Source: Syncephalis fuscata
Taxonomy: Eukaryota > Zoopagomycota > Zoopagomycetes > Zoopagales > Piptocephalidaceae
Assembly: GCA_025786725.1 (NCBI GenBank)
Contig: JAHLTZ010000021.1
Location: 1-64,000 of the forward strand
Reading direction: 5' to 3'
DNA length: 64,000 nt
Both the position numbers and the translations under genes were made by a program. This document shows, piece after piece, positions 1 to 64,000 of the stretch; position 1 is the first letter of the stretch; each line of letters starts with the position of its first letter. The notes below the pieces were generated by a model. It searched no databases and had not been told where the DNA came from. It saw only the letters and a program-made list of their open reading frames with translations.

Positions 1-474
1 CGTAGAAGTATTGTTTCACATTTTATTACGTGGCCGAACCTGTTGTGATCGGTAAAAGAATTATGGTTTAATTGTAGTAGAGCATAATTAGATATTACTT
101 GATAAATAAAGAGCTTTGCAGTATAATCAATATAATAAGATACATGTCGTATATACTTGTTAATGTTTACAATGGCTCTGCACACGTATGACACTTAATA
201 GTGTGCAGAATGTATTAAGGCAAAAAGCTTTAATAGGAGTCTATGCTGTCATGACCATTGGTTGAGCTCGCCTGTAGCTTAACATAATAAGATCAAACGC
301 GGTCCTCAGCACGTTGAAACGTGCCTTATTCCGCGCCGTAGACGGAGCATAACAAACTGGTTTGTTTCAAGGTTTTCTAAAAGCTAGTATAAGAACAAAA
401 AACTGTACTCATATAGTAAATAAATCCATACTACTTTCATTTACTTTCTTACTCTGTTGTTAACAATAGATACG
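1..474. other. Upstream region of the subtilase gene
   Basis: No gene is visible here. A short perfect inverted repeat (GCACG-6 nt-CGTGC) lies near 308-323. The last 100 bases are AT-rich and contain TATA-like stretches, so they may be the promoter of the protease that follows, but no element can be assigned with confidence. Confidence 0.4.
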
Positions 475-3263
475 ATGAGCTATAGTCAATTGATGTTGCT
501 TGTAGCTCTGCTTTTGATGCTGGTCATCAATAGTATGAACCATGCCGCTGCGTCTTTGCAGCCCAGCTCTACTCTACCAGAGCACACACTTGTTTCTCGC
601 GCCAACCAAGCTGCGCCAGAAAAATCCAACACCACCAGTGCTAATGACACATCACCAGACATGACATCTTATTTGCTTATTTTAGCTGCAAATCCTGGCA
701 CCAAAGAGGCCCGTGACCAGCAAGATGGTTTAGTAACATTTTTGCAAAAAAATCTAAAGGCTCACGTGAGACAAAAATTTGATACTCTCTTAAATGGTAT
801 CTCAATCGATGTTGAGGACACATTTGCAATATTTCATGGACTACAAAGTCTACCAACTATCAAAAATGTCGAACGTATAGTAGGATCATCGCTTATGGCA
901 CCACGGCCTGATTTTATTGGTGATTATTCTACGTTAAATGCGCCTCAAGAAAACGATGCTGGTCTTAGTTCCAATATCGACCGTGACGGCGGCAATGGAA
1001 TTAAAATAGGAATAATTGATTCCGGCATCGATTATCACCATATTGCACTTGGTGGCTGTTTCGGAGAAGGCTGCAAGATTGGCTACGGCTATGATTTTGT
1101 TGGCGACAATTTCAACGGCCTTAACACACCAATGCCCGACAATGATCCGATGGACGAGTGTAACGGACATGGCACCCATGTTGCTGGAATCATTGGAGCA
1201 GTTTCTGAGATCAAGGTTGGCATTGCTCCACGAGCAACCTTGGGTGCATACCGTGTTATGGGCTGTGGCAATGCCACCGTCAATGATATTGTCATTAAAG
1301 GAATGGAGAGAGCCTATGCCGACCATATGGACATTGTCAATTTATCATTGGCCACGCTAAAGTACTACACTGATACGGCCATCTCTCAGGCTGCCCAACA
1401 GCTTGTTAGTCTTGGTGTGGTGGTAGTAGCGGCCGCTGGCAATGACGGAAATATTGGTCTTTTTTCGTTAGCTAGTCCAGGAACAGCACCTGGTGTAATT
1501 ACCGTTGCTGCAGCTGATCCCCAAAATCCTGGATTATTTACTTTTATGGTCAATATTACAGATCGACCAGTGCGCTACATGACGACAACAAAGTCAGTAA
1601 TGCCTGCTTTAGGCACAGCACAAGAGGTGGCCATGGTTGAAAAAGAGAGCTGGGACAAATGCCAGACTTTGAAAAAGCAATATAAAAATCAGTTTATTCT
1701 TATGAAACGAGGTGCCTGTGACTTTATAACCATGGGCCGCAATGCTCAGCAAGCTGGTGCGTCAGGTGTTATAGTACTGAATACCACGCCTCAAGTCGAA
1801 ATACCCAATCTGGACAGCAGCATTAAAATACCCGTCCTAATGGTGGTTAAAGAAGACGGCCCTATTATTGAGGCGGAAATGAAGGCGGCAGGAGATAAAC
1901 CAACCTTTTACATTCGTTGGGAGCAGAGAGGTAGGAAAGAAGTCAAGTCCAACAACTGGCTATGGTCGAAATTTTCTTCCTGTGGCCCATCTCCGATTTT
2001 ACCAATGTTAAACCGGATCTATCGGCCAATGGTGATAGCGTTTATAGTATCTATCCACGCAAACTTGGTAATTACGCCGTGTATACAGGTACTAGCATGG
2101 CTGCACCATTTGTTTCCGGTCTAGCTGCGGTGGCATTACAGCGAATGGGTACTAGTGTTAAACTTGCTGATCGACCTGCTGAGGTACGGCGAATGCTTGT
2201 TCAAACTGCCGATTTACTTCCAATGACCCAGAAGATTGGATCGACTAATGAGACATTTATTAGTCCAGTAATAATGACGGGTGTTGGTGTGGTGCGTGGC
2301 AGTGCTACTCGTGAGCCCAACTGGGGCATATCGCCATCTTCAATTGCTTTTGTTGGAGCTCAAGCTGGTACGACGGATGCAGTGCGCAAGTTTGACATTA
2401 GTTTGATAGGCCCAATGCCAGCTGGTACAGTTACTTTTCGACACCGGCCTGCAGTAGGCAGGCTTGTTGAACCGGTGCAAGTCCAAAGTAATACATCGCC
2501 ACTGCTAGATGTTGGCACCTTTTTGGCCAAACCAAGCTCAGTTACGATTGAATCTGCTGGTGGTGGCAAAACTACAACACAAAAGATATCAATAACCATT
2601 GGAGCAACTGCCCCTTCGCCCAACTCACAAGTTTGGATTTTATCTGGTGTAATTGAAGCTGTGCACAAAGATTCAGCCGGTAAGATAACAATACGTCGTA
2701 TTCCTTACCAAACCACTTTGGGCTCAGTTCAATCACTTAAGCCAATTCGTGTCTCTTCCAAGTTTCCGTTAGTCAAATCGACCGGTAATTTTTCTCAGCC
2801 AACTGTCACACCTAGTCCGTTTTCACTAGTTAATCTTTCCTATCAATTGGATTATCCAACAACTAATGTATTTGCTATTGTTGAGGATGCAAGTACAGGA
2901 AAGCAACTAGGAATAGCTGAGGGTGTTGGCGGACACCATGAGTATTCTACCATGGTTAATAGTGATTATTTTCTTTCGTCATGGGCCGGCCTAATTCGCC
3001 CGATGACTTCGTTTGGAGTTTCTGGTCCAACTCCATCACCTTTACCCGATGGCAGCTATCGATTGAAACTATTTGCTTTACGTATGTTTTCAAATATTTC
3101 TAGTGAAAAATCGTACGACTCCTGGACATCACCTTCAATCAATGTGGTAGGAGTTGCTGCTGCTGCTGCTGCATCCGTCAATCGAGCCCAGCCTAATAGT
3201 ACTGATAATACCACTACTTCTTTATCTTCTTCAGATAGTGCTACCCCAACACCAACTAAATAA
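475..3263 (+). CDS. Secreted subtilisin-like serine protease (S8), with one frame break
   Basis: This is a pre-pro-subtilase of about 930 residues. The first ATG of the frame is at 475 and opens a hydrophobic signal peptide. An inhibitor I9-type propeptide follows (about residues 60-140). The catalytic Asp is in IIDSGID (about residue 182), the His in GHGTHVAG (about 232) and the Ser in GTSMAAP (codon 2094-2096). A protease-associated (PA) domain lies between His and Ser (about 380-470), and a long beta-rich Fn3-like tail follows the Ser. The reading frame changes at about 1986-1988: FSSCGP is read in one frame and the continuation DFTNVKPDLS in another. One extra C in the CCC run joins them without loss, so a single-base assembly deletion is more likely than an intron, since no splice sites are there. 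If the break is real, the gene is dead. The family is known from secreted nutrient-acquiring or host-attacking fungal proteases; the actual substrate is unknown. Confidence 0.88.
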
Positions 3264-4930
3264 ACATATTTATATTTATATAATGCAATATAAAAGCGCT
3301 ATAGCTACCAGTCTATGTATAAATGTATCTTTTACAGATTTATTCTCTTTTTTGTTACACACTATACATTACCAATAAATTTTGTCTATTTATCGCCAAC
3401 TGTATTTATTAATAATATATACTTTATTAATTATATTTTATAAATAAAAACATCAACTGCTGTATCGTAATATCTTTGTTACTCACTGAACAAATATAAT
3501 TTGTAATTGATTGGCTTAAGTTATCAACATATAATCCAAGATATGGCAACATACATTGTCGACAGTAACAATCATAGCGCCCAATTGGCATTACTGCGTC
3601 CAATCTTACATTTCTACACATTATTTATACCATAGTGATGTGTCTAATAATAAGTATCATTATTAACATATTACACCATTATTTAATTAACAATAACATA
3701 TTCACTGATACACATCGCTAAAAGTACCTATTTATAAAGCAATAATTATCTTAATGCAACTATTAACCACTCATCAATTGAAACAATGATTATATTATCC
3801 CACGACCAGACAGCATTAGAATTACTTTATTACCTCTTTTTCGCTATTATTTAACAAATGTTATTTTAGCTTTTTACTGTTCTTTCTTTTCTATTAAAAA
3901 AATCAAACATTAGCTTGGGCAGCGTACCTATATAATAAGCTACCCTAGAGCTATATAAACCATACAATTGGGACACAAACATATAATAAAATTGGTTTTA
4001 TTTGCTTCTTTCTCGTAATACTACTACTAGCAACATTCTTAAATATTACACTACGCATTTTGTACGTCACGATTTACGATTACACAGCATTTTAAAAGGT
4101 ATTACACGCGTTTACGGCATCCAAATAAATTGCCTATCGCTAAAATGCCCATGCTTTAAACGATTATAGCTACCTTTGGTGATTTAACATGTTCAATATT
4201 GTCTTGTTTTGTTATCACATTAGTCTTTTGTGATTAAGCTACATTGTGACTATCAATTTAAATTAACACTGCATAAATGTCTATTTTACTATTATACATT
4301 TCTATCAAAAATTAATCAAAATTCACTGTGTAATCATTGCTTACATTGGTGCAATTAAGCTGGACTTTCATGTCAATGCACTGGCATTTTGCCTTGAAAA
4401 ACCGGTTATATAATCTATTGCATCGGGTTTGCCAAATAGTATCGATCTTAATCGATACATCGCCAAATATAGTCACTTAATGACTAACGGTCATATAACA
4501 CATACTAATCAATCAAATTAATGGCTTTACTTATCTTTAGTTAGTTAGTGCTAATAGCTTTATATTGTTAAATCAGTTCAAGCGTTTTATAGTGTTATTA
4601 TAGTATATTATAAAGCTATCCAGTAAACAAGGCCTGTGTTTCTACTGATGCGTATAGGTGCGTTTTTTATCATGTGGTTCATGACCAGTATGAGATACAT
4701 GCTGCTATCCAGTTTAGCAACAATGTGACCCATGCGGTAGTTTCCGAAATGCATAACAGGTTTATTGTGATAACTCGCTGACCTGTTATATTATAATCAG
4801 ACCTTGACAACTAAAAACGTGCTCTTGAATCGCATTAACTCTTTTAGTTGCTTTGCCAACTCTTTCTACTTTGCACCAATACATTTATTATTTCATATCA
4901 TGTTATTTCTATGCATGCTATTTCCACATA
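3264..4930. other. AT-rich intergenic region
   Basis: No gene can be supported. A 64-codon minus-strand frame at 3427-3621 has cysteines but no recognisable family and no splice context. The last few hundred bases before 4931 may be the promoter of the membrane protein. Confidence 0.5.
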
Positions 4931-5915
4931 ATGCCATTTATTAACTATACTAGCCCAGACTACAATGAGTGGGTGAATAGTGACATAAAACAATGGGGTG
5001 CCCGTCTTCATCCACTTGGTGAAATGAACATATTTGATTTCTTTATGGAAGCTACTGGTGATATTGCTAATCAACGTCTTCGACTGTTTGGGATACAATC
5101 TCTGGTTCTAGTAGATGTTATAATGTTTTCTATATTTGTACGCAACCTTGTTATTGTTGGTAGAATGGTCATATCACGACCCCGTAACATGATCTCATGG
5201 TGCTGCTTGATTCCATCAGCCTTTGGTATTGTAAATGGCATAGTTGCTATATCTATGTACACAGATTTGCCTATTAATTGCCGGACTATGATATGGATTG
5301 TTGGATTTAGTATATCATCTGCGATGATTTGCAATAGTTTAATACTTCTTCAAAAGGTTTATTTAGTACTTTTTCGACAAAAATGGATACTTTATATCAG
5401 TATCCCGGTGATAATATCACAACTCGCGTTTCCGTTTCTTTTAATCTATCATAGTTTTATTAGCTTAGAAGAAAAAGAAGGCTGCACATTTTATTATCCT
5501 CCTTTCTTTCTTTGGTACTGGTTTTCAGTTAACGCGCCGATCAACGTAGTATTCTCAGCCATCTTTTGTCGAGTCGCCCTAAAGCAGTATCGTCTATTTG
5601 GATCGGAAGCATGGAAGAAGTTGGCACGTGATGGAATACAAACAATGTTTTTGGCCACATTATGCAATATCGTTTGTTCCATTTTTATCATTTTATTTAA
5701 GAGCATAGTCAACGCTGACACTCTTTTTTTTGTAGATTAGTAAGTAATAACATTATTTATTTATTTGTAGCTTACAAATCATTAGTGTGGTCGTTACAAC
5801 AATATTAATCAATCATTGCCGAGATTTTGGCAAAAGCGCTAAGTATAATCATCGCCCAAAAACCGATCATATGCTTAATCTATCTCAGATTGCTACTGCA
5901 AAGACTATGCATTGA
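4931..5915 (+). CDS. Seven-helix membrane protein (receptor-like), one short intron
   Basis: The first ATG in frame is at 4931. About 55 hydrophilic residues with an N-x-T site form a probable extracellular N-terminus. Six hydrophobic helices follow (starting LVLVDVIMFSIFV, ISWCCLIPSAFGIV, MIWIVGFSISSAMI, LYISIPVIISQLAF, WFSVNAPINVVFSA and MFLATLCNIVCSIF). The frame meets a stop at 5738, but GTAAGT at 5740 is a donor; splicing to TAG|5771 (31-nt intron) or AG|5786 (46-nt intron) keeps the frame. The second exon then supplies a seventh helix (SVVVTTILIN) and a basic tail ending in TGA at 5913-5915. Topology resembles a GPCR-type receptor, but I do not recognise a family. A gene of similar layout is at 43824-45592. 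Confidence 0.6.
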
Positions 5916-7060
5916 TGCATTAAATTATCTTTGTTATTTTGGATTAGCGCAATACATCAAACTACAATTAGATAACATTTTTATAAATCATTATGTGTTT
6001 ATGGTGACTAGCCTTAGTAGAACGCTATACGAATTATATTAAAACAGTATACTACAATAAACAGCATTTCAAAAGTTCACTTTTGTATCATTCATATGTT
6101 ATATGTCAATGTAAGTTGCTTTCAAATGTATTGTCTTGCATGTCTAGAATAACACAATTATAATTTCTTGATTATTTGGTTTATCAAATACAACATGTTT
6201 GAACCATTAGACATTATAGCTATTTAATTTAATAGTGTCTATATATATATATGAGTAACATATATATATTTGCAAAATGTATACACAATTCTGATGTTAG
6301 CGGTTTTCAATGCTGATTTTAAAAATGCTAATATATACAAAAAATTAAAGTACTATTTATTTTACTAATATAATATTATAAACTGTAATGGAACGACATA
6401 CTGCAGCTACTAGTGATTCTACTGCTGATATGTCTATGTCTATTCCATATGTTCCAGTAGTTATAAAATATTCTATCGTTTTCCTACAATAAGCAATGTA
6501 CAATTATACCAATATTACACTATAGATCAGTATTCATATTATGATATTAAATCATACTTGCCATGATAAAACGTGCTAGCAAACACAAATATGATACATA
6601 CCAGCACCTAGTGGTATATCAAGCCAGATCACATAGTTCAACCTGCTTTATATATTGTTTTATTTAGTCATTTTAAATTAGTAATTAAACCATATTACTT
6701 GAATTTTGTTTAACAATATATATCTACCATTGACTTGGCTAAGGAAACTACGTACGACCTTTTGTGTTATTATTAAAGAAATTCGCTTTATTTGATTTAA
6801 ACCAAATAGTACGTTTACTACCTATTTCATATTATCAAACGATGTTATTGTTACAATTCTAATCATCTTACAAATTATTCTAACACATATTACACATCCA
6901 AAAAGTACTCGCTATAACATTATAAGTTATCGGCGTCCATAATTACGTGTATTTCTACCTTAGTATTAGAATATAAATGAAGCAATTTTCCATTAATTAG
7001 ATAAAAAATAAATGTTACACCAATATAGTCACGTGACCTTTAAAGTGATTTGAGCTAAAA
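5916..7060. other. AT-rich intergenic region
   Basis: Very AT-rich sequence with short TA repeats near 6240-6270. I see no coding frame, RNA gene or repeat family here. Confidence 0.5.
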
Positions 7061-7134
7061 TGTTTTCGCCCGGATTCGAACCGGGGACCGTCTGTGTGTT
7101 AGACAGACGTGATAACCGACTACACCACGAAAAC
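7061..7134 (-). tRNA. tRNA-Val(AAC)
   Basis: Read on the minus strand, the sequence folds as a complete cloverleaf. The acceptor arm GTTTTCG pairs with CGAAAAC. The anticodon stem TCTGT/ACAGA carries the loop CTAACAC with anticodon AAC. The T arm is CCCGG-TTCGAAT-CCGGG, and the discriminator base is A. The D stem is short (GTG/CAC). There is no intron. Confidence 0.95.
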
Positions 7135-9200
7135 ACCACAAAATTTTATGGCAAAATTTATTATCTGTTTCAAAAGTCAAAATTGCAAAAAAAAAAGAAA
7201 AATTAAAAATAGTTATATTGAATATACGACAAGCTATGTTTTATATACGTACTCAAACATCATTTATTGGTTGCTATTTACTTTGCATTCCCCATTCAGC
7301 ACAATAAATTATCTTACGCAATTCATTGTAATGAGTTGATTAAATTAAATTGTGTTTAAATCGCCATTCACAATAAATATTAACGCAATACTATTATTTA
7401 TTATTATTTCCATAAGTTGATTAAATGTAACAGAAAGATTGTATTAGTAACTGCTATTTTAAACAGTTAAATAAAAAATGTAACATAATATTTAATTTGA
7501 TTAAAACATTTAAGGTTGATCATTGTTGTTGCTGGTTATGTATAGAAATATTGATAGAAGCCATTGATTGCGACTCCATGTCGTTCCGCAGTTGTTGTTG
7601 TTACTACGTACAGTGTAATTTCTTGCGTCTGAATGGTCTCTTCTATTTTTTAATCTTCTACTGTCGCATTTGGGGAGATTTGCAATGTGAGATACTCGTT
7701 TATAGTGACAAAAAGGTAGGACGACTAGCGTTTCTAATGTTCACTACTCTCTTGAGCATCCTTGGTATCAACTTGGTAGGCGCAGATTATTTGCCGACCA
7801 TCAATAAAGCAAATCGACCTCCACCATATGCAATAATGATAGGTTGAGTGTCTTCACTAGAAAGATATTGTGGTGACAGTTGTAACCAGAATATACGGCA
7901 TGCCGTTGAGGTTACTTGAACAGATGTTGATGTAAATAAGAGAAATAAAAACTAGTGATTGAATATGTTATTTATTGATGTTCAAATACGCATGTTATTT
8001 ATATTGTTATATTCAGCATTATCACATAATATATTACTGAGTAAAAAGATAAGATAACAATAGAAAAAGAAAGTGAAATGAATAAATAAAAAATGTGGAG
8101 TCAAGGTAAAAATGACATGACCATATAAATATTACACACTCAATCCAATGTTTTGTTTTATTTTAATATATAGCTATACAACTTTTATTAATGATCAATA
8201 AATGAAATTAATCTGTCTTTCAATTGTTGCAATAATGTATAATATTAGCTGCTTATTTTAATAAGTAATTAGATTAAGCCTTATAATAGTTGTTTTAGTT
8301 GATGATCGTGTACATGCAAGTATTTAAGAAGTTACAATGTGATTGGGAATATTTATCCATACAAACAACTAGAATTATAAATTATAGTGACAATAACAAG
8401 TTATTTAACTACTAAACTTGTTAATTCAATTTTATTTACATCTCTCTGTTTTCTGTGCGTTATCTCAGTTTAACGTTGCTGCTGTTCTAGTCGCATCAGC
8501 AACAGCCAACTTTTGATAAGTATAGTTCAACTTAGCATAACTATAGTTCAACTTAGCATAGCTATAATGGTTTGCTATATGTTAAACCAGTAAGCCTGTG
8601 AGCTTTCAATTGCTTTCCATTGGTTTCTGCTCTGACTTGTTCTTCTATATTCTATTTTGTTTGACTTGTCAGAAATGGTTTCAGAAATGTGGACAGCACT
8701 TAGGCCTTGGATAATTACCGGTTTATATGCAATCTATAGCCACTATGCACTCGAAATTACTGGTAATTGTTTAATGCTTTCTATTGGGTCTAGCTAGTGT
8801 CTGCATATTGTATTGTGTGTAGTTTAGCCAATGCAATCTAGTCTACACCTGAAAACCGACGACAAAAATGACTTGTTGGGATGCTCCATTGCTCAAACCG
8901 CTGTGATGCATTACCCTACAAATAGCACTTATTGTATAATCGATTCCAGGTGTTTTAGATTAGTTGCCATTTGAATGCTGATAGTTGCACAATATATGTC
9001 ATGATATGCCTGGATGTGATGCATTTGTGAATTCAAAACAATGATTACCCCTGTAACAATGGGCATCGTGTTGAATAAAATGCATACATGTACCAATCAA
9101 CACGCTCTATAATTTAAAAGATTATGAGTGACTTATGCATGGCAGTAAAAACCTGTATAAATACCAGTTCAATACATCAAGCTTGTTTTTGTATTAATGT
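7135..9200. other. Intergenic region with a patch of higher GC at 7540-7900
   Basis: Mostly AT-rich with no supported gene. At 7540-7900 the base composition rises and both strands carry 36-50 codon open stretches, including a plus-strand one at 7738-7848 with a signal-peptide-like start. None matches a family I know, so it may be a decayed or unrecognised short gene. A short direct repeat with the core TATAGTTCAACTTAGCATA occurs twice at about 8521-8566. Confidence 0.4.
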
Positions 9201-9680
9201 TGCGTGTTATTTTGTATGCATGCAGATATTGGAGACCGAGCCATTAAGTGGAAATGACAGTAAAGACATCACTATCGTTTTCACAAAGCCAAACAATATA
9301 CTTGTTTTTACCAAATAGCTAGGTCGTGTAACAAAAATACCGGCTAATATACCTATCTCTATTGCATATTTACTGAATTATTAGCGTTGTTACATCATTC
9401 GTGCGAATAACTGGTAGATTGAAGTAAAGACCGAATAGATTATGCGTTATTTTGTATGGATGCAAATATTGAGGATCGAGTCATTCAGTAGAAGCAACAG
9501 CAAAGACGTCATTACCGTTTTCACAAAGCCAAACAATATGCTTGTTTTTGCCAAATAGTTAAACCGTGTAATAAAAAATACAGGATGAGGTGCATGTCTC
9601 TATCGCATATGTGCTGTTCATTGGAATTGCCGCGTCATTTGTGTAAATGCCGAGCAGGTTGAAACCAAGATTGGGCATGT
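9201..9680. repeat. Diverged tandem duplication, 240-bp unit
   Basis: The stretch from about 9201 (TGCGTGTTATTTTGTATG) recurs from about 9441 (TATGCGTTATTTTGTATG) with a constant offset of 240 bases. The two copies share long blocks such as TTTTCACAAAGCCAAACAAT but have many substitutions. The unit lies directly upstream of the micro-exon gene and has no convincing coding frame: a frame open across the first copy is not kept in the second. Confidence 0.75.
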
Positions 9681-9834
9681 TGCAACCAAGACTGGGAAGC
9701 ATGCTGTCACGCCATGAATCTACTGGTACACGCGCGCCTCAAAGTATTATTTGGATTGCTTTATTGGTTCATATTACACATCAATGGTATATCTCGTATA
9801 CTGCAGCATACTAGCATCTCAGCATAGCCATAAG

Positions 9835-9842
9835 TATAAATA
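9835..9842 (+). promoter_or_regulatory. TATA box of the micro-exon gene
   Basis: TATAAATA stands 136 bases before the ATG at 9978 and is followed by a C/A-rich leader without an upstream ATG. Secreted genes at 51793 and 53676 have a similar TATAAA at roughly 155-180 bases before their ATG. Confidence 0.6.
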
Positions 9843-9977
9843 GCCCACAAAATACACACAACCAACTGCGACATCATTATCATACTCTACTTTTTACTAA
9901 ACACACTACTCTCCACTTTACACCAACCACACTCTATTATCTCTCTTATTTGTTTGTCTTAACAAATCAATATCACC

Positions 9978-12640
9978 ATGAAGCTTTCTATTGCCGTCGT
10001 TTGCACCATTGTCGTTGCGCTTGTGGCCGTTACAACCATGGTGGATGCTAAACCAGCTTTAGTTCGTCGTGGTATGTTGCAATAACAATAAATATAACAG
10101 CATTTGTTTATTAACAGTATTTCTAAATAATAATTAAATAGATCGTAAGTTATATTGTATGTTAACTATTTACCCACTACTTATATACCATGTACTGTGT
10201 TTATAAACAACTAAATATCAATAGCTAGTAGGTTGCATTATATATTAATAGAACATACACTAATTATGTGTTATATTCTATCTATCAACAACTTAATATT
10301 AGTTCAATGCAAGTTGTATTGTATATTAATTTATTACTCACTAATTGCATGTTATGCGCCATGTGTACCAACAACTAATACTAATAGGCGGTAAGTAATA
10401 TTGTATATTGATGGCTTATAAATTAATTATATACCATGTATTGTGTATATCAACAATTTAATATTAATAGCTGGTAAGTCGTACTGTATATTAACTTACT
10501 ATGCGCTAATTGTATACTATGCACCGTGTATATCAATAACAATATAATAGCATGTAAGTTGTATTGTATATTAGTTGAGCATTATTTAACTGTATATTGT
10601 GTATTATATGTATCAATAACTTGATAATAATAGGCGGTAAGTAGCAATATATATTGCTGACATAAATTAATTGTGTGTCATGCACTGTGCGTATCAATAA
10701 TTTGATGGAATAGTTGGCAAGTAACATTACATATTCACTGATTATACACTAATTATATCCATGCATTGCGTGTTTCAATAACTTAATATTAATAGAAAGT
10801 AAGTTGTATCGTATACTAGCTAATTACTTACTAATTATATCCATGTATTGCGTGCATCAACAAATATTAATAGACTGTAAGTAGCATTGTATATTGGTTG
10901 ACTATGCATTAACTATGCTATTTACTGATTGTATCGATTATTTAATATTAATAGGCAGTAAGTGGTATTTTATATTAACTGCCTATATATTAACTGCTAT
11001 TTATTGATTGTACCAATTGTTTAATATTAATAGAGAGTAAGCAATATTGTATATTAACTGACTATATATTAACTGCTATTTACTAATTGTACCAAATATT
11101 TAATACTAATAGAAAGTAAGTTGTATCGTGTATTAACTGACTATATATTAACTGCTATTTACTAATTGTACCAATTGTTTAATATTAATAGCTGGTAAGT
11201 AGTATTGTATAACAATGAACTATACATTAATCACATTTTATTGATTGATTGACCGATTATTTGATACTAATAGGCAGTAAGTAGTATTATATATTAATTA
11301 ACTGTACATTGACTTTGATATTTACTGATAATATTAATTATTTAATATTAATAGGCAGTAAGTAGTATTATATATTAATTAACTGTACATTAACTATGAA
11401 TTTATTGATAATATTAATTATTTAATATTAATAGTGGTAAGTATTATTGCATTTTAATTAACTATACATTACTTATACTATTTACTGACGATATTTATAA
11501 TATTAATAGAGAGTAAGCAATATTGTATATTAACTGACTATACATTAACTATACTATTTACTAATCGTATTAATTATTTAATATTAATAGAATGTAAGTA
11601 ATATTATATATTAACTGAGTATATATAAATTGTGCTATTTACTAATTGTACCGATTATTTAATATTAATAGGTCGTAAGTTGTATTATATATTAATTAAC
11701 TATGCATTAGCTATAATATTTACTGATTGTATCAATTATTTAATATTAATAGGTCGTAAGTTGTATTGTGTATTAGCTGACTATACACTAACTATGCTAT
11801 TTACTAATGTATCAATTGTTTAATATTAATAGATGGTAAGTAGTGTTGTGTATTAGCTGACTATACACTAACTATGCTATTTACTAACTGTATCAATTGT
11901 TTAATATTGATAGATTGTAAGTATATTGTATATTAACTGAATATACATTAATTATGCCATTTACTGCTTGTACTGGTTATTTAATATTAATAGGCAGTAA
12001 GTAGTATTGTATATTAACTGATTACTCACTAATCACATCCTATTTACTAACTGTATTAATTGTTTAATATTAATAGATCGTAAGTGATATTGTATATTAA
12101 CTGAATATACATTAATTATGCCATTTACTAACTGTATCAATTATTTAATATTAATAGGATGTAAGTAATATTATATATTAACTGAGTATATATTAATTAT
12201 GTTATTTACTGATTGTACCGATTATTTAATATTAATAGATGGTAAGTGGTATTATATATTAATTAACTATGCATTAACTAAGCTATTTACTGATGATACC
12301 GCTTATTTAATATTAATAGTGGGTAAGTAATATTATATATTAACTGACTATACATTAACTAAGCTATTTATTGATAATATTAATTATTTAATATTAATAG
12401 GGGGTAAGTGGTATTGTATATTAACTGACTATACACTAATTATACTACTTACTGATAATATTAATTATGTAATATTAATAGATTGTAAGTGATATTGTAT
12501 ATCAATTGACTATGCACTAATCGCATGTTATTTATTATGTGTATCTATAACTTAATATTAATAGGCGGTAAGTAACATTATATATTAATTGGCTATGCAT
12601 TAATTATACGACACGTAATTTTTTTGTAAATACAGAATAA
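9978..12640 (+). CDS. Secreted cysteine-rich peptide encoded by about 30 one-codon micro-exons
   Basis: Exon 1 (9978-10071) encodes MKLSIAVVCTIVVALVAVTT, then VDAKPALVRR and one base of the next codon: a signal peptide and a dibasic kexin-type site. It ends in a GTATGT donor. The next 2.5 kb holds inserts between a TAG acceptor and a GTAAGT-like donor, starting at 10142, 10225, 10303 (6 nt, GC donor), 10388, 10471, 10551, 10634, 10714 (GC donor), 10796, 10874, 10955, 11034, 11113, 11192, 11274, 11355, 11435 (2 nt), 11510, 11591, 11672, 11753, 11833, 11914, 11994, 12077, 12158, 12239, 12320, 12401, 12482 and 12565. All the rest are 3 nt. The terminal exon starts at 12636. Joined in phase 1, without the 2-nt insert or with it as TGG, the frame has no stop until TAA at 12638-12640. 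The mature part is about 32 residues with six Cys, spaced x2, x3, x7 (or x8), x3, x6. The CxxxC...CxxxC core recalls helical-hairpin peptides. Splicing is inferred, not shown. Alternative: an unspliced 35-codon frame ending at TAA 10083. Confidence 0.72.
10072..12635 (+). repeat. Tandem array of about 32 homologous introns (period about 80-81 nt)
   Basis: The spaces between the 3-nt inserts are 68-80 nt, most often 78. They begin GTAAGT(A/T)-TATT-TATATTAACTGA and end TTTAATATTAATAG. Units 10877-12481 are very alike, with a central ACTATACATTAACTATGCTATTTACTGAT-like part. Units before 10877 form an older group with a different centre (CATGTATTGTGTATATCAACAA). The array therefore grew by tandem duplication of an intron-exon unit, or is kept uniform by conversion. 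The conserved part stops exactly at the splice signals on both sides of the variable triplet. Confidence 0.9.
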
Positions 12641-15600
12641 TCGATGGTTTCAAGACATCAGCATTGGTAGTGTAATTGAACCACTATTCCAATACACTTT
12701 AGGTATATATTCGGTGAAAAGCAAGACCATTTGACAACTACGCCGTCCAGTCTATTATATATCAAGTTTTGGCCAATGCTCCGGTTTATCAGTCTTTAAT
12801 CAATGGAATCATCATTTTATTAACAAGATTGCATCTAGTTGTTTCTATTCAACTGTGCAAGCTTATAGTAATAAACCTATGGTTCCATCTTAATTATATA
12901 CAATCAAATTGCTATATCTATAATCACGTTCTATTTACATTCAATAATTGACAACTATTAATCAAATAGTTAAATTAACAAAATGTATATGATCATATCA
13001 CCTAAGCTATAGGCATAGATTGATATGAATAGTAGCAAAGCTATCATTATCATATAGCCAAATAATATTATGCTGAAATTAAAATAAAAACGCTTTTTAA
13101 TAGAACATGGCAATAAAGCATAGGATATTATAATATAAAATAAATAAGCGAATTAGATACGTGAATAGTGATAGTGAAACTATACTGTATGCAATTGGCC
13201 AAGAGTAATGAACTAAATGAATCAAAATACACTAAAAGAATACAGTTAGCAATGAGCTTTTAGCCTTTGTTAGTATAATTTTTACAATTTACAATATTAA
13301 TGGTATAGATGGTCATATAGTACAAATATACAGGATAGCTATGCACAGTACAATAATAATGATAAATAAATAGCTTAATAACCAATGACACTCAGCAGCC
13401 AGTTTTATCTTCAATAAAGCGAATATTTCGTTTAAATGTGTGGCTATTATAGCTATTTAACTGCCAAGTCACATTATACAATCAATAGTGTGCTTAATAT
13501 TATCAAAAAAGTTATCTTTATTTAGTTAATAAAAATATAAGATTTAATACAAGTCAAGTGGATTAAATGATCCGTCACAGCACCCTTTTAAGCTTCTTTT
13601 GCCATGTTCCACAACTTTTTTAAATTGAAACATTGGAGCGACTACTGCGACATTTAAAAGTAGATGTTACGAGTAGATTGTTATAGTTTATCAATGGCAA
13701 ATGCCATGTTGACGATTTTATTTTGCATATCTTCACTCTTGCTTGATAAACCAACTAATTAATTTAAGTTGATCAAAGCAATAATACTTTTATGCAACTC
13801 GAAATTGTTTAATTGCTAAATCTGATATCTGAAATGCTCTAAATAAGCCAATCTAATCTTATTTGTTGGTTAAATTTTTTTTGCTTGCATTAAAATTTAT
13901 TTATTTATTTTAATGTTTGTTTCATTAGTTGTTTGTTTTTATTTTTCAATAAAGACATTTATTTTAACATTAATTACTATTCCAACATTATTATTCTAAT
14001 TTTTACAGAGCATGTTGTTTATTGTATTTTTTGAGTTGCATTTGCTACAATTAACTAAACTATGTAAATAAACAAAGTTTTAAATTAAAATTGTTGCATT
14101 TATTGTAATTAAATTTTTCCCATCAGGCAATTTAGCTTTGTAACTTTTATTATTCAATAATATTATAACTACATAATACTGTTACTCAAATAATAAAAAT
14201 GCCTTTTATAATCCAATTCATTTAGCTTATATCAGAAGCTATACAATTACAATGTTTGTTATAGATATGATAATTTAAGCTATTTTTATAAGTTATTTAA
14301 TAATAATAATATTGTTTATTAAACTGATATTAAACATTTAATTAAGCTACTATTTCTATTTTTTTCTTTTTTAATTACTTGTCCAGAGTTAGAACATTTT
14401 ATCACTGATGTTGTAACAATGTCATTCTTTCTTATTAAATCAAAAGCATACCAAACATTGTAGTAAAAAATAATTGCATCTGTTGAGCTATTACAATTGC
14501 TAGTGTATACTAAATAATTAATTATATACTTGTACATCTGTTGATTTTACATTTAAGAATGTAGTAATATTATTTGCAATTGCCAATAAGCTTAAACTTA
14601 TCAAAGGCAACCTCCAGTTTTTCAATAGTGGTAAATTTAGATTTTTTAAATTGATGTATTTTGGTAAATTCCTTATTAATATTTAAGTAATATATGTTTT
14701 AGTATCATCTTTTATTTAAAAATACTAATTTTATACGGACAATAAACTTTATTTATCTTTGGTTATTTATATATATTTTTTAATTATAATGTTAAAAGTT
14801 AATTATGCTAATTGATTATTAGAAAAAAAGTAGTTGATTGCTTAATTTATAATACTATAACAATTACATAAAAATTTCGTAATTAAACATGTGTGAGACA
14901 TGCATACGAGATTTACAATACCACTCACTATTAGTTTTATTATTAGTATCTAGTAGTAAAAATTTAATAAACAATATGTCTTTCTGTCCAAAATCCATCA
15001 CTGTTTCCATTATTTACAAATATTCCAAATTGACTGAATATCAATCTCAGCAGAATTCTACAACATTACATAAGTTGACTAGAAGAAGCTCCACTTTAAT
15101 TAACACAGTATCAAATCACCTATGGCGATGATAGATTTGTTGACATCACAGACAATATTATTATTGTTGAATACGCTTGTCATAAGTGCATGAGCAATAA
15201 ATACATAATATTTGTATGATTGAGTAATTAACCACATATAATACTAACTGTAGTGTGTTTATTTTAGTTGCACACTTTGTTTAGATTAAATTATTTTAGC
15301 TTGTAATTGTCAGTGTTTGAATTTATACTTGGTCAATATTGCCATCACACGATCAAGCACTAGTTCAAATTATTTAACAATCTAACATTTATATTCACTT
15401 AGCATATAAACAATGACAATGTAAATTACCATTTTATTGTTAGTAAAATATTAACATTGCTATTATTTGCACCAAATGCTTTATTAATCAAATAAACAAC
15501 GTCTCGCATTCAATTACTACTTATTTTATTTACTTATAATATTAATTTATTATTAAAATTATAATATTATACTCATAAATAGTAAATGGCAATACTATTA

Positions 15601-15938
15601 AAGTATGCATAAGTATTAATCAATAATATGGTTCAGCTGATAACGCTCAATGAATAGATTTATAAAACATGCTACTTAATTGTCAAATAATTCAAAAACA
15701 TTATATATTCAATACCATCTTTCAAGCTCAAATGGAAAATAGTACCCAGTATTATTCATGGTTTTTTATTAAGTTTAGTATTATGTGGCATTGTATATCT
15801 TGTTAGGTAAAAGAAAATAGTTAAATAGCATTAAAGTCATCCAAAAAACTATTTTGTCATTGACCGACACATTTAAATTAAAATAATATTTGTTTGGTGT
15901 TTATTCAATGGACAATTGGAATAAACAGTAGCAGTGCT
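12641..15938. other. AT-rich intergenic region after the micro-exon gene
   Basis: The first 100 bases probably are the 3' UTR of the micro-exon gene. They are also open in another frame (starting NNRWFQ, to TGA near 12733), which would be used only if the 2-nt insert were spliced in. The rest is extremely AT-rich; frames at 14319-14537 and 14889-15131 show no family or splice context. I see no transposon remnants. Confidence 0.45.
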
Positions 15939-16422
15939 TTAGACCACTATGAGTTTATTCATAAATAACGATTGGCCATTAAAAACCTCGCCATCTTTTA
16001 GATAATGATACGCGACTGTTTCAGATCCATTAGGGTGAGATACGCGTAACTACGACGCCTTCTTCAAGCGTAAGTTTAATAATGGCCCCGCTATCAATCT
16101 CATGGCGTTTCCAGTCCGGATAGTGTTTAAACGAATACTCTTCGTCGATTACTGGTGTGTCTGAAGTATGTGTAAGATCTGTATTAAAATCTGGTTTGGT
16201 TTGTAATGAGAAATACTTGGGCTCTTTAGTGTCTAATACAGTATTTGGTATATTATATCCAGAATTTAAATTGGTTTTCGGTTTAATTTCAAGCGAGGAA
16301 ATCTTAGTATCTGGCATCATTACACCGGTGGGTTTATATTCGGCTGTTGGAAGGGCAATTACGTTAGCCATTCCGACTATAACCAAAACAGAAACAATAG
16401 TAATGTATTTAAATAAATACAT
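15939..16422 (-). CDS. Small secreted protein related to the 51.8-54.5 kb repeat family, one frame break
   Basis: The minus-strand frame starts with a signal peptide (MYLFKYITIVSVLVIVGMAN) and runs 130 codons to a stop at about 16030. It ends in a module reading ...GVVVTRISP. After the CCC run near 16040, dropping one base gives the continuation NGSETVAYHYLKDGEVFNG and a stop at 15939-15941. This continuation matches the module pattern TRIxxxNGxxxS of the protein at 53676, so the true gene probably extends to 15939. The middle part (about residues 30-95) is Thr/Pro/Lys-rich. No function is known; a secreted effector-like or cell-surface role is only a possibility. Confidence 0.55.
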
Positions 16423-17186
16423 TGTAAATAAGTCTTGCTGCTATTATGATATAAACAAAAGCAAATAGAAAAAGCAAATAAGTTGGCAGAGCAGTTGTAA
16501 AATGTTGGCTAAAGCTTTGAATATTTGAAATTTGGAAAGTTACTGTTTGAATATGAGTGCTGAGATAAAAGCCTATAATATACACAGACTACAATCTATA
16601 GTTGTTGATGGGCCAATAGACTTGAGTATTAAAACAGATAGTGACGTAACAAAGAATTGCACCTTATATTTGCTGCAATAAAATAAAAATTGCATTTTGG
16701 TGTCTAGTTAAATAAAACAGTTCTGTATCAAAAAATATATATTCAGTTTTTATTTTGGAAGATTTATTGTCGTTTTGTAAAACAATCAATTGCGTATTTT
16801 TTATTGTTAAGATATTTGTTTGTAAAAGTAGGTACCAATATTAAAAATTCAAAGAGGATTAGTTTGAGCTGATAAATTGGGTTGCTATTATTTACATTTT
16901 ATTATTCATTTTATTAACCATTGTCTGAACAACAAGACATCAAGTAAAATTATGAAACAAAATCTTGTGTATTTGACTGCATAAATCTATAGTCACATTG
17001 AATGTTATGTAGAAATACTGTTTTAGCATGTTGTACAATTATGCGGCTACTATTAATTTGCAATTCCACTATAAGTTACTGAAAAGGTATTAGTATAAGC
17101 ACTAATGGATTTAAACTACATTGCTCATGGTCTTATAATGCAACGCATTTATTGCTAAGCTATATTTTATTAATTAATTACGCAAT
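16423..17186. other. Intergenic region
   Basis: It contains the promoter side of the 16.4-kb secreted gene (a TATATTATAG-like motif on the minus strand near 16580, about 155 bases from its ATG). It also contains the 3' side of the phosphatase. Nothing else is seen. Confidence 0.4.
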
Positions 17187-18910
17187 TTAATGGTTAAGAT
17201 ATCTATTTACGTCAAATATTTTACGAAATATGACACGTTTGATTAAAGTCGCATTGTCCAATATGTGCTTGAGCACTCGAGTAAAACTGCTTCCATGGAC
17301 AAAGTCCATTTGGCCTTTACAACCAGGAAACTCAATTGGCCGCTCGTTAAGCAGAACACGAACAAAGTGTTCGTTATCACTTTCAGCCGACGCTTGGTTT
17401 GTACATTTAAAAAGTTCAAAGTGCATATTAGCAGCAAATGGGATTAGGCGTGAGGCCCGAAGTGCACGATTTTGGCGAAACTCTGGTTTTTCGCTGCTAA
17501 CTCCCTAAGTAAAAAGCAGTTGAGAATTATATTTTAGCAGTTGCTAACTAGCTTACCAAAAGAGTTAATAACAAAAAAATTGTTTCAGCATGACCAAATC
17601 GTAGACGCCAGCGGATAGATAGATTGCCCTGGACTACATCTTGCATTTCATTCACTAACTGAGAAAGCAGTACACAAGAAATACGAGTATTGATTTTTTT
17701 AGCCATGCCGTATTTGTTATAGAACTTGATATCTTTCAAGAAATCGTAAAGTTTAAGCGCCTTTGATTGGACTAAATCTATGTTGGTGTGAGCATTGCTA
17801 TCAGGGTCGGTATTAGAATCGAGTAGTAATTTACACCAACGATCAGCGCGGTTTTCGATTGCGTATTCAAAACCACACGCCATTGCCATGCTGTTATACG
17901 TTGTCTTTGTAATATTGTATCCCATTATTTTAGTTAGTTGATCAATAATGTCGGGCAAATAGCTTTCTAAATAAGGCTTCTTCATATTATCTTCTGCAGT
18001 TTTATTAAGAGATAGCTGTTCCCATAGTGGGCAGGCATGATGTGGAGCAAGCAATCGGTCTTGATTCTAGATAAGCAAATAAATGAGCAAATAAACATAA
18101 ATTCTAGTGCAACTAATAGCTTACAGCAACCGGTATCTGGATTTGTGAAAGCGAAAGATTTTTCCCAGAGAATACAGACGCATAGGCTAATGTAGAATCA
18201 ATACATCTATTGAAAATTAAATGTAAGTAAATGGGTATCAACGTGTTATCACTGTATTAGATGTACCTTTGTTTTACAGAGCTGGCATACCAAGCAAATC
18301 GGTGTCGTGCGGTGGCATCACTATCGTCATCGTATAACGATGTAGTATTATCTCTATTCAGCCATTTTCCGTAGCGGCAGATATCACGATGAGCCAGCTC
18401 TTGAAGATCTAATACTCCCTGCCTAACCAGCTGTTCGGCGTTGGTTCGGTTGTATGGAGATTTCCAATTTTTTAGCCAGTTTGGCCATTGCGATTGTTGA
18501 TTTGATACTAGCTGCTTTTCAAGATCAGCCAACTTCTGCATTTGTGAAATGACGGGATTTCGGGTTCCATGTCGTGAAACCAATTGGAAATGAACCAATT
18601 CACAGTTGTCTGGAACTTTAGCTAAATATGATGCATTAGCAAAACAAACATTGGTTGATGGATGTAAATATGAATTGGCCGTAGGCGGATCATACGGTGC
18701 GATGCTACTAAGTATATCCCTTAGCCTGGATGGCGAATACTGTTCAGCAGCTTTATTACCATAAGGCATAAATATTCCATAACATAGTGGTATTATTATA
18801 AGTAACATGAATGCAGTTAACGCCGCTCGTTTAGCACCCCGTTTAATATAAGACCACGCAGGATCTATTATGACATCCTGGATTAGAAACGGCTGTTGTT
18901 CTTCCTCCAT
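17187..18910 (-). CDS. Histidine acid phosphatase, multiple inositol polyphosphate phosphatase type
   Basis: Four exons join in frame: 18267-18910, 18125-18206, 17557-18066 and 17187-17504. Introns of 60, 58 and 52 nt have GT/AG ends. The protein is about 517 residues. The N-terminus has about 30 cytosolic residues and then one hydrophobic helix (AALTAFMLLIIIPLCYGIFM), which suggests a type II membrane anchor instead of a cleaved signal. The phosphatase signature RHGTRNP follows in exon 1 and gives the nucleophilic His. The late HAE motif (FGHAETI, end of exon 3) is the proton-donor motif typical of the MINPP group, not the HD of classical phytases. Such enzymes remove phosphates from inositol polyphosphates or phytate in the secretory pathway. 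Several N-x-T sites and Cys fit a lumenal domain. The final exon gives a normal-looking C-terminus. Confidence 0.85.
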
Positions 18911-19712
18911 TATTGGCGTAAAATTGTTGCTGTTTTATAAAATACTATTAAATTGAACTGCGTATGAAGAAATAACAATGACACAATAGCAAGTCATATG
19001 AGCTTGAGGATGGCTTAAAAAGGATTTTATGACGACATACAGGCCTGATACACACGTCGTACCACAGCCTCAAGGCTGCGATAAATATAGCGCCGGTGTA
19101 GTCCTATGCCATACAGATAAGGCGCAAAAGATTCTTGTAAATCTATACACGGTATAATAAAAGATAGTTAGTTTCGATTAGTAGTGGTGCTTGCTTTAAT
19201 GTTTTGGTTTGGTGATTTATGTGGCCATTCTTCCAACAATAATAACATAATGCCAATAAAATACTCTTATAAATTGCTAATAAACTATGCATTTCGTGTA
19301 TTAGATAATGTTGAAAAGAAATTGTAAGGCCATTATTCATTAAAGATAGGCAATATTTTTAAAGTGCTATCATATTTTACGGGAACTGACATAATTTGAC
19401 TAATAAAACCTGGCACAGGAAAATAGTCTAACTGCAGCATGGATCACAATTCGAAAAGCCCTTAACATATTGTGTTCTATCAAAACTAACAGACAATAAT
19501 TTAAAATTGCTGAATTATTATTTCTAAATTCAAACTGTACTATTAAATATAAATATATGTATCTGTGTGTTATAATACTTTATTATAATTAAGTTAATAC
19601 ACTGTTATTTTTCAATAAATTGTTAAAATTACTAATAATCAAATAATTTGGATTTGAGTCTAGATGAATAAATATTTATTATTCACCGGTATTGCCAACA
19701 ACATGTTACAAT
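18911..19712. other. Intergenic region
   Basis: No gene supported. A more GC-rich stretch at 19030-19140 has no recognisable frame. A minus-strand frame at 19143-19340 is probably chance. Confidence 0.4.
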
Positions 19713-20277
19713 TTAAAAACTGGCAACGTAATGGCTACGCGTTAATGTCATCCAAATCAACGATGTTGCTATTTAACTTGTAAGCATTTGGTATTAATAT
19801 AATCTTATTGCTTACTAGATACAACACATGGCGCAAATGCAGGCCCACGAATTCGTGCCGTACGATAGTAAAATATCTCAGAACCATAATGTAAAAAGGC
19901 TATAATATAGCTCCAATAGGCAATATCAAAAACACTAGACAAGTTATGTGTGTATTAGTATGTTTTAATCAACGTGTCAAGTGCACTTACGCGCCATTTT
20001 GAATGTGATAGGCAGCGTAGAGTCGAATCAACGCGGATGCAGCTGTCCACGCAGCAAAAAACCGAGACGCTAATGCAGATACTATCCAACCGTTAATCCT
20101 TTATAGTACAATCAAAAATATATATTCACCTTCTGATGGCTGCCCATTATATACACGTGCTGATACTTGGCGGCCCGTAATAAAGCACTGCATTGAATTG
20201 CCGAATGCCGTGACTGATATCAAAAACATCCAAGCGGGCAACAAGCCATGCTGTATAGAAGGTAGCCAGGCAAACAT
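19713..20277 (-). CDS. ERG28: ERG28, ergosterol biosynthesis scaffold protein
   Basis: Four exons (20130-20277, 19991-20081, 19816-19934, 19713-19768) join in frame through introns of 48, 56 and 47 nt. The product is a small ER membrane protein of about 137 residues. Diagnostic stretches are LPAWMFLISVTAFGNSMQCF (first helix), ALIRLYAAYHI, YIIAFLHYGSEIFYYRTARI and VVSTTSLIWM. These line up with the same order of motifs in yeast Erg28, including the C-terminal VVSTTSLVWM. Erg28 tethers the C-4 demethylation enzymes (Erg25, Erg26, Erg27) at the ER. The gene lies head to head with the SREBP-like gene, a likely regulator of sterol genes. Confidence 0.92.
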
Positions 20278-21166
20278 CGTAGAAATAATATAGATTAAAT
20301 GTGGTTACGTCAAGCGGATACAACGTATTTGCGATACCGTGTTGTTATCAGTCTATAAATAATTCATGGTGGCGTGATGTAGACCAGCCAATCATAGACG
20401 AATATCAATAAGAACTCCGATATCCGGAATATTGTGCTATTGCAGCTTTTGTAATAGCTGTAAATAATAAAGTTTCTATATATCTGACCAACACCATACA
20501 CATTTATGGACTTAGTTGTTGTTATCTCGCTTACTTTGTACGCCCGCTTTGCACGAGTAGAATAACAATAGCGACATCCACACCAATTGTATACATGGCA
20601 TAATTGAAGATCAAGTTTCAATGCAAGTCCCCAGATTTCGCCTTTTTTTATTTCAATCTCTTTCTCACCACATTTATCGTATTTCAATTCTTTACAGCTG
20701 CCACTTACTGTCCTCCGCTCATTAGCACAGTAGCTATCCACTCTTTCTTGTTGCTTAGATAGCCCTTATTTATCGCGACTACCACGTGAGCTTAGCTAGC
20801 GTGCACATATTAACGTGAAAACGATAAACAACAAAAAGAGACAAGACAGGTGCGTGGAGATACGCTACCATTTATCCATCTACTTGCTGGCCCGCCTGTC
20901 TATCCGCGTATCTATATATCTATCTGTATACGTGCATTCTTTATTACTACTCTAAACAATAGTGGATATTCACTTGTTGGCGGTCATTGCTTGTTGTTGC
21001 CGCTACGAATATGACGTCCTCCGACCTGCCGTTTATTACAGGTAAGACAACTTCTTCGGGTGCCTATTGGCTATGCCGGTGTTTGCGGAGATTTACATAT
21101 TGTCTTGCGTTAGGTGTACTTTGGTAACACATAACGTTTGCTATACTACTCCTTACTTTCGTGCAT
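20278..21166. promoter_or_regulatory. Shared divergent promoter between ERG28 and the SREBP-like gene
   Basis: About 0.9 kb separates the two ATGs. It holds a CCAAT motif near 20390, an SRE-like TCACCACA at 20665-20672 and the palindromic E-box CACGTG at 20783-20788. A short ATG frame at 21011 (MTSSDLPFIT) runs into a GTAAGA donor at 21042. It cannot be joined in frame to the main coding exon with the acceptors present, so it is either an upstream ORF or part of a 5' UTR exon. A 125-codon minus-strand frame at 20364-20741 overlaps this region and is probably chance. Confidence 0.45.
20783..20788. promoter_or_regulatory. E-box CACGTG, candidate SREBP/bHLH site
   Basis: The perfect palindrome CACGTG lies in the sequence CCACGTGAG between the divergent ERG28 and SREBP-like genes. 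SREBP-type bHLH factors with Tyr in the basic region bind both E-boxes and SREs. Use by this factor is inferred from position only. Confidence 0.4.
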
Positions 21167-24100
21167 ATGCCTTTGACTAACCAACCAATGACTGTGACGT
21201 TGTCTGTATCACATCGATCAATGGACATAATTGTAGATGCAAACCATGATGAATCCACTACTTCTGAACCAATGCCAGCGGTGACGGATCCATCTTTTAC
21301 TGCACAATCTGCTACTATGTCATTTCTATCAGAGCTATCTACCATTGATTGGGCCAACCATGGCTGGGATGCACAAGAAAACTTTCAGCAATTACTACAA
21401 GGCTGTTCCAATACTAATCAAATATCCGAGCAAATGCTGTTAATGACTGGAGATGCGTTTTTTAGTCCGCTATTTGAAGGTGATTTTTCTCATCTGCAGG
21501 CTAACCTGCCAATATTCCATCATGGCGCGTTATTAGACTCTCATGTAAATCCATCACTTACATTGCAAACATATCCTCCTTCTCCATCTTCTTCTGGCGC
21601 AGAAACCGAGGATGTTAGTCGTGCTCAATCGACCGCTTCACCATCACCGCATTTGCTGTCTACTTCAATTATACCGGATCATCCAGCATCTAATAATAGC
21701 AATATTGATCATACTACTAATAATAGCAATAATAATAGCAATAACAATAATAACCATAAACAATACAATCTAAAAAGTAACAGTAATAGTGTCGATGATG
21801 ATACTTTAATGGCACAACACAGCATAAATACATCTACTGTAACGAAAAAGAGCAATAAAGGTCGTCGCAAGCGAGATTGGGATGAATCCAACACAGCAGC
21901 CTTATCCAACATTGATACACCCAAAACAAAGCGTCCAACGAAAACTAACATATCTTCACCAGTATTAAACATGAATTGAATATTCCTTCTATAGCTATTA
22001 CATCCATGCCACCTGTAAATAGTCTTACAGGCCCATTAATTACACCCACTCTATGCCATCCACGTTATTTACTTCATTGCCTAATCATTCTGCAGTAGTG
22101 CCTTTATCGCCCACTAATGGATCGTCTATTGGATATGCACCTCTCCATCAGTTACACCCAACAATGTAAATGCCTCTGCAGCTGATGTTGTTACTGCGGC
22201 AGCCAATCACTTACTTTCAGCAGGATTACCACCAGCATTGGCTCAATTAGTAGCACCAGGTATTTCACCTAATTATAGCAATAATCCGCAGTTTGGGCAG
22301 CAGCAGCAGCAGCAGCCGCCGCCGCCGCACTATTACCTACAGTGTCAGGTTCAGCATCGCCACCTGTATCTATGCAAATGCCAATGCACTTTCGACAAGT
22401 ATAGGCAATGTAGCACACACAAATAGCGAAGCCACTACTTCTGCTATTGCTGCATCACCTACATCATTAACGACAAACAGTCCAGTAGCAACTAGTATGC
22501 CACACCTATAAAAGTGGCACCACTTGATTCTACAGGTGCACCTAAAGTGGCTATTACTCGATTGCCGCGTTCAACGGTGCCCGCCATACCAGCTGCACCG
22601 CCTTCACCACCACCGGCACCCGTAAGTCATACAGCACGTCAACGCAAGAAAAGTGCACACAATGCCATTGAACGTCGTTATCGCACCAATCTTAATGATC
22701 GCATTGCTGAACTACGTGCTGTAGTACCTGCACTAAGTCATCTTAGTCCAGATGAAGCAACAACGGCAGCACGTAAAAGTACACAAGATGGCGGCATCGA
22801 CGAGGATGATCATACTTGTATTGTCGACGGTGTTGCAGCCGCCACACGTCTTAATAAGGCGACCATTCTACGCAAGGCCACTGAATATATTACACATTTA
22901 CAATCAACCAACAGGACATTACGTAGTGAACAACATGAATTACGTAATTTATTATTACAGTTACCAGGTGGTGCTGAGTCTCTTGCTAGATGGGAGGCAA
23001 GTCGTCCAGTACTAGAAGATGTTAACAGTCCGACCAATGAAGATTTGTCCTCTGCTAATGAATCTCCAAATGATGAAGCTGAATTGATTCAAGCATCATC
23101 ATCAACAGCAGCAACAATTCAAACAAATACTGGTTCAGGCAATGCATCGCGTACATTACTGGCTGCTTTTGCCGGTGTTTGTCTTGTCTATTCACCTGTT
23201 ACTTCACTGAATGGTAATGATACATCCTCCACGGGACAAGATAATGGACATGGACATGTTTTTGCAGGACTATCGGCATTGCCTGGTGTTTCCACTCTAT
23301 TCAGTGGATTAAGCAGTGTAACAAGTGTAATACCACAAGCAGCTTTTGGGTAAGTATACAAAAATATTATTAAATTATTTATTTAGTTAACTTGTTTAAT
23401 TAATAGATGGCTATTAAGATTTACAGGCCTTTTTGTCTTCATTTGGCTACTTGGTGCAATGCCATTCTTTTTACAACGGACATCCTCATTCCCACCATCT
23501 TCGCCTGGAGGTAAAAAGCACAACAATCGTCGCGCTACATCGACAACTGTTCTACGTGCCAATTGTATCAACCAACTATTGGTAGAATTGCAACAACGCT
23601 CGACTGTCAATCTTATCCTAAATGGCTTGCGTGAACTTGCCATACTAGGTGCACGTTTTACCATTGGTGTTACATGGCCCAGGTCTGTGCAATCTGCAGC
23701 CCAAGGATTATCGGCAGTGGCTGCTAATGAAGCAGAAATGACAGCGCTACGGCTAGTTTGCGAACAAAGTGTTGTTGGTGTCGAACAAGTTGGTCATTAT
23801 GGACTTTTGGCCACACTCTATGCAGCCATTCGACTTGCCAATCATACTGCACTACCTAATGGTGCACCTGGTTTTGGAAAACATACACGCGATCCTAATA
23901 ATGCCATTGCAATTGCTGTTGCTCTACAAAGCCGATTGCCAATCCGGCTATTAAGTGATTGGATAGTGCATAGACACTGGGAGCATGCACAACAAACTGC
24001 TGCTATTATTGCTGCACCTGCCATGGCTACGGGTGGCAGTGTTGGCCGAGCAGGTCGAGACGATCGAGGTGACGATACGTTGTGGGCACTAAGAATCCTG

Positions 24101-25254
24101 GCGTTACACGCTTCTTAAAACAAGGTGAATGGGTCGGTATGTCACTATCAAGCCTGGCCAATTCTGCTTCTGAAGAATCGGATGATTGCCATCTGCATAG
24201 CGAGGAAGATGACCAACAGTCGATGGCTATGCGATTACCAGTATTGAATACAGCACTGGCTCGACTAGAATTGCCTTGTTTATTGGCGCAATTAGACCAA
24301 CTGTATCAACAACTCGTTATGCATCCATCATCAGATGCTAAATATACCATGCTTCCATTACAGCTTCTAGGCGCATTTGCTCGTTTGAATCGGTATGCCA
24401 TACTGGATACTAATCGACAGCAAGGATTTGGACAAGCTGTAGCACAGGCTCGTTGGTTGGCCGTTTGTGGTGCTACATTGGCTGCATTCAAACTTGGTCA
24501 ATTATCGGTATTTGAACAATGCGTGCAAGGTATTAACCAGCTACGCATGACATCAAATACTATTGATCAAGACCGATCATTCCGTCATGTTTGGCTAAGT
24601 ACTTGTGCCGTACTTGCTCTTCATGCCAATGACTTGTGTCTAGCAGCTTGTCTTAACCATACAGCTGCTTCTTTCTCAGATAATACGCCAAACAATGATA
24701 GTCATACCGACCGCAATATGAATGCTAACGAAGAAGAAATGGATAAACCACGTTCAATGATACAACAAATGCTTAAACGAGCCACTTTTATGGCTAACGA
24801 GGTACAAGCACATGTCTATGTGAAGCTCTACCAGCAAGTATCAGCATACAATGGATCTATCCTATTGTTACGTGGTTTACGTAAACGTGCATTAGCCGCT
24901 TTGGCTATTGTACGTCGTCAATGTCCACAAATAATAGACACACCAGCCATATTATCAAATCGAGTGGCCCGTTATCAACTTACTACGCATATACTCGTTG
25001 GTGAACAACATACGCAGCACCGCTTCTCTTCTTTTGGTATTACCGACACCGCAACCATGATAAACACAACTGCCACCAATACTGACTGCATTACTGTGAA
25101 TAATCATAGTACTGACGGAGATAAGCGACCATTAATCGATCGAGCTAGTTTACATCCACCCTTGCCGCCGCATACACCTATTGCCGCAGCCATGCGCCAT
25201 ATACCGCGTGGACATGCTTGGTGTCGTGATGTAAGCGGCGTACGTGCCAACTAA
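21167..25254 (+). CDS. SREBP-like bHLH-zip membrane-bound transcription factor, with several frame breaks
   Basis: The conserved order is complete. An acidic, Ser/Asn-rich N-terminus (21167-21978) is followed by low-complexity Ala/Pro/Gln-rich sequence (21980-22510). A bHLH-zip starts KKSAHNAIERRYRTNLNDRI near 22640; ERRYR has the SREBP-specific Tyr. Next come a leucine zipper, a first hydrophobic helix (TLLAAFAGVCLVYSP), a loop, a 57-nt intron (23351-23407, GTAAGT/TAG), a second helix (TGLFVFIWLLGAMPFFL) and a long helical C-terminus to 25254. This is the hairpin topology of SREBP/Sre1, in which sterol depletion releases the N-terminus to the nucleus. The frame changes about six times between 21975 and 22505 and once near 24105; each is healed by one added base (at 22150 by one removed). 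With the bHLH and both helices intact, these look like consensus errors. The start is taken at the first ATG of the first frame. Confidence 0.85.
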
Positions 25255-25412
25255 TTTTTGTTTCATTTCATTCATTTAATATTTTTCGTTAAAGATAACG
25301 CGTACATATATACATATTATTTTGTTACATTAAATTTGTTACTTTTACACCATTGTGTTTTATTGTATTAATCATTATAGTTTATAGTTTTATTTAATTT
25401 ATTACTTCATTT

Positions 25413-25835
25413 CTATGTTTCTTTAAACGTGTTCATAGATGGTGGTGGTGGTGGTGGCTGTAATGAGCGACCCACAACACGTTCTGTACATGTATGTAGT
25501 GCTCGTAAAGCATCAATGCATCGTTCAGGTGTTTGCTGATTCGTATTAATACACTGGTCATAGGCTTGAATTGCCTCAGCGCATGCTTCTTTTACCCGTC
25601 GTAGTGAAGATACTCTAAATTACAAATAGCAATAGTATATATGTTATTACTGATCGTAGTTATATAAATACTAAATACTAAATACTACTTACTTTGTGTC
25701 TGCACAAAGTGTTAAACCTTGACGCTGCTTTACACATTGCTTATCCCAGTTATCTGGATTGCGTTCAACGCAAGCACCATAAGCTTGTAGTTGTTCGGCA
25801 CAATGCTTGGCCACTTCCGATAGCGTATCCTCCAT
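25413..25835 (-). CDS. CHCH-domain protein, CHCHD5/Mix14 family
   Basis: Two exons (25693-25835 and 25413-25614, intron 78 nt) give a protein of about 114 residues. It has two coiled-coil-helix-coiled-coil-helix units with CX9C Cys pairs: C-AEQLQAYGA-C, C-VKQRQGLTL-C, C-AEAIQAYDQ-C and C-IDALRALHT-C. The Pro-rich tail is encoded by a GGT run at 25441-25457. The layout and the RNPDNW segment match the CHCHD5/Mic14 family, small proteins imported into the mitochondrial intermembrane space and oxidised by Mia40. The precise role is not settled in any organism that I know of. Confidence 0.85.
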
Positions 25836-26101
25836 TAGATAAACCAATAAATCGATATAACAATTTAGACGTAAGAAATAATAGAGATAGTAGTAAAGGC
25901 TACTAAACGTGTCAGCAATAATAATTCAAACAAAAAGAAAGAATATTAATACTTTTAATGTTAATAACATTGTTATAATTATCTCTATTGCTATTATTAA
26001 CATTATCCGACTTGGTCCGATATCAATGCATTTAACAAAAATGCACACACACAAACCGCCCCTTTCTCTTTTCTTCTATATTTCTACTATTGTTTGCTAG
26101 T

Positions 26102-26707
26102 ATGCTTCGTCAATTGATCTCTACTTCAGCCCGCGCCTCTCGTACCGCTACGGTGGCACGTTCTGTGGCTGTCCGCTCATTCTCCGCGGGCGCTATCCGC
26201 CGCGGCGGTGATCGTAAGTGAAACATACAGCATACACTATAGACGTATTCAATGCATACACGTATATTATATTTACATACATATAATATGATGACGCGTC
26301 CTAGTGGCTAAACATTGCTACTTTCATCTATGCTAAGTCTATCGTATTATTTATTTGTACTAGATCATCACTTTAAACAGCCAGAGATCTACACTGGTAC
26401 CGGTGCAAAGTCTGGTGAGATCCCAAGTGACGCGGATCAATCTACGGGTCTTGAACGTCTTGAAATCTTGGCCAAGATAAAGGGCCAGGAACTTTGGGAC
26501 ATGAATCCACTTGAAGTGAACCGTCTCGGTACCGTCGAGAACCCAATTATCGTGGAGACTGAAGTTGAATCTCGATTTGTTGGCTGTACTGGCTATCCTA
26601 CTGAATCGCACGATACACTCTGGATTAATGTGTGCCATGATCACAAAAACGACCGATGCCCAGAGTGTGGCTGTGTCTTTAAACATGCCTTCAGACATAT
26701 GCCTTAA
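26102..26707 (+). CDS. COX4: Cytochrome c oxidase subunit 4 (fungal Cox4, animal COX5B)
   Basis: Exon 1 (26102-26213) encodes an Arg/Ser/Ala-rich mitochondrial presequence (MLRQLISTSARASRTATVAR...). A 150-nt intron (26214-26363) leads to exon 2. The mature domain has ERLEILAKIKG, a stretch near VENPIIVET and the zinc ligands of the family: Cys in GCTG, His in ESHD and the CPEC pair. Length (about 152 residues) is normal. The subunit is part of complex IV, on the matrix side. Frame and splice sites are clean. Confidence 0.93.
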
Positions 26708-27161
26708 ATAATTAGCCCCACCACCGATCTAGCCGATGCATGTCTCCTCTGTTCAACGCTATTCGTTATTGCCATTTTTGCACAGCATTAACCACAGTAA
26801 CAGAATGAATACCCATCTAACTATACATTGTATCATGTAACAATAACCTAGTCGTGTTAATGGTAGTAAACCAACCAAACAGTGTTCAATAGATTACATT
26901 GTTGATGAATAACGAGAAATGAGAGAGTAATGAAGGGCAAAGCAGCAGAAGTAATAATAATAATAATAATAGTAATACGCATCTATAGATAAGCATCGTC
27001 ATTGCTTTCTGTCAAATAGATCGCTTCTCTCTATGTCCTTATTAACATCAAAAAGGTGTAAATAAGAGAACAGGTCGAAAAGTGACGGTATAAATGATGA
27101 AAACAGTCAAATAACATAATAAATGAATATTAGATGATGTAGATAGCCTGTATAGCTGTAA
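26708..27161. other. Convergent 3' ends with a TAA repeat
   Basis: Probable 3' UTRs of COX4 and of the minus-strand coiled-coil gene. A TAA/AAT microsatellite occurs at about 26950-26975. No other feature. Confidence 0.5.
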
Positions 27162-29043
27162 CTAATTCATATCATGCGATTCACCCGAACTAGGTGTATG
27201 GTACAAGCCTTCGTCTATTCTATTCTTGCGTTGTCCACTGCCATGTACTGTGGCAGATCGACGATTATTATTACCACGAACAAGTGTTGGTTCTTGGTCA
27301 GTCTCTTCATCTTCAAACTCATCACTGGCCTCGGCCCGATCAACGGCTGATTCTATTAAACGGCGCATGCCTTGTAGTAAATGACGATCTGCTACAAGAC
27401 GTTCAACTTCACGCATTGTCTCAGAGGCAGTCGTTTCATGTGCATTAAATGCAGATACCGCTAATAGATATAACGTTGTCAATATTTATACAAATATCTA
27501 TTAAATAAATCGTATTTACCTTTAGCAAATCTGTCAAAATCTTGTGGTGACAATACTTCACGAATACGACGATATACAATACCTGCATCTTCAAGTAGTT
27601 CATCATCGCTTACAATACTACGAACTGTTGATTGTAAATGGTTATTGGATCGCGAGGCTGACCCAGTAACGACAACACTGCCTCGAAGATCGACGGTCTT
27701 GTTTGTAGAGTGTGGTGTACGACGTTCATTGTTAAGACGATTAACTGACAGCGGTGATATATCCTGTGAAGTAATAGGCGGTGTATGACTAGATCCAGCA
27801 TTGCCTGATCGTGAACCTGAAGTACGGCCACCTGTAGAAGGTGTTGGATAATTGGCTATAGGGTAAATGCATCAGATAATAGTATATATTAAATAGACAC
27901 TACTTACCAATACTAGTAGATGTTGGTTGTTTACGTGTAGGTGGTTCAGTACTTTCTTTTAAACGAGTTAAAAAGTCTTGAGCTTGTGGTTTACTAGTAG
28001 ATGATGGCTGTGAGTTGAATGCACCGGTTGGTAGAGCACTTGTCTTTGCTGTACGCCATATTGGATTATCTGATGGTTCATCATCATTACCACGATGATT
28101 AACCGTAATTGGTGTTTCATATGTATTCTGTCGTGGACGTGTTGCTGATCGTTTTCCCTAATATAATATAAATATAAATGTTTGTACTATTTGTACTATT
28201 TATACTATTTACCTTTACATCACTTAATTCTCTGGGTTGACGATGTGCTGATTCAGGTTTAATCATTAGTCCTATGGCGGCATTTGCTTCATCTTCTCCT
28301 TCGAATGTAGATCCACGTAATAACTCTTCTGGTAGTGGATAATTGGCAATTTGGTATGGATTCATACGTTCTATACCACGAGCCAATGCTGCTTCACTAA
28401 ATGACTGTTCTAAATCGGCCATATTGATTGGTGTAGTTGGGCTGTACTCGACCATATTGACAATTGACTAATTTAATATAATTACTGTTAAATACTATAA
28501 CTCACACATTATTAATAATAATAATACCTTACGAAAGGTTTCCAATTGAACAGCCTAATAATTAATTAATATTAATTAAATATTAGTATTAATTAATAGT
28601 AAATAGCTTTAATGGCTTACCCATTTTCTTAATAATGTATGTCTTTCTACAAGTCCATTCTTGGCTGATTGCAATGCACGTCGTTCTGCCGTCTCTGAGG
28701 CCAATGCCCGTTCACTTTCCGATAGACGACGTGTTAATTGACTAATTTCCGATTCTAGTTGTATAATCTATAGTATAGTTAATAATGGATGCATTCCTAT
28801 TACTATACCATTTTGACTGCCTACCTGTTGTCGTTGAGAAGTAGCTTGTTGTTTATAATGATCAAGTTCACTGGATAGTTCTGAAGTACGGCGATCATAG
28901 GCATCTTGAATCATTTCAATACCTCGTCTTATTTGTCGATCTGAATCGCGTAATTCAGAAGTATGGCGGTGTGAGATAGAGTGGGCGGTGCTAGTATTAG
29001 CATTGTTAGAGGGTAATGGCACAGAGGCCAGAGTAGAAGTCAT
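27162..29043 (-). CDS. Coiled-coil protein, At4g15545-like family
   Basis: Seven exons join without frame breaks: 28825-29043, 28621-28767, 28528-28554 (only 27 nt), 28213-28467, 27908-28157, 27520-27855 and 27162-27460. Introns are 55-66 nt. The product is about 510 residues. The first 140 residues are a coiled coil (ELDHYKQQATSQRQQ, LESEISQLTRRLSESERAL), ending in QLETFRK. A long Ser/Thr/Pro-rich linker follows. Then comes a conserved helical domain (YRRIREVLSPQDFDRFAKAV, FNAHETTASETMREVERLV) and an acidic tail. This order, a coiled coil ending in LExFRK and a C-terminal FxRxIRxxLSxxxFxxF...NxHxxTxxET domain, resembles plant At4g15545 and its fungal relatives, a conserved family without a clear function. 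The assignment is by pattern memory only. Confidence 0.6.
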
Positions 29044-29576
29044 ATTGATATGGTTACTATAATTGCTATAGCTATATGCAATCAGTAAATAAGATGGTCA
29101 ATATATATATATATATATATATATAATATACTAGCAATCAAGTGTAGAAAGGATGGCAAATAAGAAGTAAATAAACCAACAAATAAACCAACGACCAGAC
29201 ACTTGGTACCATAAAATAAAGAAGACGCGTCAATAGATCCGTACTAGGAACTGTAAATTGAATTGACAGCAAGGATAAACAAGTCTTTCTGTTTATCAAC
29301 AACCTATGCTTCAAATAAACAAACAAACAAACAAGTCAGCAATTAAGAGCTAAAGACAAAGTAGGTTCCACAATCAATATAGAGATAGATAGATAGAGAG
29401 AGAAGAAAGATAGTGGGCAGTTATAGATACGTGTTATTGTATTTACAAAGCTATTCAAATCAAAACAAACATCACGTGATGAATTACATACATTTGGATT
29501 TTATCATTTCTATACATTACACTTTATAATTCATTATACTAATTTTAAATGTCTTTATCAATTCAATAATAGTATT
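29044..29576. other. Intergenic region with a (TA)n microsatellite
   Basis: An uninterrupted TA run lies at 29101-29125 and a GATA/GAGA-rich stretch at 29385-29410. It separates the 5' end of the coiled-coil gene from the 3' end of mL44. No gene seen. Confidence 0.5.
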
Positions 29577-30930
29577 TTAGAGAATGACTTGTGTATCGCC
29601 GAGTTTTTGAGGGAAGAAAGTAATTTCAGCCTCAGATTCCATACCTTCAAAATCAGAAGGATATGTAAAATCTTTTACTTCAGTGAGATAGTATTTAAGT
29701 AGTGCATCTTTAGCGGCACGATGTTCGGCCATTTTAATTGAACTGCCATAAGCTATTATATCATGGTTGTTAATTATTGTTAATAAATTATTAATATTAT
29801 TAATTACCTTCTGCTAAGCGACGATTGCCTGAATAGACACCTACAACGAATACAGGAGCATTAGAGGCACGACCCGATTCTCTTATTAATCTATATTATA
29901 TTAAAGAAATTAGAATCAATTAATAATAGCTATTCTATATAGTTATTACCGAGATACTGGCTTTTCCATGCCCTTTCGTTTCATAAGTGCAGATAGAATT
30001 CGTTTTGGTTGCGTCAATGGTAAAAGTGATTCAACATCAACTTTACGAGATAGAATATGTTGATGAATAAAATCACGGGCAGCTTTTGATCCCTATTAAA
30101 TAATTAACCATTAATAAGTAATTGATTGATTAGTAACTATTCAAATGACTTCCTTTTGATGATAAATACCACCAATAAGTGAACGAACTATACGGGCCAT
30201 TACACTATCTTCTCCTTGATGATTTTCTGGATCATTCTACTAACCGTGTTAATTACAACAGTATATACACAATACATAGTAAGCTAATTAGTAATTACTT
30301 ACAGATGCTACTTTCCAGCGCATAACACGTGCTACACCAATTTCTTTACCAATAATTGCTAGCGTAGTACGGCCGGCATAGGCTTGTAATGCATCACTAA
30401 TGGTCTCTGATGGCAATACTGGATACTTTAAATGTAGATGCTCGGTAACAAATAGACCATTGCTTTCGATCCTATTATAATAATAAACGAGCCATGAATA
30501 CCTTAATATATAATAATCACTATATCGACTTACCTAAAAATTCTAAACGTTCATTTGTGGCAACCCTGCCATGGGCAAATGATTTGTGCGTCACTGCTTG
30601 TAGTAGTACCTGTGGATCGATATCACCTAGACCGAGTCGAGCCGCGAATGAAAAAAGGGCCGGTGAGATCTCATTCGTTGGATTCTCCAGTTTATTATTC
30701 GCTATTTTTGAATTGATATCTGAATCTGCTACTGGTGTGGCGGCAGTGGTTTTGGTACCGTCACTAATGAACGCGCCATAATATTAGAACGACCATAATT
30801 CACGCTTGGTATAGCGACTATAACACGTTATTAGTACTTTTTCTGCCTGTTCCACAAAATACTTACGATTATTAAGACGTGTGCGCACAACAAGGCGGCT
30901 GAACATAGTAAGCTTAGTACACCGCTGCAT
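29577..30930 (-). CDS. MRPL3: Mitochondrial large-subunit ribosomal protein mL44 (MRPL3), RNase III-like
   Basis: Eight exons are visible: 30867-30930, 30534-30817, 30303-30471, 30153-30236, 29950-30092, 29808-29890, 29577-29752 and the join between them. The protein has a short mitochondrial-type N-terminus, an RNase III-like domain (FAARLGLGD, THKSFAHGR, NERLEFLG, LFVTEHLHLKYP) and a dsRNA-binding domain (GSSIKMAEHRAAKDALLKYY). It ends EITFFPQKLGDTQVIL. The family is a structural protein of the mitochondrial ribosome that has lost RNase activity. Irregularities: the N-terminal part changes frame near 30790; the junction after FLG lacks one base; and the donor at 30152 reads GAAGT instead of GTAAGT. 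All three are consistent with single missing bases. Confidence 0.85.
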
Positions 30931-31172
30931 TATAGAAATTCACTTAATAGTCAACGATCAATGACTTTGCCGTTTCGCCAGTGATCAGGAACGGAGAAAA
31001 AAGTTAAAAGATAAATGAAAAAAATCCAAATTTCCATAACACAACACAAATGCTTGCGTCACTTCACTTTATTATTACACTTTTATTACTATTGCCGTTA
31101 TTACGGTTACGGTTTCTTTCTTTTACTACATTCACTTTTGTTTATTCAAGTTTATTTTATTAGTTACAGATC

Positions 31173-32608
31173 ATGCCGCCAAGACGGCCAGACCAAGATG
31201 CATTTCAAGTATTGTCTGATGAGGTTTTAAACGAAATAATAGTACTGTTACCGGCAGACGCTTTACAAAAGGTGCTTTTAGCCAATCGACGCTTATATCG
31301 ATTGGCACGTAGTGAATCTCATTGGCAACGTCGTACGCTGATTGATCATGGACTCGCGTTTAAGACGCCGTATCTTTCTTGGCGAGAAAACTATTATATC
31401 TATGATACACGTACATGTACTCATCTTAACTCGCTAGCAAGTACTGCTTACATGACTGCATTCTGTGATCGTTGGCAGAAACTATTTGCCACAGCTAGTA
31501 CAACTAGAGCACCAGCCATCAATTGTAACCGGTGTCCACTTAAATTTAACGATCTATGGCTATGTATGGATATATCTGTTTTGCACTAGGTATGTATATA
31601 CATATACACATATATATGTACATTCATTTTTATTAATCCTATTTCTATCGTTATCATTATCGTTATCATTATTATTTAGGTTGTAGTCGTTCACGAAATA
31701 GACATGCTATTCAACATTCAATTCAACATACACCACGCGTTATTAGTATGAAATTAAATACACTTGAAATGTGGTGCTATGTATGTGAAAAGTGGATTGG
31801 CACACCTGATAGTCCACAGGATGAGCGGGCCTTTGTTGTTGACTGGCAAACGCGTCTACTTATGTCATCGGCTAATTTGTCTTGTGCCCAATTCCCTATT
31901 GATAAATCCACTCAACTACCAATACTATCCCGTAATCTATTAGGTTATCCATTACCGCCAGTTACTAGTTTGTGGTATGCTGCAGGATGGAATGAGAGAC
32001 GACAACGAGAACGTGAAATACCATTTACACTGGAAAATGATCCATTCTGCTTTGTTGCACAGTCATGGATGCGTGCATGGAGTGAATTTCTATTAGGCAA
32101 TGCACCACCACCAGGTCCAGTGGATAACAGTTCATTAGTTGTACCTGTCAATCAATCTACTGATACCACAGTATCTGGTTCTACCGTTTCATATCAACTA
32201 AGATCAGATATCCAACCGGATATTCACTTTTGGATTATATCAACACGAGCATGGACGGTGATTGAACAATTCTATGGTGGTGGACCTCATCTAGGTGAAA
32301 GTAAGTATAAATATAAAGTATTGTAAATAGTTACCCTTGTTAATATAATATATACGAATGAATAGAGGATTTAGAAGGTATAGATTACAACGAACTATTA
32401 ATCTATATGGCTAGTATAAGAGAGTAAGTAATATAGTATATAATTATATATTTAATAATTATAATAACTATTATTTTTGTATATTATTAGACAAATACAA
32501 GAAGATCTAGACATCAATCATAGTGACGAGGATGAGGAGGAAGAGGAGGAGGAAGAGGAAGCCGACCGACATAGTGATGAGGATGAACAAATTATTATGT
32601 TGCTATAA
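31173..32608 (+). CDS. F-box protein with USP20/33-like zinc finger and DUSP domain
   Basis: Four exons: 31173-31589, 31680-32300, 32366-32423 and 32491-32608. An F-box opens the protein (LSDEVLNEIIVLLPADALQKVLL). Exon 1 ends in a ZnF-UBP domain (INCNRCP...LWLC), which continues in exon 2 (GCSRSRNRHAIQHS, LNTLEMWCYVCEKWIG). Its C-x4-C-x4-C spacing, His pattern and WCYxC match USP20/USP33. A DUSP-like domain follows (FVAQSWMRAWSEFLLGNAPPPGP ... FWIISTRAWTVIEQFYGGGP). The tail is a run of Glu/Asp. There is no ubiquitin protease domain. One base is missing at the GG of 31568-31569, where frame and spacing demand a third G. The combination suggests an SCF substrate adaptor that reads free ubiquitin C-termini; that role is inference. 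Confidence 0.75.
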
Positions 32609-32714
32609 TGTTTATAAATATACAATTTTCTATTCATTAATCTATAATATATAATTTATTTAATATGTAAATATAGTTTAGATATAAGATAAAACAATTA
32701 TAAAATGATATTTA

Positions 32715-35700
32715 TTATTGACGTCCACTTTTGTATTTCTATTAATTATATATATTAATACATCGTATCATTATGGTTACAAATAATAATAGCTACTTAC
32801 GTCTTCCATTTGTAATTTCTGAGTGGGATCAATTGTATTACGTAATCCCATGAGTGCTTTGGAAAAGGCTTCAGATGCACCGATCATAGGTCGAAGTACA
32901 GCCACTGGTACTGCTCTAATAACTGCTTTGACCGATCCCTATTCATTATCGATAGATTAGATACTGAAGATGAACAATAATATGAATAATAAACAACTAC
33001 TTACATGGGGTCCTGATTTCTCATATACTTCCATGGGTACGGCAAAGATAGTATGAGCAGCTGTACCAACATTTCTCTTCATACTATCATAAGCGAGTTC
33101 CATGCCTTCATTAAAACTAGTGGGCTGTTCACCATATTTACTAGTAGAAGTAGAAGTGGAAGCAGAAGTGGTCGTGCCATGAACTCTGGAAGATGAAGGT
33201 GGCGGCGATACTGATGCAATAACAGTAGCTGCGGTTGTAGTGCCACCACCACCACCTACTCGTGATTGATGATGACGATGCAAAGAGGAGGAAGAAGAGG
33301 CTAGTGGAGGACCATTATTGGATAGACCATCGTCAAATGATGGACCTTCTCGCCATTGACTATGACCAAGTGAAGATTGACGAGCCATAGCAGCTGCACC
33401 AGGCATGGCCGTTACTGTTGATGATGAACTACTAAAAGTAGATGCATTACCACCACCACTACCATTATTGGTTGGTGTATCAAATGATAACATATCATCG
33501 GCATGTTCTAGTAATACTTGGGTTCCTACAGCTAATTTGGTGCCTAATTTAATTGCTTCCATAGCAGTAGTCTTGGTAAATGATTGTAATCCACGTTGTA
33601 AGCCTAAATAGAATAGAGGATTAATAATGAATTAACTAATATATATATATATCAATTACCTCTAATAATTCGACCATCTTTTCTATATTGTTCAATCGGC
33701 AATAGTACAAGATCGGCCACACCTGATCCTAGATTGACCATAGATCGAATGGGTGCTACACCTGATACAAAGTTTGATACTTGTGTATAGCCTATATGGG
33801 GTAGCCAGGTCGCTTGAATGGCCTCGATTAATCGATGAACACCGCTGACCTATAGTGTATTGGCGATTTAGTTAAATAGGTGTATTAATTACTAGTATAA
33901 TATATACTTACTCCTGTAAGCTTAACTTGACGTAATGTAATTTCTGAACCATCCAGTTGGAATACATTCATTAATTCCAAAAACTGTCCTTCTCTTAAAC
34001 TTGTTAAACCAAACTTTTTTGGTTTGTAATCAATCTTCATCATCATTGGTTTTAATTCAAACCGTTCTAATAATTCATTAGTTTATTATTATTATATATA
34101 TATATATATATATATACACTTACCAAAATATGGTCTATTTGATCGATGGTCTGTTGGTGCATGACTATCATCTGCGTTCATTGGCGGTTCTTGTGCTGCC
34201 ATTAACATCTCTTCAACTTTAAAGAATTGAATAACAAAATTCAATGCATCTTGATCAATATGGAATCTTAATGGCAATATGCGAATCTAATACAGAATAG
34301 ATTAGTATAGCCATGTAAATAGAATATAAACCTACTTTGACTCGTAATTCTTCTCGATGTTTATACTTGACTGGATCGGGTCGAACACTATTAAGATCAA
34401 TACGAATCATATTGGAGGAACTTTCACGTGGTGCCGAGTCATTATCAGGACGCATGGCGGTAAGGAATTTATGCCATACTGATGTACGAATATGATCCAA
34501 TATTTCAATATCTCTTATACCAAGACGTAAACGAAAGGCGTCTTGTTGATCTGGTTCATAGACTTCAGTTTCAACGGTAATATACATAAGTTTCACTTCT
34601 AATTTGGCTGATTTAGATCGACCATATGTTCGTAAAAGGTAACGTGCATCACCGCCATCATTTTCAGTCTCTGAATCAAATAGTGGCACTTGAGTTACTT
34701 CAGTAAATGTTTCACTAACTGTATCGCTAACATCTGATGTTTGTTCATTGATCATATCGCCGTTATAAGTGGCAGTTGGTAATACATCAGCATTGGTAGT
34801 TGTATTTGAAGTAGAGGTCGTTTGTTGATCTTGTTGTTGTTCTTTCTGCTGTGTTCTTGTCGTCGTTGGCGTTCTTTACCCAATGCCGCTGCAACAGCTG
34901 CCTCTCTTCGATGAACTTCCCAGTCAAATCCACCATGCAATCGCCATGTTACATGGAAATCTGATACATGTAGTCTAAATCTTGTTCCGGTAGTCTGATA
35001 TAAATATTAATACCATTTATCTATTAAATACCAAACAATATAACTTACAATCGACATTGTGTATTCTTGGTAGATGTAGAAGATGTAGAAGTATTTGGTG
35101 TAGCTGCAAAATGATCTTCAACTACTAATAGTTCCTCTTCATTTAATGAATAGATCTGTTCCTCTTCATCTTCTGATCCTGACACTTTAGACGGTGTAAT
35201 ATGCCATTCTATCAATATACATATATATAAAGTATTAATTAATTAATACTATATATATATGTGTCCTATTATTACCTTGTGATGGACGTGTCTCATGATT
35301 TAAAGTTGACCGTTTCTTGGCGGCAAACGTATCTTCTTCCAAATCAGCTATAATGATAAATATATTAGATTAATGCTTAATAATGTAATTCAGTCCAATT
35401 ATTACCAAGTAATCCTTCAATATCTTCAGATAATTGTGAATCATCTACTTGTACACCTTCCAATATATTCTCCAGTATATCTTCCGTTCTATAATAATGA
35501 TAATTATTATTATTATTAATAATTAATTAACTTTGAAATGACTTACTCATTATCAGATGGAAAATGTTTGGCCAAATCTTGAATTAAATCAATAAGTGTT
35601 TGAGTTGAATCGGCACACGTATCAAATACTAGTAAATGATTACTCATTTGAATCTACAAAAGTAGTTAATATAACTTGTAAATGATAATAATTCATTATA

Positions 35701-38700
35701 ATTTACTTGAACAAATGGTACAGGCTGTGATAGAGCTAATGCTAGACTAATATCTAGATAATCCACCGATGCCACTTGTACATATCCAATAGCCTGTATT
35801 AATCAGTATATTAATGTTAGTTACTACTACTGACGATTAATTGATAACCTACACTCCAATAAGCACGACTATACAAATTAACACGATATTCCAATCCTTG
35901 ATCTGATAATAAAGTTGCTGCATCTTCTACTAGCCATAATGAAGCATCTCTAGTGATTGTCTTTACTTCCAATGTGTGCATATCTGGTTGCATATGCGTT
36001 GATATCTATATATATATTCATTAGTATTAATTTATATATATATAGTTAGTATAGTATCAATTACCTTAATCGATTGTAGAAGAAGTGCCGCTCTAGATGT
36101 ACTGGTAGGCGACTGATAATCAAAACATAGATCGTTAAATGAAACCATAGCTTGAATATACCGTCTAACATTATCAACTTGTGGTAACTATATTCATATT
36201 TATATTTATATTCATATTAATGATCTATTTAATTAAATATCTTATTATTACTTACATCTTCAGGACTTGATGCCCATTGAGCAATAATGCTAAATGTTGC
36301 ATATCTGGTGATACACGTAACACGACATCATTCGTAGTCAAATTCACAATCATATTCTGGATTTGACTTGTATCAGGAATAGTGGTGGTTTGAATAGAAA
36401 GTGAAAAGGCCGGTTTACTCGACTAGATATAACATTAATATATAGATATAGATATACATATACATATAACATTAATATATATAGATATATTCTACTTACT
36501 AGTGGTGTTACTGATCTATCTCGGAATAAAAAGGTCGTTTGAGCACCATCTGATAGTTCATGGGCTATAAAGAATGCCTCACCATTAAGAAATGCCATAT
36601 TCTATTTAATAGACATTAATATTATTAACTATTTAATATATTTATCCAATTACCTTATTAGATGTCTGTTTTAGTGTAAATAGATCTAATTGCACTATTT
36701 GTATTCTATAACCAATAGCTTCAGTAGATTGATGTCGAGGTACTGAACTTGTTGATGAACCAATTCTTGAACTGTCATCATCGTCCTCTTCATCGTCACT
36801 GTTAGCTTTACTTCTCCTACTTTTCTTATTCAAATGACTGTGGTTGTCCGAAAAGAATGAAGAAGTAGTAGTTGGTATATCACACATCAAGTTCACGGTC
36901 ACTATAGAGTAGTTACATTAATAGATACTACATACTAATAAATAGCTAATAATTACCTTGACCAATACGTAGCATACCAGCCATAGGATGCATGGGCAAT
37001 GCCGGTGCCGCTTGATCATCGCGTAATCCAGACGTTGTTGACTGTGCTTCATAATAAACACTAGATACATCACTAATCATTGAGGCATGTTCAGAGTATG
37101 AACTATCCAGTAATGGTACATCGATGGAACTCGTCATATATGGAGATGTACGATGATCATCACTATTACGATAATGATCTGTACTTGTAAGTAGAGGTGA
37201 AGGTGGAGTAATCGATATAGGTTCCCATACTGATAAATGGGCACCAATCGTCAATAACGTGTCATAAATTGACTTTGTTAACGTAATATCCACAGTGGGT
37301 AATTGACCATCCAATACGATGAGCTATTATTAGTATAATAACAATAAATTAGTTAACTATTTAATATTAATGTTTAATATCTAGTTAATTACCGAATGTT
37401 CTAGTGATCGTTGTTTAAAGTATAACAATCTTCATCTTCAATCATTGTACACGAACACGTTCATCGCCTTCAAATACAGTGAATATTTGTTGTACTCCTT
37501 CTGTACCCTCTACATTGGGTGGACTGGATACATGAGATGGACCAGTGGACAGTTTAATAGATGATTTGGGTCTTAATGTAATATCCAATGTGGGTAATTG
37601 ATCAGTGCTAGATATCGATAGAAAGTGAACAGTCTTATTTTGGCCTATATAATACAGATATTATTAGTATAAATAGTTAATATATCTATATGTCTACTAA
37701 CATGATCGATCACGTATAAATCCATGAATGGCTCCACATGATAGACGGAATTGATCAACATCGCTATTCTGTGAATAACTATTTGTCTTATTTATTCTAT
37801 CACTTTGATGATGATGCTGATGATGATGTCGTGTATTCATCGGTGTTGAAGTAGAGGATGGATCATTTAATGATATTTCACCCAATCCTAATTCTTCACC
37901 TGATTGTAAACTGGGTTGTAACAAATCAAATTGAAGTGATTCAACTAAATGATCCATTGTATTGGTGGTCTTTTTAAATCCATCAGGAATACCAATATCA
38001 ACGCGTATTAATGCCGTTGACCATTTAAAGGTACCACGTTTACGTATTAATTGTCCATCCTTGTTTAATGACTATTAATTATTAGTGTAAATAATAATAA
38101 TAATAATAATAATAATATAATATATATATATAAAGATACAATTACTTACAGAAGGTAGATTTGACGTATTTGAAAATGATGGCTGTCCCAAATCATCAAA
38201 TACACATTGAGCCATTGAATCTACTTGACCTCGTCTACGACTATTCATTCGATATCTAATGGATACAAATATAAATATTATACTATTAATTAATATACTA
38301 TTATTACTTACTCTGATTCAAATGAAGTATTTAAACCATTACCAGATACTCGCGACATTCTATCGTGCATATTATTTTTATCTAATCGTTTTTGATGTTG
38401 TCGCTGTTGTTGCTGTTGATACAATTGAACCATTTCAAAATAGATTTTAAACTGCTCAAGTCGTTTTAAATCCAAATTGAATTGAATTGGCTGTGTCTTT
38501 ATAATACAGTCTATAATAACCATAATAGTATTAATACATGTTGTTATTAGTATCAAGTATAATATTTGTTACCTTGATCTCCATCCAATGTCATATGGCA
38601 GGTTAATACATGGTCTTTTGACAATGAATCCTTATCAATATCATTACTATTCTCTCTATTCAATTCACTGTTATTATTAATATCGTCATAAATAGATAAC

Positions 38701-41505
38701 AAATCAGTAGAAAATGTTAATATCGGTTCATATTGATTAACATTACTAGGACGTGAATGGGCCGCCGATGGCTGATCATTAACAGGAATATCTTCATTAT
38801 CTGTCGATACTTTAGTAAACCATGATAATAACTGAGTTGGACCTAGTTTAATATCCAATGTTGTACGTTTTGGTATTAATCCAGATTGATTATGCTTAGA
38901 TTGATGTATTGCAGTCATTCGTTGAGAACGACGATTTTTCTGTAATGTATGGAAACATTGCCAATTCATATCAATTTGTTCCATCGACCATTTTAAATGA
39001 TTTTCTTTAGAAGCCAATTGATGTACGCGTTGAATTTCTCCAATTTCATCACAATTAGTATGATCAGTATTAATTGGGAATGATAATGTAATAGTCGATT
39101 CTTCAAGCATTAAAAATACATTCAATTCCAATAGTTTCAATTGAATATGACCAATTAACGATTCAGATACTGTTGATTTTGGTGTTGTTGTTGTTAATGA
39201 AGTAACAGTAGCATTAGATTTAGTAGAGGTCCGTAAATGATTGAATTGCATCGCTGGATGTTGTCGCGATTGATTTGCTTGTTCATCCATTTCTTCCAAG
39301 GTCATAGAAGTTAAATCTTCAAGAATCATTTTGCTAGTTAATACATCAGTCATTATTTCTGGTTCTGATAGTGTTGGTTGCTGCATTAACATGTTATCTG
39401 ATGTAGAAGATGGCGATGCTAGTGGTTGGAATAGATCAACCCAAATAGAGCCATCCTCTTCTTCTTCATTCTCGCCTCTTACACGAGATGTATTTGGATT
39501 AGATATTTGTCTCTTATTCGACACATTACCAGTTGTGGTTGTATGAGTACGCGTTGTATTTGTTGTTTCAAAGGCCCATTGTGATATTCTCGCCTCTTTA
39601 TCGTCTACATGAACTGATGGCAATGAATTAGATAGTGAAGACGAAGATGAAGACGAAGTGGTTGTAGTTGTTGTGGGTCTATGATCACCAATTGCTTCAT
39701 TATAATAGATTTCTTCGTCGCGTTCTGCTACTGAAAAGTACATATCAGCCGTCCATTGATCATTGAGTGAAGAGGGCGTTGAAGGTATTGAAGAAGTAGG
39801 CTGGATTATTGTTGTTGAGGCTTTACTAGACACTGATGTGCGCGCTGTTTGGTGTCGTTGTCGTTGTCGTTGTCGTCGTTGTTGTGCTTTCACGGCAGCC
39901 ATTTGGGCTGAAGACGATGTTGACTGTGACCGAATACAACTGTTTCTATAAAGCGTTATTTGATGCATTAACAGCAATAGAATACGGGCATGTTGTGGTG
40001 TAATCATAATCCATAGGGCATTAAGTACGCCCTCTAGTGACCATTGTGAAGGTGTTGATAGTGTAGATCGTTTTAATGAACACTCAATGACATGATCATA
40101 TTGAACGAGTGAACCAATTAAAGAGGCTGATTTAACTCGATCCACTTTTGAAGTGGGCGTGGATAACACGACATCTTCAAGACCTGTACCGTATAATTCA
40201 CGTAACCATACATGGGCTCCTTTGAATATAAGTGATTTCATTACTTGACCAGGTACACTATGGTCAGTGGCAGTCTTTGCTGTATCTGTTTCTGTATCAC
40301 TAGTACTATCTGTATCAGCGCCGTGTTCCATTAATGTAATCATTGGTAGATCAACTTCAATAACCGTGACACTAGAGTGATCTTTTCGATCCATCTCTTC
40401 TTTGTCGACTGTAGATGGATCAGTGGCATTAGTGCTGGTGGGAGTAGATTCATTTAATATGTGCGCGATAGAATGGCCTCTGATAGAATATCGGCATATT
40501 TCTCTCCTTTAGTGCCCATACTTGATTGAAGCCAGTTACTTAGTGTTTCAGTAACTTTGGCGGGTCCATCACTCCAATATTCATCATTTGTACTGCTTAA
40601 TTCATCGGAGGGTGGGTGTACAAGTAGTCTAATACGTGTATCATGTACCATAACCTTGACACGAGAAATCAACCGTTCAATTAGTCCAGCCAGTACTTGA
40701 AGTCCTTCCATGCCACTATCTTCACTAGGAGATGGATAAGAGCTATTACTGTCTAGTAGAATAGACGAAGATGCCGCATCGCTATCGGTAGTTGTAATAT
40801 GTGACAGATTAGAACCTTCCCGTGCCATGGCATAAACTGATGACATAAGCGATTGATGTAGCTCTTTATCTGTAAGATGTTCATCGCTACCATCGTTAAT
40901 AGGTGAAGTTGCTGCCACAGCTGCTGCAAGTGGAATCTCATGTCGTAAGAAATCACCGGCAATATGAATTGATGAAGCCATTAAATGAGATGATTCCATA
41001 TCCATTTCAACTGGTGTGTTATTTTCTATTATTATTGTTTTATATATATATATATATAGATATCATTAATATTATGTATTAATTAACGTATTATATAATA
41101 ATAATACCTGGACTCTTAATTTCTACAACTAGTAAAAAGTCATGTATTTCCAATTGACAATCACCCTGCCATATATTCTTCCAAGGAATAGTAACTGTAA
41201 TTCCTCCAATACGTCCATCAACGACATTAAACGGTAAGTCGGCGGTCATTTCATTGAATATCTATTCATTATATAGTTGTTACTATTACAAGCACTATTA
41301 CTACTCGCCATCTACTTACCTGAACATTTAAGGCCAGTTCACGCAGTTGAACGACACCTTGGCCTAGTTGTACGTCCAAGTTGTCAAGATCCAATTCATC
41401 TCTTAAGAATTGCCCAACAGCTCGTTTTAACAGAAATTTAACCAATCGCTTTTGCAATGCAGCTGGCATAGCCCAGCTAGCAAGAGAAGGCCAGCCTGAT
41501 AACAT
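32715..41505 (-). CDS. ATG2: ATG2, autophagy lipid-transfer protein
   Basis: A gene of about two dozen short introns (45-80 nt), read from 41505 to the stop at 32715-32717. The N-terminal chorein domain is clear: ALQKRLVKFLLKRAVGQFL, LDLDNLDVQLGQGVVQLREL, then FNVVDGRIGGITVTIPW and LEIHDFLLVVE. The C-terminal ATG2 region is equally clear: EQYRKDGRIIRGLQRGLQSF, then TTAMEAIKLGTKLAVGTQVLL, AVIRAVPVAVLRPMIGASEA and MGLRNTIDP. The middle has large Ser/Thr/Gln-rich, acidic insertions (for example 38553-40394), making the protein roughly 2,400 residues, longer than most fungal ATG2. ATG2 bridges the ER and the phagophore and channels phospholipids. Frame breaks healed by one base occur near 34850 and 40460. 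The last exon is only 24 nt (32715-32738). Intermediate exons were not all traced. Confidence 0.88.
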
Positions 41506-42065
41506 GATGACAGAAAGATAGTATGTTTAACTATAGACTAAAGTGGTAGTCACACACACACACACACACACACACGCAATACACGCAGAAGTGAGATAGA
41601 CTGTGGCTATGAATGGATAGTAGTAGTAGTAGTAGTAGTAATACAGATATAAATAACAATCACGACAAAAAAAGCATTGACAAGTGGCAATATATGTTTG
41701 TTGCTATCACTACTGCACTGGGTTCACAAGCAATAAAGAAAGAAGAAACGGAAAGGAAAGAAACGAGAAGGAAAGTAGGCGTGGTTTGTAGATTTGAAGA
41801 ATAAAAGTGTAATTATGACTTATGTGTACCATATGCATAATAGGTATAACTATTTGTATGTATATTTATATGAGTGGTCACAGTGACAAGGTCAATATAT
41901 TTGTGTGTGTGTAGTCTCCTTTTTATTGAATGTGAATTCATGCTTATTGATTCACACTGTCAAAGGACAGTCACGAGGACATAGACTGGAGTGGTTGGTT
42001 AGTTTAGTTTGCTGTTTTAGATTTAAATCGGGGTTTATTACGGTTATTGTGTTATAGCTTTATGA
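41506..42065. other. Intergenic region with a (CA)n microsatellite
   Basis: A CA repeat at 41551-41575 and a TAG/AGT repeat at about 41620-41640 lie in the 5' region of ATG2. Nothing else is recognisable. Confidence 0.5.
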
Positions 42066-43363
42066 CTAAGTTTTTGTTTTGGGTGATAGATAGGCAGGAA
42101 GTATAGATTCTAAAGAGGTTGGCTGTATTCCTAGATCCATTAGACCAAGTGCTGCGTCGTCTACTTTGTTGTCTATTTGTAATAAGCGAACTTGATCTCG
42201 AGTAATGGTAAATAGATTGATGGGTAGTCGTTCCATAATGGCGCCTGTAAATAGGCAACTGACCAAGGAAGTGAAATGATCGGTCGGGATAGTTGGGCTG
42301 TTTTTAAACAAAGTGCTATCATCTGTCGATAAGTGTAGACTATACAGGATATGTTAATAGATTGGACGAGTAAAGAGGCTATACTTGCTTGTAGGTCCAC
42401 CGAGTTCAATGATCTTGCCACGTACATCTAGTTCGCCGTTATTTCTTAGGCCAGTCTTTATTTGTTCGGTTAATGTACTGCATTTCGTGCCTCTATCGAC
42501 ACAAGTGTGCACGGCACGTGCTACATCTTCCACGTAAACAGGCTGAAAGCGTGTTTGTCCACCACCAAATATGGCATAATGGGCATATAACGAGCTAGTC
42601 GAACAAAGCGCTGTCGTGTCATTATGGTTTAGCTAGTGCCACGTTGAGCGTTGGTTAAAAGTAACGCTTACATTAAAAAAGTCATCTTCAGGCCCAAAAA
42701 CAATACTTGGTCGTAAGATAGTCGCGTCGGGATGAGCGGCCCTTACCGCTTGTTCTCCCAATCCTATTATTATTATTATTATTATTGTTGTTGTTATTAA
42801 TATGAGTCATTAAGTGTGCTTCGAATAGTGGTTATACGCGTAATAATTACCTTTGCTTTGAGCATAGGGAACAATGCTTGTGGGATCAGCGCCAATGGCA
42901 CTAATATGAACTAACTGGGCACCAGCAGCATGTGCAGCTCTGGCGACTCGCCCTGCTCCTACATGTTGTACTGAGTCGAATTGGTTGTTACGGCTCTCAT
43001 GCATGATGCCTACGAGATTGATAACAACGTCTGCATTGTTGCAGGCTTGTTGTATACTGTTCTCGTTCTGTATATCTACAGTGGCTGGTTCTGGTAATTG
43101 GGCATCTGCCGCGTGTAGAACACTATACGTGGTATTCGGTCCCTTGGGATGACGTGACGCCAATTGTACTTGGAGACCCGGATGAGTTAGGAGGGATTTA
43201 GCAATAGAGCGCCCTAAGTAGTATATTAAAAATAAAGTGCACGTAGTTTATTAGTCCCGTCTAGTTACTGGCCTTATTGACGCCGGTTTACTAGTAATGT
43301 GCTCCTACCTAAGAATCCCGAGCCTCCAATGACTAATACTTTACGAGTGCTGCTTGTTGACAT
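42066..43363 (-). CDS. NDUFA9-type subunit of mitochondrial complex I (SDR-like)
   Basis: The ATG at 43363 opens a dinucleotide-binding fold ([14 protein letters not shown], glycine motif split by the first intron). It continues with [56 protein letters not shown] and the tail LTxDQVRLL-like [13 protein letters not shown] ... LESILPAYL, ending at 42066. This is the extended-SDR family of NDUFA9 / Neurospora 40-kDa subunit; related COQ11-type proteins are shorter and lack this tail. Several introns are seen, among them one with an ATT/GTT repeat at 42765-42800. Around 42590 the frame needs one extra base between [13 protein letters not shown] and FGGGQTRF. A cleavable presequence is not evident. 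Five or six exons are likely, not all mapped. Confidence 0.75.
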
Positions 43364-43823
43364 AATAACAGTGAAGATAAAGGTAACGATATTGATGTTG
43401 TATACAAATTTGGCTTAGTGTTTATATAACGCGTACAATATCCAATAAAAATGCTTGCCCTGTTAGTGATCAAGTAACAAAGCAATTAAATTACAAGTTA
43501 AGGCTTGTGCTTTTATTACTCATGTCAGCGTGTCTTGGTTTTATACAATTGCCTATACATATCACTGCCTGTTTAATGCAGATGCAGGGGCTACACCTGT
43601 ATAGGTAGATCGTTTAATTACTATACATTTAACACTATTTATGTATTAGTAATTTAACAGTGGGCTAGTAGTGTGCTATTTATCAATGATATATATATAT
43701 GAGCTTATTATACTGTTTGTATCATCGAATATTTATAAATAACAGAGTATAAAACTAATAATGCACAATGTAGAGGCCGAGCTAATGGAGTGGTAGAACA
43801 GCAGTCGAATATTGTTACACATT
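43364..43823. other. Intergenic region
   Basis: Divergent promoter side of NDUFA9 and the 3' side of the seven-helix protein. No feature beyond AT-rich sequence and a short TA run near 43690. Confidence 0.4.
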
Positions 43824-45592
43824 CTAAACTAGTTCTGTATCCGGCTTCTTAAAGATAGCGATGCAACTTTTGTAGAGGGGACTTGCTGTTAGTAGTTGGC
43901 AAAGATAGCTGCAAGGCGACTGATTATTCTGACCATCAGGGCCTAAAGACCATAAGATTGCGAATAAGCCAGTTAGATCGCTGACATCGCTAAGAAAGCC
44001 TTGGAGTAGAATAAGAAAAGAATTGGGCGCTTCAGTACGAACATCGCTGAGTATTTCATTGGCTATACGCAGAACAAAAGCAACATAACATATAATAGAC
44101 GTTCTCGTCATCTGAATAATAAATAATAAATACAACTTGTTAGTGTGTATAATGAACTAATTGTTTTGTTACACGTACTGAGACCAAAGCTTGTCTAGTA
44201 GAGGCACTCAAGTGATTATTTTGTTTCATTCTTAAAAATATCTTTCCTAAACATATGTTGAATAAGTAAGAATAGATTGGAAAGCATTATAAATTACCTT
44301 GATATGCAAAACTAGGGCCAATAACAAGGTATATAGTAAGGTTCACGTAAAGGTTAATTATTCTGATCCAGTAACGTCCAGCGTAATCCATTTGGAACCA
44401 ATAAACCAACTCGATCGACTGGGCAATAATGAATATTTGACTGCCCATATAAAGCATGTATTTAAGATTATTTGAAGGAGGAGTGCCACGAACACCAGCT
44501 ATTGCCAAACACCTATTCATCTGTGGGTTAAACTACGCCCTACTGTAGATATATGAACAATTTACCAAAGCTGTAACAGCAGGAAGAATGCAGTTATAAA
44601 AAATATATGAGATATCTTGTTGAAGACACTGGAAAGAAATGGCAAATAGTATCCAATTTCGGAAAAAGACATGACTAATAGTTGTAATTACAGTAAATAT
44701 GAATTGCTTAATGTATTGCGGTTGTAGTAGCTTACACATAGAAGAAAGTATCCCAAGAACAACCACCAAGTTTCGCTTTGAAATATGAAAATTGCCATGT
44801 TTGATCAGTAAAAAAATATTGATTATAACCGGAATGGTCATAAATGCATTGATTAAAAGTATAATACACTGGGATGTGGTATATTCATCTATCGATTGTC
44901 GCAAGTCGGTCGGATTGGCGGCTTTTGAATGAATTGGTTAATAATTAGTGCATTTATATGATTAAATTACTTACGCTGTGACAATCTAAGGTTTATAAGA
45001 TATGATGAGTTTTCAAAATGCTTCTTTACTTCAGGGGCATGGACAGATGGCAATAAAGCAATGGGACCTACTTCGGGACTTAAATTAAACGAGGGTCGTG
45101 TTTCACTCTTTAATATAATAAGTGCACCATTGACTTTTGGATGGGTGGTAATTTCAGTATCGTCATTAAATTTTAGGATAGCATCAGTAATCTAGAAGGC
45201 GCACATAGACCGTTAGTGCATTGAATGCTAGCATTGCGGCCACCTACCCTGCTTAACGGTACGCAGCCAGCAAACTCTGCCTCTTCTTGATTTACAACAA
45301 GGATAATCTCAGTCTGGTTGGTTCTTTTAAAGAAAGAGTTACTGGGTGTTAGGTTACGCGGTGTTGTATGAAATTCACAGTCTCGGCCCCTTAACATAGT
45401 ATAGAAAAGGGATCCCTCGAGGTCATAAGGCATTGGATTGCCGTAAAAAGAATCGAAAATCTGATATCTGGACAGTTTATCATTTTTGTGGAATGTCAGA
45501 AAAGCGCTAGGAGGCTGTGCCAGACAGCAGGTGTGGAATGGAGCAATAATTTGCCAAGTAATTAACAATACTAGCGCTACAAGACGGTTCAT
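43824..45592 (-). CDS. Seven-helix membrane protein with secreted ectodomain
   Basis: Exons join in frame: 45249-45592 (end at 45248), 44975-45191, 44566-44921, about 44292-44520, a short one near 44190-44255, and 43824-44112. The ATG at 45592 starts a signal peptide (MNRLVALVLLITWQIIAPFH); an ATG ten codons upstream is less likely. About 180 residues of ectodomain with several N-glycosylation sites and four or more Cys precede the first helix. The ectodomain pattern (VPLSRVITDAILKF ... GALIILKSE ... GPIALLP) resembles a protease-associated-like fold. Seven hydrophobic segments follow, beginning CIILLINAFMTIPVIINIF and ending with FLSDVSDLTGLFAILW. The layout recalls fungal GPCR-like receptors. 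Ligand and partner are unknown. It shares topology, and weakly the region after the fifth or sixth helix, with the gene at 4931. Confidence 0.65.
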
Positions 45593-46500
45593 GGTATCTA
45601 TGGAATGTGGTTCAGGCTGCAAAGAACATTTACAATGAACTTTAATAAATAAATAAATATGAAATAGGCTATAGCCTCGAAAACCTGTTTGCGTATCACG
45701 TCTCTAACCTCAAACTATATATTGTTCATTGTTATTGATGTGCAGCTCTTGCGAATTGTTATTTAATACAAGCAAGCCACACGCGACGTTTGAGATTTGT
45801 CTCCCTTCGCATTGTTCCAATGTACCCGGGTACTAATCACTTTGTTCAATCCAGTGGTATCTATTATGAATGGATCTATTGTATCTACATTCGGCGTCTA
45901 TTTTGCCACTTGCCATGTAACTTACTGTTGAAAACTGCTATTCGCAGCCAACTCGAGACCCACATGGCAATGATGCTCATTAAAACACCGTTTTTTTAAA
46001 ACATTTATCGAATAATAATAAAATTATAGCTAAAGCCCGAGATCTATCTGATACACGACTATATTGTATGAAACCAATACAAGCGCTGTTTAATTAAAGC
46101 TACTTGAATTACTAAGCTATGTCTTGTTAATTGGCAATATACTGCACACCCATCTTTTTATCTCAATGTCAACAATGACGGTACAAATGTTTTTATTGTT
46201 ATCGAGACTGAGCGTTGAATTATTGCAAATTGAATGGTTTTCTGTAAAATAGATATAGTTTTAATTGAATTTAACATGATAATAAAATTTATATAATGAA
46301 TTTCGACTAAACAGCAATAGTAAATAGTGGCATGTGAGCAATTACAAATATGATCTTTTATACATTAATGTTAATACAAACTGCTTTATTAGTTTATAAT
46401 GCTCACACTAGACCGTTCTATTACGATAACATTCGACGTCTGTACTTCTTTACTTTTTTTTGAGTTGCTTTGTTTCGCTTATTTGTTTACTCATTGCAAA
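45593..46500. other. Intergenic region between divergent genes
   Basis: Contains the promoters of the minus-strand seven-helix gene and of TAP42. The 69-codon plus-strand frame at 45790-45999 has no family match and is probably chance. Confidence 0.45.
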
Positions 46501-48022
46501 ATGTCGGTTGCTGATCAATTCCGACAAGGCCAGGCACTGTATGTGCTATAGAAGAAAGCTCCCTGTCATCAGGAGACGCACAATTCCAAGTAAGAGTCGA
46601 GTTCTAGTCGTTGTATGTGACAGTAAGTTCATGTTGATCGTTTACTAGGCGCAGCTTGGGCAGGCGATTGAAAGGTTTGAGGCCTGCGCACGAGATGTAC
46701 AGTCGCTCTCTTTGTTTAGTGACAATGAGACACTCGACGATCTGTCTACAAGTTATCTTCGGTAGGCAGAATATATATATAGTACGAACAGCAACAGATT
46801 GACCAACTAATTCTAACATGCAGCTTCTTGTTACTAGACGCTTATTTAGCAGAATTAGTCATGAAACGAACTAATACTAATAGTGGTGGTGATAGCCATG
46901 GCGGTAGTGGTGCTACACAGCGACAGGCCATATTAGATACAGTTACGGTAAGTGATAGTAGTATAACTATTCAATAATTAAAATAACCTTAACTAATAAT
47001 ACACAAATAATTTAGCAACATTTACGCAAATTTTTAAATCTATGTGATAATTATAGTTTAATATCGAACAAGTAGGAATGAATATGAATGTAATTGTTGA
47101 ATTATAACCGTTTTATGTAGGAAAAAAGCTATATTGAAAGAATAATGCAAGGTGTACTTCATACATCTGGATCAAAAGAAGCGGACAAATCTGAGGTCAT
47201 TATCAGTGCAGCCAGAAAACGTGAAGAAAAGATTGAACGCTACAAACGAGAGAAAGTGATGAAAGAAAAAATCGATGCAAGTGTCAATATGCACAAATGG
47301 GTAAACAATTACTAAATCATGATACAGGAACTGCAAAGACAGCTGGAACAAGCAAAAGAAGACGTTGATGCCGATACTGATGAACTTGATCGATCGCTGA
47401 TTTTAACGCTTATTCAACTGTTTATACAAAAGTCCAGTGAACACTTGCAAAGTATTCAACAAGAACGGGAGATGCTAAAGATGATGCTTTCCCGCGAACA
47501 AGAAAGCCAGCATAAGAAAAGTGACAGCCAGTTGGATACACGTACGCCTTCATCGCTTACTAATGCACAAGGCCCACTACTCTCCTCTACGGGCCAGGTA
47601 AGTGTCTAGTAACGGCCCGGTGATATGCACTATGTAATAACATGCGATTACTGCTATCTAGCCATTACGTCCATTTGTTATCACCAGTCAACGAGAACAA
47701 ATACTACAGGGCGTATTCCGTCCTGGCTGGCGTCTACCCACCATGTCTATTGATGAGTATTTAGAACAAGAACGGGAACGTGGTAATATTATTGAAGGAG
47801 GAGGGTAAGTAGCGAAAGATTAAAATCGTTATCATTGGCTTATTTGACATTAGGGCCGAGTCTGGCAAGAAAAAGTTGATTGACGAGGATAATGAAGAAG
47901 AAGTGGACGCAAAGACGTATAAAGATCGCGAGTGGGACGACTTCAAAGATGACAATCCACGCGGCTGGGGTAATAGAAAGGCAAAGGATAGCCTAGAAGG
48001 AGTGAAAAATAAACATGATTAG
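46501..48022 (+). CDS. TAP42: TAP42/alpha4 (IGBP1) regulator of PP2A-type phosphatases
   Basis: Eight exons: 46501-46589, 46655-46761, 46824-46947, 47016-47071, 47121-47300, 47328-47596, 47662-47804 and 47854-48022. Family landmarks are EESSLSSGDAQFQ, LSLFSDNETLDDL, the surface helix RKREEKIERYKREK and the C-terminal block VFRPGWRLPTMSIDEYLEQE ... DDFKDDNPRGWGNR, which is characteristic of TAP42. The protein binds PP2A, PP4 and PP6 catalytic subunits downstream of TOR. The intron at 47301-47327 is only 27 nt yet contains GTAAAC, TACTAAA and CAG. One missing base is needed near 46555 (before EESSL) and one at the exon end 47071. Confidence 0.9.
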
Positions 48023-48680
48023 TATGTAGTAGATACACACACACACATGTATGATAGTAGATGATACACACACACACAATACATGTGACATTTTCTTTTT
48101 TCACTCTGCAATATGTACTTGTGTTTGGATGTGTACTTTTTGTCAACAAAAACACAATAAATTCATGTGAATAACATTGTTTGTTTCCCATTATTGACGT
48201 CGTGTAACAAATGTGCGGGGGCTGTGTAAACTACACGGTCAAACAGTCGAGTAAATAGTATCATAAACTCTAGTAGAATACAACGAATCACGCGGTATGC
48301 AAGGAGGGACTGCATGCATGTACGTTTCAAACGACGTGCAGAGTGTTTCATCCGTGCATTTAAAACCAGCTAAACCGCTAAATTAACAAAGGCAGCGTTT
48401 GCGGTCATATGCATGTCATTAGTTTAACACTTGAGACGTTTAGGATGCCATTGCAGTGACACGTAACAGTCGAACAGGCCAGTAGGGGGTGGCCTTGGTG
48501 CTTTGTCACACGTATTTGCTTATTTAGCAACTGTTTTGATGACTTTGCCTTAAATTAAATTAAAATTCAAACTCCGCTTTGAACAATTTACAGCTTTGTT
48601 TATTTTTTATCTTTTCATTCTTGCTCGTTTTATTCTATACATGCCCATCTATTATTGCCGCATAGTGCGTATAGCTCAGC
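48023..48680. other. Intergenic region with CA repeats
   Basis: The 3' UTR of TAP42 contains two similar TAGTAGAT-ACACACACACACA segments (about 48027-48047 and 48056-48080). The remainder is the promoter side of the F-box gene. No other feature. Confidence 0.5.
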
Positions 48681-51210
48681 ATGGTAAAGCCACCAAATTT
48701 GAAATATACCACATCGGCAACTATGCCTCCCTTATGTTCTTCATCGCATCCGCATCATCGACGTCGATTTTTTTCAAAATTATTTTGTAAATGGAAAATA
48801 CCCTTTCGTATGCCAAATATCTCTTTTGGACGTGCAATAAATCGCCGCAATTACCCATTGTTGTACCATCGATCTCGGCAGCGGCAGTGCCGTCAACCAT
48901 GCCGGAAATGTCGTTCAACAACGAACCACAAAGAACTTATTCCCAATCATCTACCGCCAGTCGCGCTACCGCCGGTCATAGTAATTCGATGCCGCCTATT
49001 GCCCCGGTAACGCCGTCGCCGTCGCTATTGTCGTCTTCGTTATTATCGCCACCTTCGCCAGCGTCAATGCCCATTCGATCGTCTAAATCATCAAAGCCAT
49101 CGATATTCAAATTTTGTTTACCATGTTTTTGTTTTAAACCATTTTCGACGATTAGTCGGAAAATACGGTCGCGCCGATCATCAGATCATACTTTATTTAG
49201 TCGTTATCGTCGTAGTAAATCAATGTCTACAATGATGTCGGCTGTGCGTACGCCATCTTTGCCTACATTAAAGCTATTACCAAGTCGTCTTACATTGCGG
49301 GCATGGCGTGATAGAACTTCTCAATCGCGTACACGAGCCGAAATGCTTGACTTGCTTACACCGGAAATATGGCGTCTAGTTTTGTATCATTTGGATCCAT
49401 GGACGGCAATTCAGCTAGCATCTACTAATCGTTATTATCGATCAGTTATTATTTACGATCAGCAAGTATGGCGTTATTTTTATTTAGCAAAGTTTTGTTA
49501 CACGATGATGTAGAAAAAGAATTATTACGTTGGACTATTGCTCATTCTGATGATAGTCTATCGTATCCATCAATGACTACGACATTAGATATACAAGAAG
49601 CGCGCCACTTTTTACTTGAACCATCCGTGGCTGAGCCATTGCACGTAACGCTAACCTGGCCATCTAATTTGTCCGACGAGGCCCTTGCTACAACACGTGG
49701 CAATTGGTATCGTCGATTTGCCCGCCGAGCTCGATTGGAATGGCGCTGGCGACATGATCACTCGATCACTCGTCAGCTAAATCTGTCAGAGTCGCGATCG
49801 CGTCAATTAAGGGCGAGACCTATCGCTGCAGGTGCTTGGGGCACTTTATTATGTTTGCAGGATAATGAGAAGGGCCATGGGCAGTTAATATTTATTCTTG
49901 TACCAACAGAGCCCATGCTATTGCCCTCTATTGATTCGCCTGCACCATTGCCTTCCTCTCTTCCAGATCTTCTTTTATTAAATGGTCCACCCTTTAGTGA
50001 TCTAGACCATCCCACCATTAATAGCCGATTTATTGCTACCTGTGGCAATATTTTATTTAATTCCAGTGGCTGTAAACAGGAAAATGTGCCAACAGCACGT
50101 TTATTAATTGTATGGGCGATTGGAAAACCTCGTCCAGTCTACCAGTTTAAGGTAGATCACCATGCCCAGGTAGTGGATTTACGCGACGCTTGGCTGCTAT
50201 TGCGCGAGCGTTCAACTTTAACCAGCTCCTGGCAATATACACTTCATCATTTGGATAGTGGTCAAAGACTATCCCGCTCCTTTACCGCCTCTTTTGGCTG
50301 TCATATCCAGCGTACTAATCTAAATAGCGCTTGGGTATTTTGTGCTCGTCAGTTGGATTCAACAGCCATTGCTAGTACAAATAGTAGCACGGCCAATGTG
50401 GTGTCATGGACTGATAAAGGCCATTGTGTTTGGCAATTACTTCGATTTCAACTGTCCGACGCTACAAATAGCAATGATACCAATTGCTTTATTAGCATGC
50501 GTATCACCGGTGAAGGTAGCAGTCTAACTGTTGTGGGCAGTGCAATGAGCACAGGTCGACGACGCACCATTCGACACGATGACCATCACGCCGCTTTAGT
50601 TGAAATGGGCGTGTCTTTAGATGATGTCACAGCATTGGAGGTTACTTTGTTGGATTTACGACAAAGCCGAGTTTTGCGCAGAGAACGTTTTACATCGACG
50701 GCAAATATGGCCTCAAACACAAACGCTGCGACACTTGGGCCAGATGGCAATGACGCCCTATTAGACGTCACGCCTTGGCTATTAGCTTCGCCACTCCGCT
50801 CACCTCCTATGCATCACTTGTTTTCTCGTGGAGTCGTTGATCGTCGTTATCGTCCGCAGATTGTTGGTGATGCGGCAATACAGTTGCACAGTCGTCTATT
50901 TGGTCAATTGCACATTCACTATGAATATCCTTTGGCTCGATCTTCACTTCCTAACGAACATGTCGAGGCAATTTGTATATTTGATGCACGTACAACCATA
51001 GGATCTGTGATGTTGGCAAACAACGCAGAAGAGGAAAAGCCGACACCATCTTACGGCTATTATCCAAACCAAACAAGCGATGTACCTCGTCGAATTACAC
51101 GCCTTCAGTTGCCAAACCATGTACTTTTGCGGCATCTAGTTACTTCACCTGTCCATCTGGCATATCTACAGCCGGAGGATGCACTTTTACAAATTATTCA
51201 GTTTGCTTAA
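48681..51210 (+). CDS. F-box protein of unknown substrate, with frame breaks
   Basis: Two overlapping starts are possible: ATG 48681 (MVKPPNLKYTT...) and ATG 48791 in another frame. The frames may be one N-terminus broken by a missing base. A Ser/Pro-rich region with a Cys/Phe patch (FKFCLPCFCFKPF) leads to an F-box near 49345-49475 (LTPEIWRLVLYHLDPWTAIQLAS). Just after it, near 49490, the frame shifts from ...WRYFYLAK to VLLHDDVEKELLRW, healed by one base. The remaining 570 residues, to 51210, form a beta-rich domain with repeated short strands (GTLLCLQDNEKGHGQLIFIL, ARLLIVWAIGKPRPVYQFKV). This would suit a propeller-like substrate-binding domain, but no family repeat is certain. F-box proteins couple to Skp1 in SCF ubiquitin ligases. 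No introns are apparent. Confidence 0.65.
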
Positions 51211-51792
51211 TTTTTCATTTTTCAAATTCACACAGATTATAAAGCTAATTATAATATAACATTGATTGTTAAAATACAAAGTAAAAATTATAATGTTTCT
51301 TTAAAACTTTATTTTAATTAACAATAAGGAAAAGATATCAAATTGTGATATATTTATCTATATCAGCATAATTAAATATTTGAACAATATGTTTTGTACC
51401 ATTTGTGCAGCAAGTGAAAATGTTCTTTGTTTGATATATAAATATATTTATAGAACAATTAGCAATAACAAAAAAGGAATGATGGCAACAATCAATTGAA
51501 AGAACAAAGAAACAATTGAAATGGAGTTGTATTTACAAAGGGCTATTGTAACCTGTTTACCATTTTATTTTTATTGCCCTTTGTAATAGTGTATTATTCA
51601 ATTATATGTAGTTTTTTCTTCAGCTATTACCAGATATAAAACCAGTTTTAAATACCATACAAGCACTATACTAAATACACCAAACAAAACGGCATCCTTA
51701 ATATATTGCACTTCTAGCATTTATTGCACAAAGCATTTTTTATTTCAGTTATATTTTAACATAGCAACAATAGCAACAACACTCATTTTACT
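51211..51792. promoter_or_regulatory. Promoter region of the first secreted repeat gene
   Basis: A block at about 51411-51468 (AAAATGTTCTTTGTTT..ATATAAATA..TTTATAGAA..AGCAATA) is repeated at 53262-53319 upstream of the paralogous gene, so the duplication included upstream DNA. A TATAAA at 51635-51640 in the context CAGATATAAA lies 153 bases before the ATG and has a counterpart before the second gene. Confidence 0.6.
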
Positions 51793-52521
51793 ATGCACTC
51801 GCTCAAAATTATCATCGCAACTTTTGTATCGATTGCCATTGGTTTGGCTAGCGTAGATTCCCAACCTATTGATAACCAGGAAATAATTGCTTCACAAGAG
51901 TCAACATTTGAATCATTAAAAGATTCATCTAGAAAGTCGGCTGAACCTCATACGATTATCCACAAAAACTCCTATGTAGTGCCAGAAGAAAAGAATAATG
52001 CCGACTACATCTCAAGTATTGTAAAAAACTGTCGTCGAGCTACGTTTCCTGGAACCGTTACGTATAGATGGGTTGACAATGAGGGGAAACACGAAAGAAT
52101 CCTTCTTCCCGGCGGTAGCTATTCAGAAATAATAACTCCAGTAAAGCCGGATTTTAAAAACGATGGTCCTACAACCACTTATGAATGGGAAGAAAATGGT
52201 GAAAAATACGTAAGAACCTATAAGGGCATTATTACGGAAATTTTAAATTCCCAAATAAAGCTTATCCGCCGTGATAGCGAAGACGTGGTTCGTACCGTAA
52301 CAGAGAAAAAAGGCGAAGAGGTTACAGAAGCTATTTATTATCCCGACAAAACATTTAGAACGTTTACGCGTAAACCAAAAAAAGAAGAACAATTTGACGG
52401 AATTACCACTAAACTTGAATGGATTGCAAATGGTATGAGGTACACAAAAACAACTTATCCTTTTGGACAAAAAGTTTATATTACTGCAACTCCTACACTA
52501 CCAAGTGCGCCTTTATTTTAA
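51793..52521 (+). CDS. Secreted protein with about four internal modules and Arg-Arg sites
   Basis: An intact, intronless frame of 242 codons. The signal peptide (HSLKIIIATFVSIAIGLASV) probably ends near VDSQ. After about 60 polar residues come repeated modules of 30-40 residues. Each has an aromatic/Trp strand, a charged Asn-Gly or Lys-Gly turn and a second strand: TVTYRWVDNEGKHERI, TTTYEWEENGEKYVRTY, VVRTVTEKKGEEVTEAIYY, TTKLEWIANGMRYTKTTY. Two dibasic Arg-Arg sites (NCRR, LIRR) stand between modules, as in kexin-processed fungal repeat proteins. There is one Cys. It is a tandem paralog of the gene at 53676 and more distantly related to the one at 16422. No known family is recognised. Confidence 0.8.
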   Translation: MHSLKIIIATFVSIAIGLASVDSQPIDNQEIIASQESTFESLKDSSRKSAEPHTIIHKNSYVVPEEKNNADYISSIVKNCRRATFPGTVTYRWVDNEGKHERILLPGGSYSEIITPVKPDFKNDGPTTTYEWEENGEKYVRTYKGIITEILNSQIKLIRRDSEDVVRTVTEKKGEEVTEAIYYPDKTFRTFTRKPKKEEQFDGITTKLEWIANGMRYTKTTYPFGQKVYITATPTLPSAPLF

Positions 52522-53675
52522 ACAGTTATAACAAATGCTATGCCATTGTAATATTGATAGTGGCGAGTATTAGTTCATATTATTATGAACATATATGCAC
52601 ATTTCTTCTATTTCACTAAAATAAATTAAGCGTTAAAACATAATAGCATGGCTTTCCACTGTATAATGCTATTACGTTTTAGTGAAGTGTTGTAATTTTC
52701 AAGATTAAATTTTATTATTCACCTTAGATTCTTAAAGAGTATAGCTTTAAGAAATCACAAATGTGTATATTTTATTATCGCATCAATAAACTGCTGCTTA
52801 TTAAAAATAAATTATTAGATTTACACACTTTTGTGTCTTATTATTGGCAATGTGTTTATTGCAATAATATCGTATTAACTATACTAAAAGTTGAAAAAAA
52901 TATAAAGTATTGCCTTGCTGTGGTAATGATCAAGTGTTCAATGCATACGAGCAAAGAATGTGGCAAAATAGTCATGTAGAAAAACATAGACATGCTAGAC
53001 ATTTACAATACTTTGCATTGGCAACAACATGTATATTACAGATGACGTGCTGTATTGTGTAACGCTAACAATCAACAATAGCTATTGATTGTCATTGTCT
53101 AGAAAAGGCCATTGTTGTAGTCATTTTCCACAACACCAGCAATTGTGTCAAACTTAGTTTACAATGATGGAAATCAATCGCACCTTCGATGTTATACGTG
53201 TTTGTCCTTATCAACATAGCTAAATACTTTATGGGGTATATGTTGCACATCATCCATACAACAAAGTAAAAATGTTCTTTGTTTAAAATATAAATAGATT
53301 TATAGAATAACTAGCAATAGCGAGAGCAGAACGATGACAATAATAAACAAAAAAGCAACCAAAAAGCAGCCACTAACAAAGACAGCACAATGTTTAGCAC
53401 TAAAATTAGTTATTTGTTGTGCTAGAAGCAAGCCAGCGTTACACGAAAATATAATGTATTCGATTAGTTTAAGCGTTTTGGCTAAATATTAGCAGATATA
53501 AATTCAAGATCTGTATATCCCCAAATTATTATCAGAACAAGAATTCAAACAAACATTTCTAGCATTCAGCACTTCTGGCATTCCATTCAGCATTTTGCAC
53601 TTGATTTTCGACATTTGTGTTTTTATTCGATTTTGTTTATAACATAGCAATAGCAACAGCAACATCCACTTTACC
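52522..53675. promoter_or_regulatory. Spacer and promoter of the second secreted repeat gene
   Basis: AT-rich spacer. The 53262-53319 block repeats the upstream block of the first gene, and TATAAA at 53497-53502 (context CAGATATAAA) lies 174 bases before the ATG. The leader ends in an ACATAGCAA(C/T)AGCAACA-type sequence shared by both genes. No gene is seen in 52522-53200. Confidence 0.55.
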
Positions 53676-54512
53676 ATGAATTCGGTTAAAGCCATCATCG
53701 CAGCCTCTATACTAATTATCATTGGCCTGGCCAGTGTAGATGCCCGGCCAGTTTCCGGACATTCACCAAGCATCTATGCCACACCACAAATTAATCAGCC
53801 AACGTATGCTCATGATACAAAAATGAAAAACAGCTTGCACGCCGCTCAAATAGCAATGTAACTACTATTAGGATTTACGAGCAAGATAGCATGGTAGTTA
53901 CAGAAACTATGCACCCCAATGGCCATGCTTCATCCTCAAGACGTCCGCTAAACCTTGGTGAACATATAGAAGGCACCATTACAGTTAGGGAGTGGGTCCA
54001 AGATGACATTAAACATATTGAAACTGTTGAAGCCGATGGTGCACAACGCCTTGAAAAAGAGCCATTAGTCCGTCGATCTGTCCCAGGCGAAGCTACCACT
54101 ATTGTGACTAAAGAAAACGATACTATTACGACGCATGTGATTGAAGCTGATGGCTCTGAGTCATCATCAATTCGAACATTAGATCCAGAGGAAAATTCTG
54201 AAGATTTTGTTGAAATCTACGATCCAATAAACAATTATGGATCTCCATACAATAAAGAAAATCTAGTTCGCCGTTCCAATAATGGCGTAACTACTACCAG
54301 GATCACTGATAAAAATGGCTGGGTTACTTCATTGGTTAAAAATCTGATGGCACCAAGTCATCTTCAATTCACCAGTGCAGCCCGGTGAGAATTATCCCGG
54401 ACCTAGAACCATTCGTGAATGGGTTAAAGATGGTCAAATGCAAAGAGAAACCAAATACGATAATGGTGCCACAGTGCATGAAATTGTTAAATCTAAGAAA
54501 TATGCTCACTAA
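53676..54512 (+). CDS. Secreted repeat protein with Arg-Arg sites, paralog of 51793, three frame breaks
   Basis: The signal peptide (NSVKAIIAASILIIIGLASV-DA) and leader match the gene at 51793. The frame is broken three times. Each break is healed by one base: in A5 at 53826-53830, in A5 at 54338-54342 and in CC at 54372-54373. Read through, there are four modules that start at dibasic sites: ARRSN..VTTIRI, VRRSVPGEATTIV, VRRSNNGVTTTRI, and a last part with TIREWVKDG paralleling the earlier ITVREWVQDD. The frame ends at TAA 54510-54512. The healed sequence keeps the modular pattern exactly, so consensus errors are favoured over a pseudogene, but a recent pseudogene cannot be excluded. Function unknown; kexin cleavage into several similar peptides is an inference from the RR spacing. 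Confidence 0.65.
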
Positions 54513-55630
54513 ATTAAGCAAACAAAGAGCATGGCTGTCATTGCAATATAAATATCGGCAGCATCTAGGTTAACTAACTATACATATTTTACGAATGTAA
54601 CAGCGGCTAATCAATTTTTATTAACTGTTTTATATGGTCTTAATATTAAAGTTGATTTGCTATATCCAATACTTGTTTTAAATAATGTTCTATAATATAG
54701 TACTTAAAGTTGTACTTGATTGTAATATTATAAATTGTTTGCATTTTCTAATTATCTTTGTTTATTAAAATAGCAACAATATCCGATTGTATTGTATATC
54801 ATTTTAAAATATTAAATATTAATTATTATTCGATATGGCTTGGGGCAAATTATTATATTTGATAATGTTTACACATTTAGACTACATAATCGTCCTATTA
54901 ACATGAAATTAAGTAGTAAATGAAACCAATGATTAAAATAATCGCTATCGCATATTTATTATTCAGTATGCATATATCTACAATAATGAGCATTTGTACT
55001 ACTAATGTCACATGGCTATTGACTGGTCACCACTGTGCTCTAAAACGTTGACAATTACATCACATATAGTTAATAATATTAGTAATTCCACTGTTCATAT
55101 ATCTATACTTTGTTTTCACATTCGATTAGCCATAGATAATATATTATTACTATGCAATAAGTTATATATAACATTCCTACATACATATACATTGCATACT
55201 AACTGATATTTATTTTATAATAAAATACTAAACAATATTAGTTAGATTAATGTAAATATGCATTATTCATTAGTATATCATTTACAATAAATTACCTATA
55301 ATTTAAAATTACGTTATTGTGTCTTGTTGCCTAAATAATAATTTTAATAATTAGTATTTGTATTAATTTATAGTAATTGTTAATGCTTATAAACTGATTT
55401 ATTGATACAAATATAAAGAACAAAATAAAACAACTTGAAAACCGCAAATATAGCTAGCCCATTAAACAAGTAGCTGCCGTTCCCAGTCCCTGTCAAGTTC
55501 TATATTAGAACGACAAGGCCCGGTGTACAGAGTCACTTGCTTGTAGGTCCCGCTTATGGTAATAATATCTAAATTTGTATTAGTACTGCTGTATTAGATT
55601 TCTAAATTTACTTACCTTGTTTATAGGTTT
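54513..55630. other. AT-rich intergenic region
   Basis: Nothing recognisable until about 55470. On the minus strand, a donor-like GTAAGT at 55617-55612, just after the stop of the next gene, and a possible acceptor near 55556 suggest a 3' UTR intron. Confidence 0.4.
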
Positions 55631-56300
55631 TTAATCATCATCAAAGGCCACGGTGATGATTCGTGGTCCTGGCGCGACCACTTCCTCGAGTTCATCCTCA
55701 TCGAATGGCTCATCCTCGGCCGGCTTCTTTCCAAGCACGCCTACAGGTTGTGAATCGCAATCGTCGCTTATAATAGCGCGGGATCGCGGATTCCGAACCG
55801 TAAATTTATGCTCCTCTTCGTCATCGCCCGCATTTACTGGTGCCTGCTCGCTAATGCTGAGAGCGACGCTGCGACGACGCGACTTTGGACGACTACTTTT
55901 CGAGCCGTTCCATTCTCGCTTGGTTGTGTCGACGCTGGCTTGCGCGCACTAGTATACTCAATACCTTCCATTGGTACCGCTTCGCTAGCAGTACCAGTGG
56001 ATGAGTAGTAATGCAAGTGAAAGGTGAAGGCATCAGCTGCCTCAACACCTTGCATTGGAGCTGCCTGGCTGGCAGTCCAACTAGACGAATGGTAGTGGAA
56101 CCAGAAATTAAATGTAGGCGTCTCAAACGATAACGCAGATGAAGCGTATATTGGCCGCGACACATTCATCTTCACACGGACCTTTTTTAAGGTCGCCTTG
56201 CTACCTTGCATGATATACGTTTTGGAGAACGTACGTTTTTGGACATGCAAGGGTAAAGTAGCAGCGTAAAGCTGCTGCACGTATGGTATGGCGTAGTCAT
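55631..56300 (-). CDS. Unrecognised protein with a two-fold repeat and acidic tail, frame breaks
   Basis: The minus-strand reading starts at ATG 56300 (MTTPY), needs one base near 56285 to continue as YVQQLYAATLPLHVQKRTFS, and runs through a basic segment (SKATLKKVRVKMNV). Two similar modules follow: TFNFWFHYHSSSWTASQAAPMQGVE and TFHLHYYSSTGTASEAVPMEGIE. Near 55920 the frame changes again (one base) into a basic, nuclear-signal-like stretch (SSRPKSRRRS) and an acidic tail ending VVAPGPRIITVAFDDD at 55631. GC content is higher than in the surroundings, which supports coding. I do not recognise the family. The basic stretch and acidic tail would fit a nuclear protein, but that is only a suggestion. 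Confidence 0.5.
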
Positions 56301-58859
56301 AATGAACTACTTTGGCTATAGTGACGCACAGATAACATTAATTAACACCATGTAAACAGTATATGAAACGCAAGTGCGAACGCAGCATAACTAACCAAAC
56401 TATTCAGTTCAAGTGGATGAAAAATCTTACACAAGTGCCAAGGATGAACAGTGCAGTCGAACAAAGCAAGTAAACAGAACATGCACAGTGCAAAGTGTTA
56501 CGCAACAGAACAACTTGGCGCAGCAGCCATAGCCCCATCCATTAACCAACGCAAACGCAAACGCAACACTTGCTTACCTTTAAAATGTTTTTAAACGAAA
56601 AAAGAAACTACAACAGCGTAGTATAGCGAATGAATAAAGTGGAGAAACAAATAAGATGAAAGCGTTATAGAACACTACCAATTGATCTTGCGCAGGCTTT
56701 TACACAGTAATTTCCACTTACTATTTTACACCCACACACAAGTAGTTTGTATTATCGTTTATTTGTATTAAGTATTTGTATATACACCTTGTTACGTCAC
56801 TATCGTGTTATGCAGCTCAATGCAATCTCACTAACCAAAACAGGCCTGCATCGGACATGAATACTAAATGGTCCGTGTACACCTTGCTAAACCGGTAAAT
56901 AGTCCGATAAACTGGATGGCGTGATCACAACAACAAATAGCACATAGCACGTGATCTTGTGTTTACTTTTCATAAATACGCCACCACCATGATTGTCGCG
57001 TATTAATAACGCGCGTACACGACCGAAACAATAACAGACCATTTATACAATACACGTAGCTGTAATAACATATAACGTTATTTATTCAAGCCACTTGTGT
57101 ATATTCTAATATTCATAATATACGGTTTATTTCTATTTATACGATTGTTTTGTTACTTATTTGATTGATTTATATTCCAGTATATCAGTATACTTTTAAC
57201 AACCATAAACAATGCCAATGCTTTATACAGCACGTTTATATTAAAACTTGGTTTAAAGGTGGTTTGTTGGTAGGTGCGTTGCAATCATCGTAGTCTCGTT
57301 ACTGATGGAAATACATATCATTTAGCTTATTGTAGCCAGTTCATTACTAAAACAGTTTATAATGGCTTTGTTGTTTTATAGCATCAGTAATTATTATTTT
57401 CTATCATATTTAATAACTATAGCATAAATATTTACATAATTTACTCATAGTTATTGCTGTAGTTTATTTGATGTATATAAAATACTTGTGCTGTAGCTAT
57501 ATTCGTTAGTATTAAATGTATCAGTTGTAGCTGCTTTACGCGCTATGATATAGATGACAAACTGATTGTCTATCAATATTATATCAAAACAGTAATATGT
57601 TGTAATCTTCAAATGAATAAGCATATCCAAGATTGATTGATAATGCATTGTATACATCATATACTTATTTTACTGTTGATACTGTAGCAATATGTAAAAT
57701 GGCAATTGTTTGGTCATTGTCATGTGTAGACACTGGAGATGACACCACACTATGTTCAGCAATACCTATACTACTATTATTGATACATCTATAGTTTGCC
57801 TTTATTCTTGACCAACTATAAAACACTTTATGATCATTGTATAATAAATAACATGCACTACATGTATGGCTAATATTAGTCTTATAGTCATGACCTTTTT
57901 GAAAGTGTACAAATAGCAATGCTGAAGTTATAGTGCACGGAGTTTAATTAAAGAATTAAGCTGAAATATATTACTAATGAAGCTATAAACAAACAAACAA
58001 TAGTTAAGGATGGAGTATTAATATTTATGATATAATGGCGTACAAGTGAATAAGTATACAGTAGGAAAAACATAAATAACAGTGGTAAAGTCATTGAGCA
58101 TATATGCTTGAACAGATGAGCGGAATTAGTTGATATTTATTAATAATAAATTAAAACAGAAATAAAAACAGTTTTGAATAGAGCATGGCTAAGTAAGTGT
58201 AGAATGATATATAAAATGATAAATGTACGGTAAGAAAACATATAAAATAATGCTAAAGTTATAGTGCATATAATGCAATGAGTGGAATGAGTGAAGCGTA
58301 ATAGACATATAAACAATAAAATGTGTCTAGTGTATCATAGAATAATACATAGTAGTGTGGAATAGAATGGCAATGATATAGGTAAATGGTGGATATATGC
58401 TACTGGATAACGAATCTATAATGACGAGTATTTGATGACTGATGTCACTCACCACCCATCATCATGTTCAATAGATTGGGCGTTATTAAATATTAGTCAT
58501 TTGTCCCCAAAAAAGCAATAAGTGTGATGATGTGACGATTAAATAAAACTCACCACTTGTCCCCATGTTCAATAGAACGAAAATGTAGTTCAACTACGCA
58601 AATGTTATCAAAAAAAGTCATTTGGCACCCAAACTATTCTAAATTATTAATGAATTGTTTAATAATAACATGAGCAAAAACTAGACTACTGACATTATTA
58701 AAATGGATATGTAGATCTAGTTATATCGAATGTAATCAAATAGTATTAACACAATAAAAATATACTGCATATAAATATAAGCATTGATTAATTTAATTAA
58801 TACATGCTATTGTAATAAAATACACTGTTGTTGACAGGAAAGTGTGTAAATTTAATGAA
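56301..58859. other. Long intergenic region
   Basis: About 2.5 kb with no supported gene. Minus-strand frames at 57451-57660 and 57665-57919 have no family match. Several GTGATG/CACCAC-rich segments at 58430-58570 repeat loosely (ACTCACCACxxGTCCCCATGTTCAATAGA occurs in variants near 58450 and 58550). The last 60 bases are the 3' side of FGAM synthase. Confidence 0.45.
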
Positions 58860-61800
58860 TTATTTTTGATGGGTAGCAACCCATTGGCGCGCATTGTGGA
58901 ACATACGCATCCATGGTCCTTCAAATGCCCATTCTTTAAGCATTGAATCGGGGTAATACGAATTAGCTTCAAGACGTGTAACACGTTCTGGATGTGGCAT
59001 CATAGCAAGTACTCGTCCATGAAGCGCAGCTACACCAGTAATACCCGATGGGCTGCCATTTGGATTATGCGGGAAGATTTCAGTAGGCTGGCCACGATGA
59101 TCGATCAATCGTACAGCTACTTGGCGTTGGTCCTCCAACTTTGTAAGATGGCCTCTATCCGAGAATTCAGCTCGACCTTCTCCATGGGCTACAGCCACTG
59201 GTAGTTTGGATCCTTGCATATCTTTAAAGAAAATGGACTGAACACCCTCGACTAGCTCGACCATACAGACGCGCGCTTCATATTGCTCTGACTGATTACG
59301 TACAAAGCGTGGCCAGTGCTCAGTGCCGGGGATAAGTCCGCGGAGTTGTGATAAGAACTGGCAGCCATTGCACACACCAAGCGCAAATGTATCGTCACGA
59401 TTATTGAAAAAGTCTAGGAATTCCTTGCGTGCTCGCTCGTTTAGTACGGCCGATTGAGCCCAGCCAGATGCAGCACCTAGCACATCGCCAAAAGAAAAGC
59501 CGCCACAAGCGGCAAATCCAACAAAGTCGCGCAGTGTAACTCGGCCTTCAATTAAATCGCTCATATGAACATCTATAGCCTCAAAGCCAGCTTTTGTAAA
59601 GGCATAGGCCATTTCTACTTGACCATTCACACCTTGTTCACGTAGAATGGCCACCTTGGGACGTTGTTCAACTGATAGGTCAGCGTCGACAACTGGATTA
59701 AGTTTTGTAGGTCCAAAAGTCAACTCGTAAAAGAGACCTGGGTCCTGGTCGTCGTGAATTAAATCATATTCTTGCTGGGCACATACTGGATTGTCACGCA
59801 GTGCTTGCATTCTGAACGATGTTTCAGCCCATTGCCGTTCCAATATGCCACGCGTTGTGTTAAGTAGCGTTTCTTGTCCGTGTTTGAATACAATAGATGC
59901 ATCGCCGTATGCCTTTACCGATCCAATAACATGAATATGTTCAGATGGGAATCCAGCCTTGGTCATCGTCTCACGGAATTGCGCTTCTCCTTGGCGTGTC
60001 ACCTGAACAACAGCACCGAGTTCCTCGTTGAATAGAACACGAACTGGATCATCACCAAGAGATGTCGTATCAACATCAATGCCTAACCGACTGGCAAATA
60101 CCATTTCTACCAATGTTGTAAACAAACCACCATCTGATCGATCATGGTAAGCAAGTAGTACTTGTGGTAGTAAGCGAGCCTGTTGTAGTCCATTAAAGAA
60201 TGAGCGCAGTAGGCTAGGCTGGTCGACATTAGGCGCTACAGCTCCTACTTGTCGGAATACTTGGCAAATAGCTGATCCACCAAGACGTTGCTGGCCACCG
60301 GCAATATCGATAAGCAATAGTAGGCCGCTGCTAGTAGCATCATTGGTATCGACTTGTAGTTGTGGCGTTAATGTTTCGCGTACATTGTCAACTGGCGCAT
60401 ATCCAGTAATAATTAGCGAAAGCGGTGAAGTAACTGAACGCTGCTCTCCTGTCGTCTTATCTGGCCATTGCATCTTCATCGACATTGAATCTTTGCCAAC
60501 TGGAATGGCAATACCAAGCTGAGGACACAAATCAATACCAACTGCATGAACGGCTGCATACAAATTGGCACCTTCGCCCTTCTCATTAGCGGCACACATC
60601 CAATTGGCCGACAAACGAATAAGTGATATATCACGAATAGATGCAGCGGCCAAATTCGTAATTGCTTCACCAACTGCCATACGGGCTGAAGCAGCGGCAT
60701 CGACCAAGGCCACTGGTGTTCGTTCTCCCATAGCCATAGCCTCACCGGTAATTGAGTCGTAATTCGTAGCAGTTACAGCTACATCGGCCACAGGTATTTG
60801 CCATGGACCTACCATTTGGTCACGCATTACTAGGCCGGTAACTGTACGATCGCCAATCGTAATAAGGAATTTTTTGCTAGCTACACTTGGTAGATGCAAA
60901 ATACGATGCACAGCTTCATTAAAGCGATCGGTAAAGCTGGTAATTGTAGCTGGCAGACACGAAGTCAAAGAAGTATCAAATGGACTACGTAATGGCTTCA
61001 ATGTTGTAGCTACACGACTCATACGAGGTGGCTTTCCGAATAGTACCGACATTGGCAGATCAATTGGCGTCTTATTAGTAAGCGAATCGACTAGTCGGAA
61101 TTGCTCCTCAGCTGTAGTTTTACCTACAACAGCATATAGACAACGTTCTCGCTTGGCAATCAATTCAAATTCGGCAAGACGTTCTGGTGCAATAGCAAGT
61201 ACGTAGCGCTCTTGCGATTCATTGCACCATATTTCCATTGGCGATAAAGATGGATCTGAGCAAGGAATGGCGCGTAACTGCACTACAGCACCTAGCTGGC
61301 TGTCGTGTACAAGTTCCGGCAATGCGTTTGATAAACCACCAGCACCAACATCGTGTATAGATTGAATTGGATTCTGTTCGGCAAGTGTAGTGCAGCCATC
61401 GATGACTTGTTGGCAACGACGTTCCATTTCGGCATTATCACGCTGTACCGAAGCAAAGTCTAAATCAATCGAGCTAGAGCCGGATGTCATCGATGAAGCT
61501 GCACCACCACCCAAACCAATAAGCATCGATGGACCGCCCAATACAATTAGCTGTGCACCTGGCGTAATCTTCTGTTTATGAACATGGCCCGAACGGATGT
61601 TACCTATACCGCCAGCAATCATAATTGGCTTATGGTAGCCACGAACTGATGACTGTTTGCCGTCTGTATCGTCTATAACACGTTCGGCAAAAGTGCGGAA
61701 GTATCCAGCAATATTTGGTCGCCCAAATTCGTTGTTAAAAGCAGCACCACCCAACGGAGCCTGGACCATAATATCAAGTGCTGAGGCAACATGGTGTGGC

Positions 61801-62969
61801 CGGCCTACGTCCTCTTCCCAAGGCTGCTCAAATCCTGGAATTAATAGATTTGATACAGTAAATCCAGTAAGGCCGGCTTTGGGCTTGGATCCAGTACCAA
61901 CAGCGCCTTCGTCACGGATTTCACCACCCGATCCTGTGGCTGCACCAGGGAAAGGAGAAACAGCTGTAGGATGGTTATGTGTTTCAACCTTGACGACCAT
62001 GTGAACCGGTTCGGTTGTACTTACATATTGATGCTGATTATTTGACGCAAAGCGAGCTACCGTTGGGCCTTCAAGCACGGCAGCGTTATCTGAATAGGCA
62101 GATAATACGCCTGATGGATGTAAATTATACGTATTACGAATCATTTGGAACAATGAATAATCCATTGGTTGGTTGTCGATCGTCCATTCAGCACCAAATA
62201 TCTTATGACGACAATGTTCTGAATTGACTTGAGCAAACATCATAAGTTCAACATCGGTAGGATTGCGATTAAGTGACTCTGGTTTACTACTAACAAATGC
62301 TTCAACCAAATAGTCAATTTCGTCATCAGCCAACGCTAGGCCCCAGTTTTGATTAGCAGTAACTAAGGCTGATTTAGCAGCCACCAAATGCTGTTCATGG
62401 CCAAGCATTTCGACGTGCTTGAGCGGACCAGGTTGGCCTTGCAAAAAGATAATGTTCTCTGTAGGCAATACATCGGTTACCGACTCGGTCATACGATCAT
62501 GAAGATGGCCACAGATCGCCATATGGGTTGTTTTATCGATGGGATTTGCTTCGATCAAGTAAACGATACCACGTTCAATACGACGAACACAGCTGGAAAG
62601 TTTACACAATGAAGCAATTTCAGATGCTTTTGATGACCAAGGAGAGATGGTACCAGGTCGTGGACAGACTGTAATCACTTGGTATCCATTAAGTTGACCA
62701 TCACGATCGAGTGGTTTGCCGGCGATAAACGATTCAAGACAGGTACGCGCCGGGTCGACAGTCGTGTTGTCCCAGGCTGGTCCATAGGAAAGCAGTTCTT
62801 TTAGAATACCTAGCTGCTCCTCGTTTAGTGCATCAACGCTCAAGTCAACGAAATGCACGTAGTAGGCCGCGGCAACATTTTTAACTGTAGGAATCGCATC
62901 GCGTAACTTGTGGGCCAACAAGTTGCGACGAAACTCGGAAAGAGCAGGACTACCAGGAAGAACAAGCAT
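58860..62969 (-). CDS. ADE6: Phosphoribosylformylglycinamidine synthase (FGAM synthase)
   Basis: A single uninterrupted frame of about 1,369 residues from the ATG at 62969 ([15 protein letters not shown]); an upstream in-frame ATG-like extension is less likely. It has the eukaryotic fused layout. The N-terminal domain is PurS-like. The ATP-binding synthetase domain contains [19 protein letters not shown] and [13 protein letters not shown]. The C-terminal class-I glutaminase has the nucleophile Cys in LGVCNGCQ and a PHPER motif near the end ([11 protein letters not shown]). The enzyme converts FGAR, glutamine and ATP to FGAM in step four of purine synthesis. The gene has no introns and no frame breaks, unlike most of its neighbours. 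Confidence 0.97.
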
Positions 62970-62999
62970 GTTTTTATAATTACACGCACGTATACACAC

Positions 63000-63607
63000 T
63001 TGGCCGCTATACAGGTAGGATAGTGTGGTAGAGCTACGTTTAGGTGGCAGTCTCGTTACAAATGCAGTAAAGTGGAACTAGAAACACATCCACTTGAACA
63101 AGTAGAAAAAAAATTCTGGTTATCTGATAGTAGATCCGATCGAGTTGATCTGAATTGATTTAGTTTATAAAGCATTGGCTTGCCTGATTGAAACTCAAAC
63201 AGCGGTTTATCATTTGGTTTTCGCTTTACTTATTCTCGCCAATATATACATCGTGAACTGTAAGGCTCTCTACTACTAATATATGTATTGTTTTTGTAGC
63301 TTATGTAGCCAGTTTGGCTATTGTAAACGTTGTGCCATTTTAATTTGCTGTGATATTAAAATAGCAATCAATTAATCCATTGTTCTTTATCCAAGTTTTT
63401 AACTTTTAGTAGCTGCAGCCCCACCAAACTCCGCAAGTCTTATAAACATCGCGAAACTTTGAAATTATAATATTAAACTGTAGTGTAATAATTGGAGTAA
63501 AAATCTAATTATACATTAAATTATCAGTTTTTTAAAGATAATACAAAATAGCTAAATGGCATATTTTTTAGTTATTAAACTATTATTTACTATATTAACA
63601 TAGAGAT
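63000..63607. other. Intergenic region
   Basis: Promoter side of FGAM synthase and 3' side of the GPI-anchored gene. No recognisable element. Confidence 0.4.
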
Positions 63608-64000
63608 TTATTCAAATACCAACGAAATGACTAACAAACTAATAATCGAATAAGCCAACAACGTATTGGATAAGCCAATTGCCGCTGCATTTGATGTTTT
63701 TTGATTTATTTTAAAAGCACTATCATTACCAAATCTATACTTGACATCGACAAAGGCCGACTCTGTAGTATTGGTATTATCCAGTACAAGACAATATTCT
63801 GTATTGGGTGACATAAGAGCGACAGGTGCCTTGACACCAATATTGCACGATGTATGACGAGTCGTGTTGGAAGTATCGTTTGAAACAGGACACGAGTTAT
63901 TAGCATCGTAAGTTGTGTTAAATGGTATTGATGGCGACGAAGGCGAGCTACTACGCTTAACCTTATCTTTATCGCGAACATAAGCCGACTTTTCAGTTAA
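63608..64000 (-). CDS. GPI-anchored cell-surface protein, N-terminal part outside the window
   Basis: The reading is open from the window edge to the stop at 63608-63610. About 130 residues are visible. They contain several N-x-S/T glycosylation sites (PFNTTY, NDTSNTTR), four Cys and a Lys-Arg site (KVKR). A C-terminal hydrophobic segment (LAYSIISLLVISLVFE) is preceded by small residues (SNAAAIG) as a candidate omega site. This is a typical GPI-attachment signal of fungal wall or membrane proteins. The family cannot be told from this fragment. Confidence 0.6.
   Translation of the reverse strand, partial: LTEKSAYVRDKDKVKRSSSPSSPSIPFNTTYDANNSCPVSNDTSNTTRHTSCNIGVKAPVALMSPNTEYCLVLDNTNTTESAFVDVKYRFGNDSAFKINQKTSNAAAIGLSNTLLAYSIISLLVISLVFE

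Follow-up and report, generated by a model that had tools for sequence, protein, structure and literature searches.

The window discussed here is a stretch of 64,000 nucleotides of Syncephalis fuscata DNA (contig JAHLTZ010000021.1, positions 1 to 64,000 of the forward strand). On its plus strand lies a structure in which a putative signal-peptide exon and a last exon are separated by 31 extremely short candidate exons, with the following features.

9835..9842, plus strand: TATA-box-like motif TATAAATA; TATAAA begins 143 nt 5' of the ATG, and a promoter role is presumed.
9978..10071, plus strand: exon 1, with a putative signal peptide, a short pro-part, and Arg-Arg (MKLSIAVVCTIVVALVAVTTMVDAKPALVRR) plus one base, which leaves phase 1.
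10072..10141, plus strand: intron 1, GTATGT...TAG, 70 nt.
10142..12567, plus strand: array of 31 candidate micro-exons (29 of 3 nt, one of 6 nt, one of 2 nt), the introns between them being 73-80 nt long.
10303..10308, plus strand: 6-nt micro-exon TTCAAT, third or fourth of the array; a 6-nt exon is also there in many paralogues.
11435..11436, plus strand: 2-nt unit TG, the sole unit of the window copy with a length not divisible by three; its inclusion shifts the frame.
12568..12635, plus strand: terminal intron, 68 nt, whose 3' end differs, being T-rich (TTTTTTTGTAAATACAG).
12636..12760, plus strand: last exon AATAATCGATGG..., in which the TAA is the counterpart of the family stop codon; the 3' limit of the exon is approximate.

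The last exon begins at 12636, directly after AAATACAG. A sequence-only reading of this locus had counted 31 inserts, all of them triplets except one of 6 nt and one of 2 nt, and this count proved exact, both in our parse and in a splice-chain search made without any exon-length preference, which recovered the same 29/1/1 array on the plus strand with a score of 111. The same search found nothing comparable on the minus strand (score 18.8), and its maximum was 10.8 in 42 other window segments, where 4 of 190 exons had 3 nt, and 11.8 in 30 Markov resamples of the array, where 4 of 211 did. In addition, the motif ATTAATAG-N3-GTAAGT, with at most one mismatch, occurs 25 times in the window, always within the array, against a shuffle mean of 0.07. 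The donors had been described as GTAAGT-like; a few of them deviate to GCAAGT, GTAGGT, or GTAAGC.

The reading of the joined triplets as a stop-free frame with six cysteines, closed by a TAA three bases into the last exon, is literally false for this copy: the 2-nt unit shifts the frame, so that full inclusion of all the units yields only three cysteines in the mature part, and reading continues into the 3' region. When the units 5' and 3' of the 2-nt unit are each taken in the phase of the family, both parts hold three cysteines apiece, the 3' part having been read by hand.

The window copy is one of many. In the source genome (28.95 Mb, 299 contigs; Zoopagales, Piptocephalidaceae), a similar signal peptide is found at no fewer than 150 places (the best 150 of 314 candidates), with E values under 1e-6 throughout and 65-100% identity among the matches listed, and a second signal-peptide query again gave at least 150 places (the best 150 of 321 candidates). 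The loci read for this work are 40 regions with 43 signal-peptide matches, the window included; 31 carry arrays and 12 have no introns, and these 12 represent 11 distinct genes because two of the regions overlap. An undisturbed path from exon 1 to the stop is present in 18 of the 31 arrays, which have from 24 to 49 micro-exons per gene, while the other 13, the window copy among them, are truncated, disrupted, or incompletely parsed. Three further regions provided three further arrays: L073 is complete and runs through 24 micro-exons to the family stop, L071 has a 2-nt unit, and L072 is free of off-frame units, neither of the latter two having a recognised last exon.

Regarding the condition of the family, an off-frame unit occurs in six of the 27 arrays with at least 20 introns (the window copy, L033, L035, L051, L063, and L067), and these arrays, together with L071, imply that some members may be broken genes or products of misassembly. 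Moreover, there are pairs of near-identical genes, some on small contigs (L032/L034, L036/L037, L038/L049, L043/L065, and L044/L045), that may be assembly duplicates or alleles, hence the 18 undisturbed arrays amount to fewer independent cases. Among annotated proteins the family is scarcely visible: at E ≤0.1 the protein database holds 10 relatives, every one from S. fuscata (BDF19DRAFT), several of which seem to be mis-modelled past the Arg-Arg, and one, P0124, is letter for letter the peptide of the intronless gene L070.

The most direct evidence on exon length involves no parser. Genome-wide, the motif AATATTAATAG-N3-GTAAGT has 1,073 matches, compared with six when the gap is 0-2 nt, one when it is 4-5 nt, and none when it is 6 nt, the last figure reflecting a motif that misses the 6-nt exons of the arrays, whose acceptors deviate from AATATTAATAG. 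The reversed-motif control has no match in the whole genome, and the 2-nt unit of the window is one of the six matches with the shortest gaps. This strict motif is matched by 350 of the 821 three-nt units of the parsed arrays, and by extrapolation from this recovery and the 1,073 matches some 2,500 three-nt units may exist.

Parsing leads to the same picture. In the 27 arrays with at least 20 introns, a preference-free parse returned 896 exons, of which 839 have a length divisible by three and 780 are single triplets; run-on beyond the array accounts for most of its exceptions and for many of its extra exons, and it recovers 826 of the 833 exons of a second parse that mildly prefers 3-nt and multiple-of-three exons. 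On this second parse rest the phase, stop, composition, and triplet-rate figures given below and the distribution of intron lengths: multiples of three account for 827 of its 833 exons, whereas its 789 introns are divided 306/202/281 over the length classes modulo 3.

The introns have a median length of 78 nt in the arrays of the family, and they share GT...AG ends and a conserved donor with spliceosomal introns. Over 821 units GTAAGT is conserved at 95-100% at each position, in a parse that favours donor-like sites, and the acceptors are mostly TAATAG. A yeast-like branch motif, TAYTRAY, was found in 452 of 883 introns, compared with 102 of 883 after shuffling, and lies at a median distance of 27 nt from the exon. 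The triplet had been said to vary more than its flanks, and over 27 genes its columns are indeed the most diverse of the 53 columns of the unit (0.71-0.74, the next being 0.65), with the GT and AG columns at 0-0.02.

Pairwise comparison gives triplets that change several-fold faster than flanks, which include the fixed splice sites. For units with 2 differences in 80 flanking bases, the triplet difference per site is 0.17 between genes (39 pairs) and 0.45 within genes (11 pairs), and for 3-4 differences it is 0.48 (151 pairs) and 0.59 (38 pairs), respectively; these pairs include units that do not correspond, and in a separate comparison the high triplet rates of distant pairs may partly reflect alignment out of register. 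Identical introns can precede different triplets.

Three lines of evidence, namely Cys-rich peptides in one specific phase, the existence of intronless paralogues, and exons that are multiples of three, indicate that the triplets are probably coding. As for the first, in 26 of 27 arrays exon 1 ends one base into a codon, and the phase set by it gives, over the 27 genes, 137 cysteines, 2 stops, and the motif CX2CX3C in 13 genes. The two other phases give 16 and 34 cysteines and 8 and 83 stops, with CX2CX3C in neither, and shuffling the order of the units gives 63 cysteines, 46 stops, and 0.24 motifs. A recognised last exon and 18 or more micro-exons occur together in 24 arrays; 19 of these have no off-frame unit, and 18 of the 19 reach the stop of the last exon.

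Other measures bear on the phase as well. The base composition at triplet positions 3, 1, and 2 tracks that at codon positions 1, 2, and 3 of the intronless paralogues. Six close paralogue pairs have a pN/pS of 0.41 when read in the real phase, compared with 0.97 and 0.68 in the other two, on few changes (9.5 synonymous and 17.5 non-synonymous). A score of synonymous codon usage, with the PFAS gene of the window as its only reference, did not favour phase 1, phase 2 being slightly higher; composition by codon position against the intronless paralogues discriminated the phases better than did this codon usage. Apart from the window's own protein, the top named match of this PFAS gene is in S. 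plumigaleata, at 85%.

The intronless paralogues are tied to the split genes at both ends. For 10 of the 12 intronless matches, 247-575 aligned upstream nucleotides are 79-83% identical to those of a split gene, only 77 and 105 upstream bases being aligned for L056 and L070. The 3' ends of the two kinds of gene agree from the last acceptor onward in most cases: the end of the intronless L057, ...tgt gaa taa TCGATGGTTTTAAGACATCAGC, parallels (G)/AATAATCGATGGTTTCAAGACATCAGC in the window, and the 3' region past the TAA of the window copy is common to split and intronless genes. A second type of 3' end, Asn-Pro-stop, likewise occurs in intronless (L062 and L064) and split genes (L044, L045, L053, L068, and L069). 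The upstream region shared with split genes disfavours simple retroposition of the intronless genes to new sites, and conversion in place by a cDNA is a possible source of them.

In many cases the two kinds of gene encode similar cysteine frameworks. The spacing of the cysteines is 2-3-9-3-3 (L047), 2-3-13-3-3 (L057), and 3-3-8-3-3 (L062) in intronless genes, and 2-3-10-3-3 (L061), 2-3-13-4-3 (L038), and 3-3-7-3-3 (L045) in split ones. Six cysteines are found in 14 of 18 joined peptides and in seven of the 10 distinct intronless peptides, the exceptions in number being L043, L065, and L069 with four, L046 and L070 with eight, and L052 with seven; L056 has four in a different pattern. In an alignment of 14 chosen peptides, six intronless and eight joined, four cysteines of the mature part are invariant. 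Past the cysteines the similarity is weak on average, with a mean z of 1.56 when the cysteines are held and 3.22 otherwise, as is expected of a hypervariable peptide. A genome search for a contiguous twin of the joined L061 peptide, a type of search that is uninformative here, found nothing.

With regard to the fold, a single-sequence model of the relative P0123, of moderate quality, has predicted helices at residues 36-46, 52-58, and 63-68, with a pLDDT of 74-80 in the mature part and of 66 overall, and Foldseek returned no significant match. A profile search against the PDB gave 12 weak matches (best E 0.07), 10 of them named vicilin, vicilin-like, or BWI-2c and the others Ole e 6 and Ara h 1, and no PDB entry had an E below 1 in a sequence search with a single joined peptide. 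When 14 members were scanned against Pfam, seven families were matched, each by one member only, with a best E of 0.0002 for Toxin_2. The alpha-hairpinins are helical hairpins with the pattern CX3C...CX3C, whose CX3C pairs lie on two antiparallel helices, and the split genes L043, L065, and L069 resemble them in their spacings of 3-12-3 and 3-14-3; however, the best match (E 0.07) is not significant, and the peptides described here mostly have six cysteines (14 of the 18 joined ones) rather than four. Judging from the weak profile matches and the model, the mature peptide is possibly a helical hairpin braced by disulphides.

We regard it as very likely, judging by sequence, that the window copy belongs to a large family of secreted Cys-rich peptides whose mature part is built from tandem intron-exon units, spliced in order. 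The earlier proposal that this gene makes a secreted peptide with its mature part encoded at almost one codon per exon is, by comparison within this genome, strongly supported by the frame, the cysteine framework, the 3' ends, and the intronless paralogues; for the window copy taken alone it is weaker than for the family, because the 2-nt unit breaks its frame.

According to this reading, each unit would consist of a short intron of about 78 nt and a phase-1 exon that is nearly always one codon's worth of sequence, and the spliceosome would join 24-49 such micro-exons in order between the signal-peptide exon and the exon with the stop codon. Two splice sites separated by 3 nt probably cannot both be occupied at one time, so the introns would be removed one by one, most likely each neighbour after the other, and each ligation would add one codon and bring the upstream exon to the next GTAAGT. 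The donors are near-invariant, the acceptors mostly TAATAG, and the exon bases next to the donor free, thus recognition must rest on the intron. The process would amount to recursive splicing with a payload of 3 nt. In recursive splicing the junction regenerates a donor for the next step; the stepwise use of the donor is common to both, whereas classical ratchet points add 0 nt and each step in S. fuscata would add a codon.

Because almost all units are symmetric, residues are gained or lost without a frameshift when units are duplicated, lost, or skipped. The triplets have become hypervariable while the splice signals stayed fixed. The precursor would be secreted, given its signal-peptide-like first exon, which we take to direct secretion, and probably cut after Arg-Arg, presumably by a Kex2-type cleavage. 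The predicted product would be about 28-49 residues long and would typically have six cysteines, arranged as CX2-3CX3C...CX3-4CX3-4C. S. fuscata and its kin live on other fungi as parasites, and from this lifestyle one may guess at a role of the peptides against other fungi.

These data must be weighed against a simpler account, in which the array is a minisatellite within one long intron or UTR, splicing links exon 1 to the last exon in a single step, and the triplets never enter the mRNA. TRF does report an 81-bp tandem repeat, with 21.7 copies at 10863-12607 of the window, and duplication alone could pass on a fixed gap of 3 nt. In a plain minisatellite, however, all the columns would diverge equally and no coding constraint would exist, and here no columns of the unit vary as much as those of the triplet, the triplet exons keep their length modulo 3 and the introns do not, the cysteine frameworks appear in one phase only, and both the framework and the 3' end are similar to those of the contiguous paralogues. 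In addition, seven of the 11 genes with a large intron insert keep an undisturbed frame (L032, L038, L043, L044, L049, L055, and L065), and we find this account hardly credible. A different matter is whether the family is sound and only the window copy damaged, be it a decaying gene, an assembly error at 11435-11436, or a gene in which the unit is skipped and the frame thereby kept, a reading to which we give an even chance. It agrees with the loss of the downstream cysteines when the window is read literally and with the rarity of units like its 2-nt one, and the three cysteines in the family phase, followed by the family stop, that the downstream units hold fit recent damage or an assembly error; against it, every other unit of the window is a multiple of three.

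Two further alternatives concern the use and the origin of the units. Frequent skipping could make of one gene many peptides that differ by single residues, with variety itself as the product, as symmetric units would allow and as introns that are about 76-85% alike within one gene would favour, for donors and acceptors of different units could pair. Yet the cysteine spacing is regular under full inclusion in most of the 18 undisturbed arrays, full inclusion therefore looks like the selected product, and such a device for diversity seems rather doubtful. The same likeness of the introns, together with the position of the intronless relatives on the longest branches of a midpoint-rooted tree, speaks for an invasion, in which introner-like copies of one intron split a contiguous gene at every codon. 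This origin we consider improbable: in L069 a run CAA ACC CAA ACC with near-identical flanks, and in L036 three units more than in L037, show that units are duplicated or lost, and adjacent introns resemble each other more than distant ones in eight of eight arrays tested, though only marginally in L046. The tree covers 41 of the 43 sequences, omitting L056-2064, which is degenerate, and L040-1657, which represents the gene already present as L039-4457. It has five switches against a shuffle mean of 9.8, and it does not settle the direction of change.

Returning to serial one-codon splicing, its fullest form is, in our estimate, likely: a protein built residue by residue in a family with at least 150 places, many of them split, with about 2,500 three-nt exons, a strict recursive order, length set by duplication of units, hypervariable triplets, and occasional conversion to or from a contiguous gene.

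Among known systems, we are aware of no sequence link between the S. fuscata family and the micro-exon genes (MEGs) of Schistosoma. The latter are described as encoding secreted variable proteins with a conserved signal peptide and many short exons, mostly multiples of three (PMC10526429), all of which are features that recur here. MEG exons are given as mostly 15 bp (6 to 81 in the text, 3-81 in the abstract) and MEG introns as 100 to almost 5,000 bp (PMC10526429). The S. fuscata exons, which are nearly all of 3 nt, and the introns of about 78 nt differ from these sizes.

The exons of the aphid bicycle genes are longer than one codon; the S. fuscata unit differs in being a single codon, and its introns form a tandem repeat. 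Bicycle genes encode divergent putative effectors with many very small internal exons, almost all of which start at codon position 2, and have about 17 exons on average, one large gene having more than 100 micro-exons (PMC9168663). The internal exons of S. fuscata likewise begin at codon position 2. No aphid protein is found among the relatives of the family at E ≤0.1, all 10 being from S. fuscata.

That ultra-short exons can be spliced exactly is known from single 1-nt exons in APC11 of Arabidopsis and CYP621A of Fusarium (PMC12940212), each an isolated exon in an ordinary gene, unlike the 24-49 consecutive ones described here. The authors of the APC11 study considered that the sites around the 1-nt exon are unlikely to be bound together, and proposed intron definition and recursive splicing (PMC4674806). 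The literature searched, which extended neither to bioRxiv nor to most subscription journals, holds no report of serial one-codon exons. With most of its predicted coding sequence in very short symmetric internal exons, the S. fuscata family would be the micro-exon gene architecture at its extreme, outside both the MEG family of Schistosoma and the bicycle family of aphids.

If transcripts confirm this structure, it would be near the limit case of exon size and number. It would also be a natural test bed, both for how a spliceosome maintains order along a run of some 30 introns that resemble one another and for recursive splicing where there is no exon to be defined, and would suggest that new peptides evolve residue by residue without frameshifts. 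Moreover, a repertoire of secreted peptides would have been largely missed by gene finders, only 10 database relatives having been found.

As for the large insert mentioned above, related copies of about 410 bp lie in twelve introns of the 11 genes, that of L035 being diverged. Judged by eye, the insert looks tRNA-derived, with target bases duplicated.

Among the undisturbed arrays read in the Syncephalis fuscata genome, the longest is that of locus L046 (assembly G000, contig C135, 460000-465000), which comprises 49 micro-exons, every one of them 3 nt, and these, when joined, would encode an eight-cysteine peptide. Codon-sized units were also found in this genome apart from the at least 150 listed places that encode a family-like signal peptide, and these lie at:

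contig C2, 268085
contig C2, 519673-540190
contig C8, 17510-18976
contig C13, 6571-7244
contig C113, 109990-112088
contig C236, 111363-112317

Given their distance from such places, additional arrays may exist at these sites, with a first exon that is either more diverged or absent.

The large introns of the arrays are single introns that carry, near their 5' end, related copies of an insert of about 410 bp, and they occur at the following family loci:

L032, L035, L038, L043, L044, L049, L055, L060, L065 and L066, one intron each
L051, two introns

Of these copies, the one in L035 has diverged further than the rest. By eye, target bases are duplicated at the insert, and its 3' part contains A- and B-box-like stretches in reverse orientation; this part looks tRNA-derived, in reverse, and the whole resembles a SINE with a favoured site inside the array unit.

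Regarding the related S. fuscata database proteins, no cysteine framework was apparent by eye past the signal peptide in P0001, P0002, P0125, P0126, P0127 and P0130, whose post-signal sequence may represent intron read-through or mis-modelled exons. In P0128, encoded on a 1,005,272-base contig, a family-like signal peptide precedes a very different protein, namely a Lys/Ala-rich body without cysteines and with internal Lys-Arg sites.

In the window, a segment of about 240 bp is present by eye as two diverged copies (9195-9700), which lie a short way upstream of the promoter region of the micro-exon gene.
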